Shown: positions 1 through 64,000 of the stretch, one piece after another
Position numbering within the stretch: position 1 is the first letter of the stretch
Layout of the letters: every line of letters starts with the position of its first letter
From: Diplonema papillatum
Taxonomy: Eukaryota > Euglenozoa > Diplonemea > Diplonemida > Diplonemidae
DNA length: 64,000 bases
Direction of reading: 5' to 3'
Assembly (NCBI GenBank): GCA_030068145.1
Contig: JAPJBO010000532.1
Span: 1 to 64,000, forward strand
The notes under the pieces: model-generated
What the model saw: the letters and a program-made list of their open reading frames with translations, nothing else
Database searches by the model: none
What the model was told of the DNA's origin: nothing
Made by a program: the position numbers and the translations under genes

Positions 1-3000
1 TTTCTTCGCATGCCAGTGCACACCGCGCACTTCTGCTTCGCGCAGGCATCGCAGACCGACTGCGTGCGGAGCAGAGGGTCCGCCTGCGCAGCCGGTACAA
101 GCACGGGAAGGCGCGGGCGTTGCGGCAGAGGGGTGGGCACGTCCCAGCGCAGCGAACGCTGTGCCCGCCGCGCCGCGTCGTACTGCGGGAACACGTCCCC
201 GCCCCAGTTCTTCCCGTCCCCGGCAGCTGCCCGCGGAAAGCTCGTCCCCAGCACCCCGTGCGTCTCCTCGCCCCCGGCGAAGCGTGGGCGAGGTGTCAAT
301 CCCCCCCACAGCATCGGCGCCCCCAGGGTCCTCATCGAGCCCACCCGGACCTTCCGCTCGGCAGGCAACGGCGACGGCAGCTGCAGGTCCTGGCACAGGC
401 GGCACAATGTCGACAGCATCGTCCAGAGGGTCTTCCCCCTCTGGTTGGCGGCGAGCCTTCGTATTCCCGGGGGGGCAGGGACGTCGACCCCGGTGTGGAC
501 CTCGAAGTCCACTGCCAGCTCAACGCACGACACCTCGCCTGCGTTGGTCCACCTCAGTGCCGACAGCCAGCCCTTGAGCGCCCGCATCGCACGGCCGCCG
601 TACGGCCATCTCGGCGGCTCATCCGGAAGGCGGTCGAAGTCGAACAGGTGTTGCACCGCCGGCAGCGGCGCAGCTGCGTGCCAGGGGTGCATCGGTTGCA
701 CTGCGGAGAGGCGGCGTCGCTCCGCCTCCACGCGTGCAGTGTACACCGCCGCCATGAGGCGGTGAAGGGCCGCGACCTCCACCCGCATTCCTTCGACAAT
801 AACCCCATGCACACGCGTGCAAGACGGCCACCTCGCCCGGTCCGCCCGCAGGAGTTCGGCGAAGCAAGGACGGCCGCGAATCTCGTCGTAGGCGGGGCAC
901 TCCCACCACAGGTGATCCGCTGTGTCCTGGACGCCCAGGTCGCAGTCCCTGCAGCCGCGGTCCAGCGGCGGACGCTGAGGTTCCGAAGAGGAGGATTCGG
1001 AGACGTGCTCGTCAAAGCTGCCGGTCGTATCAGAGGCGGTCGACGACACGGACGCCGAGGAGCTCGGCGACCCGTCTGTCCCGGCCGCCCCTCCGTTCGC
1101 ACGCGCATTCCGTCCCCACCGCGCAGCGAGGAACACACCCCCGGACAGAATCACCGCCAGCGCACGTTTCTCGCCAGCGTCAGCCGTCGCTAGGCGCAGC
1201 TCGTTCGTACGCCTGCAGTCCACCCCTGCCTGCACGCCGTCGTAAGACGGCCGTTGCCTCGCAAGCTGCGTCCAGGTCGTCTGCCGTAGCCGTGCCCGGA
1301 TGGCGTGGTGCCTCTCGCCCCTCTCCATGTCGAGAAGCCGGCGGCCCTCGAGCGCCGCGGTCGCAAAGTCGTGGCCTTCGAAATCGATGCCCGCGACCGT
1401 GAAACCGTCAGAGATGGCGATCCCGACAGGTCCCAGGCGCGCCTTCGGCAACAACACACCGTGCCGGCTGTAAAGCCGGGCGATGTTCAGCATGCGGGCG
1501 TGTACGCGGGGGAGCCTCTCGCACGTGTCGAAAAGCGAGCACAGGATCCTGTACGGCCGAGCCAACAGTGGGTCCATTCGGTGGGCTTTCGCCAGGATGG
1601 CCAGCACCGCCGTCACATTCCTCGACGGATGCTTCGTCCCGAAAGCTCCCTTCACTACCCGCGACCGCAGCCCCCTGAGGCACGTCTGCGTGTACCCCTC
1701 GTACGAGCACCCCGCCAGCACGCTTCCGAGGACATTGGAGCTCGCCACCTCGCAGCGGACATCGAATGGAAGGCGCGAGGTGCTCAGCCTGTCCAGCAAT
1801 GCGTTATGGGCCTTCAGACGCGCGTCGTTGGTACGTTCCGCCTGAACGCTCGCGACACTCGTACGCACACCGAGGATCTTCGCCGCCGTCGCTGTCGGTA
1901 TCGTCTCGTCGCCGACTGCCAGCACGCTCGTATAGGGCCGCCGCCGACGCTGCCGCACCGTGCCCGCGGGGATCCCCATCGCCAGTGTCTTCGTCATGTT
2001 CAGCCGCATCCCTGTCAGGGCGCAGAACTGTGCGATGACGTCGACCGCCTGCTGCAGCTCGGACTCCACGGACGCGAAGAGCGTGGCATCATCCGCCAGC
2101 GACTCCGACGAAACCTCCGGTACGCGCGCCGACACCGCTCGGAGCACTATCGACAGCAAGGCGTTGATGAGGATCACCGAAAGTGGGCACCCCTGCAAGA
2201 TACCGTTGGTGACCTCAAACTCGGAACCCACGCCCAGCGGCAGCTTAAACCGGCGCTTCATCCCACGGTACATGGCGCGCAGGGGGCGCAGGATGCGCGC
2301 GTCGAGGCCCATCCCTTCGGCAAGCCGGAGAACGATCCCCTGCGGTACCCGGTCGAAGCACTTCGCGAAATCGAGTGCGACCATGTACAGCGACTTCGAC
2401 TCGTCGAGCAGCGTCTCCTCGATCAGCGTCGTCAGCTCCATGAGGACGTCGTCCGTCCGATGCCCTCTGCGGAAGCCGTGCTGCGACGGAAGAATCCAGC
2501 CGTCCTGCCACTCCATGACGTCTTGCAAACGCCTGCAGGCCCATAACCGATAGACGCAGCTCGTCACGGTGATTGGCCGCAAGTTGGTCGGCGAGGTGTC
2601 GTCGGTCTTTGGTATGAGCGACACCAACGACGTCAGCATACCCTTCGGCCACTCCCCTCGCTCCTCCACCAGATTGAAAAGCGTCGCGAACCCGTCCAGC
2701 AGCTCGTCGGGCAGGGCCTTCAGTTCGTCCAAACGCCAGCCGTCCACCCCACACGCCGTAGTCTTCTTCTTCCGCTTGTTGAGAACATCCCGTAGCTCCC
2801 TCCCGGTCACATCCCGCAGGTCCATCTGGCGGCGGGGAATAAAACCCTCGAAGGCCCTGCGGAACGCCTCGTACTCGGGCTCTGGGCGTCCTTCCCCGTA
2901 CATGCGCAGGATCGGGTCCCACGCCTCCTGCAGCACCTCGTCCATCTCCTCGACGTTGGCGGTGAGTCTCCCGTCCGCTGTCCGCACCGCATCGGCCGCC

Positions 3001-4740
3001 TGCCCCGGACCCCCCCGCAGCATCGACACAAGCGCCCGGCGATCCGTCCCAAACATCGTCAGCTGCCTCTCCTGTTGCTGCCTCTTCCGTACCCTCGCCG
3101 CAGCCGCGTTGAATCTCGCACTGCGCAGTCGTACGTCGTGCAAGTAAACGCGAGCGACCTCTGCGCTCGGCGGGTCGGAGGGGGGCGGCTCGCCGACCCC
3201 GCCGCCACGGATCACGGCGAGACAGCGCAGCCAGCACAAGCGGAGTTCTTGGGGCACCTGGAATGGTCCGGACGCTTCTAGGCGAGCTCGCTGGTAGACG
3301 TAGTGCTCCAGACGCCGGATCGCATTCCCGTGCCTCAGCTCCGTCTCGCACGCCACGCCCCGGTCCGGCGTACTCCTCGCCGCAACGCGAGTCATCTTCA
3401 GCTCCGAGTTACCGCGGCCGGTGTGCGCACGTCTCTCACAGGCAGGCATCCCGCTGCGGTCTAGCAGGTACTGCTCGCACAGAGCGGAGAGCGCCATCCA
3501 CGCCCCTTCGACGTCCCCCTCGCGGGCGGCGGCGCACACGGCATCCAGCCTCGGGACCTCGACGACCCTACCTGCCGGCTTCACGGGTATCGCTCGCGGC
3601 ACGTTGAACCTCCATGTCTGCTGTTCGAACGCCTGCACCGCGAGTCGAATCCGGACGCAGCGGTGGCCCCTCACGCTCCCTACCCCGATCGTCTCGCATG
3701 CAACAAAGGCGGACGCGGCCGCGCGGTTCATCAGGGCGTAGTCGATGCGCGTGCCGGACGTGTTCGTGCCCGTGTAGGTGTTGGGCGGTCGTCCTCCCTC
3801 GCACGCCGCCTGCAGCTGCGCTGCGTCCGTCCACCCGTTGCTGAGGGCATGCCGAAGCGCCGGCGACCGCTCAACGTCCGTGTTGAAGTCGCCCATCACG
3901 ACCGCCGGGGCCTGCCCCACCATGGCCTGCGCCTCGAAGAGGACCGTCTGCAGGAGCCGCTCCCGGGACGCCGCTGCCGTGTTCCCCGATGGGGCGTAGA
4001 CGGCAAAGAAGTGTACGAACATCCGTCCGACCCCCGTCGCGATCATCGTGTGGATGACCCGGTTGCGCACTTCCTGCAGCGATTCGTTGGGCAGCAGGTG
4101 GGCCACCCCCGGCTGCCTGGCAAGCACAACGACTCCTCCCCCCTTCTGCCCGGAATGCGGGTTTCCGTGCGGACAGTGCTTGCTGCGCTTCGGCGGTTGC
4201 GGCGGCCCCCACAGCGTCTTCCACCTCGACCCGTCGACGGCGCACGGTCTCGCGAGATAGTCCGTCGCCTGCGTCTGCTGCAACTCGCCCATCGACGTCT
4301 CCAGCACCGCAATCGCGTCTGCGGGCGCCATCGCCCGCACCTCGTCAATGTGCAGGGCCAGCGAGCCAACATTGACTGCAGCAAGAGTGAGATCGCGCGG
4401 GGGACCAGGGTTCGGGTGGACGTCCCCGCACCTCAAGAGCCGTTCCCCCGCGGCGTACGCATACTCACGGGCGTCGTGCTTCGACGGTAGCCACGCACAT
4501 TCAACACGCTCACGCCGCAAGGCAACCCGGGAACCCACGCCCCGCGCGCGGTGCTGCATACGCGCGGTAACGTACCGGGCTGCGCCGGCCGGTCGACGGC
4601 GACGTCCGCGGCGGAAAGCCGCCGCGGCGGTCGAGGCGAGCGCTCGGCGCCCGGGGCCAGGGTTGGGATGCACATCCCCACATCGCATCAAGCGGGCTCC
4701 CGCAGCATCGCCGTCCGCGCGGGCGTCGTGGCTTGACGGC
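1..4740 (-). CDS. LINE-A ORF2: 2A-like motifs, APE endonuclease, reverse transcriptase, zinc finger (3' end off window)
   Basis: This frame opens directly after the ORF1 stop and stays open to the left edge (about 1,580 codons). In order it shows two 2A-like motifs (4653-4682 and 4401-4430); an APE endonuclease with MGDFNTD near 3870-3899, later GTRIDYALMN and a GHR motif; an RT palm with DFAKCFD, NGILQGCPLS and the catalytic box LADD (2088-2099) where most relatives have YADD or FADD; and a late zinc finger of form CRDC-x(8)-H-x(4)-C at about 904-957. The last visible residues are Cys-rich (CDACAKQKCAVC), matching the Cys-rich tail of LINE-B. No RNase H was recognised. Translation may start by readthrough of the upstream TGA, by reinitiation, or at the ATG at 4686-4688 inside the first 2A. 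The endonuclease nicks target DNA and the RT primes cDNA from the nick. Domain identity is secure; the start is not. Confidence 0.88.
4401..4430 (-). other. 2A-like peptide motif, copy 2 (CGDVHPNPGP)
   Basis: This is a second copy in the same frame, 252 bp (84 codons) downstream of copy 1, just before the endonuclease domain. The preceding residues align with those before copy 1: LPSKHDAR and AAGERLLR here, LPSSHDAR and AAGARLMR there. The pair is therefore an old tandem duplication. Confidence 0.75.
4653..4682 (-). other. 2A-like peptide motif, copy 1 (CGDVHPNPGP)
   Basis: The minus strand encodes CGDVHPNPGP 21 codons after the ORF1 stop and in the same frame. The D-V/I-x-x-N-P-G-P core is that of ribosome-skipping 2A peptides, with H in place of the usual E. 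Skipping would separate the final Gly and Pro (about 4655/4656). It would matter only if ribosomes read through the TGA at 4743-4745. Confidence 0.7.
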
Positions 4741-4742
4741 AG

Positions 4743-6179
4743 TCAGGCGCGCGAGCACGTGACACACACGCTGGCGCCGCACTCTTCGCACCTCCTCTGC
4801 ATGCGGCCCTTCTGGATCGTCTTCTGACAATCGCCGCATTTAAACTCCGCTGGAGCCCGCACCCCATCGGACAGCTCGTGCCGGTGACCGGCCTTCTCAC
4901 CCTCGACCGGCTCCTTCAGACGCTGGCGCGGGGGGGACAGCATCTCGACCACACCGGCCACAGCTCGCTGGATTAGCGACTGTCCCGCTTCCGCCGGCTG
5001 TGTCACCTCCTCGTGCTTCCGCTTGTTGGACGGAGCCGGCTCCGGATCCGTATGAACTTCGGCGGCGGGCAGCTTCATGCGCCGTCTCTGGCCGGGCGTC
5101 GTCGGGAGGGAGGAGGCGAGGCGCTTAGAACGCGGCCGCGGCATCTCGCCCTTGTCGTAGTCGTTGACGACAATGAAGGGCGACCCTTCCCTTTCGATGA
5201 CGCGGAACGGCGGGCCGCCATCCCCCGTCACCACGCACGTCCGCGATCCGCTTCTCACGAAGGATGTCGTGACCGTCGCAGCCCAGCCTGCGAGCCTGAG
5301 CAGCATCTCGACGTCGGCCTCGTGTTCTCGCGCCCTGGCACCGGACACGAGGTACCGCAGTTTCGTTTCGAGCGGGGGCGCCGCGTGCTCACCAGCAGCC
5401 GCCCGCACGCGCGCCAGCATCCCCGACCCGCGCGCCCGCAGCAGAAGACGCCTTCCACCAAGAACGACACCGCCCCCGGCCTCGCCGCACTTCTTCAACA
5501 ACGCCAACGCGGTCTCCCGCGTCACGTCCGCATTTAATGCGACGACCGGCGTGGCGTCGCGCGCTTCCTTCCCGACTGGTCGCCAGAAGCAGCCATCCCT
5601 ACCCGACCCCTGCAGGATGGCGTCCACGTGTCCCGCAGGTACGCGAACCAGGAGCTCTCGGCGGCCCTGCTGCGACGTCACGCCCCACATGGAGGCCGCT
5701 TCGAGGCGCGTCTGCGCCGAAGTCGCCTTCACCGCCCGGCGGCAGAGCCGCGTCATCGCCGCGTGCGGGTCCTTCTCCACGCATGCCCACGTCTCTGCCG
5801 TCGCGTGCTTGCGTGCCACGGTGAGGACGAGCACCGCCGTGGCAGCGCCGGGCTTCTGTTCGCCGTCTGTCGCCGCCTGCCGGACCTTCCCTACCTTCCC
5901 AGCCTGCCGAACGTCCCCGTGCGTCCACAGGTGCATCCGCTGCACCACGCCTGTTTCCATGAGGACGTGGCGCGCCTCGCTCTTCTCGAACGGCTGTCGG
6001 CACAACACCGCGTACCGAACCTCCTCTGTCGCCAGCGCCGCAGCATCGACCGCCACGCCCATCGCCGTCTCGGCCTCATCGACGCTGGGTGCGACCCAGA
6101 GCCCCTCCTTCTTCGCCTCGAATGAGCACGACTCGAGGATCGGCACGTTCCAGTCGGAACTGTGCACGCAACTTTTCAC
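4743..6179 (-). CDS. LINE-A ORF1: putative nucleic-acid-binding protein with C-terminal zinc finger
   Basis: This is an open frame of 478 codons ending in TGA directly before the ORF2 frame. The first 310 or so residues match no family I can name. A basic, Pro/Ser-rich stretch follows with NLS-like clusters (RPRSKR, GQRRRMK, NKRKHEE). The C-terminus is a zinc-binding module with CGDC, then CEEC, then CVTC, a Cys pattern like FYVE, B-box or PHD-type treble clefs. ORF1 proteins of LINEs usually bind element RNA; that role is inferred here. The frame opens at a GTG with a stop (6186-6188) just upstream, inside a dispersed repeat. The first in-frame ATGs lie about 40 and 74 codons in, so the N-terminus is probably truncated. 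The stop TGA is followed by CTG, a leaky-type context. Confidence 0.75.
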   Translation of the reverse strand: MKSCVHSSDWNVPILESCSFEAKKEGLWVAPSVDEAETAMGVAVDAAALATEEVRYAVLCRQPFEKSEARHVLMETGVVQRMHLWTHGDVRQAGKVGKVRQAATDGEQKPGAATAVLVLTVARKHATAETWACVEKDPHAAMTRLCRRAVKATSAQTRLEAASMWGVTSQQGRRELLVRVPAGHVDAILQGSGRDGCFWRPVGKEARDATPVVALNADVTRETALALLKKCGEAGGGVVLGGRRLLLRARGSGMLARVRAAAGEHAAPPLETKLRYLVSGARAREHEADVEMLLRLAGWAATVTTSFVRSGSRTCVVTGDGGPPFRVIEREGSPFIVVNDYDKGEMPRPRSKRLASSLPTTPGQRRRMKLPAAEVHTDPEPAPSNKRKHEEVTQPAEAGQSLIQRAVAGVVEMLSPPRQRLKEPVEGEKAGHRHELSDGVRAPAEFKCGDCQKTIQKGRMQRRCEECGASVCVTCSRA

Positions 6180-6245
6180 AACTTTTCACAGCTTTTCGTC
6201 GTCTTGTTGCGTTAGTGGGGGCAGCTTTTCACAGCTTGGTACTGC
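6166..6245. repeat. Fragment of the CAACTTTTCA repeat (family G)
   Basis: It contains CAACTTTTCACAAC followed by CGTCTTGTTGCGTTAGTGGG. The same run occurs at 8257-8310 and 15030-15140. It marks the apparent 5' limit of LINE-A. Beyond it, 6246-6585 shows nothing I recognise except a short GAACTTAGCTTCGCC motif near 6571-6590. Confidence 0.6.
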
Positions 6246-6589
6246 TTGGGTACGGCCTCCATAGGCCCTGGTTTACCCCTCCTGGCCCCCCCCTCAGGCC
6301 CTTGATAACTTGAGAAAAATCGTCTGTCCGGCCGCCGAGGCCCACCGAGCTCGTTTGACCACATAATGCTGCCGGTGGCCCTCTGGTGGCCCTTCCTCCT
6401 CAATATCCATTTGCACTCTCTGGCCGATGGCGTGATGCGAGATCCGAGAACAAGGAGAAATGACTCGAAGGCACCGACGATCGATGGCTGAGACCCAAAA
6501 TGGCTTTGGCCAAGGTCTATAGTCCTACTTTGAACTTCGGGGACTCTAGACTCCCACCTCGAACTAAGCATCGCCCGAACTTAGCTTCG

Positions 6590-7705
6590 CCAGCCTAAAG
6601 AGCATACACCCTGTCGCCACTTCCCGGGGAAGGCTGAGGCCCCCGTGTCAGCAAAGCCTAGGTCGTTGATGGCTCGTGCTAGATATCCTATCTGCAACCC
6701 TTTTTCGGCAAACGTTTCCCCAGGCAGCTTGGATCGCGTGTAGGCCTCAAAACCCAAAGCGAGTTCCACGCCGGTCGTAGGAGAGGGGGGGTGTTGACCC
6801 AACGTAGATTCCTTAGCCAGTAGACTAGCGTCGCCGCGAAGCGCGTCCTGATCTGCTTCGTGAGGAGCTCACGGCTGTCCCTTGCCAGCTCAACGTCATA
6901 TCTCCCTGCCGCGGCGGAGGCAAGCTCCCAGGGGCGCGTCGTCGCGATATTGCGCTGCGCTTGCGCCATCTCGATGGAGATGGTCCCGATCAGCTTCTGG
7001 ACCCTCTCCACGAGTACCGGCGGGGTTCCGATGGGGGGAATCCCCCGTGTGCTCAGGCATAGGGGCATATTCTGTGCCGCCACTCCTGCGACGTCGAGTC
7101 GGCAGCGTAGATTGACCCACCTGCGGGCATTCCCAGAAATAGTGTAGCAGGGTCCCCGGCGTCCCACCGTCGCAGAACTCGCATACGCCGTCACCCATTC
7201 CCCATTTTCTGTTGCACCACTCGCGAGAGTACACCGCTCCTGCGATGCATTTGCGGATTGCAAAGCTGAGCCTGTCCCCCGTCGCGCGGTTCTGCCACAG
7301 TCTGTTCAGCAGGCGCACATCCACCCCCCTCTCGATACCCGAGTAGCCTTGCCTTTGTGTCGTCAGGTAGCGCCACGCTCGAAGACGCAGGCCCTCACGG
7401 ACGAAGTGCAGTGCCTCCTTCCCGGAAAAAGGCACGGTCGCACCTTCGAACGATAGCAACTCGAAACTGTGCCGCTTCGCCGGCAAGAAACGTATCTCCC
7501 GAAGGAGATTGGATAGCAGCCCGACGGGGCCCTTTAAGGAGGCGTCAGCCCCGGATACAAGGAGGGCATCCATTCGCAGCCGAAACCTCTCCTTCTGGTA
7601 TTGCTTCGCGGCGGTGCGGAGTGAGCTGTACCCGGAGGCGCATGCCGGATCGCACAAGTGCGCCTTCGCAACAAGAAGGACAACAGACGCCTACACGCCA
7701 CTTAC
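6590..7705 (-). pseudogene. 3' end of another LINE ORF2 (reverse transcriptase C-terminus), frameshifted
   Basis: Two overlapping minus frames make up one degraded protein. The upstream frame (to about 7705) includes the region C-terminal to the RT palm and a zinc finger CEFC-x(9)-H-x(4)-C, as found at the end of many LINE RTs. Just after the last Cys (about 7120-7137) the sensible reading moves to another frame, which continues to about 6590 with VERVQKLIGTISIEMAQAQR and similar helical stretches. A single one-base indel explains the shift. The palm and endonuclease are absent, so this is a 5'-truncated dead copy, typical of incomplete target-primed reverse transcription. It does not closely resemble LINE-A or LINE-B, so it is a third lineage. 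Confidence 0.7.
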
Positions 7706-7715
7706 TCGATGCGAG

Positions 7716-8250
7716 GAAGTAACCGTGCCGGACAGAACGCACGGCGTTGACGAGCCCAGAAACACAGGGTCCATGCTGACAATGGTCTAGAAACAAAAGG
7801 CGTGTCAGTCGGTGCCTCGGCGAAGAAAGTGAATCCCAGGAAAAATGATTCACAGGAGGATCGACGGTGGGGTGTGGTAAATCGTCGACGAAGTGTCATC
7901 GACGAGCGAGGGAGAATGTGGCATTGCGACCGTCACGAGTTGCACCACGTCAACAGCGCCGAGTAACCCTTCCGGAATCAAGCGAAAGGCTGCTCACTCG
8001 GGACTCATCATCCTTTTCCTGGGTACCACTGGAGGCTGGGCGGAAGAATTCTCTAAGGTGAAAAGGTCAAAATCCCCGGGAAAACTGCGGCCCAAAAAAA
8101 AACCCTAAAGTGCGAGTTTTGAGGTATTGCGGCCCAAAAAAAAAAATTTTTTTTCCTTGACCCACCCCTGGGGACCGCCGTGGACGGTGGCTGTGGGGCA
8201 AGGGTCGTGTAGGGGGATAGGGGCACGAAAAAAACTCCAGGAAAACAAAA
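7716..8250. other. No gene recognised; A-rich repeat stretch
   Basis: No convincing coding frame. The stretch 8040-8170 has GGCCCAAAAAAAA twice and a TCTCTAAGGTGAAA motif. A similar arrangement (TCTCTAAGGTGAAA, then poly-A/T tracts, then CACCCACCC) recurs at 39517-39660, so this is a dispersed A-rich repeat of unknown nature. Confidence 0.4.
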
Positions 8251-8256
8251 TCAATT

Positions 8257-8396
8257 CACAACTTTTCACAACTTTGCGTCGTCTTGTTGCGTTAGTGGGG
8301 AGTCATTTGCAAGCAAATGAGTACCACACTATAACTTTGCAGACCTTTGCAGAGCTCTGCAGAACAATGTGTCAAACCTAATTATGAAAAGTTGTG
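8257..8396. mobile_element. Small MITE-like element, family G, copy 1
   Basis: It is bounded by an exact 12-bp inverted repeat, CACAACTTTTCA at the left and TGAAAAGTTGTG at the right, over 140 bp with no coding potential. It holds AGTCATTTGCAAGCAAATGA, a near-perfect palindrome. A longer relative lies at 15028-15263. No TSD could be assigned with confidence. Confidence 0.55.
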
Positions 8397-8479
8397 ATTT
8401 TTGTGCTAAGAAATAGATGGATCACCCCAGCCCCCGTTCCAAAAAGATTATGTGGAAAGCTGGAGCACACCCTTACGGC

Positions 8480-8877
8480 TACGGTTAGGTCATTAAGACG
8501 TGAGGTCATGCGGGTCTACCCCTACACGACAAATCACACAAACACAACAGGTCTTGGGTGGTGACCCCTCCGAACAGCCTCCCTGCCCTGGCCCACGCCT
8601 GATGCCGCAACTCCTTAACCCGGGCGGCGGCGCTTTGGCATGAGCCAGGAACCTCAAGGGGAAAAGCGCGAGAGGCATCATCCACGCTTTAAAGGCCCAC
8701 ACACAAACACAACAGGTCAAAAGGTTCTGAGTGAGAGAACAACACACGGTGGTGTAAGCGAAGAACAAATAAGATTGTGTTTGTATTGTATTGCCCCTCT
8801 ACCTCTATATATTGCCTCGCTTCCATTCGGAGTTGAAGCAGCTACGTCGAGTATTTTTGTTTCCTTTCGAACCTTTT
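8480..8877 (-). repeat. Dispersed repeats, family C and the 'X' segment
   Basis: The reverse complement of 8490-8560 and 8700-8870 matches the tandem units at 38010-38605, including the run after GTGTGTTGTTTTC and the TTCGACTCCG-like head. The segment 8634-8712 is the reverse complement of 25951-26030, the non-U2 part of the retroposed chimera near 26 kb. Confidence 0.55.
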
Positions 8878-9150
8878 GGTACCAGGGAAAGCCTGCTGCA
8901 CGGGGGGCCAAACTTCACGTGTTCGGCGGTACTGCAGAGCTACGGGTCAAGTGGCTACCGACTTCCCAAACTAAAGCATCAAGGCGTGGCGCACCTTGGG
9001 GCTTGGCGCTCGCGCTGAACACAAGCTCGTCGAGACGGTCAGCCACAAGGCAGAGCGGACGGGGTTGTAGCACTGTGCTGCCTCCGGCTCAAGCTTTGCA
9101 AGCTGTGGTTGACCGTCACGTTCCTGGACCGGAGCAGCCTTTTTCCTTTT
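8878..9150 (+). mobile_element. SINE-like element, family A, copy 1
   Basis: About 270 bp sharing near-identity with copies at 33555-33850, 43663-43891, 44754-45025 and 57553-57793. Diagnostic runs are GTGTTCGGCGGTACTGCAGA and GACCGTCACGTTCCTGGACC, with a T/C-rich tail after CGGCC. A TSD is not clear for this copy. Confidence 0.65.
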
Positions 9151-9204
9151 TATTCCCTTTTTTTCCACGGCTACGGTATACTTCTGGAAACCCCTTTCTA
9201 AAGT

Positions 9205-9420
9205 ATTAGTGCGCTTAAAAAGATCCGGGGTTTAAAGTCTCCAGGTGACCAATGTCATAAAGGTTCTTTTGAGGCATCGAAAACTAGTGTGCGTATCGTA
9301 TCTGCGGTAGCGGCAGTACGTTTGCTTGTGTGTGTGTGTGTCTTTGTTGTTTATATGGTGTAAATGGTGAACGATTGCAGAAGAGGTTAGTCACAACCAG
9401 CTGCGGACTCCTCCTTTGTT
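9205..9420 (+). repeat. Dispersed repeat family F, copy 1
   Basis: It starts near AGTGCGCTTAAAAAGATCCG and includes a GTGTGCGTATC block and a (TG)n run at about 9328-9341. Better copies are at 42945-43190 and 63165-63690. Confidence 0.5.
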
Positions 9421-10260
9421 GCTCTTAAAAGGTGGTGGGTAGATGAGAGGAAGCGGGGTTGCACCATGCCATGAAAAGGGTACGCCGGGACTAAGCCAAT
9501 TCACCTACCCTCCCCTGTAAGCGCTGCAAATCGCTCGTCAGCTGAATATTGGGGCGAAAGACCCACGAACCATCTAGTTGCTGGTGGTTCACTCCGAAGT
9601 TTCCCTCAGGATAGCTAGAACCAAAACAGGAGTTACGCCAGGTAAAGCGAATGATTGGAGGCATTGGGAAATCGCTTCCTCGACCTCTTCTCGAACTTTA
9701 AATGGGCGTGAGCTTGGGGTTACTTCATCAACGAAGCGGCGGCGGAAGGATTCGACATCATCGAAGATAGAGACGTACATTCCGAGGCGGGAAAAGCGAC
9801 GAAGAGAGGTGGCACGAAACGACCGCCGAGACCGACGAGCCAGAACGCCGGCGATGCAGATTCCTCGCCGCAGATATTCGGGCGGGAAGTGAATTGGCGT
9901 CATTGACTCAAGTTGCATGGTGGCCCACTTTACCGGGTACCGGCGTACCCAAGCTGGCGCTCGGAGGGCAGGGAGAAACTCGCGCCAAGACCTGTGTTCT
10001 GTGAACGGAGGCGCCGGCCCCAGCTTTTTGGGAGCGAGACGGGGAGCGAGACGGCGAAAAAGGGGAACGTGAGATACGACGGAATGCCAACGCAAATGGC
10101 AGGGACATAATCAGTGCAAGCTGATGACTTGCGTCTACTAGGCATTCCTCATTCAAGGAGAATATTTGCAATCTTCGATCCTCATCACGACGCAAGTTCA
10201 AAAGATTTCCCATCCTCTTCAAGATAGGTAGCCGGAAGGCTCTCAAACTCGTTTAATGCG
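9421..10260. other. Possible but unproven coding stretch
   Basis: Overlapping frames are open on both strands at 9578-9892 (+, Arg-rich) and 9589-10095 (-). The minus frame has a plausible helical end (VREEVEEAISQCLQSF) but no family I know. The run CGGCGATGCAGATTCCTCGC recurs with changes near 41690, which argues for repeat DNA. No function assigned. Confidence 0.2.
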
Positions 10261-11629
10261 TCAGTGTAGTGCGCGTGCAGCCTAGGACATTTAGGAGCAT
10301 CACAGACCTGCTATTGGCTCGCTCTTCCGCGCGCTATAAGTCGCGCGCAGTCCCACCAGCACCACCACGAGGAGTGCATACGCACTGCTATCCTCTATAC
10401 GTAGTATGTGGTACGGTGCACGCAGCAGCAACACACTGTGACGGACTATATAGCATCAAAGCGGTCGATGCTGTTGGAACTTGATACGCAGCAACAACTG
10501 GTAGTAGCAACATGTGTCGTTCTAGTCCGGGAACAAGCCAGGGAGAAGAGCGGAGCAATCTTTACAAACAAATGAGTGACTCTAGGTAGCTGGTTGAGCA
10601 ACCGGTACTCAGAAAAAAAGAAAACGATCTTCGTTTGGTTGCAGAAGCGGGTCCGTTTCTTCTAGAGAACCGTAAGGCACCGATTCAGGTGTTCATGGCT
10701 GGCTTCGTGATACCAAAGTATCCCAAAGACAGCCCACGCGTGAATTCACTGGCGCGAGCCTCGATTGAGCGCAGAAGGGTGCAGATGTTGGTTGTGGCAA
10801 CGACTGTTCAATGAAGAACGTCAGGCGCCGGAGCGGGGGGTTTCACGGAGCACTAGTCATGTGAAGAACAGCGTAATGACCAGCCGTATTACTACTGAAA
10901 AGTGCTTCCTACTGATTTGATGTGATTGGTCATATTGCTACTGAAGAGTGCTTACTACTTGCAGTAGCCATTCTTGCTGGTGGTCAAATATTCTTAGTGA
11001 TCGTTAGATAAGACTGTTTCTTATTACTAGTGACTACTGCATTTTGTGAAGGAATCCCTTTACAAGGCGTACTTTTTCTTCCCACAAAAGTGGACGCATT
11101 CACTAGTAAGTGACTAGTAAGAATGCAGTCATTCTTACTACTGACAGTAGTCATATGACTAGTAAGATTTTCGACTAGTAAGATCAGCAGTAAGTGACTA
11201 GTAAATGGCATTGACAAGTGCACCGTGTTCCTTGGGTCGGGGTGGGTCCTGAGGCAAAGGTGTAGTGGAAAGTGGACCCTTAAAAGGGGCTGGAAGGGGA
11301 AGGCTGGACTGCACCCCCTTGCCGACGGGGAGGGAAATTCGTATTTAGTGTTCGGGCCAATGTTGTCCGTGGGGGGGTCATGAGACTTTTTCTTCGCCTT
11401 CAAAATGAACAGGAAAAGGGTTAAGGGATCTGGAAAGACTTGCGCCTCTCGTGCAAATCTTTGATGCTGAGAAGGCGGGTGTGTGGGGCTGGGAAAACGG
11501 GGAGGTGCGACCTGCCGCGCCAAACGGGATGATTCGCAACGGAAACGTCTGCGTCAGAGCCAGGCCTGGCGGGCAGATCTTTCAACCCATTCAGCAGCCT
11601 TGGTCGGCACGGTTCGAGTGGAGGTGCTG
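10261..11629. repeat. Non-coding; short ACTAGTAAG repeats
   Basis: From about 10880 to 11215 the motif GACTAGTAAG and its relatives (TTACTACTGA, GTAGTCAT) recur at least six times in both orientations, giving many small palindromes. No gene was recognised across the interval. Confidence 0.5.
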
Positions 11630-11790
11630 GTTTAGAGGGATAAGGAAAAGGTAAGAAAACTTTTTGCGGTGACCTCCGCTGGTCTGGTAGTTTGTGCTAC
11701 CTCCGTTCTTCTGCACTCGCTCTCTTCTCTCCTCACTACTGTACGTACTCTTTCACTCTTTTACTCTCTTTGGCTAGCCAAAAAAGACTC
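11630..11790 (+). repeat. Dispersed repeat family H, copy 1
   Basis: GAGGGATAAGGAAAAGGTAA, then GGTGACCTCCGCTGGTCTGG, and the end TTGGCTAGCCAAAAAAGACT. The same order occurs at 25818-26235 (interrupted by an insertion) and, inverted and partial, at 34440-34545. Confidence 0.55.
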
Positions 11791-11937
11791 CTGCGGCCGA
11801 TTTCGAGTGGAGGGGGGGAGGAAAGGTCAGGGCGTACACTCTCGTTTTCGGTCTCAGAAAGTGTGGACGCTCGAGGTTCGAGGGAAATAGTTGAGCTGCA
11901 GCTCATGACAACGACGTTTGGCGTTTTGTGGCGGGCG

Positions 11938-12070
11938 TAGGCGTTTGTAGACTTACGCCCGCCACTAAACCCAGCTTTACCTGTGTTTCGTGTGTGGGCT
12001 ACAGCACACATTTACGTCCTTTGATGTATCGCAACTGGAAGTCTCCTCAAGCATTTCCTACAAAGCAGGT
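11938..12070 (+). mobile_element. SINE-like family B, copy 1 (3' part)
   Basis: It contains ACGCCCGCCACTAAACCCAG and ends CAAGCATTTCCTACAAAGCA. Fuller copies are at 38606-38815, 39066-39212 and 58306-58535. Confidence 0.5.
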
Positions 12071-12462
12071 GCAAACAAAGAAGGTGTTTGTATGAGAGTG
12101 CAAGTTATTCTTCGCTTTTTCTCACGATAGGGATCCCTTCGGTTCTTTGTCCGGCAGGTATTGTCGAGCATTTCCTTCCAAGCTGGCGCTTATGTAAAAG
12201 AAGAAATCAGATTGTCTTTGTAATTGTCTGCCCCTCTACCTCTATATGTCCTCCCTTCCATTCGGATTCAAAGCAGCTACACCGGGTTTCCCATTCTGGA
12301 GACGTAACACTCTCGAGTTTGCCCCATGAATTCCCCAGACGGCTTTCTGCGCGCTGGACAACCTTCCTCCTCCGTAAGGGGTTAACCCCTGATGTTTCTT
12401 TTTGCGTGTAGTTTTGTGCTGCTTCTTCTGAGAGCTGAAATTTGGAAAGTTGCTGCCGGACC

Positions 12463-12776
12463 CAGGGCTTACGCTCCGTTTTCGGTCTCAGAGAAAATAC
12501 GTGTGGTCGACATGTGGGCGCTAAAGGTTCGAGGGGAAAAACACCTTTCCCCTTGTGTGCGACGGCAAAAAAAAGATAGCGTCGCTAGGTGGCTACTGGA
12601 CTTGGCGACACCTGGCTGTGCGGCGTTGACCACTAGTGGGCCTAGACTCCCCTGCATGTGGACCAATGAATCAAAATCCACATGTGGTACCTGTGGATCC
12701 ACACGTGGGGGAACAAAATCCAAAAAGAATTAAGGTGTGGAAATCTACACGTTCCACACGTGGAGCGTAAGCCCTG
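12463..12776. mobile_element. hAT-type MITE, copy 1
   Basis: The termini are CAGGGCTTACGCTCC and its exact reverse complement. The element is flanked by a perfect 8-bp duplication, GCCGGACC (12455-12462 and 12777-12784). An 8-bp TSD with termini beginning CAGG is the signature of the hAT superfamily. The 314-bp body has no transposase and is rich in palindromes (CCACATGTGG, CCACACGTGG). A second copy is at 58239-58759. Confidence 0.88.
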
Positions 12777-13113
12777 GCCGGACCCCCTTCGGCTAGAATA
12801 AACCCTGCTTTGGCAATGTGGCCCAAAAAAAAGAAGAAAAAAACGGAGGACAGCAGTGCAAAGAGAAGTTGCTTTCATTGTTTTGCTTATTCTCGCGAAA
12901 GACGGGAGCCGGTCCTGCGCCAAGTTGCGTTTGGGTTTCCGACTTTCCCCGCAATCGTGAGCAGCACAAGCTCAAGAGGCCTCCCTGCAGTATTTGCATA
13001 CTTCCAAAGAAATGCGTAGTTTTGTTTTATTGTTTTACTTGTTTGTTGTCGACAACATATTGTGGCTGAGGTGTCATTCAGATGTAGATCTAAAGCCGCC
13101 CACGTCAAATTTT

Positions 13114-13208
13114 GTTAAGCATTGAGTTCTTTTAAGTACATGAACCACATGGATTAGCATGCACTGTGTGTTTGTTAAGCAGCGGCTGCCAAAACTAGCC
13201 GTGACACC
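13114..13208 (+). repeat. Family D remnant with the 52-bp module
   Basis: It carries GTTAAGCATTGAGTTCTTTT and the rest of the 52-bp module, then GTTAAGCAGCGGCTGCC and a decayed end CCGTGACACC. The left arm of family D is missing. Confidence 0.55.
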
Positions 13209-13344
13209 TATTTGATGCAAGGTAAAGGAGAAAGTTGGAAGTAATTGGGAGGTTGCTATTGTTGGGACCCTCGCAGCTCGCTGGGTCAGGCGCGCCAGGT
13301 ACGTGCTGGGCTAAAGAAAGTTGAAGTATGGCTAAAGATAAAGT

Positions 13345-13620
13345 GGTGTCACCTCAGGGGGTAATCTCAGGGCCGCCGACGTGATAAGCCGTTGAGCAGC
13401 GGCTGCCGGCTTATCCCGTGACACCTTTTATATGTACGTTATTGAAAGAGTAGCGTTGGCACTCTTACAGGTTCGTTACCTCGTAGCTCGCCGGGAACGG
13501 GCACTCCAGTGAAACTGGGTATGATACCGTTTCAGGTTTGGATTTTGGGAGCATTGCCTCATGTGAATTCTGAGACCAATTTCTCCCACGAATGGTGAAC
13601 CAGCTTTGGTGACCGCTGTT
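13345..13620 (+). repeat. Family D, 'empty' copy: inverted-repeat core plus downstream arm
   Basis: The 81-bp core runs from GGTGTCACC to GTGACACC (13345-13425). It can form an outer 8-bp stem and an inner 9-bp stem (GATAAGCCG with CGGCTTATC). The inner loop lacks the 52-bp module, so this is the unfilled form. Downstream, 13426-13610 matches 32608-32805 beside LINE-B, including AAACTGGGTATGATACCGTT. Confidence 0.7.
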
Positions 13621-13734
13621 CCGCAGTGGATGGGTGCTGTCTCTAAAAACAGTGCACTGCGCGTTGTCGTCCAAATAAAAAAGTACGTGCGCTCGGCTAA
13701 AGACCGGCGCGGGGCGAGACTGGAGGTAGCAGTT

Positions 13735-14040
13735 AAAGTTCGGGAAACAGTAAAGATCGGGCGACGGGCGAAGCTAAGTTCTGGTGAAGCAAAGTTCGGG
13801 CGAAGAAAGTTCGGGTGCAGCTGAGTTCGGGCGAAGCAACGCTCGGCGATGCTAAGATCTGGTAAAGCAAAGTTCGGGCGAAGCTAAGTTCGGGCGAAGC
13901 AAAGTTCGAAGCAAAGTTCGCGAAGCTGAGTTCTGGTGAAGCAACGCTCGGGCGATGCAAAGAGGGGTTCTGGCGAAGCTAAGTTCTGGTGAAGCAAAGT
14001 TCGGGCGATGCTAAGTTCTGCAAAGCAAAGTTTGGCCTGT
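13735..14040. repeat. Family E: irregular GTTCGGGCGAAGC array
   Basis: More than a dozen variants of AAGTTCGGGCGAAGCAA or of GTTCTGGTGAAGC, spaced by 13 to 25 bp. The reverse-complement array is at 35265-35520, and traces lie near 6571. The minus strand reads as Phe/Ala/Ser/Pro-rich frames, but these are by-products of the repeat. Confidence 0.65.
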
Positions 14041-14208
14041 GATGGCAAGTTCGCCCGCCAGTAACCGGGGGGCAGACCCACCCCCCGACTCCGTTTCCCG
14101 GGGCGACCCAAATACCGCGAGGTACTGAGAAACTCCGCAAAACGCAAATTTTGGGCACATTGGACCCCGAAACGCAACAAACCTCGAAAAGAATCTTCGA
14201 CCGAAAAG

Positions 14209-14280
14209 GTGTGATGGGCGGGGTTCGAACCCGGGCCTACCGGCCTGAAGGCCGACGCCCGCTCACTCTGCCACCCCTTT
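14209..14280 (-). pseudogene. tRNA-like sequence, probably a degenerate class II tRNA
   Basis: Read on the minus strand it has an acceptor-like start GGGGTGG, a D-arm-like GCAGAGTGAGCGGGCG, a T arm centred on GGGTTCGAACCC, and a 3' end able to pair six of seven acceptor positions. The anticodon arm is abnormal: CGGCC and GGCCG leave only a four-base loop, so no normal anticodon can be displayed. I call it a pseudo-tRNA or tRNA-derived repeat. Confidence 0.4.
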
Positions 14281-14642
14281 GCATTTTGGCAGAGGAAAAA
14301 ATGCTAGCTTTGCACATCCCCAGCTCCTAAAAACAATACACTTGTGAGAGGCTATTCACATTGCATGTTCATGGGACCTCCAGTCTCGAAAAAAGGTGGA
14401 TACGTGCCTCATCATACTACATGACGGAAAAATGTGTGTTGTTGTACAGAAGATCAGTACGTAATGCGAGCCCCCCATGACTGGTGGAAACGACAGCGGA
14501 GCGTCGAGTTGTGCTAAGTGACGGCCGAAGGGCTGGTGAGCAGGTTCACGAGCCCAACGTCCTAACACCAGCAACCAAGTCTCAATCTTTCTCGGCAGTT
14601 TCTCACCCCACAGGGGGGAGCAAAGAGTGTTGAAGTATGGCT

Positions 14643-14786
14643 GGTGTCACCTGAGGGGGTAATCTCAGGGCCGCCACCGTGATAAGCCGTTAAGCATTGA
14701 GTTCTTTTAAGTACATGAACCACATGGAGTAGCATGCACTCGGCATACACCGTGAAGCAGCGGCTGCCGGCTTATCCCGTGACACC
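14643..14786 (+). repeat. Family D copy filled with the 52-bp module
   Basis: It runs from GGTGTCACC to GTGACACC with CCTGAG/CTCAGG able to form a third stem. The module starting GTTAAGCATTGAG sits in the apical loop of the inner hairpin and is followed by a diverged GTGAAGCAGCGGCTGCC. Confidence 0.7.
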
Positions 14787-15027
14787 TTTTATATGTACGT
14801 TATAGAGTGCAGGGCGCATAGGTCTGGCCAGTCAATTGGTCCAAGTTCGTTCAGTCAGAAAAGGCCAAGGGCGCAGCGAGCGCACGATTCAGCGCAGTCG
14901 AAGTTCAACACGGGGGGTCTTCCCCCTCCGGCAGAATTCGTTCAGCGCGGGGCCACCTATTTTGCTAGCAGCCAACCTTTACAGAATTTCACATCAAATA
15001 CGTCTTCTTGTTGCGTTAGGGAGTCAA

Positions 15028-15263
15028 CTTGTTGCAACTTTTCGCAACTTTGCGTCTTCTCGTTGCGTTAGTGGTATGGTCCTTTGCCAGAGTGAGCCGA
15101 TGCCTCTCACTTCTTGTTGCGTTAGTGGGGAGTCATTTGCAAGCAAATGAGTACCACACTACGCCAGCTTTTCGCTACGTGACTCCAGAAGAGTCGCTAC
15201 AGGTCACACAACTTTGCAGAACTCTGCAGAACTATGGGTCAACACTGATTGTGAAAAGTTGTG
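15028..15263. mobile_element. Family G MITE-like element, copy 2
   Basis: It begins near GCAACTTTTCGCAACTTTGC and ends TGAAAAGTTGTG (15252-15263). It contains two versions of TTGTTGCGTTAGTGG and the AGTCATTTGCAAGCAAATGA palindrome of copy 1. From 15264 to 16180 I see no gene. Confidence 0.5.
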
Positions 15264-16179
15264 AAGATTTCTGCTAAACAGTAGGTGGATTGCCCCCAGG
15301 GGGAATCCTTTAAGTTACATGATCGCCTCAAAAGAACCTCACCTATTTTGCGCCTAATACGCCCTCGGGTACCTGGATACCAACTGAGGGCTGCGCTAGC
15401 TTGCAGGTCTGCTGGATGTCGAATGAGAGTGAGACTTTGAACTGTACAGACCTGAAGTGATTTTCTGCAACTTTTCCCCCCCTCTACCGGTATACAAAAT
15501 ATTTATTCTGAGACTTGACCCACAGAATGGTTGACGCGCCGTTGTTGGCACACCGCTTTTTACACAGTCTTCGGTGACGGTGCATCGGTATTCCACCTCT
15601 GCAAAAAGCCCATCATCACGAGATCACGAGCAACACACGACAGCTGGAACAGGGGGAGGAATTGCATGAAATGTTTATGGCGGGGAGGGAGAATTTCTTT
15701 GCTCGCAGCTTTTTACCCCGTTGCGGGTAAAAAACTCTTCTTCTCGGCGGCACACCCGCCAAAAATAAGGAGCAAGGGAAAAGTCGATCAGACGGCACGC
15801 GCAAACCGGAGAAGAAAAGCAACATAAAACGGCTGACTTGGTCGATCTAAACCGGCATGGAAGAGCCAACCTGCTTCCGACCGTAGCCTCAACCTGCTTT
15901 TGGTAGTCGTGGAGGGCGCCTTTGGGCATGTGTTTTCCTGAGTTGGCAGCCGCAGCGCTACATCGCAAGCAGCCCGCTGTTCTATGCTGGACCGCCCACT
16001 CATTTCTCTGTCTTCTTTAGAGTTAAAGTTCGCTTTTGAGATTCCGGGTTCCTAGGGTTTCCGGCTCTCTCTCAGCGCTAAGGGTATGTGGCTGTGGATT
16101 GTTTCATTGGTGGTTGTTCTCTTATGTTTCGGTATTGGCTCTCAGGGGCAAGTTGAGGTTGGGCAAAGGATGGCGGTGT

Positions 16180-17640
16180 GTGTTGCGATAAGACACCAGA
16201 AGTTCTCTTGCCAACCGATTGCAACTCATCTTGTTCACCAAGGGATTCGAGCGTTGATGGCATGAGGGACAGAGCCACAGGTCATCATCGGATGCATCCG
16301 ACAACGAAGAGCCACGGAGGTCTCAGGACCAAATTGAGGCTGGGCAGAAGATGTCCGTGTTGTGCGATAGTAGACGGCAGAAGTTCTCTAGTCAACCGAT
16401 TGTTGCCTTCCGTCAGATGCAACTCATCTTCTTCGCGAAGGGATTCGAGCGTTGATGACAGAAGGGACATCATCGGATCCATCTGACAAGAGCCACAGTG
16501 GTCTCAGGGCGAAAAGACGCCAGAAGTTCTTGAGCCAACCATTAGTTGCCTTCCGTCAGAGGCAACTAATATTCTTCTCCAAGGGACCGCTGCTGTTGAT
16601 GGCGGCGACTGGCAAAGGCACGCCGTCGGATCTACCGGCAGGAACGAGCCGAAGGAGTCTCCCGAGAACGACAGCAGGCCGAGTTGGGACTCAGCACTCT
16701 TTAGTCAACCGATCGTTGTTTTCCGTCAGATACCACTCATCTTCTTCGCCAAGGGATTCGAGCGCCGGGGCCGCTGCTCGTTGTTGCTGTTGATGGCGGC
16801 GAGCGGCACGCCGACAGGAACGAGCCGAAGAGGTCTCCCGAGAACGACAGCAAGCCGAGTTGGGACTCAGCACTCTTTAGTCAACCGTTTGTTGTTTTCC
16901 GTCAGATACAACTCATCTTCTTCGCCAAGGGATTCGAGCATTGATGGCAAAGGTCATCGTCGGATCCATCTGACAACAAACAGCCGCAGGGGTCTCAGGT
17001 CAAGTTGAGGCTCGGCAGAGGATGTCTGTGTCGGGTGCGATAAGACGCCAAAAGTTCATCTGTCAACCGATCGTTGTCTTCCGTCAGATGCAACTCATCT
17101 TCTTCACTAAGGGATTCGAGCGTTGATGGCATGAGGGACATCATCGGATCCATCTGACGAGAATGAGCCACAGGGGCCTCAGGGCGATAAGACGCCAGAA
17201 GTTTTTGAGTCAACCGATAGTTGGCTTCCGTCGTCAGATGCAACTCATCTTCTTCAGCGCCGGGGCCGCTGCTCGTTGTTGCTGTTGATGGCGGCGAGCG
17301 GCACGCCGACAGGAACGAGCCGAAGAGGTCTCCCGAGAACGACAGCAAGCCGAGTTGGGACTTAGCACTCTCTAGTCAACCGATCGTTGTTTTCCGTCAG
17401 ATACAACTCATCTTCTTCGCCAAGGGATTCGAGCGTTGATGGCATGAGGGACACAGCCGCAGGCCATCGCCGGATCCATCTGACAAGAATGAGCCACAGG
17501 GGCCTCAGGGCGATAAGACGCCAGAAGTTCTTGAATCAACCGATAGTTGTCTTCCGTCGTCAGATGCAACTCATCTTCTTCGCCAAGGGATTCGAGCGCC
17601 GGGGCCGCTGCTCGCTGTTGCTGTTGATGGCGGCGAGCGG
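16180..17640 (-). repeat. Tandem amplification of the receptor gene's 3' coding end
   Basis: About eight partial copies, 150-190 bp apart, of a block containing CGTCAGATGCAACTCATC and ACGCCAGAAGTTCTTG. On the minus strand several copies read GEEDELHLTEDNDRLT or LSFSGDLFGSFLS, the latter also found near the end of the protein at 17560-19710. Frames differ between copies. The array therefore looks like repeated duplication and decay of the last exon or C-terminal repeat. Confidence 0.6.
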
Positions 17641-19710
17641 CAAAGGCACGCCGTCGTCGGATCCACCGGACAGGAACGACCCGAAGGGGTCTCCCGAGAA
17701 CGACAGCAGGGCCGAGTTGGGACTCGGCAGCGGCTGTGTGTCCGGGCTACCGAGCAGGTGGACGTTGCCGGGGGTGCCGGAGTACTGCGTGCTGGCAGTC
17801 CTGGGCTTGACTTCGCACGCGAGGGCGGCTTTCCGCGCGCGGGACTTCCGGTTGCTGAGCATGTCGGCGAGCAGGATGACGAAGTCGATCAGCGCCTTCA
17901 CCATCAGCACGACGGCGGAGACGACGAGGAGCCCGGTCGAGATCGAAAAAAGGACCTCCGTCGCCGCCGGCCGCTCGGCGGCCAGGGCGATCGCGGTGCT
18001 CATCAGCAAGACCGCGAGGGCGATCATCGACGCCAGGAGGATGCTGATGATGTTGTCCAACGGGGCCATGTACGGCCGGGTGAGGATCAGAACCGACATG
18101 AACGCGAGGAGAATGGTCACGATGAGGGCGTTCCGGATGTGGCAGGTCGCTGGGGATCCCGGCCGGAGCCCGGAAACGAGGCTCAGGAGGAGGATGGACG
18201 TCAGCTCGACGACGACGAACAGCTGCTTCGTCTCGCGGTACTGCTCGAAGAACACGCCGAACTTCTCGACGAAGAGCGGATTGGCCCGGGGCCGGGTGGT
18301 GGCCCAGACGCGGACGCCGAACACGAGGCAGTACGCACGACGCGCCGCGCCTTGCCGCATGCTGGCCTGCAGCAGCTGCAGCGAAGGCGCGGTGGACTCC
18401 TTCGAGTTGTGCCGAGAGCTGCCGGGACGCTCGGAGGCCGCGGGGACGTGGAAGGTGTCGTGGCGGGGGGGCTGTTCGTTGGGTGGGGGATGGAAGAGGG
18501 GGGCTGCGTCCGACGGCGTACCGAGGTCCAAGCGCGGGTGAGTGGACGCGGGGCGTTGGCGGGTGACGCTCTGCGTCGACGTCCGCTTGGTGGTCGCCGT
18601 GATGATCGAGCGAGCCCGCGCCTGCGAGCCGAGCGGCATTTCCGACAGCACCGGCGAGTTGTCGTGCGCGGCGGGAAACCCGAATCGTCCGCCCGCCGCG
18701 AAGTGGCGCGGGGAGTGGTCTAGGACCCCGTGGGAATGCACCGCGGCGGCCGCCTGCTTCTTCACCGAAAATGCGCTCGACTTCCGCCGCGGCGGAGACG
18801 TCCGCTCGCGACCCTCCTTCGGCGGGACGAGCGCCGCCAGCGGCATGCCGGTCACCGGCGGGAGCGGAAACGGCAGAGAGTCGCGGTCCGACAGCGGAGA
18901 CCCTAGCGGGTCTGGGAATGGCCGCGTGGGAGGCGATTCCTCGACCAAATGGACCGTCCTCGGGCTGTTCGAGGAGCTCGTGGAGTCCGTGCTCTGCAGC
19001 GCGACGTTCGACGGCGCCACGTAATTCCGGTTCACCCCGTCGATGCGCTGCAAAACCGGGTCGTCGATCACCCGCGCCGCGAAGACGAACGGGCGCAAAA
19101 GGTACCAGTACAGGGAAAACGGAAGCCACGCGCAAGCCAGCAGCGCGAGGCCCCCGATCGTCGTCGTCAGCGCGTCACCGTTCGACGGGCGGTACACGAG
19201 GTTCGTGGCGGCGAGGGTTGTTCCTTGGTAAAGGAACATCAGCGGGACGAACGCCAACGACGGGTACCGCACCGACGCACCGGCTTCGAAGAACGAGTGC
19301 CCGTCCCGGAACCGGAAGTAAACCGACGCGAGGAGCTGGAGGGCGATGAGGAAGAGCACGAGGACGCAGTTGTACACGACGGCACCGGCGAAGTACCGCT
19401 GCTTCGTGCTCCCCAAGGGGAGGCCCAGGGGGTGCAGCTCCCAGTCGAGTGGCTCGGCGTCTACCAGGTCGATGTCTTCGACCTGGCAGTTCAGGTTCTT
19501 CAGCACGGCTAGCTTGCCCGCGGTCGGACTGACTCCGATGGAGGCCACGTGCACCACGGTGCTGATCTCCTCCTTGTTGACGGTGGCGGGCGCCGGCTTG
19601 ACCGGCGCCTGCGTCGGGGCATCCGTCGGCGGCGAGCCGGTCGGCGGCACCCGCGTCGAAGCCGCCAGCGGCGGCGGCGGCGCCGCCGTTCGCGGCGGGA
19701 ACGTCGGCAC
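17560..19710 (-). CDS. Membrane half of a receptor-like surface protein
   Basis: A 716-codon frame. It starts with the end of a Thr/Pro/Ala stalk and then has three hydrophobic segments in the first 205 or so residues (around YFAGAVVYNCVLVLF, SLAFVPLMFLYQG and IGGLALLACAWL). A Ser/Pro/Arg-rich cytoplasmic-type loop of about 270 residues follows, then four more hydrophobic segments beginning at FFEQYRETKQLFVVVELTSI and including LTRPYMAPLDN. This layout aligns with the C-terminal part of the protein at 50026-55788. The EQYR...VELxS and RPYxxPLDN motifs resemble a polytopic module I know from large surface proteins of other microbial eukaryotes; that link is from memory. The frame begins at GTG and stays open to about 19815, where CCCCACAG could be a splice acceptor. 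The last about ten codons look frameshifted relative to the repeats downstream. Confidence 0.7.
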   Translation of the reverse strand: MPTFPPRTAAPPPPLAASTRVPPTGSPPTDAPTQAPVKPAPATVNKEEISTVVHVASIGVSPTAGKLAVLKNLNCQVEDIDLVDAEPLDWELHPLGLPLGSTKQRYFAGAVVYNCVLVLFLIALQLLASVYFRFRDGHSFFEAGASVRYPSLAFVPLMFLYQGTTLAATNLVYRPSNGDALTTTIGGLALLACAWLPFSLYWYLLRPFVFAARVIDDPVLQRIDGVNRNYVAPSNVALQSTDSTSSSNSPRTVHLVEESPPTRPFPDPLGSPLSDRDSLPFPLPPVTGMPLAALVPPKEGRERTSPPRRKSSAFSVKKQAAAAVHSHGVLDHSPRHFAAGGRFGFPAAHDNSPVLSEMPLGSQARARSIITATTKRTSTQSVTRQRPASTHPRLDLGTPSDAAPLFHPPPNEQPPRHDTFHVPAASERPGSSRHNSKESTAPSLQLLQASMRQGAARRAYCLVFGVRVWATTRPRANPLFVEKFGVFFEQYRETKQLFVVVELTSILLLSLVSGLRPGSPATCHIRNALIVTILLAFMSVLILTRPYMAPLDNIISILLASMIALAVLLMSTAIALAAERPAATEVLFSISTGLLVVSAVVLMVKALIDFVILLADMLSNRKSRARKAALACEVKPRTASTQYSGTPGNVHLLGSPDTQPLPSPNSALLSFSGDPFGSFLSGGSDDGVPLPLAAINSNSEQRPRRSNPLAKKMSCI

Positions 19711-19896
19711 CGCCTTCGCTGCCGGCGCTCGGGTGGCCGGCGCGAAGGTGGCCTGCTTGGGCGGCGCGAAGGTCGTTGGCGGGGCTGCGGTGCGCGGCGC
19801 GTTTCTGTGGGGTGTGTGCGTGGGTGGGTTTAAATTCAGGGCTTCGCGTGGGACCAGGTGGGGGTATGCCCAACCTCAGGGCTTTTAGTAAGGTTT

Positions 19897-20210
19897 AGGT
19901 AACGGCTGAATCGAAGTTTTGCCCACTTGTGTGTTTGTACGTTAAAATATTGGGCTTGAAGTGGGTAACGGCTGAATCGAAGTTTTGCCCACTTGTGTGT
20001 TTGTACGTTAAAATGTTGGGCTTGAAGTGGGTCACGGCTGAAACGAAGTTTTGCCCACTAGTGTGTGTGTATGTTTAAATATTGGGGTTGAAGTGGGTAA
20101 CGGCTGAATCGAAGTATAGCTCAGTTGTGTGTGTGTGTGTGTGTTTAAGTTCAGAGCTTTGAGTGGGTAACGGCTGAATCGAAGTATGGCCCACTTGTGC
20201 AAGGTTAGAG
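19897..20210. repeat. 66-bp tandem repeat, about 4.5 units
   Basis: Units begin GTAACGGCTGAATCGAAG at about 19899, 19965, 20031, 20097 and 20168. Each carries GCCCACTTGTGTGTTTGTA. A related single unit is at 36665-36715. The array lies between the halves of the receptor locus. Confidence 0.7.
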
Positions 20211-21119
20211 AGTACTTGGGACATTTTAGGGTGCCATTTTAGGGGGCTGAAGGAGGCTGTATGCTCGTGTTCGTGTGTGTGTGTGTCGGTTGCGGGCGAT
20301 TGGCGTGTTTGGGCACATACGTGGCAGGAGCTCCAGTAGACGGTGCATCGGTAGATGGAACACTGGTGGACGGCGCATGCCTGTGTGAAACGTTTGCAGG
20401 CAGTGCGTACGGAAGCAGTTGATAGAGAAGAGATCCCAACGAAACCAAGGGGGTTTTTCGCGCAATAACCCGATTTGAAAAAAGGCCTCCTTCTTTATGA
20501 TACGGTGATAGACCGCGGTGTCGCCAAGCGTTAACTTCGGCAGTAACATAGTTTTCTAAAGGGTCTGGGCCTCCACCGTCAGGTGGGCCAGGCTAGATTC
20601 GAGGAGGTGGGTAATGTACTTGGTCTTGGCCCGAGGGTGATCCTCCGTCCGATGCAACTGAAGTGGCAGTTACAATATGACTTCGCACGACTGCCGTAAA
20701 ACAGATTGACTCCCGGATCTTCTTAAGCTTCGAAAAGGCAAAAGAGATGCGCCAACCGGTACTCATCAACCCCTAGGGTAATCGGTGGAACACTGGTGAA
20801 CGGTTCATTAATGGGTGGTGCACGAGAAAACTGGTACTCATCAAGCCCTTGGGTAATCGGTGGAACACTGGTGAACGGTTCCTTAATGGGTGGTGCACGA
20901 GTAAACCGGTACTCATCAAGCCCTAGAAGGCGCGGCGCTTGTGTACTCGTTTGCGGGCGGAAGGCGGCAGTAGGGACATACGTTGCAGGAGCTTCTGTGA
21001 GAGGCGAACTGGTGGGTGGGGCCTTGGTAAACGGCGGACTTCTGTGTGAAGCGTTTGCAGGTGCGTTGGCAAGTCAAGCTCGTTTGTAGGCGATTGGCGG
21101 GTTGCAGGGGCTCCTGGAA

Positions 21120-21710
21120 ACGGCGATGAAAGGGGTGTCACCAGGAAAACGGTGGTAAAACGGTGTGATGCACCAACACACGGTGGTAAAACACTGGTAC
21201 ACCAGGAAAACGGTGTGATGCACCAACACACGGTGGTAAAACACTGATACACCAGGAAAACGGTGGTAAAACAGAGTGATACACCAGGAAAACGGTGGTA
21301 AAACAGAGTGATACACCAGGAAAACGGTGGTAAAACAGAGTGATACACCAGGAAAACGATGGTAAAACAGTGTGATACTCCAGGAAAACGGTGGTAAAAC
21401 GGTGTGATGCACCAACACACGGTGGTAAAACACTGATACACCAGGAAAACGGTGGTAAAACAGTGTGATACTCCAGGAAAACGGTGGTAAAACGGTGTGA
21501 TACACCAGCTAACGGTGGTAAAACAGTGTGATACACCAGGAAACGGTGGTAAAACGGTGTGATACACCACGAAAACGGTGGTAAAACGGTGTGATACACC
21601 AGGAAAACGGTGCGATACACCAGGAAAACGGTGGTAAAACGGTGTATATACGGTGTGATGCACCAGTGACCGGTGCATAGACGGCGTGATCACCAGTAAA
21701 CGGTGCTCCC
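21120..21710. repeat. 32-bp minisatellite
   Basis: About 17 units of ACACCAGGAAAACGGTGG plus TAAAACRGTGTGAT, with variants using GATGCACCAACACACGG. Three units equal 32 codons, which explains long open frames on the minus strand; these are not taken as genes. Confidence 0.75.
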
Positions 21711-22194
21711 GGTTCATCGAGGGAATCCTTGAAGCACCTGAACGTATAGGGTACTCGGGTAGTTTGGGCAAATCAATTTGCGTTGACTGTGTGGTAAACC
21801 GGTGGCGCTAAAACGCACAGTAAACAAACGGTGCTAAGAACGGTCAGGAAACGCTGCTAAAACGACCGGTGACGGCTAAGTGGTACGCCGCTAAGACGGT
21901 GTGCCAGTACCAAAAATAGTGTGGTACCGCAGTACGCTGTGCTCAAACGGTGTTAAATCGGTGTGGCGAACAAGCAAACGGTGCTTTGGTAGGTGGGCAC
22001 TTGGGCACATACGTAGCAGGAGCTCCGGTTAGCGGCGAACTCGTGGGTGGAGCACTCGTAAACGGCGCAGTCCTGCGTGAAGAGTTGTTGAGAATGCGTC
22101 GGCGAGCGGATCCCTGGCAAGCAGTGCGCTTGCAGGCGATTGGTAGGTGCGGCACACGTGGCGGGCTGCGGTAAATGAGAGAGAGAGAGAGAGT

Positions 22195-22400
22195 CGAGTT
22201 AGAGTGCAGGGACCATCTCTCCGGGGAGTTCTGACCTCACTTGTCTTCGTGCTGCTACGGCGGGCGTAAGTCGCTCCGGGAGGCGCGCTGCAGGTTGCGG
22301 CTCTGCTGCAGTGAGTGGCGGCACCGGAGTTGGTGCTGCAGCGGGCGCTCTGGCCGGCGGGTGAGCTCGTCTCGCGGGGGATCGCCGCCTCGTAACGCTG
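22195..22400 (+). repeat. Dispersed repeat family L
   Basis: AGAGTGCAGGGACCATCTCT and CTACGGCGGGCG followed by GC-rich sequence. Relatives are at 62174-62400 and, inverted, at 35690-35925. Confidence 0.5.
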
Positions 22401-22823
22401 CGGACCCTCTTCTTTCTCGCGGCCCGACGGTGAATGATAATGTGAAAACTGTGCACCGGCAGGTGAAGCACTAGGAAACAAGTTCTGCACCCGAACCAAA
22501 GCAATGTTCCGCTGCGGAGCTGGTGTATCCGGTAGCTTGAGCACTAATAAAGGGTGCCCTGTTGTGGGCACATGCCGTTGCGGGGGCTCCGGGTAAACGG
22601 TGCACGGGAGGCTGGAGCACTAGTATACGGTGCACTGGTAGTGGAATGAAACAGTAGTAAGAAGGCGCATTGATGCGCGGCACACTCGTTGACGGGACGA
22701 TTGGTACGTGGTACACATGCGGAGCTGGTGCAGCCGGTAGCTTGAGCACTACTAAAGGGTGCCCTGGTTGTGGGCACATACGTTGCGGGGGCTCCGGTAA
22801 ACGGTGCACGGGTGGCTGGAGCA

Positions 22824-24809
22824 CTAGTATACAGTGCACTGGTAGTGGAATGAAACAGTAGTAAAGGCGTATTGATGCGCGGCGCACTCGTTGACGGGAC
22901 GATTGGTACGTGGTACACATGGGCATCTGCGTTGCGGAGCTGGTGCATCCGGTAGCTTGAGCACTGATAAGGGTGCCCCGGGTGACGGGCGATTAGTGGG
23001 CGGCGCACTGGGCACATACGTTGCGGGGGCTCCGGTAAACGGTGCTCTGGTGGCTGGAGTACTGGTAAACGGCGCACTCGTTGACGGATGACTGGTGGAT
23101 GGCGCGGGCACATACGTTGCAGGGGCTCCGGTTAACGGTGCACGGGTGGCTGGAGCACCAGTAAACGGTGTACTGGAGGCTGGAACAGCAGTAAACGGTG
23201 CACTGGTAGCAGGAGCACTAGTAAACGGTGCACTGGTTGACGGGCGATTGGTGGGCGGCGCACTGGGCACATACGTTGCGGGGGCTCCGGTTAACGGTGC
23301 ACTGGTGGCTGGAGCACTAGTATACGGTGTACTGGTAGCTGGAGCACTGGTAAACGGCGCACTCGTTGGCGGATGAGCGGTGGGTGGCGCACTGGGCACA
23401 TACGTTGCGGGGGCCCCGGTTAACGCTGCACGGGTGGCTGGAGCGCCGGTAAACGGCGCACTGGTAGCTGGAGCACTAGTAAACGGTGCACTCGTTGGCG
23501 GACGAGCGGTGGGCGGCGCACTGGGCACATACGTTGCGGGGGTACCGGTTAACGGTGCGCGGGTGGCTGGAGCACTAGTATGCGGTGCACTGGTAGCTGG
23601 AGCACTAGTAAACGGCGCACTCGTTGGCGGACGAGCGGTGGGCGGCGCACTGGGCACATACGTTGCGGGGGCTCCGGTTAACGGTGCACCGGTGACTGGA
23701 GCACCAGTAAACGGTGCACTGGTGGCTGGAGCACTAGTAAACGGTGCACTCGTTGGCGGACGAGCGGTGGGCGGCGCACTGGGCACATACGTTGCGGGGG
23801 CCCCGGTTAATGGTGCACGGGTGGCTGGAGCGCCGGTAAGCGGTGCACTGGTGGCTGGAGCGCCGGTAAGCGGTGCACTGGTGGCTGGAGCGCCGGTAAG
23901 CGGTGCACTGGTGGCTGGAGCGCCGGTAAGCGGTGCACTGGTGGCTGGAGCGCCAGTTAACGGTGCACTGGTGGCTGGAGCACTAGTATGCGGTGCACTG
24001 GTGGCTGGAGCAGGAGTAAGCGGTGGTCTGGTAGAGGGCAGTGGAGTCGGTAGGTTTGTGGGAGGGAACGGCGTCGCAGGTGCGTCCGACGAGCAACTCG
24101 TGTAAACATTGCACGAGAAGGCGCATTCGTAGCCGGACACCCCGGTACCGGCATCGCACATGAACCGACCCTCGCCGCAGCGAGTCGCAGCGGGGCCGCA
24201 CGTGAAGCTGAGAGCGCCGTTCCCGCACTGATCTTTACGAGTCGGCCCGAAGCCGATCCACATGCACGCCGGACAGAAGGCTTCGGTCCTGGTCCAATGC
24301 TCACCATCCAGACCCCCGTTAACACACACCACCGTCTCGCACGGGCGGTTGCCCTTATTCACGACGCAATACTCATTGGTCGTCAAGTACCCACCTGGTG
24401 TACAATCGCCGGTGCTGACCGTGTCATCGATTGTGGCACCCAGGAGGTTCAGATCGTCCACTCCGCAGCCTGGAGTCGGAATACCCGCGGCATCAGGAGT
24501 CCCGCCTGGACAATACGCGCCGACGCACGCTATATCCTTAGGAAAATCGACGCACTGCGAGGTCGTACACAGCGAGAGGCACGTTCCGCCTAGCGTGGGG
24601 CAGGTCGCTTCGAAGCCGCGCGGCGCTAAGCAGCCGTCGCAGTAAAACCAACACGGATCCCTGGGTGCGCAAACGAGGTTCGCGCCTGAACACTCCTTTC
24701 TGATGGTAAACTTGCACGGTCCGGGGCACGTGTAATTCATCCCCGGACCGTCGCAAACGTACTCCTCAGTTCCACCAACAGCCGCCAGCAAAAGCAGCAC
24801 GCAACTCAT
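22824..24809 (-). CDS. N-terminal half of a receptor-like surface protein: Cys-rich ectodomain and Thr/Pro/Ala stalk
   Basis: This 661-codon frame starts at an ATG. Residues 1-14 are a signal peptide (MSCVLLLLAAVGG). Residues 17-245 or so form a Cys-rich domain with many disulphide-capable pairs. Its phrases YCVVNKGNRPCETVVC and FCPACMWIGFG match YCVVRSGGRVCETAYC and ECPACLWEGAG in the protein at 50026-55788. From about residue 250 comes a stalk made of units such as TSAPLTGAPA and a larger unit containing ATYVPSAPPTARPPTSAPF, probably heavily O-glycosylated. The final about 50 codons leave the repeat frame and end at a stop, with no membrane anchor. Stalk DNA continues beyond in other frames, so this is either a truncated, secreted product or the 5' part of the composite locus. 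It likely functions at the cell surface; the ligand is unknown. Confidence 0.75.
   Translation of the reverse strand: MSCVLLLLAAVGGTEEYVCDGPGMNYTCPGPCKFTIRKECSGANLVCAPRDPCWFYCDGCLAPRGFEATCPTLGGTCLSLCTTSQCVDFPKDIACVGAYCPGGTPDAAGIPTPGCGVDDLNLLGATIDDTVSTGDCTPGGYLTTNEYCVVNKGNRPCETVVCVNGGLDGEHWTRTEAFCPACMWIGFGPTRKDQCGNGALSFTCGPAATRCGEGRFMCDAGTGVSGYECAFSCNVYTSCSSDAPATPFPPTNLPTPLPSTRPPLTPAPATSAPHTSAPATSAPLTGAPATSAPLTGAPATSAPLTGAPATSAPLTGAPATSAPLTGAPATRAPLTGAPATYVPSAPPTARPPTSAPFTSAPATSAPFTGAPVTGAPLTGAPATYVPSAPPTARPPTSAPFTSAPATSAPHTSAPATRAPLTGTPATYVPSAPPTARPPTSAPFTSAPATSAPFTGAPATRAALTGAPATYVPSAPPTAHPPTSAPFTSAPATSTPYTSAPATSAPLTGAPATYVPSAPPTNRPSTSAPFTSAPATSAPFTAVPASSTPFTGAPATRAPLTGAPATYVPAPSTSHPSTSAPFTSTPATRAPFTGAPATYVPSAPPTNRPSPGAPLSVLKLPDAPAPQRRCPCVPRTNRPVNECAAHQYAFTTVSFHYQCTVY
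23000..24045. repeat. Coding tandem repeats of the stalk
   Basis: Five 30-bp units (GGTGCACTGGTGGCTGGAGC plus GCCGGTAAGC) lie at about 23840-23990, and higher-order units of about 135-145 bp containing GGGCACATACGTTGCGGGGG lie at 23000-23800. All units in the open frame keep multiples of three. Confidence 0.8.
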
Positions 24810-24866
24810 CGTGGCTGCGGCGTTTTTTTATTTTACTTTTTCTGTTGTTTTTTTTCTCTTTCTTCC

Positions 24867-24886
24867 CCCCCCCCCCCCCCCCCCCG
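24867..24886. repeat. C homopolymer tract upstream of the receptor ATG
   Basis: About 20 consecutive C, between T/C-rich sequence, roughly 60 bp upstream of the ATG at 24809. On the transcribed strand this is a G tract. The interval 24890-25800 otherwise shows no gene; it has short family F-like phrases (GTTCGCTTGAGAATCCGGG). Confidence 0.5.
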
Positions 24887-25950
24887 AACAGCAAGTGTCA
24901 GACTAGCCCACCCGAAGGCAGTTGTTTTCTTTAGGCAGGCTTCCTCTACCGGCAGAAGTTGTTTGGGTTAGCGACTTCTTTTTTCTTTTTCTTTTTCTCT
25001 CCTTTTTTTCCCCACCGTGTATTCGTTACCTCTTTTCCCTGTGTCCTGCGGTAGCGGTTTGTTGAAGCACGCCGAGAGGTATCTGAGACTGTTTCGACGT
25101 TTAAGGATCCGTGTTTTCAGAGTTAAAGTTCGCTTGAGAATCCGGGATTTTTGTGTCTCCGGTCGACAGGGAAAATGGAAAGGAAGTTCTTTCGTTCGGT
25201 CTGGTTTCTGTTCGTTCGTCTGTTGGGTGGTCTGACTGTTGAGATTATGCTAGAGTGTAAGTTCGCTTGAAAACTCCGGTTGTTTCTATTCCAAAGCCAG
25301 AATCCCTAACCCCGTGGGGTGGCGGCGATAATCATGATCGAACACGTCAGTTTGCGTCAGTGCCAATTGTGTTTCCGCCCATCCTGCATGGGTGTACAGA
25401 TTGGCCTCTCCACCTGTTTGCGAAGCTCAGCCTAGTGCGTGCTTGTGGTGATCGGTGGTATTTTTTCGCCGAAGGGAAGTGCTTGTTTATCGAATCGTTG
25501 AGCTAGACTTGACTCTCGTGCATTAGCCAAGTGGGCCACTCTTATTGCTTTTCCGCTGGGCACCTGGCATCGAACACGCGCGCATACAGACATTATGGCT
25601 GCTGTGTTGCGGGCTAATTCGGTGAAATCCTGCACGTTCGGAACATGATCGCGAGGCTATTCTCCTCTTCAAAACACGCCTGCCAGCGTTCTCTTTCAAG
25701 TTGACAAGCAGTTGGTACTGCGCAAAACGGGCTGAAACAAGAGTAAGCGTCCACTTCTCGATCGTTGGGGAATCGCGGAGGAGGAATGGGGGGGACGTTG
25801 TTATTGGTGCTGGTTTTGAGGGATAACGAAAAAGTAAAAAGTCTTTTTGCGGTGGCCTCCGCTGGTCTGGCAGTCTGTGCTACCTCCGTTCTTTTACACT
25901 CGTACTCTTCTCTACTCACTACAGTAGTGTAAATTTGTTGCATTAGTGTG

Positions 25951-26102
25951 TGTGGGCCTTTGAAGCGTGGATGATGCCTCTCGCGCTGCTCCCCTTGAGG
26001 TTCCTGGCTCATGCCAAAGCGCCGCCGCCCGGGTTTAGGGAAATAAAATACCTTCTCGGCCTTTTGGCTAAGATCAAGTGTAGTATCTGTTCTTATCAGC
26101 TT
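25951..26102 (+). mobile_element. Retroposed chimera: repeat 'X' fused to the 5' end of U2 snRNA
   Basis: The insert is flanked by perfect 19-bp direct repeats AATTTGTTGCATTAGTGTG (25932-25950 and 26103-26121). Its left two thirds match, inverted, 8634-8712. After GGGAAATAAAATAC the sequence becomes U2 snRNA. The long TSD indicates LINE-mediated retroposition. Confidence 0.75.
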
Positions 26103-26105
26103 AAT
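26052..26105 (+). ncRNA. U2 snRNA 5' fragment (pseudogene)
   Basis: The run from CTTCTCGGCCTTTTGGCTAA through GATCAAGTGTAGTATCTGTT to CTTATCAGCTTAAT agrees with the strongly conserved first 60 or so bases of U2, including the GTAGTA branch-site-pairing region. It lacks the first four U2 bases and stops before the ATCTGATA and Sm-site regions. It is therefore not a functional snRNA gene, but it shows that the organism has a conventional U2 spliceosome. Confidence 0.88.
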
Positions 26106-26235
26106 TTGTTGCATTAGTGTGATTGTCAGGCCTTCGACTACCCTGAGCAACGCACTATGCACACTCCGGTACTACACTGCAGTACGCGTACTCTTTCACT
26201 CTTTTCCTCTCTTTGGCTAGCCAAAAAAGACTCCT

Positions 26236-26640
26236 GTGACCGACACCACGAACACATTCGCAATGAATGTGGCTCTAGGCCGCCTCACGTGCCTACATGT
26301 TGAGCAGGGGTTGCAGGAGGAATGGGGGGAGTGGGATGGCCAAAGGAGAAAGCCCTTTCAAAGTCGGCGAGTGCCGGAGCAGGAGTCCGCGAGCGGGGAA
26401 CTTTATCATTGTTGTTACGCGTTCGTCAGGCCAAATCGATGCCGCGACGTTCCCTGTTTTAAAGTGCACTTAGGGATCCGGGGTTTTAAAGTCTCCGGGT
26501 GACCATTGTCGTAAAGGTTCATTTAAGGTATCGTATGTTAGTGTGCGTATCGCTGCGGTAGTGGCAGTACGTGAACTCGTGTCTCTTTTTTAGCTGTAGC
26601 AAGTGCGCTCTCGCAGGAGGTAGGTACTGGTAATAGCAAG
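26236..26640 (+). repeat. Family F copies
   Basis: TGTGACCGACACC with CATTCGCAATGAATGTGGC (26235-26300), then GGGATCCGGGGTTTTAAAGT and CTCCGGGTGACCATTGTCG (26470-26515). These match pieces of 42945-43190 and 63165-63690 in a different order. Confidence 0.5.
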
Positions 26641-26766
26641 AAAGTTGAAGTATGGCTAAAGATAAAGTGGTGTCACCTGAGGGGGTAATCTCAGGGCCGC
26701 CCACGTGATAAGCCGTTAAGCATTGAGTTCTTTTAAGTACATGAACCACGTGGATTAACATGCACT
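26641..26766 (+). repeat. Left flank of LINE-B: family D left arm and 52-bp direct repeat
   Basis: GGTGTCACC (26669-26677) through GATAAGCC is the left half of family D. The 52-bp module (26715-26766) ends exactly where LINE-B begins and matches 32520-32571 with two differences. Confidence 0.8.
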
Positions 26767-26781
26767 GCCTTGAAAGTCAGG

Positions 26782-29700
26782 TTATCGGATGACGTCGTCA
26801 CCTGCCATTGCGTCGTCAAGGTCGAGCATTTGTGGAGCTAGCGGGGTTTGGCTTTCTTGCGATTCCAGAGACTGAGTCGGCGAGTACGAGGGCGGGCACG
26901 TGTGTCCGTTTTTCACTTTCGAGGGCGTTGGTGTGCCCGTGGTCCCCGGTCGTTTCTGAGAGCTGCTTGCCCTCGGTACCTTCTTCTTCCTTCGATGCAC
27001 CCCTGAGTCGGGGGTGGTCGCCTTCGTCTTCTTCCGCTTGCGGCCGGCGATCGGGCCTTCCTTCGGGGTGCCTAGCACCCTTTTCTTCAGCGCTGGTCGT
27101 TCGCTGGTTCCTGGCGTTGGTGGCGGCCTCTTGGTCGCCCGTCCGGTCGTCGCCGTCTCCTTTTTCGTTGCCGCGGGCGGCGCTTGCGCCGCTCGCTTTC
27201 CAACTGGCGTTCCCCGTTGTACGCCCACCTGGGTGGGTGAGGAGGGCCTCTTCTTCTTGTTGCGTCCGGGGGTTGACGGGACGTTCGGTTCGTTGGACTG
27301 GTGGTGGCCGCGGCGGCAACATGCCGCCGGTCGCCTCTGCGTCAGCGTAGGGAGCCTCTTGCACTCTTGGCAGGTTCCTCTGCCATGCGTGCGGCAGGCA
27401 TGATGCCCGCTGCGGCAACACGCCGCCGCCGTCTTGCACTCGCCGCACTTCGTCGTGCTGTGCTCTGTGCACACCGCGATCGGCTGCCCATCGTTCGCGT
27501 GGTGATGGTGCCGGCAGCACATCTCTACCGTGGGAACGTCCCTTCGGACGAGTGCTCTGCACGCCTCACACTTCCCTTTGTGATGGGTCGCGCACGTGAC
27601 GAGTGCCTTCTCTATATCGACACCCGGCATATGCACGGGGTCTGGGTGCAGTTGTGGTGGGGCAGGCAGGGCCCACCTCGCCGCTCTCCCGATCGTCCAG
27701 TCAGGGTACGCCGGGCACTGCGTCCCTACATCGCTTCCTTTCACTTGTTCCTCAAGTATCGTCCCCGTGTGTGCCTCGCGAAAGCGTGGCCTGGGCCGTA
27801 CACCCGATATCCCCGAGATGCCCATGAACGACAGCGACGTCGTCGGGCACACCCTCTCCCCTCTCATGCAGCTTCCCAGCCCTTGCTGTGCCGCCAGCTT
27901 GTCCAACGCGCTCATCATGCAGCGCAGGACGTTTCCCCGTTCTCTCACCCCCTTCGGCGCATTCCCGTGCAGCGGCATGCTGAGGCCCGAGAAGAGTTCA
28001 AAGTCGATCGCAAGCTCTAGCATTGACGCCTGCCCGCTCTCGGTCCACTGCATGTCAGACAGCCACGCTACCAACGCATAAAACGTCGGTAGTCCCCAGG
28101 TCTTGTTTCGCTCCCACGTCCATGCCGGGGCAATCCGCGCAAAGGGGTGGTCAAATTTCTCGGCAGGCATCGCATCCGCTCTCGACCAGGGGGTCGTGGG
28201 GTTCCTGGCTACCCAGCCACGTGCTTCGAGCCCTGCACGTTCCGTAAGGATTTCAGCCATCATCTCCTGGAGCCGCCTCGATAAGTGGGCGTTCCCCGGT
28301 ACAACCACACCATGTTCCAGCGTGCATCGGGGCCACTCGGTTCGGTTGGCCGCCATCAGCCCGGCGTGTGCTTCCCGCCGGCGAATGTGTGAGTATGCGT
28401 CGCAGTCCCAGTAGATATGCTGTTCGTTCTCCGTCACGCCGCTCCCACAGTGCTTGCAGCTGGGCGCCTGCGGCTCAGCTCCAGCCTGCCTCATCCGCGA
28501 CGTGAACTCCGCCGTGTTCACACCCCCCGCAATCGCAACTCGAATTAGCTTCGCCGTGTGCGCGGAACATTCCCTCGTCTTCCAGAACGCATTCGTGCGC
28601 TCCAAGTCGGCTCTTTCCAGCCCCTGATATCCTGGCCTTCTCGCCATCAGTCGGGCCCACGTCCTCGTTCTCAGGTCCGCCCTCACTTCGTGCCCCCTCT
28701 TCGAGGGCGACGAGGCCAGCGGGTCGAACACTGCACCATTCCGTCGTAGCGTGCGAGATAGGGGCCCAGGCTCCCATATGTGTCCACACTCCTCCATGCT
28801 CCTCATCGCCAGCCCGACTGGGCCGAGGGGTTGGTCCCCCTCGGCGTACCGCCCCCGGATACTCTCCATCAGAGGTAGCAGTCGCGGCAGCCTCTCGCAC
28901 GCCGCGTAGAACGCCGTCGTCACCCGGTACGCTAAACACGTACCGGGGTCCGTCAGGTGGCCCTTCTCCTGGAAGTTCAGGACCATTTCTCTCGCGCGCT
29001 TCGGGTTTGCTCCACCCCAGATCAGACCCATCACCGACGTCGTCAACCGCTTCATCGCCACCTTTGACACCGGCGCGAAGGAGCAGCCCGATAGCGCTGC
29101 CGGCAACACATTCGACTGCACAATACGGACCCGCTTTTCGTACCGGAATGGCGCGTGGCGGAGGCCCTCCGCTAGGGCCGCCGCCCTCTCTACCCTCTTA
29201 GAGTCGGACCTCTCCTTTCTGTTCTTCGCCGTTGAGACTAGGGCCCCCAGACACGTGACGGACTTGCTAAATCGCAGCAGCGCATTTCCGCTTCGGAGTC
29301 TGAGCGTCGACTGGTGCCTCTGCCTCGTCGAGAATGCGATGGTCTTCTCGAGGTTTAGCTGCATTCCGGTGAGTGTGCAGAACTCGTCAACAATGTCGAC
29401 TCCCTTTTGCAGTGCGGCCTCCGACAGCCTGGACAGTAGTGTGGCATCATCCGCGTACGACTTAGGACTCACACCCTCAGCTTCTTTTTTGACCGCTTTC
29501 ATCACTACCGACAGCAGGGCATTGATGAGTATGACGGACACAGGGCACCCTTGAAGGATACCGTTGGTCACACTAAACTCCCTGCCCACCCCTAGCGGCA
29601 ACTTGAAGCGTCTTGCGAGCAGACTGTAAATCGCCCTCAGCGGCTTGAGAACCCGACCGTGCAGTCCTAAGTCCTCAGCCAGGCGTAGCACTACCTCTCG

Positions 29701-32505
29701 CGGGACCATGTCGAAACACTTCCGGAAGTCCAGCGCCACTCCGTAGAGCGGCTCTCCGTCCAGCAAGGCGTCCTCCACCTCGAGCCCTATCTCCATCAAG
29801 ACGTCCTCGATCCGGTGGCCCGGCCGAAAGCCTTTCTGTCCTTCTTCGATCCACCCCTCCTGCCACAGGACAATGTCCGCAAGCCTGCGGCAGGCCCACA
29901 AGCGGTACACGGCGGACGTGACGGTTATCGGCCTCGTGTGCAGCGGGTCTTGGCTCTCATCTTTCGGCACCATCGACACCAGCGCAGTTGTCATGCTTGC
30001 CGGCCAGTCCCCAGTCGCTTCGACCAGGTTCATGACGTCTGCAAGTGCATTCAGCAGGGGGAGCGGCAACTCCCGCAGTTCAGCCATGCGCCAGCCATCC
30101 ACCCCTGACGCGCTTTTCTTCGGCTTCTTCCTCAGCAGAATTCGCAGCTCCTCCCCCGTGATTGTTCCGGCTTCCATCAAGTGTGGGCCGATGTGATCCT
30201 GGAACCGATCCCGAAACGGCTCGTACTCCGGCTCTGGCCCGTCCTTGTACTTACGCAGGATAGGGTCCCACGCAGTGTTCAGCGCCTCGTCCATCTCGTC
30301 AACATTTGCAGTCACTCCCGCCCCCGTTCGCAACACCCCCGACGGCTCAGCGCGTCCGGCGCAGATGGTTGTCAGACATCGTCTGCTCGCATCGGCCCTC
30401 TCGTTCAGCTTGTCTCGGTACTTCGTAAACCTGGCCGCCGATCCTTCCCTTCCGAGCCTACTCGTCTCTTCCCGCAATGCCGTGAGAAGCTGCTTCGCCT
30501 CCTCATGATCCGGGAATCCTTCTGTCCCTTGGCCACCTTTCATGCACGCCTGTGCCAGCCGTCTGCTGTTCTGCCAGCAACGGGATACTTCATGCGGAAC
30601 TGCCTCCGGCCCGCGTCGCTGCGCAAGGTAGCTGCAGATGCGTTCCATCCTGTGGATGGCCTTCCGGAGCCGTAGCTGTCTGCTGTTCGCCGCCCCCGAC
30701 CCGTCGCTCGCAGTGCTTGCCGTGATACAGACTCTCTTAGGCGACGTCTTTATCCCCCGGCCGGTACTCCTTCCCCTTTCTTCCGCAGGGATTCCGAAGG
30801 CATCCTGCAAGTACTGCTCACTGACTCGTGACCACTCGAGCCAGGCCTCTTCCACTCGCTGTGCTGCCAGCCGTTCTGCGAAATCGGAGTTGGTCAGTCT
30901 CTGTACGGCTTCCCTGTTAGCTTCTGTGTCCGAGAGGCCCCACTTGGGTCCCCCCTCGGTAGGGATTTCCCGCGGTACTTTAAATCGCCACACGATTTGG
31001 CGCAGCGCCGCAATGTCCAGGGTCATTGTCACGAGCCGGTGTCCCGGTACGTTCACCGCGGTGGTGACGCATTGACGGAAAGCTCCCGTCGTTATTCGGT
31101 TGAGGAGTATGCGGTCGATCCTCGTGCCTGTCGTCCGGGCGCTGGTAAAGGTCGGTGGTGGCGGTGTGTCACCGGTACGCGCATGGTGCAGTTCCGCTGC
31201 GTCGGACCATCCGTTCCTTAGTGCCTTCCGCAGCACAGGGGACCGGTCTTCTTCCGTGTTCAGGTCACCCATCACCATTATGGGGACGTCACCGAGGCTA
31301 TCTGCCGCTGCGAAGAGGATCTTCTCCAGCATGTCCTCACGCTCCTCGCTCTCCGCCCTCCCGTTTCCGGAAGGGCAGTAGACATTGAACACGTGCACGA
31401 ACGTGTTGCCGGCCCCTGTTGCTACTACCGTATGGCTCACTCGGTCCGGGGACCGTATTGCTGCGTGCGAGAGCGCCGTCATCGTATCGTACGCAGGTAT
31501 CGGTCTCAGTACTAGAGTGGAGAGCCCCCCGTTCGCGGCGTTCACCGTCGAGCGACTACCGGAGTTTCTACAGAGTCTTCCGGGAGGCGGCAGGCCCCAG
31601 TGGCAGCACCATTTCCGCAGGTATTCCTCCGCCTGCGCCCGTTTGCACGGAAGGAGTGTCACCTCCTGGCAGCAGAGAAGATCCGCTTCCACCGCGTCGG
31701 CCGCTGGGAGATATTGAAGTAAGCTAGTTACGTTCAACGTCGCGAACTTCATCTCCGTGCGGCCGGGGCCCGGGTTCTGTTCGATGTCTCCAGCGCTTAA
31801 CAGCTGCTGTCTAGTAGTTTCCTTAATAGATATAAGAGTTCTTTGGCGATTACACAAGTCAGTACGTGGCGCGGGGCTGAACTGTTGCTGGGGGGGTGGG
31901 GAGGACGCCTGAGGGCGGGGCGGGGGGGGCATGGGGGGAGTTTCTTGCGGGGTGTCCCGGCCTTGCAAACGTTGGGAGGCGGCCTCGCGCACGGCCCTGT
32001 AGGTGAGCGAGACCCGGTCGCGTGCGACATCATCGGGACGAATCCCGTGTGTCCACAGGCTCCTGGCCTCGCCTTCCATGTGGCACAGTGTGCCGACCGG
32101 CAGGGGGGTTCTCACTCTCCGGCTCCCCCTCTCCCACTCCATGACCGTGTCGCTCAAGAGCGATACGGTCGCTACCCTCGGACCCAGTTCTCTCTGGTCT
32201 TTGTGGGGGTTGATCCCCACTCCCCTCCGGTACCAGTTGGCCAGCAACTGGTCCGGTTCCCACCCGAGACGGTCACGTATGAGATCCGCCGCTTCTTTCA
32301 GGGGCCCCTCGGGAATACCCCGTTCCAGTCTGACCGGGGGTCCGCCCTGTCGGTAGGCGTGTCCCCACTGCTGGGTCTCTCTGCTTTGTTCTCCCCCCAG
32401 CCTCCTCCAAGTGGCTTTCGGCCCAAGCTCGGGTACTCGGCTCAGTCTGTCCAGAAGATCCCGAGGGATCGTCTGGAAGCTTAGTCCGGGGATTGCTCCC
32501 TCCAC
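26782..32505 (-). CDS. LINE-B polyprotein: AlkB-like dioxygenase, 2A, APE endonuclease, reverse transcriptase, Cys/His-rich tail
   Basis: 1907 codons without a stop. Residues 85-172: AlkB-like 2-oxoglutarate/Fe(II) oxygenase with NWY (90-92), HKD (101-103), H153, R164 and R170 in the spacing of AlkB enzymes. Residues 185-215: Pro/Gln-rich linker. Residues 237-248: 2A motif SAGDIEQNPGPG. Residues 252-500: APE endonuclease (MKFATLNVTSL, VMGDLNTEED, GTRIDRILLN, GHR). Residues about 780-1080: RT, with DFRKCFD, NGILQGCPVS and catalytic YADD (1017-1020; 29446-29457). Near 28400-28465: CKHC-x(9)-H-x(4)-C zinc finger. Residues about 1630-1735: Cys/His-rich tail, then a basic Ser/Thr/Pro end. If the 2A works, the AlkB part (about 247 residues) is released from the EN-RT enzyme. 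The frame begins at GTG; no ATG precedes the AlkB core, so initiation is unusual or upstream. The AlkB role, likely demethylating element RNA or target DNA, is inferred. Confidence 0.92.
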   Translation of the reverse strand: MEGAIPGLSFQTIPRDLLDRLSRVPELGPKATWRRLGGEQSRETQQWGHAYRQGGPPVRLERGIPEGPLKEAADLIRDRLGWEPDQLLANWYRRGVGINPHKDQRELGPRVATVSLLSDTVMEWERGSRRVRTPLPVGTLCHMEGEARSLWTHGIRPDDVARDRVSLTYRAVREAASQRLQGRDTPQETPPMPPPPRPQASSPPPQQQFSPAPRTDLCNRQRTLISIKETTRQQLLSAGDIEQNPGPGRTEMKFATLNVTSLLQYLPAADAVEADLLCCQEVTLLPCKRAQAEEYLRKWCCHWGLPPPGRLCRNSGSRSTVNAANGGLSTLVLRPIPAYDTMTALSHAAIRSPDRVSHTVVATGAGNTFVHVFNVYCPSGNGRAESEEREDMLEKILFAAADSLGDVPIMVMGDLNTEEDRSPVLRKALRNGWSDAAELHHARTGDTPPPPTFTSARTTGTRIDRILLNRITTGAFRQCVTTAVNVPGHRLVTMTLDIAALRQIVWRFKVPREIPTEGGPKWGLSDTEANREAVQRLTNSDFAERLAAQRVEEAWLEWSRVSEQYLQDAFGIPAEERGRSTGRGIKTSPKRVCITASTASDGSGAANSRQLRLRKAIHRMERICSYLAQRRGPEAVPHEVSRCWQNSRRLAQACMKGGQGTEGFPDHEEAKQLLTALREETSRLGREGSAARFTKYRDKLNERADASRRCLTTICAGRAEPSGVLRTGAGVTANVDEMDEALNTAWDPILRKYKDGPEPEYEPFRDRFQDHIGPHLMEAGTITGEELRILLRKKPKKSASGVDGWRMAELRELPLPLLNALADVMNLVEATGDWPASMTTALVSMVPKDESQDPLHTRPITVTSAVYRLWACRRLADIVLWQEGWIEEGQKGFRPGHRIEDVLMEIGLEVEDALLDGEPLYGVALDFRKCFDMVPREVVLRLAEDLGLHGRVLKPLRAIYSLLARRFKLPLGVGREFSVTNGILQGCPVSVILINALLSVVMKAVKKEAEGVSPKSYADDATLLSRLSEAALQKGVDIVDEFCTLTGMQLNLEKTIAFSTRQRHQSTLRLRSGNALLRFSKSVTCLGALVSTAKNRKERSDSKRVERAAALAEGLRHAPFRYEKRVRIVQSNVLPAALSGCSFAPVSKVAMKRLTTSVMGLIWGGANPKRAREMVLNFQEKGHLTDPGTCLAYRVTTAFYAACERLPRLLPLMESIRGRYAEGDQPLGPVGLAMRSMEECGHIWEPGPLSRTLRRNGAVFDPLASSPSKRGHEVRADLRTRTWARLMARRPGYQGLERADLERTNAFWKTRECSAHTAKLIRVAIAGGVNTAEFTSRMRQAGAEPQAPSCKHCGSGVTENEQHIYWDCDAYSHIRRREAHAGLMAANRTEWPRCTLEHGVVVPGNAHLSRRLQEMMAEILTERAGLEARGWVARNPTTPWSRADAMPAEKFDHPFARIAPAWTWERNKTWGLPTFYALVAWLSDMQWTESGQASMLELAIDFELFSGLSMPLHGNAPKGVRERGNVLRCMMSALDKLAAQQGLGSCMRGERVCPTTSLSFMGISGISGVRPRPRFREAHTGTILEEQVKGSDVGTQCPAYPDWTIGRAARWALPAPPQLHPDPVHMPGVDIEKALVTCATHHKGKCEACRALVRRDVPTVEMCCRHHHHANDGQPIAVCTEHSTTKCGECKTAAACCRSGHHACRTHGRGTCQECKRLPTLTQRRPAACCRRGHHQSNEPNVPSTPGRNKKKRPSSPTQVGVQRGTPVGKRAAQAPPAATKKETATTGRATKRPPPTPGTSERPALKKRVLGTPKEGPIAGRKRKKTKATTPDSGVHRRKKKVPRASSSQKRPGTTGTPTPSKVKNGHTCPPSYSPTQSLESQESQTPLAPQMLDLDDAMAGDDVIR
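27305..27610 (-). other. Cys/His-rich tail domain of LINE-B
   Basis: A motif such as THHKGKCEAC, TEHSTTKCGEC or RTHGRGTCQEC occurs three times, alternating with CCRHHHH, CCRSGHH and CCRRGHH. It looks like a set of small zinc-binding knuckles repeated by duplication. The end of LINE-A ORF2 (CDACAKQKCAVC) is a likely relative. I know no named family for it. Confidence 0.7.
31762..31797 (-). other. 2A ribosome-skipping motif of LINE-B (GDIEQNPGP)
   Basis: GDIEQNPGP fits the canonical D-(V/I)-E-x-N-P-G-P core exactly and is preceded by a hydrophobic/Ser stretch (QQLLSA). It lies between the Pro-rich linker and the endonuclease start (MKFATLNV), where separation would free both domains. Confidence 0.88.
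31990..32253 (-). other. AlkB-like 2OG-Fe(II) oxygenase domain of LINE-B
   Basis: The residues expected for catalysis are all present: the 2-oxoglutarate-contacting N-x-Y, the iron ligands H-x-D and a distal H in WTHGI, and two Arg in DRVSLTYR. The ordering (NxY, HxD, strand, MxGxARxxWxH, RxSxTxR) matches the AlkB fold as I know it. No stop or frameshift. Confidence 0.85.
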
Positions 32506-32519
32506 CCTGACAGGGCCCC

Positions 32520-32805
32520 GTTAAGCATTGAGTTCTTTTAAGTACATGAACCACATGGATTAGCATGCACTCGTTAAGCAGCGGCTGCCGGCTTATCCCG
32601 TGACACCTTTTATATGTACGTTATAGAAAGAGTAGCGTTGGCACTCTTACAGGTTCGTTCCCTCGTAGCTCGGAGGGAACGGGCACTCCAGTGAAACTGG
32701 GTATGATACCGTTTCAGGTTTGGATTGGATGGGAGCATTGCCTCATGTGAATTCTGAGACCTATTTCTCCCACGAATGGTGAACCAGCTTTGGTGGCCAC
32801 TGTTG
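32520..32805 (+). repeat. Right flank of LINE-B: 52-bp direct repeat and family D right arm
   Basis: The 52-bp module (32520-32571) is followed by CGTTAAGCAGCGGCTGCC, CGGCTTATC and GTGACACC (32600-32607), then the downstream arm shared with 13426-13610. Joined to 26641-26766 without LINE-B, it reconstructs a copy like 14643-14786. Confidence 0.8.
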
Positions 32806-33140
32806 CGCTTGTAACCTAACTTGAGTATGCATGCAGGCAGACGTCCATCTTCAGTGTTGCCTGCAGACGGCGTCTGCAGACGACTACCGACGCAGACGCA
32901 GACAGTCGGCAGCTAGTTGGATTGACGACGACCACTGTCAGTCCCAGCCTTTCCTTTTAGGCCCTCGCTAGAGTGAGAAGCCCATCGAGGCTGTGCACGG
33001 CAAAAAAGCCACATTCGCACGTGCGCTCTTGCACCTAGGTCTTTTTTATTCCCGAGGTCTCCGTCCATGAAGGATACCGGAGCGGGCTGACCTGCAGGCT
33101 GATCCTGCAGACGCAGGCACAGACATTGTTGGTAAAGGTG
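32806..33140. other. No gene; CTGCAGAC-rich stretch
   Basis: GCAGACG, CTGCAGACG and related words recur at 32835-32915 and 33085-33125 in both orientations. No coding frame or RNA recognised. Confidence 0.4.
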
Positions 33141-33144
33141 GTGA

Positions 33145-33300
33145 TTGCACGAGGTAAGAGAATCGGGTGGGTACCTTCGTTGTTGATGATTTCGGCGATA
33201 CTCCACAAACCTTCCTTACGGTAGGCCCTTCTCAGCCTGGTGCCGCATAGTAGGTGACTGTCTGTCTTCTTGGTACCGTATGACCGTCTCTTTTCGTGTA
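33145..33300 (+). repeat. Dispersed repeat family J, copy 1
   Basis: GTAAGAGAATCGGGTGGGTA, then TTACGGTAGGCCC, GTAGGTGACTGTCTGTCTTC and GACCGTCTCTTTTCG. The same order occurs at 40160-40310. Confidence 0.6.
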
Positions 33301-33554
33301 TTTTGGGTGCTGCCTATGGTTTGCGCAAGTAGAGTATCCTGTCAAAGTCTCTTTTTGTAATAGTTGGATATTGTGATTGAGAGTTGATAGTCGGAAGCGA
33401 AGTATCGCCCGCTTTCACGAGCCCGTTATTTTGAGCGGGACGAATAGAGCGTGGAGGCAGGTCTTTCCTGCGGCAAATCTTAAGACTTTGCGTTAGTTCA
33501 GACCCGCCAGCATGGAGGGTTGAAATGCTTCTTGAGTTTTTCTCCGCGAGTAAA

Positions 33555-33850
33555 GGTACCAGGGGAAGCCTGCTACACGGGAGCCAAGCTTCACGTGTTC
33601 GGCGGTACTGCAGAGCCACGGGCCTACGGGTCAAGTGGCTACCGACTTCCCAAACTAAAGCATCAAGGCGTGGCTCACCTTGGGGCTTGGGGCTTGCGCT
33701 GAACACAAGCTCGTCGCGCGAAACGGTCAGCCACAGGGCAGACTGGACGGGGTTGTGGCACTGTGCTGCCTCCGACTCAAGCTTTGTAAGCTGTAGTTGA
33801 CCGTCACGTTCCTGGACCAGGAGCGGCCTTTTTCTTTCTTTCTTTCTTCT
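33555..33850 (+). mobile_element. SINE-like family A, copy 2
   Basis: Near-identical to the other family A copies and ending in (CTTT)n. Imperfect flanking repeats resembling CTSCGCGAGTAA are visible at about 33541-33553 and 33848-33859. Confidence 0.7.
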
Positions 33851-33984
33851 TCTGCGAGTAAGTGTCTGTCGATGACTGTCTGATGAACGTACATCGAGAA
33901 CGGCAGCCGGAGAAGTCCGAAGGATATTCTCTGCTCCAACTACTGAACGGAGGCAAGGGTTCGAAAGCTTCCGGGGGGGTTCTC

Positions 33985-34280
33985 TGTTTTGTTTTGTAGA
34001 AGCACCTGCTTTGTAGGAAATACCTGAGGAGACTGCCAGTTGCGGGATCTCAAAGATATATATGTGTGGTACTCATCGGCATGCCGATGACTCCCCACTA
34101 TCGCAACAATATTCCAAGATCAAAGGAGGTAAAGGTGCTGTAGCCCACACGAAACACAGGTAAATCTGGGGTGTAAGCGTTCAACGAAAAAGACCCACTT
34201 TGTAGTTGTATTGTTTTTTCCTCCTCTAGCCTTCTTCGAAATGAGCACAAGGCAGTCCCTCGAGTATTTCTTCTCCGCGA
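33985..34280 (-). mobile_element. SINE-like family B, inverted copy
   Basis: The reverse complement carries ACTACAAAGTGGGTCTTTTT, CGTTGAACGCTTACACCCC and, near the other end, a CTACAAAGCAGGTGCTT tail. Internal indels are present. A partial inverted family H copy follows at 34440-34545. The interval 34550-35260 shows no recognised gene. Confidence 0.55.
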
Positions 34281-35264
34281 GTAAGTGTCTGTCGATGATT
34301 GTCTGATGAACGTACATAGAGAACGGCTGCCGGAGAAGTCCGACGACTGACTAACGGAGGCAAGGTATCTACGGTTGGTATCTACGGTTGTTCGATCGGG
34401 CAGTGCCGTGATGCTACCACTGGATGGATTATGGCTGAACGCCTCTAAGCGCAAAGAGAGGAAAAGAGTGAAAGAGTACGCGTACTGTAGTGAGTAGAGA
34501 AGAGTTACTACTTAGAGTACGAGTGTAAAAGAACGGACTTTCGTTCTTCCAGACGCAAGCAAAGCGACTGTCGGTCCGAACGGACGTAGGAGGCGGGGGG
34601 TTTGGGGGGGCGGACTATCACGTGCCGAGGAGAGGATGGCGTACCGAACTTGTGTTCAGTACTGCACGTTGCTGGTCAGAGTGGGGTGAAAACTCGCTGG
34701 GTGTGACGTTCTTTTCTTACGGTGTCGCTGATTCCGCCAATTCTCGCCCCACGAAAAAAGCAGGGTGTCTGGTGGAGATATTCGAAAAGACGTTTTCCCG
34801 CGCTCACTGCGACGATGAGCCTCCGCAGATCGCGGGGGGTGATGTTTCATCACCACCCCAGTGATGCGTCGACTGCATCCGTGCACACCCCCCTTCTTCT
34901 GTTTCCAGAATGTAAAAATGGGAAATTCTCAGATCTGGCGACTGAAGGCAGCAAGAGGTGGCCCAAAGAACGGCGGCAATGGAAAGATCGAGCTCAAAAC
35001 AGCCTATTCCCTACATCAGAATCATTTTTCCCTGACCTGAGGGTCACCTACTAGGGCCGTCCTAGAGGCGACATCAAAATGGTCGCGTCTTAGATTTTCA
35101 CTGATATGCGTATGCAAATGACTAAGGCGTTGCCACGCGGGTGTGTAAACCGTACCGTTCCTATACGAAGTTTCTGAGGTCCTATGAACATGCAATGTGA
35201 ATAGCCTCTATTCGAGCCAACCCGGCTTTTCTAAGTTGCGAAAAGTGTATTTTTTTTGGACTAG

Positions 35265-35520
35265 ACACCTGCGCCCGAACTTTGCTTCACCAGAACTTAG
35301 CTTTACCCGAACTTTGCTTCGCCCGCACTTTGCTTTGCTTCACCAGAACTTAGCTTCACCCGAACTTTGCTTCGCCCGAACTCAGCTGCGCCCGAACTCA
35401 GCTGCGCCCGAACTTTGCTTCGCCCGAACTTTGGTTCACCAAAAATTTGCATCACCCACGCCCGAACTTAGCCGCCCACGAACTTTACTGTTCCCGAACT
35501 TTAACAGCTGCCTCCAGTCT
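35265..35520. repeat. Family E array, inverted relative to 13735-14040
   Basis: Repeated CCCGAACTTTGCTTCGCCCG and CACCAGAACTTAGCTTC variants, about a dozen units. It is followed by CCTCCAGTCTCGCCCCGCGC and TAGCCGAGCGCACGTACTTT, whose reverse complement borders the 13.7-kb array. Confidence 0.65.
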
Positions 35521-35569
35521 CGCCCCGCGCCGGCCTTTAGCCGAGCGCACGTACTTTCGGATTGGCCAC

Positions 35570-35690
35570 GAGATGACTCCCGGAAGGCTTCTATGTCTCC
35601 CAAAATTCAACTTTGTGGGATTTCGTGTCTCCCCAAGCAGGAATTGCAACACGTCGGAGAAAGTCTAAACTGTCCCATCAAGGCGCTGGC
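35570..35690 (+). repeat. Family K copy: empty site for the hAT MITE
   Basis: GATGACTCCCGGAAGGCTTC, CAAAATTCAACTTTGTGGG and GCAGGAATTGCAACACGTCG run on without interruption. At 58187-58815 the same sequence is split after TTATGGGGTTTC by the MITE. A family L copy (inverted) occupies 35690-35925. Confidence 0.6.
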
Positions 35691-36250
35691 CGCCGCCGTA
35701 GGCCGTGCAATTGCCAAGAAGAAGAGAGCCGGTGCTCCCCCGCGAAACAGGCTCGCCCGCCAGCCAGGTCGATCCCGGTTGTGTCAACACCGACGCCGTC
35801 GCCCTCGGTGACGGGGCAGCGGCCGCACCGCGCCTCCGACGGAACGACCTACGCCCGCCTTAGAAGTACGTGGCAGTAGTGAGGCGACCGGAAACTCCTC
35901 GGAGAGATGGTCCCTGCACTCCAAATCGTCGCTGTCTCCGCTGCATACATATAGTCGGTTGCATACGCATACGTATAGTCGTATGCGTATATTGCATGCG
36001 CATATGAGTACGTCTCAAAAAATACCCCGGAAATTGTGCCCACTTTGAATTTGCGACGCCAGGCGTTCCGACGTTTCGGTTCTCTTTCCAAAAACACTCG
36101 AAGTAGCTGCTTCGACTCCGAATGGAAGGGAGGAAATAGTGGTAGAGGGGCAACTACAATACAAACACAAGCTGATTTCTTCTTTGCATACACCACCGTG
36201 TGTTGTTTTCTCACTCAGGACTTTGACCTGTTGTGCTTGTGTGATTTGTC

Positions 36251-36381
36251 GTCCAATTTCCGATACCAAATTTAATTAGAATTGGTAGTCAACGTCCAAT
36301 TTCCGATACCAAATTTAATTAGAATTGGTAGTCAACGTTCAATCTTGAATCCAAATTTGATTAGACTTGGTAGTCAACGTC
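36251..36381 (+). repeat. 44-bp tandem repeat, three units
   Basis: CCAATTTCCGATACCAAATT plus TAATTAGAATTGGTAGTCAACG twice, then a diverged third unit. CCAATTT...GAATTGG is itself an imperfect palindrome. 36382-36660 has no recognised gene. Confidence 0.75.
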
Positions 36382-37084
36382 TCGCCTCCCACCACCCCCT
36401 TTGGCCCTCCCGCCCCTGGCCCTCCTGCCTCCTCTTTCCCCGCCTCCTTTTTACTCTTCCTGCCCCCATGGCTTTGCCATGACTTCGCCATGACTTCGCC
36501 ACGGCTTCGTCCCTCGCTCACCCCCGCTGATCCCGGTTGGTAGTGACCCGGCCCTACCCCAACCCCCAGCCCAAAATTAATTCAATTTTTTTTTTCGCGC
36601 TCGGGGTGGCCCCGAGCCCCAGACCCATATATAAATCACTGGGCTTACTTGCTTTCGTTGTTTGCTGTGGTTTAAGTTCAGGGCTTTGAGTGGGTAACGT
36701 CTGAAGCGAAGTATAGCCCTTGTCACTTTCTCCCTTCCGACACGCTGCTTTTGGGTCTTGTGACTCCTCTCCGAAGGACGGGAGGGTTCGGGATCTTCGG
36801 GGGACGGATAGAGCGTGGGAGGCTGTCAGCTTCTCCATCCGGCACTCGGCTGAAGACTTCTGTTTTCATCTTGCGGTGTTCGGGGGTTGTTTGCTGAGGT
36901 GAGAACGCGTGGTCCGAAAGAGACTTTCCTTCTCTAAGCCGTCCACGTTTCAAAAGTGGCAATGTAGGTGCAGAGGCACCACTTGCCGCCCCCTTTTACA
37001 AAGTGAATGTCGGGTTGCACGGCATTGAATGCACGTAAAATTGCCAAGCTGACCGGATAAAAGACGGACCGAGGTCTTGCTGTC

Positions 37085-37500
37085 GCTCCACCGCACCCAG
37101 CACGTGATAAGTCGAAACTGCCGTGCACGAACATGCATGGACCGAAGTTTTGCGGTCACTCTCAGAGTGGCCGCGTCCAGCACGCGACCACTCATATGCT
37201 GGGTACGGTCAATGACCGCACCCAGCATGTGACTGATCTACAGTTGCTGTCAGACCATGACCCCGTAACCGGTCACGAACCGAGGTCTTGCGGTCACTCT
37301 CAAAGTGACCACACCTGGCACGCAACCATTCAAAGCTGCCGCCATGACCACTCGCATGCTGGGTACGGTACTGACCGCACCCAGCATGTGGCTGATCTAA
37401 AGTGCTGTCACGCCTCACGAACCGAGGTCTTGCGGTCACTCTCAAAGTGACTACCCACTGCCACTGATCACCTGCTGGGTGCGGCCAATGACTTGTCAGG
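37085..37500. repeat. Tandem repeat of hairpin units, period about 120-170 bp
   Basis: ACCGAGGTCTTGCGGTCACTC-type phrases recur at about 37066, 37141, 37282 and 37420. Between them ATGCTGGGTACGG(...)CCGCACCCAGCAT forms an inverted repeat at 37197-37226 and 37355-37387, and a diverged one near 37470. 37500-38000 shows no gene. Confidence 0.6.
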
Positions 37501-38009
37501 TCTATTTCCTAGACTGGCTCGGTCACTTCGAAACAGCCCAGGCAACAAAGATGCGGCTCTGAGTGGCTTAGAAAAGTGAGACGGTCGTCGCCAGGCTGTC
37601 AACATTGCGTTGTTTGCCAAGAGAAAGAGAGAGATTGGTGATAGAGTAGAGCATTCATTTGGATTGGGAAAGTAGGTGCAAGATCGGGAACCTTCGCGTG
37701 CTGGCTTCGTGTTTCGTGAACCAAGTAAGCTGAACCTGGACCAAATAAGGGGCTTGTTTTCCGAATTATGGCTTTTGTTTGATGCAACCCTGCCTCCAGT
37801 TTTTCGGTGAGCCAACTGAACTTGGTGGCTTCCAGCTTGAGGGTTACTCTAATCTTCGCTTTTCAGTTCACCAACGTATCGCTTTTTTGCGCCTTCTAGA
37901 GAGAAAGAGCATCAAGACAGAGTGCGGTAGTCACGCCTTGCCCAGGGCCTCTCCCCCCGCCGCCTGTATGTTCTCATGGTCATCGCTACCGCGCTGACCT
38001 TTTCCGAGA

Positions 38010-38605
38010 GAAATACTCGACGTGGCTGCTTCAACTCCGAATCTCCGAATGGAAAGTGGAGGTAAAGGGGCAAGTACAATACAAACACAATCTGATTTGT
38101 CCTTCGCATACACCACCATGTGTTGTTTTCACACTCAGGACTTTTGACCTGTTGTGTTTGTGTGTCTTGACGTGAAGGGGTAGACCCGCTCAGACCTCAC
38201 GTCCGTTCAACACGAGGTTCGGTAGTTACAGCACTTGGGAATCCCTTCGGTTCTTAGTCTGGCTTTTGTCCAGCCTTTCCTTCCAAGCTGGCGCCTATGT
38301 AAAATACTCGACGTAGCTGCTTCGACTCCGGATGGAAGGGAGGAAATATAGAGGTAAGGCGCAAATACAATACAAACACAACCTGATTTGTTCTTCGCTT
38401 ACACCACCGTGTGTTGTTTTCTCACTCAGGACTTTTGACCTATTGTGTTTGTGTGATTTGTCGTGAAGGGGTAGACCCGCATGACCTCACGTCCGTTCAA
38501 CACGTGGTTCGGTAGTTACAGCACTTGGGATGCCTTCTGTTCTTTGTCGGGCAGCATCGTCAAGCATTTCCTTTCAAGCTGGCGCTTATGTAAAAATACT
38601 CGAGG
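38010..38605 (+). repeat. Family C, two units in tandem
   Basis: Both units have ACTCGACGTGGCTGCTTC or ACTCGACGTAGCTGCTTC heads, GTGTGTTGTTTTC, GAAGGGGTAGACCCGC and GGTTCGGTAGTTACAGCACT. They end CAAGCTGGCGC(C/T)TATGTAAAA. The 3' end resembles that of family B (CAAGCATTTCCT...GGTGCTTATACAAAA), so the two may share a LINE-derived tail. Confidence 0.6.
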
Positions 38606-38815
38606 GCTGCCTTGTGCTTACTTCGAAGGAGGCTAGAGGGGGAGAAACAATACAACTACAAAGTGGGTCTTTTTTGTTGAACGCTTACGCCCGCCCCTAA
38701 ACCCAGATTCACCTGTGTTTCGTGTGGGCTACAGCACATTTACCTCCTTTGATCTATCGCAACTGGCAGTCTCCTCAAGCATTTCCTACAAAGCAGGTGC
38801 TTATACAAAAAATAA
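38606..38815 (+). mobile_element. SINE-like family B, near-complete copy
   Basis: From AGGGCTGCCTTGTGCTTAC through ACTACAAAGTGGGTC and ACGCCCGCC to GGTGCTTATACAAAAAATAA. It directly follows the family C tandem. Confidence 0.6.
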
Positions 38816-39065
38816 ATGCGTATTTTTTGTTGAAAGAGAAGTGGGGGGCAAGGGTACCTAATATCGAGAGTCCCCCCGGGACCCGAGTTAGCATTATTAG
38901 CAAATGTCAGCCCCGCCTCCGCGGTCCCCTCGACGTCGCGTGCGACCTTGAGTACCGCTGCGAGTCGGCGGTTGTTTGCGGTGAATGAAAGAAAGGACGG
39001 GACATCAGTCCCGACCACCCTCTTCACCCAACTCACCGCGCCCGACCTGTCGAGTTGCTTCGGCA

Positions 39066-39212
39066 TTTTTGTTGAACGCTTACGCCCGCCACTAAACCCA
39101 GATTCACATGTGTTTCGTTTGGGCTACAGCACATTTACCTCTTTTGATCTTTTGCAACTGGCAGTCTCCTCAAGCATTTCCTACTAAGCAGGTGCTTATA
39201 CAAAAAATAACT
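39066..39212 (+). mobile_element. SINE-like family B, 3' part
   Basis: TTTTTGTTGAACGCTTACGC to TGCTTATACAAAAAATAACT. From 39213 to 40150 no gene was recognised; 39517-39660 is the A-rich repeat also seen at 8040-8170. Confidence 0.55.
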
Positions 39213-40149
39213 GGTGGGGGGGAAAATGTTTTTTGGGTTTGAAGAGCGCGTGGTGCTTGCACCACTGAGTCCAGGTTTTTTAATAGCGGATTTAGTGAAG
39301 GATTGTTCAGGAAACGGTCGTGAGCGAAACGGGGGAGGTGGGGGGGACACCTGATGGATGGATGGATGGTTCTTAACAAGATGCCTGGGGGGGGTTCCAG
39401 TGCTGATACTTCTCTCCTGAGACCCAAAACGAAGTTGCTAACCCTGGGTGGGGGTGGGTACCCCCCCCTCCTGGTGCAACCCACTGTGGACCTACTGTGG
39501 GACCCACCTTAGCTAAATTCTCTAAGGTGAAATGGTGGAAAAAGTGGGTCGAAAAAAAAAAATTTCGAGTGCTTTTTTGGGAGGATTTAGGCCAAAAAAA
39601 AGTTTTTTTTTTTTGGTCGCTGCTGTCACCCACCCACCCACCCCTTGTAGTACCCACCCACCCCTTGTTGCCGTCCGGCTGACAACGATGCCGAGTTTAG
39701 GGGCCTTAGCATCAGCACTGGGGGGGGTTCTCCGGTATGCCGGCAAGTGTCCGCCAGTGTATAGACAGAGTGTTGTCAACGTGCAAGGTGCTTTGCCTTA
39801 GGTGATGGCCAAACCCCCGGTAACTTTGTCCCGGGCCCTCCGGTTACAGGTACCCCTGGAAGGGGCGTGGGGGGGGAGAGCTTTGAGTGCTGGGTGCCGC
39901 ACAAAAAGCGAAGAAAAGACGCAAGGACACCGCGGCCGCCGTTATTAGCGATCGGCTTCGGAACGGGGCCTTCGTTCGTTGTGTTTTGTGTTACCGCCGA
40001 TCCCGAAGGGCGATCAGCTTGGTGTCTTGCGACCTTTGTTTGTTTGGCAGGGAGGTTTTTTGTTGGCACGCTTTAGTTAGAGAGTAGTAGTAGTTAAAGT
40101 CTCCGGGTGACCTTCGTCGTTATGGGGTGTGCTCTGAGTGTCGTAAGAG

Positions 40150-40315
40150 TGGTGGTTACACGGGTAAGAGGATCGGTGGGTACCTTAGTTGTTGGTCATT
40201 GGTGGTTTCGGCCAATGTCCACATAGCTTACTTACGGTAGACCCCCTCAGTATGGTGCCGCAGTAGGTGACTGTCTGTCTTCTAGGTACCGTCTGACCGT
40301 CTCTTTTCGCGGGAA
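40150..40315 (+). repeat. Dispersed repeat family J, copy 2
   Basis: Matches 33145-33300 in order, including GTAGGTGACTGTCTGTCTTC and GACCGTCTCTTTTCGCGGG. Confidence 0.6.
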
Positions 40316-41735
40316 AGCAGAGTTTTGGTTTCTCGTAATAACAATTAGTTGCAAAATCGAAAGAGAACGCTAGCGTGTTTGGGAAGAGATTAGCCTAACG
40401 GTAATATTCACTCACTAACAGACAGGCTAACTCTCCCCGGCACGTACAAATCACTATTTCGTTCATTGTCGACAACCTCATTCTTTATCATGGTGATTCC
40501 AAGCACGTTCTCCGGCCCCCCACCCGTCGTCTTTTAACTGATTGCTCAGACACGGTTGTAGGGGCCTTCTCCCCGTGACGGATTCGCCTGTGCTCTGGTA
40601 GCACGGGTGGTCCTGGCTGTGACGAGCTACGAACAGCCGCCTGACAAACCAGACTCACACCGCTGTCTGCAGACACTCAGGTTCCGCGCTTAGTGATGCC
40701 GTAGTGAGTAGTTGTCTGCTATGTGAAGTGTATGGTGGTTCCCTTTCGTTCTTTGTGCATTCCACACCTGGGTCCAACGGATCACGGGAGGAAAAGTCTC
40801 TCTGTTTGGGCAGAATCCTGCCTGCTGGTGTATGTTGAGCCGGTCCGTCCCATCTCTTGAAACTGCATCGAAGAGCCTGCCGCTGTTTATCACAGTGAAT
40901 CACGGTCCGCCGCGGTTTATCAGGTCCATCTCTAGTCCCTAGAGCTGCATCAAATTGCCCGGTGCTGTATTCTTCGGTCTATCACGGTCTATCAAGAGGG
41001 GATGGACCGGCTCAGTATGTTTGGCGCGAGCATCAAGTCTTCTTCCCGGGAATGCAAAATGTCTATGTCACTTTCATCACTTTTTCTTTCGTCGTCGACA
41101 ACTTTCTTACCAGGGTGTTTTTGGATGTGATGCCTCGGTAGTAGTTGTCTGCTGTAAAGTGCATGATTCTTCCCTTCGTTCGTTGTGCATTCCACGTGCG
41201 ACGCCGGCTTCTGTTCTTTAACTCGTACTTAGAATTGCTCTGCGTCATAATATCATGACCAATGCAGTTTCCTTCTTTGGGTGGGGCAGTGTTGGGAGCT
41301 AAGTTTTTGGCGAATCTGATAACAATACTCTAGGGGGAGCTTCTGCTCTTCGTATTGTCTGCCGAGAACCTTGAAGAAAGGAGAAAGTAAGAACACGTCT
41401 TTGTAACTGATATCACTGGCGCAAAGGGAATGTTGAGTGACTGCCTTAACCCGGGGGAACGAGCTTGGGCGAGGTCACCGTGGGGTTAGGGAGGGTGGGA
41501 AAACTTACTTTTTCATTTAACCGACCACACCCAAGGCTGTGTGAAGATGAAAATGTCTTGTCGACCGATGAACCTGGACGAGCAGTCGAAGGAGAAGCGA
41601 GGCACCAAGCGCGCCGAGCGCTACGATCAAGACAAGCTGAAGAGGCGAAAGCATGACACACCACGTGCGAAGACGTAACCGCGCCGCCGGCGATGCAGAT
41701 TATCGCCACAGATTCTTTGCGTTCTAACCCAAGAG
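40316..41735. repeat. Mixed dispersed DNA with a duplicated block and satellite-like monomers
   Basis: 40697-40770 and 41127-41200 share GTAGTTGTCTGCT, TTCGTTCTTTGTGCATTCCA-type runs. 40855-41010 contains GGTCTATCACGGTCTATCA and GAGGGGATGGACCGGCTC, related to the 128-bp satellite at 48.7 kb. A 43-codon basic frame (41547-41678, +, MKMSCRPMNLDEQSKEKRG...) is noted but unsupported. Confidence 0.4.
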
Positions 41736-41739
41736 TGCC

Positions 41740-41990
41740 CGTTCCCGGCGAGCTACGAGGGAACGAACCTGTAAGAGTGCCAACGCTACTCTTTCAATAA
41801 CGTACATATAAAAGGTGTCACGGGATAAGCCGGTAGCCGCTGCGCAGCGGCGACACAGTGCATGCTAATCCGTGTGGTTCATGTACTTAAAAGAACTCAA
41901 TGCTCAACGGCTTATCACGTGGGCGGCCCTGAGATTACCCCCTCAGGTGACACCACTTTATCTTTAGCCATACTTCAACACTCTTGTCAA
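41740..41990 (-). repeat. Family D copy with 52-bp module, inverted
   Basis: Bounded by GGTGTCAC (41814-41821) and GTGACACC (41947-41954). It carries the inverted module (GTGCATGCTAATCCGTGTGG). The flanks continue as in the 13.4-kb and 32.6-kb copies. 42000-42940 shows no recognised gene. Confidence 0.65.
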
Positions 41991-42944
41991 CTTTCGTGGT
42001 GCATCAACTCCCTCAGTGAAACTGTGAGAAGCGCCGGCTACCTTCTACGGCTGCGCAGTGGATCTGGTCCAAGTGCAAGTTAAGCACAAGAATCGATGCG
42101 CACTGCCACGTAAAAGTCTGCCCGCCGATGCGTTTTGGCAACTGACGTCAGAATGAGTGCTGTCGCGGCCGCGGCTGGTCCATTGCGCAAATGCCTCGTC
42201 GTGTAATTAAACACGCGCATGAACGGACCAACGTCCTGTCCCTATCTACTATCTGTGGAGAAGTCAGCCGTCGAGGGACTTGAACTTGTCAGCGGGGAAA
42301 GTAGACCCTGTTGAGTTTGACCCTAGTCTGAGCATGGTGCAGTGATTCAGTCATAGTTACTCCCGCCGTTTATCCGCGCTTTTGGCCCGATCGCTCAGCG
42401 TTGACAATCAGTGCACTGGGCAGAAGTCACATGCCACTCGCCACCGCTGTGATAAAGCGAAATGCTGTGGTTTATTTAACCAGCAGTAGGATTGGATTTC
42501 TTACAACTGTGGGAATCCTCACAGTTCACAGAAAGCGGCAGAATACGTCGAGGAGGAGGGACTGGGTAGGGTCAAACAAAAATTTTGGGTTGGTAATGAC
42601 CTTTGCAAGTTCTTCCCGGTTCGTAAAACACACAAACAAGAACGTCCTGCCTTTTCCCTGAACGAGAACATCGCTTGGTTCTCCTCTTGCCTTTTGCAAG
42701 TGGCCTGCGCAATCAGCTGATGATGATTCCTCTTGTCACCAAAAGAACAAGGGTCACAAAGCGCGGTTTTTTAGTACTAACAATTCTTGTGGGTTGCCCT
42801 TCAATGTATTGTGCAGGCTAAAAAGACGTAGGCAGCGTGTTTTGGTGGTTGGTCAGAATTCCTTACCTGAATACACACAGGGTAAATACAAGTGGGAAAA
42901 CGATCAACCGGGCACGCACAAACAAAACGAAGCGCCTGTCTTTT

Positions 42945-43190
42945 TTTAGAGTGCAAGTTCGCTTAGGGAACCGGGGTTTTATAGTCTCCGGGTGACCGAA
43001 GTCATGAAGGTTCCTTTAAGGTATTGTATGTTTGTGTGTATATCTTTGCTGCCTGTTGCCGACTATTCGACTTACTGTAGCGCGCGCTCTTTTTTCCTAT
43101 GTGCTTTGCCAAGTCCATGGCTCTTGTGACCGACACCGAGTTCACGTTCGCAAGGAAAGCGATCTCGGGCCCCCCACGTGCGTACATGTT
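42945..43190 (+). repeat. Family F, good copy
   Basis: AGAGTGCAAGTTCGCTTAGG, CTCCGGGTGACC, GTATGTTTGTGTGTATATC and TTGTGACCGACACCGAGTTC. It ends at GTACATG immediately before a copy of the LINE-B target module. Confidence 0.6.
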
Positions 43191-43239
43191 TAGCATTGAG
43201 TTCTTTTAAGTACATGAACTACACGGATCAACATGCACT

Positions 43240-43361
43240 GCCTTGAAAGTCAGGTTATCGGATGACGTCGTCACCTGCCATTGCGTCGTCAAGGTCGAGC
43301 ATTTGTGGAGCTAGCGGGGTTTGGCTTTCTTGCGATTCCAAAGACTGAGTCGGCGAGTACG
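43240..43361 (-). mobile_element. LINE-B 3' fragment (122 bp)
   Basis: Nearly identical to 26767-26888, the last about 36 codons and 3' end of LINE-B. On both sides lies the target phrase TTTAGCATTGAGTTCTTT (43188-43205 and 43365-43382). This is a second, strongly 5'-truncated insertion at the same kind of site. Confidence 0.85.
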
Positions 43362-43662
43362 TATGTTTAGCATTGAGTTCTTTAAGGTGCAAGTGCCATC
43401 AAGGCAGGCGAGCACTGTTTAGCAGTGTGAGCTTGAAATGCATGTTTAGCAGGGGTTGCCATGTAGCCCGTATCGGTCTAGTGTCCTTTTTGACTGCAAC
43501 CGTGTATCCGCGGCTGTAAGCTAGCGGTATGCCCCTCACCTGACGGAATTGTTTGCTTGTTGTTTCCGTATCTCCGAGGCTTGGCTGATTTTTGTTGTTG
43601 TGTGTACTTGGTGTTTGGGGGGGGTTTCTCTCTCTCTTTTTTTTTCGTTCCTGCGTCAACCG

Positions 43663-43891
43663 GGAGCCAGGCTTCATGTGTTCGGCGGTACTGCAGAGCC
43701 ACGGGCCTACGGGTCAAGTGGCTACCTAAAGCATCAAGGCGTGGCGCATCATTGGGGCTTGGCGCTTGCGCTGAAACACAAGCCCGCCGAGACACTGTTC
43801 TGCCTCCGACTCAAGCCTTGAAGCGGCGTTGGTTTGACCGTCACGTTCCTGGACCAGGAGCGGCCTTTTTCTGTTTCTTTCTTCTCTTCTA
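43663..43891 (+). mobile_element. SINE-like family A, copy 3, with TSD
   Basis: Flanked by perfect 13-bp repeats CCTGCGTCAACCG (43650-43662 and 43892-43904). The tail is CTGTTTCTTTCTTCTCTTCT. 43905-44735 shows no recognised gene. Confidence 0.82.
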
Positions 43892-44753
43892 CCTGCGTCA
43901 ACCGAGGGCTTTAGCTACACAATGTTTTGGCGCCGCCAGATCCGGACTGGCCCAGGCGTCTTGTGGTGAGGAAGTCTTTCGTTCCTGGGGGGTTGTCCAT
44001 TTTTTTCCTTGCGCCAGGCGGCGAACGCAGTCCGACGATGCAGTGCCGAGCACCCACAACTTCTTCCCACACGCGTGGTTGGAACATAGCCGCAACATTT
44101 ACCGACGATGCTTCGTGGCTATCATAGCTAGAATCTTGTTCTTCCGTGGCCCGGGAAGAGGGGTCCAATGTCACATGATCGGCGCCGACGGAATGATCGT
44201 CCACCCGAGGAGATGTACACGCGGGGCCCTCCAAGGGAGCCCGAGCCTCCTCAGCACGGTGCAAGTGGCCAGCAGGCGGTTACCAACCAGACCCACCGCT
44301 TCGCGTCCGAAACCTTGCCGAAGGCTCAATTTCCGCTCCGAGCAGCAAATGAATGAACGAGACTGGCCAGGAAACGGCAGCCCTGGGCCATCGATTGCGG
44401 GTAAGTGTTGCGGCTATTCTGACCACACTGTGGGAAAGTTGTGGGTGGCTTTTGGTGTCTAACAAATGCAATTTGCCAAGAACAAAAACAGATCGATGGC
44501 AGCGTACCATCCTCACTCCCGTTAGATGAAACAAAACGGGTTTGAAGGAAGTGCGCACAAACCAGCCAAGTTTCATGGAGGACGCCCGAGTGCCAGGTTC
44601 TGGCAACACCAGTAGCTAATCCCCCCCCGGATATTGATGTTTCTTTCTAGTTTTGTTTCGGAGTAAGCCGTGGGAAGTGGCAGGGCTGCGGTGTCGTGTC
44701 ACCTCAAGTTCTGGTCGTTTACAGACTTCTCTTTTTGTTTTCCGCTTTCATTC

Positions 44754-45025
44754 GACGGGTACCAGGGAAAGCCTGCTACACGGGAGCCAAGCTTCACGTG
44801 TTCGGCGGTACTGTAGAGCCACGGGCCTACGGGTCAAATGGCTACCGATTTCCCAAACTAAAGCATCAAGGCGTGGCGCATCTTCGGGCTTGGCGCTCGC
44901 GCTAACACAAGCTCGTCGAGACGACGGAGTTGTAGCACTGTGCTGCCTCCGACTCAAGCTTTGCAAGCTGTGGTTGACCGTCACGTTCCTGGACCAGGAG
45001 CGGCCTTTTTATTTCTTCTTCTTTC
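44754..45025 (+). mobile_element. SINE-like family A, copy 4, with TSD
   Basis: Flanked by perfect 14-bp repeats TTCCGCTTTCATTC (44740-44753 and 45026-45039). The body starts GACGGGTACCAGGGAAAGCC and ends in a T/C-rich tail. Confidence 0.85.
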
Positions 45026-45151
45026 TTCCGCTTTCATTCACATGATTCACTCCACACGTGTGTTGTTGCACCAAACGGAACTAAACCTAAGGAAGAACAA
45101 ACGGTAAGTGCCAAAGCAACCCTCGGGACCTTCCCCGAGAGCTTCGCATGC

Positions 45152-45194
45152 AAAATCAGGTTTCGCATGCCTTCGAAATGCGAAACCTGATTTT
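45152..45194. other. Perfect 17-bp hairpin
   Basis: AAAATCAGGTTTCGCAT (45152-45168) is followed after nine bases by its exact reverse complement (45178-45194). It lies outside any recognised element. From 45200 to 46770 no gene was recognised. Confidence 0.75.
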
Positions 45195-46773
45195 TGAACG
45201 CTGTTTCATTCAAGATCAATTGATCCATCGGGTCTTCATCTCGTGGTTGATCAGGGGGGTTTGAGCCACGCCTATTTCCTGGAAGTGCATAGAATTGCCT
45301 GCTGCTGTCTCTCACAGTCTACCAGCAGTCCACCAGCCGGGGTTGGATCGGCTCAAAGATCCGTACTTCCACAAGATATGCGACGCTCGCTTTCTCCCCG
45401 GTTTTGCATTTCTCCAGCCCTCCAGCTCTCCCCAACACGGTGGGTATGGTCCTTTGCCAGAGGGAGCCGATGCCTCACGTGCTCGCATTTCTGGAACTCC
45501 AGCCTCAACTCCAGCTTCTGCGGCTGGACTCCACCGTGTATGGCCTTCCGGGATAGTTAACCCTGTCGCCAAGAGGGTCTGCCTGAGGTCCGGCTTCGGA
45601 GCATCGGACCCCCCGAAATACCCGAGTTCGGTCTCGGAGGTTCTCGAGCTGGAGAAGTGCAAAAGAGGAAAGGTGGGCGGGGAGATTGCGAGAACGTGCC
45701 CGGAGTGGAATACGCGCTCAACGCCTCCCCCGTCGTCCCATCAGCACCATGTTTCGGTCCTTGAAGCCAGGGGGCGCATAAGGTAGGACCATCATTTGCA
45801 CCCCAACAGAATCCCAGAGCTTCCATCATTTTCCCTCAGAATTTCCAGAGGAACGTCAAAACCCACGGACACCTTCGCACCTACAACGAAAGGTTGCGGA
45901 GGGGGTGCTGGTTCGATCACTTCGACTTCGTGTGCGTGCCGGTTTGTGTCGTTTTCCCACTTGTTGTTGTTACTCTGTGTCATTTTCGGGTTGGGAATGC
46001 TGATCAACCCACCAAATCACGCTGCCACACGTTTTTTCAGCCTGCACAACCCGCAAGATTGTCAGGACTAAACGGATGTTGCGATGCCGCCACCCGCTCG
46101 CAGGTTTGTCATGCGGCTATTCGCAGCTCGTCACAGCCAGGACGTGCTACGAAGAGCACAGGCAAATCCGTCACGGGGGAAGACCCCCCTGCAACCGTGT
46201 CTGAGCAACCAGTTAAAAAACTCTGGGCTGTCGCCCGGATTGTGTAGAGGAGAGGAGGGATGGAAGGGGGGGAGGGCACCTACCCACATCAGCTTATACT
46301 GATTTCGGCCGAGTGTGGATACGGCTTAGGGATGTCCCTACCCCCCGACCCTTCATAGAGCATGGAGGATACGCAACGTTTCCGGGAGGGAGCGGGCTGG
46401 TTGGATTGGTTTCTTGTTTGCTTGTTTTTTTTCCTAACAACAGCGAGTGTCAAGATTAGTCCACCCGAATGCAGTTTATTTTCTTCCGGCAGGGTTTTCT
46501 ACCGGAAATTGTTGATTGGGAAGGCGGCTCTTTTTTTTCTTTCCGAAAGGACCCGAAGGAGGTCGTCGGAATGTGAGGATGCGTCGTGGACGACGCTTTC
46601 CCTTGCTTGATTTTGAATATTCGGTATTCCGGATCATTGGTTTGTCGTTATTGCCCCCTCCCCCAACGGGAGAGTTCCCTTCGCAGAAATAAGCGCCTGG
46701 TCACCCGCAAAACCGCTGACACAAAACAGTTGACGAACAGCGAGGGAAGGTTGTTTTCGTTGAACGCGGTGGG

Positions 46774-46922
46774 GTCCAGCCTCAGAAGAGAAGCTGGAGT
46801 TGAAGCTGGGGTCGGGTGGCTCCCCGGCTTTTCGGGCGTGGATTACACGCATTTTGGTTGTAGCACAACCGCTTGGGTGTGACTACGGCGTAACCTCTTC
46901 AACTCCAGCTTCTGAGGCTGGA
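46774..46922. mobile_element. Small inverted-repeat element, about 150 bp
   Basis: The arms TCCAGCCTCAGAAG...CTGGAGTTGAAG (46774-46805) and CTTCAACTCCAGCTTCTGAG plus GCTGGA (46897-46922) are inverted copies; the left arm has a five-base AGAAG duplication. One related arm is at 45490-45527. Confidence 0.5.
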
Positions 46923-47089
46923 CCTCGCTGTGTACCTGATCGGTTTTACGTAAAAGCTGCATTCAGGAAGACGCAAGTGAAAACGCCACGGTTTGCGGGG
47001 ACGAGCTTTCTCATTTCCTCCTTCGTGCCTGGTATACAAAATCCGAGATTTTGGAGACGTGTCGGCGTGGCCCGCTTCTTCGCCCTTTT

Positions 47090-47275
47090 CAAGCCGGTCC
47101 ATACTGATAGACCGTGCATAGTGTACGGTGATGCACAGCTCCAAGCAATTCGAAGGGAATAGGATTGGACCTGATAGACCCAGAGGTACCATGGTACACC
47201 GCGATAGACAGCTACAGGCAATTCGATGCAGTTCTAGGGGGAGTAGGATTGGACCTGATAGGTCAAGGTGTCCCG
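47090..47275 (+). repeat. Two diverged monomers of the 128-bp satellite
   Basis: GATAGACAGCTACAGGCAAT, TCGATGCAGTTCTAGGGGGA and GTAGGATTGGACCTGATAG occur twice with changes, matching the 48.7-kb array. 47280-47950 shows no gene. Confidence 0.65.
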
Positions 47276-47959
47276 CGAGTGATCAGTTTGGTTGCGACCT
47301 TGGTTGTTTGGAGGCATTTTCTTTTTGGGAAAAATTCGCTTATATCCCAAAAGCCAAATTTTCGTTTCGCGTACATCCAATGAGCCCAATTTCGTTTCGC
47401 CGAAAAAAATCCAAATTGTAAAGCGATTTTTTTCCTACCTTTTTTTCCCTGACGACAGCGAGCGTCAGGTCAGTGGATTCTTTACCGGCGGAATTTGTTC
47501 TGGTTGGCCCCCCTGTTTCTCGTTCGTTGTAGGAATTTCTGATCATCACAACCACACGCCGCTCACTAACGCCTCTGCGAGCTTTCCCGTCCGCGCCGAT
47601 AGCAATACAGGTGACACGCAAGTGAATGCGCTTTTTTCGAGGCTTACTGCCAGGTGAGCTCGTCACCTGCGTCTCCCCCCGAAATCAGATCTTGAATGAA
47701 TGGTTGATTCATCAGCGAAAACACAGACGGCTGGCTGATTCGCGACTCAGACAAGGCATTCCGACAGCACATACAAATGCGCTTCTCGTAAGTGACTTAC
47801 TGTCAGATTAACCCGCGTCTACGTCAACAAGGCGTTCCGACAGCACTACGCGATAGGACGCAAGTAAGCGCCCATTTCGCAGGATTTACTGTCACGTGGA
47901 ACAATTGTAAAGTCCCCCCCCCAGCCCCCCGAACACAGATTGGCTGATTGCACGGCGCA

Positions 47960-48240
47960 CTCCAGCAACTTTTGCTCGAGCTAAAGTCCGGCCTCAAGTG
48001 GGGATGTGACCACACCCAGAAATACCAGAAATAGGGTATGTGTCACACCCTATTTGCGGATGTGACCACACCCAGAAATAGGGTGTGCACACCCTATGTG
48101 TCAAGCAACTTTTGCTCGAGCTAAAGTCCGGCCTCGTGCGGATGTGACCACACCCAGAAATAGGGTGTGCACACCCTATGTGTCACACCCTATTTGCGGA
48201 TGTGGAGAGTCTGGTTTCACTCGAGCAAAAGTTGCTGGAG
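47960..48240. mobile_element. MITE-like element with perfect 21-bp terminal inverted repeats
   Basis: CTCCAGCAACTTTTGCTCGA-G (47960-47980) has an exact inverted copy at 48220-48240. Inside, GATGTGACCACACCCAGAAA occurs three times and AGCAACTTTTGCTCGAGC recurs at 48104. The palindrome AGGGTGTGCACACCCT appears twice. No TSD could be assigned. Confidence 0.7.
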
Positions 48241-48359
48241 TTGCTGGAGCCGTGTGGTCGCGCAGCCAGCTGGTGAATACTTAATCCGGGCGGGATCGCT
48301 CTTTCACTTCTGGTACACTCTCAGCCCCCCGCTTGAGCAAGCCAACAGCGCGACAGCAA

Positions 48360-48650
48360 TACGAATGGACTTGTCTCAGACTAACTGTTAGAAGAACTCG
48401 ACATTTGTCTCACTTGTCCCCGACTTACTGTCAGAAGAACTTGACGTTTGTCTCACTTGTCTCAGACTAATTGTCAGAAAAACTCGATATTTGTCTCGCA
48501 AGTGCGTGGCGTTTACCCATGAAAATAGGTCGTGTTCGAGTTTTTTTTGGGGCGGCATTCTCGCGGCAATTACGCAGGGGGGTAACGCGCAAAGCAAACG
48601 CACTTTTCGTAAAGCGTCTTGTCAGAAGAACTCGTCATCTGTCTCACAAG
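48360..48650. repeat. Short tandem units GTCAGAAGAACTCG
   Basis: GTCAGAAGAACT(C/T)G followed by ACRTTTGTCTCACTTGTC recurs at about 48386, 48430, 48472 and 48624, with variable spacing. Confidence 0.55.
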
Positions 48651-48702
48651 TGCGTGCCGTTGCCAGCAATACGCGGCATTCTTTTTCAGCTCCATAGGAG
48701 AT

Positions 48703-49985
48703 AGGGATGGACTTGATAGACCGTTGGTGTAACGTGATGGACCGTGGCGCGGCATGATGCATCGTGATACATCGATGTTGGTATGTTTAGCGATAGTCTG
48801 CAATAGCTGCGATAGACAGCGGCAGGCAAATGCGATGCAGTTCGAGGGAATCGGGTTGGACGTGATGGACCGTGGCGCGGCGTGATGCATCGTGATACAT
48901 CGATGTTGGTATGTTTAGCGATAGTCTGCAATAGCTGCGATAGACAGCGGCAGGCAAATGCGATGCAGTTCGAGGGAATCGGATTGGACGTGATGGACCG
49001 TGGTGTAGCGTGATGCATCGTGATACATCGATGTTGGTATGTTTAGCGATAGTCTGCAATAGCTGCGATAGACAGCGGCAGGCAAATGCGATGCAGTTCG
49101 AGGGAATCGGATTGGACGTGATGGACCGTGGTGTAGCGTGATGCATCGTGATACATCGATGTTGGTATGTTTAGCGATAGTCTGCAATAGCTGCGATAGA
49201 CAGCGGCAGGCAAATGCGATGCAGTTCGAGGGAATCGGATTGGACGTGATGGACCGTGGTGTAGCGTGATGCATCGTGATACATCGATGTTGGTATGTTT
49301 AGCGATAGTCTGCAATAGCTGCGATAGACAGCGGCAGGCAAATGCGATGCAGTTCGAGGGAATCGGATTGGACGTGATGGACCGTGGTGTAGCGTGATGC
49401 ATCGTGATACATCGATGTTGGTATGTTTAGCGATAGTCTGCAATAGCTGCGATAGACAGCGGCAGGCAAATGCGATGCAGTTCGAGGGAATCGGATTGGA
49501 CGTGATGGACCGTGGTGTAGCGTGATGCATCGTGATACATCGATGTTGGTATGTTTAGCGATAGTCTGCAATAGCTGCGATAGACAGCGGCAGGCAAATG
49601 CGATGCAGTTCGAGGGAATCGGATTGGACGTGATGGACCGTGGTGTAGCGTGATGCATCGTGATACATCGATGTTGGTATGTTTAGCGATAGTCTGCAAT
49701 AGCTGCGATAGACAGCGGCAGGCAAATGCGATGCAGTTCGAGGGAATCGGATTGGACGTGATGGACCGTGGTGTAGCGTGATGCATCGTGATACATCGAT
49801 GTTGGTATGTTTAGCGATAGTCTGCAATAGACAGCGGCAGGCAAATGCGATGCAGTTCGAGGGAATCGGGTTGGACGTGATGGACCGTGGTGTGGCGTGA
49901 TGCATCGTGATAATTCGGCGTTAGTATGTCTAGCAATAGTCTGCACTATCGTGATAGACATCGGCAGGCAATGCGATACAGTTCC
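48703..49985. repeat. 128-bp tandem satellite, about ten monomers
   Basis: GATAGACAGCGGCAGGCAAA starts at 48811, 48939, 49067, 49195, 49323, 49451, 49579 and 49707, exactly 128 bp apart. One shortened monomer (49826) and a diverged one (about 49944) follow. The central monomers are nearly identical. The unit contains GATGCATCGTGATACATCGATG, which is palindromic in part. The array abuts the 3' end of the gene at 50026. Confidence 0.95.
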
Positions 49986-50025
49986 AGATGGGAGTACGTC
50001 TTCCAGGTATGTACGGCACACTGTC

Positions 50026-53000
50026 TCAGGTGAACTCTCTCAATTCGCCACGTGAAGTCGGCAGCTGGAGTTGCGGGAAGTTGATCCCGGGCGAGTCGGC
50101 CCGGTTTGGCAGCAACAGACCTTTTCTCTCGCTCCTCCTCTGCCGTAAGCTAGCCTCGTACTCTTCCCTGACGGTGTTCGAGAGGGAAGAGGTGCTGGCA
50201 TCCCGATCCAGACCGAGCAAAGCACTGCCGGGTGTTCGACTTCTTCTTCTGCGCGCGCTCGTGTCGGACTCTTCCTTGATTGTGCTGGACAGAGGGGAAG
50301 AACAGGCGTCCTGATCAGCGGCTAACAGACCGGCACTTACGGGTGAGTCGGCGCGCCTTGCGGATGGCGGGAGGGGGCTTTTCCGCCTTCGCACGCTAGC
50401 CTCGTACTCCTCCTTGATGCTGTTCGACAGAGGGGAAGAACTGGGTTCCTGATCAAAGGCCGGGAAACCAGCATTTCCGGGGGAGTCCGTTTGGTTCGTG
50501 AACGGGAGAAGGGGGCTCTTCCGCTTCCGCCCGCTTCCCTCGTACTCTTCCTTGACTGTGTTGGAAAACGAGGAAGAACCGGCGTCCTGATCAAATGCTA
50601 GAAAGCCTACATTTCCGGGTGAGTCCGTTTGCTTCGTGAACGGGAGAAGGGGGCTCTTCCGCTTCCGCCCGCTTCCCTCGTGCTCTTCCTTGACTGTGTT
50701 GGAAAACGAGGAAGAGCTGGCGTCCTGATCGAAGGCCGAGAAGCCAGCGTTTCTGGGCGAGTCCGTTTGCTTCGTGAAGGGAAGGAGGGGGCTCTTCCGC
50801 TTCCGCACGCTCGCCTCGTGCTCTTCCTTGACTGTGTTGGACAACGAGGAGCAGCTGGCGACCCGGCTCATGGCCCGGAACCCGCCGCCGGCCGCGCCGC
50901 CCGGGGAGTCCCGCCCCGCCGGCGGGAGCAGCAGGCTTTTCCTGCCGCTGCGTACGCGGGGGAGCCCGGCGTCGTTGCGGGGGACGGCCGGCGGGGAAGG
51001 GCTGGCGGACGGCATGGGCCGGACGAGCGGGTGGTGGGAGGTGCTGCCGCGCCGGTAGGTGTGGGTGTGCTTGGGGCTGGTGCGTGTCGGCGGGGTGAAC
51101 ACCGTTCGGTCCATCAACGACCGGGAGGAGGAGGCCGAGGCGAAGGGACGGTCTTCGAAGCAGCACGGCGACGGCGTGGTGCCGTCGGCGAGCGGAGTGC
51201 ACGGCTGGCTGGCGTTCGGCGCCACGCGCAGACTCGCGAGCCTCGAAAACGACGGAAACCGTCCGAAGTCAGCAGCCTTCGCGTCCCCGCCCAGCGGCGT
51301 CTGCGCAGCGGAGCCCGACAGCAGCAGCGGCTCTTCCTGCGGCGCTTCCCGCAAGAAGTCGCCGCCGAAGATCCTCACCCGGGTGAACGCCGGGGAGTCT
51401 TCGTCGCACGGGGAGTGGACGACGATGTCGCTGTACCCGCCCGCTTCGTCGTCATCTTCTCTTTCTTCTTCGTCCCCTTCTTCTCCTCCCCCGCGGCAGA
51501 GGCTAGCCGTGCGTTCCGCCTTCCTCGCCACGCGGCGCCGTTGCGTGTAGATGTCGCTGATGATGAACAGCACGTCGTACACTGCCTTCACCAGCAGGGC
51601 GAACGCCGCGGTGACCAGCAAGGTCGTGGAGACGGAATACAGTGCCTCAACGGTAGAGGCGGGGTGGCCCTCGAGGGCGAGGGCGATCGTCATCAGCAGG
51701 ACCGCCGCCGTCATCGTGGTGGTCATCGCAAAGGCGAGGATGTTGTCGAACGGAGCGAGGTACGGCTTCGCCCAGAAAACGGCGGCTTGGTACCCGAAGA
51801 GCAGCACGACGATCAGCGAGTTCCGCAGGTTACACCGCCCCGCCGTGGCGGGCCTCCACGTCGCGAATGCGCTCAACCCGAGGATGGACGCCAGCTCGAG
51901 CACCGCGAACCGCTGGCACCCTTCCCGGTACTGCTCGAAGCACACCCCGTACCGCTCGACGAACAGCCCGCCGCGGCCGCCGCCCCTGTTGACCCAGACC
52001 CGGGCGCCGAAGAAGAACGCGTGGAAGCTCCGCTTCCAGCCGGCAAGCGGCGGCGCCGCTTCCGGCATCCGCACCTTCACCGCGCCCGCAGCCCGCCCCC
52101 TCAACGATCCCCGGCGGCAGACCGAAGGCCTGCCCACCCCAGCGGCGGCGCCCCCGCTGCAGCTGTCGCTGCTCGACGAAGACGCGGCGGGCTCCTCGCC
52201 CAGCCAGCCCCTACTGCGGGCCCAGGCGCCGCTTCTCTTCGCCGCCTCCCGGGGGGGGCTTCCCCCGGGTTGCCCGACCTCCAGGCTCGTGTCACGCCGC
52301 CCGAAGGGGGCAGGTTGCCCGGGGAAAGCGACTTCCAGGCTCGTGTCACGCCGCCCTAAGAGGGGGCTCCCCCCGGGTTGCCCGGGGAAAGTGACTTCCA
52401 GGTCCGTGTCAAGCCGCCCGAAGGGGACAGATTGCCCGGGGAAAGCGACTTCCAGGCTCGTGTCACGCCGCCCGAAGGGGGCAGGTTGCCCGGGGAAAGC
52501 GACTTCCAGGCTCGTGTCACGCCGCCCTAAGGGGGGGCTCCCTCCGGGTTGCCCGGGGAAAGCGACCTCCAGGCTCGTGTCACGCCGCTCTAAGAGAGGG
52601 AAAGCGGCATCCAGGCTCGTGTCTCGCCGCCCGAAGCTCTGGCTCTCGACCCCGGCCTCGGGCGCCAGCTTCGGGTCAGGGTCTGGAACAACGGTGGTCG
52701 CCGCGAAAGCACCGGACCTCGCTGTTCCCGGCGCGGCTGGACCCCGCCGCTCCCGGAGGGGGTCCGCCTCGGGCGCGAGCTTCGGGTCCGGGACGGTGGT
52801 CGCCTCGAACGCCGCGCCGCGGACGACGCGCGCGTACAGCAGCCCCGGGACCGCCAGCGACGCCGCCAGCGCCGCCCACCCGGCGGCGGCCGCCGCCGGG
52901 CTGCCGTCGCGCTCGGGGCCGAACGCAAGGTTCGCCGCGGAGAGCGTGATGCCCTGGTACAGGAACAGCAGCGGCACGAACGCGAGCGTCGGGAACCGCA

Positions 53001-55788
53001 CTGCGGCCAACGCCTCCGATACCCGCCCGCGCGGGGCGCACGCCGCGAAGGCGAGCTGGCAGAGCAGGGCGGCGAGGATGATGGCCGAGTTGCACACGAC
53101 GGCGCCGAGGAAGTATCGGTGCCGGTGCCCGCCGACCGGGAGCCCGAGCGGGTGGAACGCCCAGTCCAGCGGCTCCGCCGCGCGGAGGTCGACGTCCTCA
53201 ACCTTGCAGTCGAGCCCTGCGAGCAGCGCCAGCTTCCCCGCGCCCGGGTGCGCGCTGAACGACGCGGCGTGCGCCGACTTGCGGACCACCGCCATCCCCG
53301 CCGCCATCCCCGCGGCCGCTGCCGCCGCCGGCGCGGCCGTGGTCGGAGCGCCCGTCGCGGCAGCCGCCGTGTGCGTCGTCGTGGGCCCGGGCGCGTGCGA
53401 CTGCGGCCCGCTTGTCCGCAGGGCAGCTGTGAGCGGTGCATTCGTCTGCGGTGCATCGGATGCAGCAGACGGTGCATTCGTGGCTGGTGCGACAGGCTTT
53501 TGCGGTGAACTTGTCGCTGGTGCAACCGTCCCGGGGGCGCCAGTCTGTGGCGCGTAAGTCACTGGTTCGTCGGTCGCCGGCGCACCAGTCTGTGGCGCAT
53601 CCGTTGGTGGTGCGTCAGTCACTGGCGCAACCGTCCCTGGTGCCTCAGTTGCTGGTGCAATCGTCACCGGGGCGCCAGTCTGTGGTGCGTCAGTCGCTGG
53701 TGCACCAGTCTGTGGCGCATTCGTTGGTGGTGCGTCAGACACTGGTGCGTCAGTCACTGGTACGTTCGTCGCTGGACTACCAGTCTGTGGTGCATTCGTT
53801 GGCGGTGCGTCACTCGCTGGTACGTCAGTCGCTGGAGCACCAGTTCGTGGTGCACTTGTTTGTGGTGCGTCAGTCAGTGGTACGTTCGTCGCTGGAGCAC
53901 CAGTTTGTGGTGAGTCAGTCGCTGGTGCATTCGTCGCAGGTGCACCAGTCTGTGGTGAGCTTGTCGCTGGTGCCAGAGTCGGTGGTGCAGCCGTCCTTGG
54001 TGCGCCCGTTGCTGGTGCAATCGTCGCTGGAGCATCAGTCTGTGGTGAACTTGTTGCTGGAGTCTGTGGCACGAAGGTCACTGGTGCGTCAGTTGCTGAA
54101 GCAATCGTCGCTGGCTGTGGTGCATCTGTTGGTGGTGCGCCAGTAGCTGGTGCATTCGTCGCCGGAGCACCAGTTTGCGGTGCATCTGTTTGTGGTGCAT
54201 CAGTCGCTGGAGCACGAGTCTGCGGTGCATCTGTTGGTGGTGCGTCAGTCGCTGGAGCACCCGTCTGCGGTGCATTCGTCTGTGGTGCGTCAGTCACCGG
54301 TGCATTCGTCGCCGGAGCACCAGTCTGCGGAGCATCTGTTGGCGGTGCGTCAGTCGCTGGTACATTCGTCGCTGGAGCACCAGTCTCTGGTGCGTCAGTC
54401 ACTGGTGCATTCGTCGCCGGAGCACCAGTCTGCGGTGCATCTGTTGGTGGTGCGTCAGTCGCTGGAGCACCCGTCTGCGGTGCGTTCGTCTGTGGTGCGT
54501 CAGTCACCGGTGCATTCGTCGCCGGAGCACCAGTCTGCGGTGCATCTGTTGGCGGTGGGTCAGTCACTGGTACATTCGTTGCTGGAGCACCAGTCTCTGG
54601 TGCGTCAGTCACTGGTGCATTCGTCGCCGGAGCACCAGTCTGCGGTGCATCTGTTGGTGGTGCGTCAGTTGCTGGAGCCCCCGTCTGCGGCGAATTCGTC
54701 AGCGGTGTGTCAGTTGCTGGAGCCCCCGTCTGCGGCGCATTCGTCAGCGGTGCGTCAGTCACTGGAGCCCCCGTCTGCGGCGCATTCGTCGGCGGTGCGT
54801 CAGTCGCTGGGGACCCCGTCTGCGGTGCGTCAGTCACTGGAGCACCCGTCTGCGGCGCATTCGTCAGCGGTGTGTCAGTCACTGGGGCCCCCGTCTGCGG
54901 AGCATTCGTCGGCGGTGCGTCAGTCACTGGAGCACCTGTCTGCGGCGCATTCGTCGTCGGTGCGTCAGTCGCTGGGGACCCCGTCTGCGGTGCGTCAGTC
55001 ACTGGAACAGCCGTCTGCGGCGCATCCGTCGGCGGTGCATCAGTCGCCGGCGCATCGGTGTCGCACGGCCTCGTCCCCGCGTTGGCGCCAGCATTCGCGC
55101 AGCTGGCCCTGCACTGTCGATCCGCGCACAGAACTTCCCCCGCGCCGCACCGGACGGGGCCCGCCGCCCCGCAGCACGATCCGGCACAAACCCTCCCGTC
55201 CTCGCACTGGGCCGCGCCGCTGGGCAAGGTGCCCGCGCCTTCCCACAGGCAGGCGGGACACTCGACCCAGCTTTCTGCCCACCCGCCCTCTCCCGTGCAG
55301 TACGCCGTTTCGCAGACCCTGCCGCCGGAGCGCACCACGCAGTACCCCGTTTCATTTAAGTACGCGCCGGCTACGCAGCCCGGGGATGCGGACAAGTCGA
55401 TCGCGGCTCCGTCTGGGAGCGTGAGGCCGTCGACAGCACAGTTCGGACGGGGGAACTGGTTCGAAGCGAGGGGATGGGTGCAGCCCGGGCCGGTGCACTC
55501 GTACGCGACCGGCAGAGGGCAGCTGTGGAACGACCCGCACGTGAAGTACACGGCCGCGCTGGCAGGGGCCGTCAGCGTGATGCCGTCGCAGTCGTTCGCG
55601 CCGCACAGCCCCCAGCACGTCGAGTCCGCCGCGCACGTCAGCGTGCTGCCGACGCACGCGGCGGCAGCCGCGGAGAGGAAGCAGTCTTCAGTGCACACGT
55701 AGTCGACGGCGGTGCCGTTGCATTCAAAGCTTTCCAGCGCCGCAGTAGCCACGGCCAGCAGCAGCGCGCCTGCGACTCCACGCTGCAT
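50026..55788 (-). CDS. Large receptor-like surface protein: Cys-rich ectodomain, Thr/Pro/Ala stalk, seven hydrophobic segments, repeat-rich tail
   Basis: 1920 codons from an ATG. Residues 1-18: signal peptide. Residues 20-240: Cys-rich ectodomain (about 30 Cys). Residues 241-786: stalk of units such as TDAPQTGAPATNAPV, a likely O-glycosylated spacer. Residues about 885-995: three hydrophobic segments (YFLGAVVCNSAIILAALL, FPTLAFVPLLFLYQG, AAAAAGWAALAASLAVPGLL). Residues 1000-1290: loop with about seven RRDTSLEVAFPGQP units. Residues about 1293-1416: four more hydrophobic segments, opening with FEQYREGCQRFAVLELASI and including AKPYLAPFDN. Residues 1420-1920: basic Ser/Pro tail with five or six 43-residue repeats (SNTVKEEHEASVRKRKSPLL). 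N-terminus outside and C-terminus inside are predicted. The 17.6-24.8 kb locus is its paralogue. A sensor or adhesin is likely; the membrane module resembles ones I recall from other protists, but I cannot name a family. Confidence 0.85.
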   Translation of the reverse strand: MQRGVAGALLLAVATAALESFECNGTAVDYVCTEDCFLSAAAAACVGSTLTCAADSTCWGLCGANDCDGITLTAPASAAVYFTCGSFHSCPLPVAYECTGPGCTHPLASNQFPRPNCAVDGLTLPDGAAIDLSASPGCVAGAYLNETGYCVVRSGGRVCETAYCTGEGGWAESWVECPACLWEGAGTLPSGAAQCEDGRVCAGSCCGAAGPVRCGAGEVLCADRQCRASCANAGANAGTRPCDTDAPATDAPPTDAPQTAVPVTDAPQTGSPATDAPTTNAPQTGAPVTDAPPTNAPQTGAPVTDTPLTNAPQTGAPVTDAPQTGSPATDAPPTNAPQTGAPVTDAPLTNAPQTGAPATDTPLTNSPQTGAPATDAPPTDAPQTGAPATNAPVTDAPETGAPATNVPVTDPPPTDAPQTGAPATNAPVTDAPQTNAPQTGAPATDAPPTDAPQTGAPATNAPVTDAPETGAPATNVPATDAPPTDAPQTGAPATNAPVTDAPQTNAPQTGAPATDAPPTDAPQTRAPATDAPQTDAPQTGAPATNAPATGAPPTDAPQPATIASATDAPVTFVPQTPATSSPQTDAPATIAPATGAPRTAAPPTLAPATSSPQTGAPATNAPATDSPQTGAPATNVPLTDAPQTSAPRTGAPATDVPASDAPPTNAPQTGSPATNVPVTDAPVSDAPPTNAPQTGAPATDAPQTGAPVTIAPATEAPGTVAPVTDAPPTDAPQTGAPATDEPVTYAPQTGAPGTVAPATSSPQKPVAPATNAPSAASDAPQTNAPLTAALRTSGPQSHAPGPTTTHTAAAATGAPTTAAPAAAAAAGMAAGMAVVRKSAHAASFSAHPGAGKLALLAGLDCKVEDVDLRAAEPLDWAFHPLGLPVGGHRHRYFLGAVVCNSAIILAALLCQLAFAACAPRGRVSEALAAVRFPTLAFVPLLFLYQGITLSAANLAFGPERDGSPAAAAAGWAALAASLAVPGLLYARVVRGAAFEATTVPDPKLAPEADPLRERRGPAAPGTARSGAFAATTVVPDPDPKLAPEAGVESQSFGRRDTSLDAAFPLLERRDTSLEVAFPGQPGGSPPLGRRDTSLEVAFPGQPAPFGRRDTSLEVAFPGQSVPFGRLDTDLEVTFPGQPGGSPLLGRRDTSLEVAFPGQPAPFGRRDTSLEVGQPGGSPPREAAKRSGAWARSRGWLGEEPAASSSSSDSCSGGAAAGVGRPSVCRRGSLRGRAAGAVKVRMPEAAPPLAGWKRSFHAFFFGARVWVNRGGGRGGLFVERYGVCFEQYREGCQRFAVLELASILGLSAFATWRPATAGRCNLRNSLIVVLLFGYQAAVFWAKPYLAPFDNILAFAMTTTMTAAVLLMTIALALEGHPASTVEALYSVSTTLLVTAAFALLVKAVYDVLFIISDIYTQRRRVARKAERTASLCRGGGEEGDEEEREDDDEAGGYSDIVVHSPCDEDSPAFTRVRIFGGDFLREAPQEEPLLLSGSAAQTPLGGDAKAADFGRFPSFSRLASLRVAPNASQPCTPLADGTTPSPCCFEDRPFASASSSRSLMDRTVFTPPTRTSPKHTHTYRRGSTSHHPLVRPMPSASPSPPAVPRNDAGLPRVRSGRKSLLLPPAGRDSPGGAAGGGFRAMSRVASCSSLSNTVKEEHEASVRKRKSPLLPFTKQTDSPRNAGFSAFDQDASSSSFSNTVKEEHEGSGRKRKSPLLPFTKQTDSPGNVGFLAFDQDAGSSSFSNTVKEEYEGSGRKRKSPLLPFTNQTDSPGNAGFPAFDQEPSSSPLSNSIKEEYEASVRRRKSPLPPSARRADSPVSAGLLAADQDACSSPLSSTIKEESDTSARRRRSRTPGSALLGLDRDASTSSLSNTVREEYEASLRQRRSERKGLLLPNRADSPGINFPQLQLPTSRGELREFT
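53430..55065. repeat. Coding repeats of the stalk in the 50-kb gene
   Basis: Units of 15-60 bp built from GGTGCGTCAGTCGCTGGAGC, ACCAGTCTGCGGTGCATCTG and similar. All indels between units are multiples of three within the frame. The plus strand is also open here as a side effect. Confidence 0.85.
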
Positions 55789-55959
55789 GCTTCAACCCCT
55801 CAAGGTTGGCGGGTTCGTGCCGCGCAACCCCCCCCACCTGATCTGTGAAAAAGACATAGTTGGCAAGCAAAGACGACTTTGCTTAAATTTCCTCAGGAGA
55901 TTCTGCTACAGACGAGCACAGAAAAGCAAAGATTTAAGCAAGGGTAAATTTTCCTATAT

Positions 55960-56042
55960 GTCCGACATATTGTCAAAGTGCCCTTTAAATGCCCGACATA
56001 TTTTGCAAATGCCCCTGTACATGTCCGACATATTTTCAAGTT
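55960..56042. repeat. Three short GACATATTTT units
   Basis: TGTCCGACATATTGTCAAAGTGCCC, GCCCGACATATTTTGCAAATGCCCC and GTCCGACATATTTTCAAGTTACCC, each about 27 bp, about 170-250 bp upstream of the receptor ATG. Confidence 0.6.
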
Positions 56043-56165
56043 ACCCTCGTCAGCGCCGCACGCCGCGCGGCAGCAGCGGACAAGAAGCAGTCCTCGGTGC
56101 ACACGGCGGTGCCGTCGCAGTCAAAGCTTTCCAGCGCCGCGGTAGCCACGGCCAGCATCAGCGCA
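56043..56165 (-). pseudogene. Duplicated 5' coding fragment of the receptor gene
   Basis: This stretch matches 55645-55765 (GTCAAAGCTTTCCAGCGCCG, GGTAGCCACGGCCAGCA). On the minus strand it encodes the signal peptide and start of the ectodomain with a small deletion removing residues around VDYVC. It is a stray copy of the first about 40 codons upstream of the intact gene. Confidence 0.7.
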
Positions 56166-56167
56166 CG

Positions 56168-56592
56168 ATGTTATCAATCGTTTGCAAACGTACGTTTGTT
56201 GTTGTTACAAATTTTATCAAACGCAAACGTTTACAAACGTGACGTTTGCCCAATCGATGGACGCGGTCTGTGTACACAGTACATGACCCTGATAGCACTT
56301 GTCCACGTGGCTGCAGGTGGACACGACGAGAATAAGGGAACAAGACATCCTTCTGGTTCTCCTTGGGCGTGCACAGGGAGATACTAGCCTCCAGCAAGTG
56401 TTCCCTCCCACCTCGTGGGGCCCCGGGCATAGAAATCCTGCCTTCGTGGCTCGAGTGTTCACATGCCGACCCCACACTCGGATCCCCACTGCAGGCGCAG
56501 CCAGCGCCTCGCTCACGTTTGATACACGTTTGACATGAATCTTGCAAACGCAAACGTTTGTCAAACGTTCAAACGTTCAACGTTTGCCATGA
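56168..56592. repeat. Paired clusters of AAACGTTTG palindromes
   Basis: 56170-56250 and 56508-56592 are packed with CAAACGTTTG, GTTTGCAAAC and ACGTTTG words. GCAAACGTTT followed by ACGTTTGCC closes both clusters, so they are direct duplicates bracketing about 270 bp of unrelated DNA. Confidence 0.6.
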
Positions 56593-57009
56593 TCACTGCC
56601 GCCCCCGCCCCACCTGATCTGTGAAAGAGCCTTTTTTTGCTTGTTGGGTTGCAACGACGAAAGCGCGGCAAAGGTGACCCTTTGGGGATCACCTTACGCG
56701 AAAAAGGCAGAGTGTGGACTCGCTACTCATTTGCACGCAGATGATACTCCCCGCGAACGCAACAAGAGCTCTGTGACCAGCCTGGCCCGGGTCGGTAACA
56801 CACATGCACAATGCTGGACGCTAACGGCGGCTGTCAAGAGCAAGCGTGGCACAACCGTGTCTTAAAGGTGAGATGAGAATTGTTGCTGGCTTCTTCTGGC
56901 ATCTTCGCACCCGTTCTGAGCCGGGGTCTGCAGCAGGGGCAGGAGCTACTCTCTCCACTCTTTCTCGGCCGGGGGTCTTACCTACCCCTGCTCGGGTCTT
57001 TGGGTGGGT

Positions 57010-57315
57010 CTCTCCCACTTGACGGGATTGTTGAGGCATCGGCTCAGTGCTTGCGGTAGAGGCAGTGCTTGCCTGCCTCCATGACACCTGCACTCCACTG
57101 ATCCCATGCTAGAACGTCAACTCCCGCCACTCGTCCTTCCTGAACCTGTTCCTTTGCTCAGCAGACTTCGGGGCCGTTTTCGCATCCCACTTGCGGGATT
57201 GTTGAGGCATTGGCTCAGTGCTTGCGGTAGAGGCAGTGCTTGCCTGCCTCCATGGCACCTGCACATCCCATGCCTTTGCTCAGCAGACTTCGGGGCCGGT
57301 TTCGCAGGCGCAGGC
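57010..57315 (+). repeat. Tandem duplication, two units of about 130-175 bp
   Basis: CGGGATTGTTGAGGCAT, GCTTGCGGTAGAGGCAGTGC and TTTGCTCAGCAGACTTCGGG occur in both. The second unit lacks about 45 bp of the first. No gene seen in 56600-57550. Confidence 0.65.
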
Positions 57316-57552
57316 TTCGCGACGGGCTGAGCAGCCGACAAATTCTATCTCGCAGCGTTTGTTGGACTGAGCTGAGTCATCTTACATTTGAGAAGGGCTA
57401 AAACGGACAACGTCGAGCATTTCCTTCCAAGCTGGCGTCTATGGAAAAAAAGAGAAGGTCGGAGAAAGCGGTGTTTGCTCAGAATGAACCGGTCCACTGG
57501 GAAGCCAATGCCTTGCCCACTCAACTGGCACGAGCGGCGCCATCTAAAGGGA

Positions 57553-57793
57553 GAAGAAGAAGAAAGAGAAAAAGGCCGCTCCTGGTCCACAGTGCCACAA
57601 CCCCGTCCGCTCTGCCTGCGGCTGACCGTCTCGACGAGCTTGTGTTCAGCGCGAGCGCCAAGCCCCAAGGTGCGCCAAGCCTCGATGCTTTAGTTAGGGA
57701 AATCGGTAGCCACTTGACCCGTAGGCCCGTGGCTCTGCAGTACCGCCGAACACGTGAAGCTTGGCTCCCGTGTAGCAGGCTTTCCCTGGTACC
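57553..57793 (-). mobile_element. SINE-like family A, copy 5 (inverted), with TSD
   Basis: Flanked by perfect 13-bp repeats CCATCTAAAGGGA (57540-57552 and 57794-57806). On the minus strand the element ends in a T/C-rich tail after CGGCCTTTTT, like the other copies. Confidence 0.85.
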
Positions 57794-58238
57794 TCCATCT
57801 AAAGGGAAAAGAACAGAAACACAGTCTGAAAATACAGGGAAGGAAAGGCAGGGGGGGACAAATAGGGAACCCTTTCCGGAGTTGAGGTTTGCACCCCCGA
57901 CAGACGGAGCCGCGGGCCATCAGCGCCAGCCGGTCAAGGACGGGCGTTCGACTTTGTTTGCGCGCACGTGTTGTAGACTTGTAGTCCCCGGTTTCGGGGA
58001 GTTGGTATAATACGATACGCTAACCCTCTCTTCACCCTAAACGGACGGGGGGACATCTCGAGTACGTCTCGAAAATACCTTCAAAATTTGTGCCCATTTT
58101 CAATTTGCGACAAAGGCGTTGCCACGCGGGTGTCTCTGACCCGTACCGTTCCTATACGAAGTTTCTGAGCTCGGATTGGCCACTAGATGACTCCCGCGAG
58201 GCTTCTGTGTCTCCCAAAATTCAATTTTATGGGGTTTC

Positions 58239-58759
58239 CAGGGCTTACGCTCCGTTTTCGGTCTCAGAGAAAATACGTGTGGACCACGTGTGGGCGCTTA
58301 AGGTTCGAGGGGAAATACTCGAGGGACTGCCTTGTGCTCATTTCGAAGGAGGCTAGAGGGGGAGAAAACAATACAACTACAAAGTGGGTCTTTTTTGTTG
58401 AACGCTTACGCCCGCCACTAAACCCAGGGTTACCTGTGTTTCGTGTGGGCTACAGCACATTTACCTCCTTTGATCTATCGCAACTGGCAGTCTCCTCAAG
58501 CATTTCCTACAAAGCAGGTGCTTATACAAAAAAAAAACCTTCCCCCTCATGTGCGACGGAAAAAAAAATAGTGTCGCTACTGACTTGGCGACACCTGGCT
58601 GTGCGGCCTTGACCGCTAGTGGGCCTAGACTCCCCTGCATGTGGACCAATAAATCAAAATATACATGTGGTACCTGTGGATCCACACGTGGGAGAACAAA
58701 ATCCAAAAAGAATTAACGTGTGGAAATCCACACGTTCCACACGTGGAGCGTAAGCCCTG
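58239..58759. mobile_element. hAT-type MITE, copy 2, with a nested SINE
   Basis: The same CAGGGCTTACGCTCC terminal inverted repeats as 12463-12776, flanked by a perfect 8-bp TSD GGGGTTTC (58231-58238 and 58760-58767). A family B SINE (58306-58535) is inserted after GGTTCGAGGGGAAA. The order of events is therefore family K, then MITE, then SINE. Confidence 0.9.
58306..58535 (+). mobile_element. SINE-like family B, full copy nested in the MITE
   Basis: Runs from AATACTCGAGGGACTGCCTT to GGTGCTTATACAAAAAAAA. Comparison with MITE copy 1 gives its limits exactly, so this copy defines the family's length as about 230 bp. Confidence 0.75.
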
Positions 58760-58879
58760 GGGGTTTCCCAGATCAAGCCCCCAGGCAGGGATTGCAGCAC
58801 GTCGCAGAAAGTCTATACTGATGGCAACGCCTGGTCGCAAATTAATAATGGGCACAATTTTCTATGGTGTTTTTGAGAC

Positions 58880-59480
58880 GTACCTACCCCCCCCCCCCAG
58901 GGGTGGAAACTGAATCTGGCCCGTCTGGGTTTTGGGTTTTATGTTTCCTGGGGGGGGTGGCTTGTCCAGGACACCAGCGTTTGTACTTAGAAGAATTCGA
59001 GACCCACCTCACGGATGTTGTGAAAGTTTGAAGAATGGGGGGTCCGGGGGGCCAAGCCCCCCGGCCGGACGGTACGGTACGCCAAGGTACGCCTTCGGCG
59101 TTTTTTCGCGTTGATCTTCGGAAACCCAGTGCTTCTAGTGGATGTCCCGAAAACTATACAATATTACAGTATGTGGCGTATATTTGCGGGAATATCAAAA
59201 TACAATCATTCCCCGCAAGTTACCCCTCCGAACCTTCAACTCGTATGGGATAGCCGGAACATTCGACATTATCTATCATCAGAGGCAGAGTATGCTTGCG
59301 GACAACGTCCCGAACGGCAAGACAAGGAAAGAAACTCCGAAGCTGTGCTTTCAATTTTCCCCAGTTCCAGGACAGGGTGAGAACCAAAGTGAAAAGTCCT
59401 AGCAAGCAAGCCGTCTTCGTTTTACCAAAAATGATTTTTTTTACGGCACATTGAAAAACAGAACAGTTCTATTTTATGTA
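58880..59480. other. No gene recognised
   Basis: A C-run at 58887-58900 and GGGGGCCAAGCCCCCCGGCC with GGACGGTACGGTACGCC (59045-59090). A similar GC-rich phrase is inverted near 61430-61480. Confidence 0.35.
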
Positions 59481-59509
59481 CCAATGGACTCGGGGTACGT
59501 ACGGCAGTA

Positions 59510-59600
59510 TGGCTAAGACGACGATGACGACGACGACGATGAACATGATGATGATGCTGATGATGATGATGATGATGATGATGACGACGACACGTTGCTT
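59510..59600. repeat. (ATG/ACG)n trinucleotide microsatellite
   Basis: GACGACGATGACGACG leading into GATGATGATGATG. It gives Met- or Thr-rich frames on the plus strand that are not taken as coding. Confidence 0.85.
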
Positions 59601-59828
59601 CGCTTTATGGCCTTGGGCGGCGGACAAGAGGGCGGGCATGACGAGGCACGTTTTCGTTTGCCTTGTGGGACTGCGGGAACAGCTCTCGGGAGTCTCCTTG
59701 GTGGACGGTGAAGGCGCGCAGATGGAGCGTCCTCCCATTATGCGTTACCAAGCCTCTCGGTTTGCCGGAGTGCTTCCTCTCCTCAAACCTGCCGAAACGG
59801 TTGCAGTACATGAGGACATCCAACAACA

Positions 59829-61345
59829 AAGTTTGAAGGTTTCCAGGGTGGGGACATCTCCGGATGTCAAAATCGAGGTGTCTCCTTGGTGGGGACAACT
59901 CGAAACGATGAAATTCAAGTGTCTCCCTCAAAGTTTGAAGGTTTCCAGGGTGGGGACATCTCCGGACGTCAAAATAGAGGTGTCTCCTTGGTGGGGACAA
60001 CTCGAAACAATGAAATTCAAGTGTCTCCCTCAAAGTTTGAAGGTTTCCAGGGTGGGGACATCTCCGGACGTCAAAATAGAGGTGTCTTGCGATCCATCGT
60101 GGGAATTCCACAAAGGCAAACGAACGCTCTCCAGGAATATATCGGTTGGCCGGGTAGGAATTCCTTTTGAAGACAGAAGCATGTGCCCATGCCTGAGTGA
60201 GTAGCCGGCGGAGAATTCTCCTTGGTGGGGACAACTCGAAACAATGAAATTCAAGTGTCTCCCTCAAAGTTTGAAGGTTTCCAGGGTGGGGACATCTCCG
60301 GATGTCAAAATCGAGGTGTCTCCTTGGTGGGGACAACTCGAAACAATGAAATTCAAGTGTCTCCCTCAAAGTTTGAAGGTTTCCAGGGTGGGGACATCTC
60401 CGGACGTCAAAATAGAGGTGTCTCCTTGGTGGGGACAACTCGAAACAATGAAATTCAAGTGTCTCCCTCAAAGTTTGAAGGTTTCCAGGGTGGGGACATC
60501 TCCGGATGTCAAAATCGAGGTGTCTCCTTGGTGGGGACAACTCGAAACAATGAAATTCAAGTGTCTCCCTCAAAGTTTGAAGGTTTCCAGGGTGGGGACA
60601 TCTCCGGACGTCAAAATAGAGGTGTCTCCTTGGTGGGGACAACTCGAAACAATGAAATTCAAGTGTCTCCCTCAAAGTTTGAAGGTTTCCAGGGTGGGGA
60701 CATCTCCGGATGTCAAAATAGAGGTGTCTCCTTGGTGGGGACAACTCGAAACAATGAAATTCAAGTGTCTCCCTCAAAGTTTGAAGGTTTCCAGGGTGGG
60801 GACATCTCCGGATGTCAAAATCGAGGTGTCTCCTTGGTGGGGACAACTCGAAACAATGAAATTCAAGTGTCTCCCTCAAAGTTTGAAGGTTTCCAGGGTG
60901 GGGACATCTCCGGACGTCAAAATAGAGGTGTCTCCTTGGTGGGGACAACTCGAAACAATGAAATTCAAGTGTCTCCCTCAAAGTTTGAAGGTTTCCAGGG
61001 TGGGGACATCTCCGGATGTCAAAATCGAGGTGTCTCCTTGGTGGGGACAACTCGAAACAATGAAATTCAAGTGTCTCCCTCAAAGTTTGAAGGTTTCCAG
61101 GGTGGGGACATCTCCGGACGTCAAAATAGAGGTGTCTCCTTGGTGGGGACAACTCGAAACAATGAAATTCAAGTGTCTCCCTCAAAGTTTGAAGGTTTCC
61201 AGGGTGGGGACATCTCCGGATGTCAAAATAGAGGTGTCTCCTTGGTGGGGACAACTCGAAACAATGAAATTCAAGTGTCTCCTTCAAAGTTTGAAGGTTT
61301 CCAGGGTGGGGACATCTCCGGATGTCAAAATGGAGGTGTCGTAGC
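59829..61345. repeat. 102-bp tandem satellite, 14 units
   Basis: CAAAGTTTGAAGGTTTCCAG occurs at 59829, 59930, 60032, then after a 130-bp unrelated insert (about 60086-60214) at 60264 and every 102 bp to 61284. Units alternate between GATGTCAAAATCGAGG and GACGTCAAAATAGAGG over much of the array, a 204-bp higher-order unit. The 102-bp period is a multiple of three and contains few stop words, so three frames are open throughout. Confidence 0.95.
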
Positions 61346-61639
61346 TGAGGGTGTAAAGGTTGGTGAAGCCTCGAGATTCTGTTGGAATTTTGCGAAGCTT
61401 GTGTGTTTCCTGCACACGAGCTGTAACGCTGTACCGTACCGTTCGGCCGGGGGGCGGTGCCCCCCGGATCCCCCCCTCTCTTTTGGAAGGATTGGTGCCA
61501 AAAAAAAACCCCCCGGGCTACGCCCGTTTAGATTCGAAGGTATATTCAAGATCGGGAACCGGGACCAGCCAGCCAGTAGTGGCTGCCACCAAATACTTGG
61601 TATCTGGTGGCCTTGGGTTTTGGGTTTTATGTTTCCATC

Positions 61640-61945
61640 TATGCCCCCCCCGTGTTTAAGATCGCGTTTTTCCGTGTTTAAGATCGCCCCGCAAAAAAAC
61701 CGATCTTATACACGGGGGGGGACGATCTTAAACACGGGGGGGGGACAAAAAACACCCCAAAATTTTTTCCGCTGCGCGGGGCCCTGAAACCCCCCCCCAC
61801 AGTAAAAACGCCCAAAAAAAAATCTTCCCGCTGCGCGGGACACCACCCCACTCCCCCCCCGTGTATAAGATCGCCCTCATTTCTCAAAAAAAACCGATCT
61901 TATACACGGGGGGGGGAGGGCGCGATCTTAAACACGGGGGGTGGT
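61640..61945. mobile_element. Nested inverted-repeat elements with CCCCCGTGTWTAAGATCG termini
   Basis: CCCCGTGTTTAAGATCGCG (about 61647-61665) and CGCGATCTTAAACACGGGG (about 61922-61940) form an outer pair. CGTGTTTAAGATCG (61673) with CGATCTTATACACGGGGG (61704) and CGTGTATAAGATCG (61860) with CGATCTTATACACGGGGG (61892) form inner pairs. G/C homopolymers border each. Confidence 0.55.
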
Positions 61946-62173
61946 AGGTACTCTTATATAAACGTTCAACACGCGAGAACCCGAGCTGGAGTTCGGACAC
62001 GGGCATCCAGAGCAAAGACACGTCAAGGATCAACGTTTACTGCTGTGAAGAGATGTGTTACGTAACCTTCCCAAGGGCACTAGGTTTCCCCTTTCAGAGT
62101 CGTAAAACTCTCAAGTTCGACCCGTAGATTCCCCCCGGAAGGCGTTCTGCGCGCTGGCCAACCTCCCCACGAG

Positions 62174-62400
62174 TTAGAGTGCAGGGACCATCTCTCCGAG
62201 GAGTATCCGGTCGCCAAACTACTATCCCGTACTACTACGGCGGGCGCAAGTCGTTGCGCCGTGGGCGCGGAGCGAGCCGCGGCCCAGTCAAAGATGATTG
62301 TTGCACCGATGGTGGCGCAGCCGGGGGCGTTCTGACTGGCGGACGAGACCGCCTGGCAGGCGTGTGTCGACACGTTGTTTCGCGGGCTCTCCTCCTTTTG
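62174..62400 (+). repeat. Dispersed repeat family L
   Basis: AGAGTGCAGGGACCATCTCT, CTACGGCGGGCGCAAGTCG and GGCGGACGAGACCGCC. Also at 22195-22400 and, inverted, 35690-35925. 62400-62810 shows no recognised gene. Confidence 0.5.
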
Positions 62401-62816
62401 GCAATAGCCCGCCCTATGGCGCGGCTAGCATCTTGACGGAGAACCTCAACTCCCACTGAACAAAGGGTACGTCGTGCGGATAATATTCAGGCACAGAATC
62501 GTCCAGCTGTTACGGGCGCAAACTGGTTAAATGATGGCGAACGCGTTTGTTACCGTGGTAGGACTTTTTCCCTTTCGCACATTTTGCTTCTTGCGAGTTT
62601 CGTGCGACTTTTCGCGCGTGTAAACTGTCGTTCCGGAGAGGTGTTCTCTTTCACGACAACTGTACTGAGGATGGGGGGAGAGAGGGGAAAAGTTTTACAA
62701 ACGGACTTGTTGCTGGTGCTTGACAGCCCCTTCCGACTTGGTGTCGGCTCGCCGCACGCAATCAGGCTGGTAGACCGCGGTGCAGACGCCGGGTGGTCAA
62801 GAAAAGTGAGCCAATT

Positions 62817-63050
62817 CACCCCCCCCCCCCCCCTCAGGTCCCCCCCCCCCCCTGAAAACGACCTGAGCTCGATTACGCGGTGATTACACGCTCCTAAACC
62901 CGACTACGGCGCAGTCACGTTTCCGTGCAGATCATCGCCACAAACTCTATATTCATTTCCCGAAAATATGACGTTCGACAACGTTCGATCAGGGGGGAGT
63001 TGCAAGAACGTGCTTGGAATCGGGGGGGGGGGGGGGGGGGGGGGGGGCTC
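62817..63050. repeat. C and G homopolymer tracts
   Basis: C runs at 62818-62833 and 62841-62852, and a G run of over 20 at about 63021-63047. These are unstable sequences and also assembly risks. Confidence 0.8.
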
Positions 63051-63164
63051 ACCAAGCGCGGGCAGGGGGTAGTTGAGTCGCAGCTCTCTCTGCGGCAGAT
63101 AGAGAGACCAAGGCGACGCTGTTCTATAGTTCGCTTTTCCCCCTTTCGCGGGTCGGTCCTGCTT

Positions 63165-63690
63165 TTAGAGTGCAAGTTCGCTTAGGGATCCGGGGTTTTA
63201 TAGTTGATTTGGTCTCCTTGACTCGCTGTCGCTGGGCTCGCTGGATTCCAAGGGCTCGCGGATGTACCTGCGAACCGTTGACATCCAGAGAGCCTGCAAC
63301 CTAATAATGCGCCTGCAAAGGCGGCCCCGAGGTCAATTATTCAAAAAGCCGGTGCCTCCTATGTATGTCAGCGGCAACTGAACGTTAGCCGCCAGCTTCA
63401 CGAAACGAGCTGTGGCAGAGGAAATCGTAGGAGAAAACACAAGAAGCCGCAGCGGCACAGCGGCGGACGCTCCGGGTGACCATTGTCGTAAAGGTTCCTT
63501 CAAGGTATAGGATGTTAGTGTGCGTATCGTGTCTGCTGTAGTGGCAGTACGTGTACTTGTGCGTGTGTCTTTGTTTGCCTTTTGCCGACTATTCGACTCA
63601 TTTTAGCGCGCACTGTCATTTCCTATGTGTCTTGCCAATTCCACGGCTCTTGTGACCGACACCGAGTTCACGTTCGCGAGCAAACCTTTG
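63165..63690 (+). repeat. Family F, with an internal insertion
   Basis: AGAGTGCAAGTTCGCTTAGG (63167) and GTGACCATTGTCGTAAAGGT (63475) are adjacent in the 42.9-kb copy but separated here by about 270 bp of unrelated DNA. It ends with TTGTGACCGACACCGAGTTC. Confidence 0.55.
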
Positions 63691-63877
63691 TGGCACGCTA
63701 AATATTCCCGTCTACAGAAGTCTAGTCAACTATCCCCCCCCCCTGAGCGCTTCCTCCTTTTACTCGACGTGTTGATTGACCTGATAATGACAACATACAT
63801 TGCCGCAGTTCCGCACGCGGGAACTGACGGCGAAGAGGGAAGAAGGTACAAGTGCTGGTACAAGGTGAGGGGAGATC

Positions 63878-64000
63878 AAAATACTCGGGGGACTGCCTTG
63901 TGCTCATTTCGAAGGTAGGTAGAGGGGGAGAAAGCAATACAACTACAAAGTGGGTCTTTTTCGTTGAACGCTTACGCCCGCCACTAAACCCAGATTTACC
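63878..64000 (+). mobile_element. SINE-like family B, cut by the window edge
   Basis: AATACTCGGGGGACTGCCTT to CACTAAACCCAGATTTACC at the last base. The 3' half lies outside the window. Confidence 0.7.

Follow-up and report, generated by a model that had tools for sequence, protein, structure and literature searches.

We have found that an APE-type LINE in the genome of Diplonema papillatum, a marine protist (Euglenozoa, Diplonemea), contains a predicted AlkB dioxygenase domain that resembles ALKBH8 and lies upstream of a 2A site, in one frame with the endonuclease (EN) and reverse transcriptase (RT) of the LINE. The element lies on the minus strand of a 64,000-nucleotide stretch (contig JAPJBO010000532.1, positions 1 to 64,000, assembly GCA_030068145.1), which is called the window below and to which all coordinates refer. 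Profile, fold and element boundaries all support its identity as LINE plus AlkB plus 2A, and we have very little doubt that the joint AlkB-2A-EN-RT structure is real.

As to its role, we propose that the 2A site would cause the ribosome to set AlkB free as an enzyme made alongside EN-RT, and that this enzyme would act on the RNA of the element itself, within or close to the RNP. There it would oxidatively remove N-methyl marks or lesions, i.e., m1A, m3C or m6A, which might keep the template readable by the RT or hide the element RNA from RNA surveillance. A selected function of the AlkB is likely in our judgement, while on element RNA as its substrate we are about evenly divided. If functional, such a LINE would come equipped with a nucleic-acid dioxygenase of its own.

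One open frame from AlkB to reverse transcriptase

Translation gives a single open frame of 1907 codons (26782..32505, minus strand), with GTG as the first codon and the first in-frame ATG at codon 122. Across the element the frame is free of stops for 1911 codons, whereas first-order Markov shuffling of the element (300 replicates) gave stop-free runs of 486 codons at most. Pfam finds only AlkB, EN and RT domains in this ORF. The APE-type endonuclease occupies residues 257–470 (31096..31737, minus strand; Exo_endo_phos, 35.3 bits, cut-off 24.5), and the reverse transcriptase with its YADD box residues 855–1059 (29329..29943, minus strand; RVT_1, 68.2 bits, cut-off 29.6). That is, the endonuclease lies N-terminal to the reverse transcriptase, in the order of APE-type LINEs, and human L1 ORF2p is the best solved-protein match of the RT part by sequence (1.7e-19). 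Further down, a zinc-knuckle-like CxxC...H...C motif is seen at residues 1350–1368 (28402..28458, minus strand), and its C1350, C1353, H1363 and C1368 hardly vary when 14 sequences, the LINE itself among them, are aligned. At an E-value of 1, Pfam gave no RNase H match in the ORF. The GC3 of the AlkB part (0.72) is comparable with that of EN-RT (0.69–0.75); the codon-usage correlation between the two parts is 0.71 in frame and 0.65 and 0.32 in the other frames, which is too weak to count. Overall, the first-pass annotation, which had read one 1907-codon frame with AlkB, 2A, APE endonuclease and YADD reverse transcriptase, is borne out on the minus strand, with Pfam matches above the cut-offs for AlkB, endonuclease and reverse transcriptase.

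The AlkB-type 2OG-Fe(II) dioxygenase covers residues ~5–172 (31990..32493, minus strand), as judged from Pfam, an AlphaFold model searched with Foldseek, and a profile match to ALKBH8 (88 bits). The Pfam match itself (2OG-FeII_Oxy_2, residues 74–170) scores 46.5 bits against a cut-off of 31.2. The motifs that had been noticed by eye are at their places and in AlkB order, i.e., NWY at 90–92, HKD at 101–103, WTH at 151–153, and R164 and R170; all seven iron and 2-oxoglutarate residues that were checked (N90, Y92, H101, D103, H153, R164 and R170) are kept. The profile and fold checks proposed together with that reading have come out in its favour too, with matches in both Pfam and PDB profiles and with a model that matches AlkB structures in Foldseek, though the mean pLDDT of the model is only 62.6 and the TM-scores by query length are 0.40–0.51. 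The domain thus shows the HxD...H iron site, the C-terminal arginines, the NxY, the profile and the fold of the AlkB family.

Among AlkB subfamilies, ALKBH8 stands out. It is the best solved-protein match of the N-terminal part and the first among AlkBs in a single-sequence search (1.1e-5), and in the profile search against solved AlkBs its 88 bits lead the next family by 36 bits (Ofd2, 52; C. elegans NMAD-1, 43; ALKBH5, 26.1 at best). The domain is therefore not closest to ALKBH5, the type seen in an orchid Gypsy element (26.1 vs 88 bits). ALKBH8 acts on tRNA wobble uridines and has a methyltransferase domain as well. Its solved construct comprises RRM and AlkB domains, and tRNA hypermodification is named in the PDB title as the reaction that ALKBH8 catalyses. 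Neither an RRM nor a methyltransferase domain was found by Pfam beside AlkB in the LINE ORF, and since AlkB, EN and RT are the only Pfam domains there, we do not file the LINE AlkB as an ALKBH8 orthologue.

As the nearest AlkB is linked to tRNA hypermodification, the substrate could be quite different from the one that we propose. The enzyme might work on host RNA, e.g., tRNA wobble uridines or defence-gene mRNA, rather than on element RNA; the clear lead of ALKBH8 points this way, and release at the 2A site would let the enzyme diffuse. On the other hand, the ORF is without the RRM of the solved construct, and a subfamily resemblance at ~30% identity does not fix the substrate. We regard an action on host RNA as distinctly unlikely. 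An action on DNA, with 6mA or alkylation damage being removed from target DNA or cDNA as the element inserts, is more improbable still. The profile does match NMAD-1, which is named a DNA N6-methyl adenine demethylase, but at a score far under that of ALKBH8; moreover, neither 6mA nor m6A nor N6-methyl is mentioned in the main text of the D. papillatum genome paper, so that the DNA reading, like m6A on the element RNA, is without a known mark in the host.

The AlkB domain is joined in frame, through a proline-rich linker, to the 2A/StopGo core GDIEQNPGP at residues 239–247 (31765..31791, minus strand; upstream context TRQQLLSA), where the translation confirms the motif reported after AlkB at first sight. 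Its DIEQNPGP fits the published core (D/G/C/N)(V/I)ExNPGP (PMC12846837).

The in-frame ATGs within the first 300 codons are at 122, 143, 192 and 252. The AlkB domain, starting around residue 5, has none ahead of it in this copy, so the copy may be 5'-truncated, or translation may start in another way. We consider that the copy is probably truncated near the AlkB start, and that full-length copies probably carry further upstream sequence with a start codon and perhaps an ORF1. The full-length order may then be ORF1, AlkB, 2A and EN-RT, with the 5' part missing here. For a 5'-end ribozyme, the Rfam search to an E-value of 5 gave no match except one of 14.9 bits, under the family gathering score of 39; the first 120 nt of the element do fold better than their shuffled versions (z −2.74, 2 of 200 as good), which proves nothing on a ribozyme.

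Boundaries and copy number of the mobile unit

The repeat search in the window shows that both ends of the ORF carry a 54-bp repeat (96% identical). A plain 54-bp target duplication was considered and rejected: comparison with the other copies in the window divides the repeat into a 10-bp target, CCGTTAAGCA, and a 44-bp LINE tail. The mobile unit therefore runs from 32517 down to 26723 (26723..32517, minus strand), with AlkB inside at its 5' end. Its 3' tail is at 26723..26766 (minus strand), and direct repeats of CCGTTAAGCA, the target site duplication, stand on both sides at 26713..26722 (3' side) and 32518..32527 (5' side). The 44-bp tail next to the latter (32528..32571, minus strand) is a separate one, which by comparison of the tail copies belongs to a very short earlier insertion into the same target. 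The ends given in the first-pass annotation, 26767 and 32519, do fall at the edges of the 54-bp repeat, but 26723 and 32517 are the better boundaries.

In total, six copies of the tail are present in the window, starting at 13122, 14697, 26723, 32528 and 43196 (plus) and at 41857 (minus), and GTTDAGCA directly precedes every one of them. At 43196, a shortened form of the same LINE 3' end follows the tail. In four copies (13122, 14697, 32528 and 41857) the tail stands alone and a second target copy follows soon after, degenerate in the case of 41857. In addition, the foldback repeat at 13314–13624 has the target without a tail, i.e., an empty target. The target core GTTDAGCAGSGGYTGCC occurs six times when up to two mismatches are allowed, while 20 mononucleotide shuffles contain it 0.15 times on average. 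As is expected of an APE-type LINE, we thus find both a target site duplication and sister insertions truncated at the 5' end, the latter being the tail-only copies. Given the recurrent target and these tail-only copies, we take the element, on the sequence of this one window, to be a site-specific LINE with target duplications of ~8–10 bp, frequent 5' truncation and insertion upon insertion.

Several other features were observed in the window. At 43050–43480, LINE insertions are stacked at one target, consisting of a LINE 3' fragment, a diverged related tail and a short further stretch; the members are set off by GTTTAGCA, and the stack ends with the target remainder GGGGTTGCC. An inverted repeat (26170–26215 and 34452–34496, 96–98% identical) flanks the LINE together with its host repeat. 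Beside the LINE, 26048–26146 resembles U2 snRNA (67.6 bits, 99 bases aligned to a 192-position model), and a single copy of the 27-base head of this sequence is present in the window. Fragments of LSU and SSU rRNA lie on opposite strands at 9600–9755 and 10151–10265; passages of the D. papillatum genome paper describe ~3600 scattered 28S pieces.

A candidate for a second copy came from the protein search. P0001 (DIPPA_14024) is 98% identical to the LINE AlkB in the search table, with 125 consecutive identical residues, but it had to be rejected as a further copy, as it is the GenBank gene model of the same locus. Its host exons are 100% identical to the window at 55.8–54.9 and 53.4–50.3 kb outside a repeat stretch (from 55788 down to 50341); a GTAAGT donor follows these exons, and the LINE is then entered at CCGACAG|GGC. 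The model as a whole spans 55788–50026 and 32346–31951, i.e., a host gene spliced ~18 kb into the LINE AlkB, and its host part has a weak TRP channel match below the Pfam cut-off. The last residues of the model would be explained by a small intron within the linker, with a TGA at that place. The splice should be either an exonised transposon or a prediction artefact. Since DIPPA_14024 annotates the same DNA, the AlkB-LINE joint is seen once. The exact match of this D. papillatum gene model outside repeats also assigns the window to that species.

This gene model also bears on whether AlkB and the LINE are one element at all, because a model that splices into the LINE AlkB makes the annotation of the region chimeric. 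Nevertheless, an artefact of assembly or annotation is hardly credible in view of the continuous 1911-codon frame and of the target duplications that flank the whole AlkB-EN-RT unit on either side. Actually, as the 10-bp duplication brackets AlkB together with EN-RT, a joint made by misassembly is unlikely.

Relatives of the element and other AlkB-bearing sequences

A search with residues 245–1250 returned 43 EN-RT proteins, and most of the close EN-RT relatives, like the AlkB matches, are D. papillatum proteins. The clusters at least 91% identical to the LINE EN-RT (P0004–P0007, P0009, P0010 and P0012) comprise 276 sequences, which suggests to us a large and recent family. The first-pass annotation had proposed looking for other EN-RT proteins with the same AlkB fusion; no such fusion occurs among the gene models of the 43 relatives: in an unfiltered comparison of residues 1–200 with 46 proteins, only P0001–P0003 were matched. 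This zero is weaker than it appears, because most gene models start further down. Alignment from the EN start was obtained for 11 of the 43 relatives, and six of these (P0018, P0020, P0023, P0024, P0042 and P0043) have at least 80 residues ahead of the 2A position, so AlkB is truly absent from those six.

A 2A-type motif stands before EN in seven of the 11 relatives, with the strict core in three (P0008, P0019 and P0020) and only DVHPNPGP, whose H for E places it outside the published core, in four. The remaining four are without such a motif, and two of them (P0031 and P0032) begin at or after its position. The sequence ahead of 2A varies from relative to relative. LINE-B, at 1–6179 and running off the window, has an ORF1 of 478 codons, a stop, two GDVHPNPGP motifs (84 residues apart as counted on P0018) and EN-RT; its ORF1 was considered as a 'gag', but no Pfam match is above the cut-off and we keep the term ORF1. 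Compared with the AlkB-LINE, P0004–P0041 and LINE-B thus have a related EN-RT (34–100% identity by the search table) and, in several cases, a 2A-type motif before EN, but no AlkB in their gene models, and LINE-B has an ORF1 and two DVHPNPGP instead. In the distant relative P0042, an N-terminal OTU protease domain is followed by a stretch that resembles an endonuclease but scores just under the Pfam cut-off, and then by RT and an RNase H-like domain; here, a different enzyme is carried as cargo at the corresponding end of a LINE-like protein.

The RT of P0007 is 99.6% identical to that of the LINE over 783 residues, with an ORF1-like segment upstream (47–49% identical to the LINE-B ORF1) and no AlkB. 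As its segments run in another order, P0007 is evidently elsewhere in the genome. Its residues 112–225 correspond to 27229–26888, the C-terminal coding stretch of the LINE, in another frame (96.5% identical); the other-frame stretch, the ORF1-like segment and RT follow one another as if two LINE copies were head to tail.

These comparisons raise the question whether AlkB is a chance passenger, taken up in one lineage through template switching or 5' capture, perhaps from the other AlkB element (see below), and without selected function. The AlkB-LINE copy is seen once, AlkB occurs in none of the 43 relatives' models although six have room for it, no ATG precedes it, and the nearly identical RT of P0007 sits downstream of an ORF1-like segment instead. 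However, the frame, the active site and the AlkB fold are intact, and the AlkB-2A joint is in frame through the proline-rich linker. The second AlkB described below is only 71% identical, i.e., the LINE AlkB is not a fresh copy of that donor. Overall, we consider a passenger unlikely, though it is the first rival to a selected function.

That second AlkB is found in the Diplonema gene models of P0002 (8 member sequences; 71% identical over 197 residues), and a further one in P0003 (1 member sequence; 64% over 140 residues). Both keep the catalytic residues of the LINE AlkB, while outside the AlkB domain they share little with the LINE. An OTU match in P0002 is weak (21.0 bits, cut-off 23.3), and the end of P0002 reads by eye like the start of a reverse transcriptase, with no Pfam match; an APE endonuclease was not found in it by Pfam. 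A tyrosine recombinase had been suspected by eye in P0003, but is unsupported by Pfam, by PDB sequence search and by a structure model (mean pLDDT 40). Apparently, P0002 and P0003 share AlkB with the LINE but represent a different retroelement. The 71%-identical AlkB with the same catalytic residues means that the domain is preserved in form in both of these contexts, and we infer that it may have been exchanged between mobile elements with its active site kept.

Taken together, ten AlkB gene-model sequences in three clusters (1, 8 and 1 members) seem either to belong to mobile elements or to be spliced into them. In passages of the D. papillatum genome paper, a dozen AlkB homologs are taken to indicate dynamic gene regulation, and the ten should overlap with these. 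A broader reading would be that the 2A site of diplonemid retroelements is a docking point for exchanged accessory proteins (ORF1-like, AlkB, perhaps others), that AlkB moved between two unrelated retroelement classes, and that genes in the genome paper are really transposon genes; as a whole, this is rather doubtful.

Comparison with known systems

AlkB strips m1A and m3C from RNA and has been used to aid tRNA sequencing (PMC7968990, in part), which makes a template-cleaning role reasonable for the LINE enzyme. Erasure of m6A, which the orchid AlkB described below performs in vitro, is the other candidate role. Against it, host ALKBH5 is reported to suppress L1 retrotransposition (PMC7873242, in part), so erasure of this mark can also harm a LINE.

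Like the element described here, plant RNA viruses and giant viruses are selfish elements with their own AlkB. The AlkB alignment matched 11 viral loci with AlkB, and none of the 43 EN-RT proteins matches any of them; fold matches of the LINE AlkB in the viral library have 13–30% identity among the matches listed. In the viral contigs, no relatives of the LINE, of the 14-row LINE alignment or of P0002 were found. To our knowledge, viral AlkBs are without a reverse transcriptase or 2A beside them.

L1Tc has an RNase H, which Pfam does not find in the AlkB-LINE, and we know of no AlkB in L1Tc or other 2A-bearing APE-type LINEs. L1Tc and other APE-type LINEs are like the AlkB-LINE in having 2A in frame with APE endonuclease and RT (Heras 2006 and Odon 2013, as cited in a passage of PMC4981915). 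An AlkB in a LINE, at the 2A site, was not found in our searches of open-licence PMC papers.

The closest case is a Ty3/Gypsy element of Phalaenopsis orchids (PMC9289625), of which the available sections describe an ALKBH5-like ORF. It is likewise a retrotransposon with an AlkB-family dioxygenase whose iron and 2-oxoglutarate residues are intact, so the general idea of an AlkB-bearing retrotransposon is not new; PMC11963269 and PMC12786077 cite this work, with no LINE in the sections available. The orchid element is an LTR element; its AlkB is encoded by a separate ORF2, falls within the Arabidopsis ALKBH5 homologs and demethylates m6A in vitro. In contrast, the Diplonema element is a LINE with an ALKBH8-like AlkB upstream of 2A in the EN-RT frame, known from sequence. 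As the AlkB subfamily differs between the two, the uptake was probably independent. If functional, the Diplonema case would support the argument that retroelements have repeatedly needed to undo nucleic-acid methylation, and would offer a cultured host for tests.
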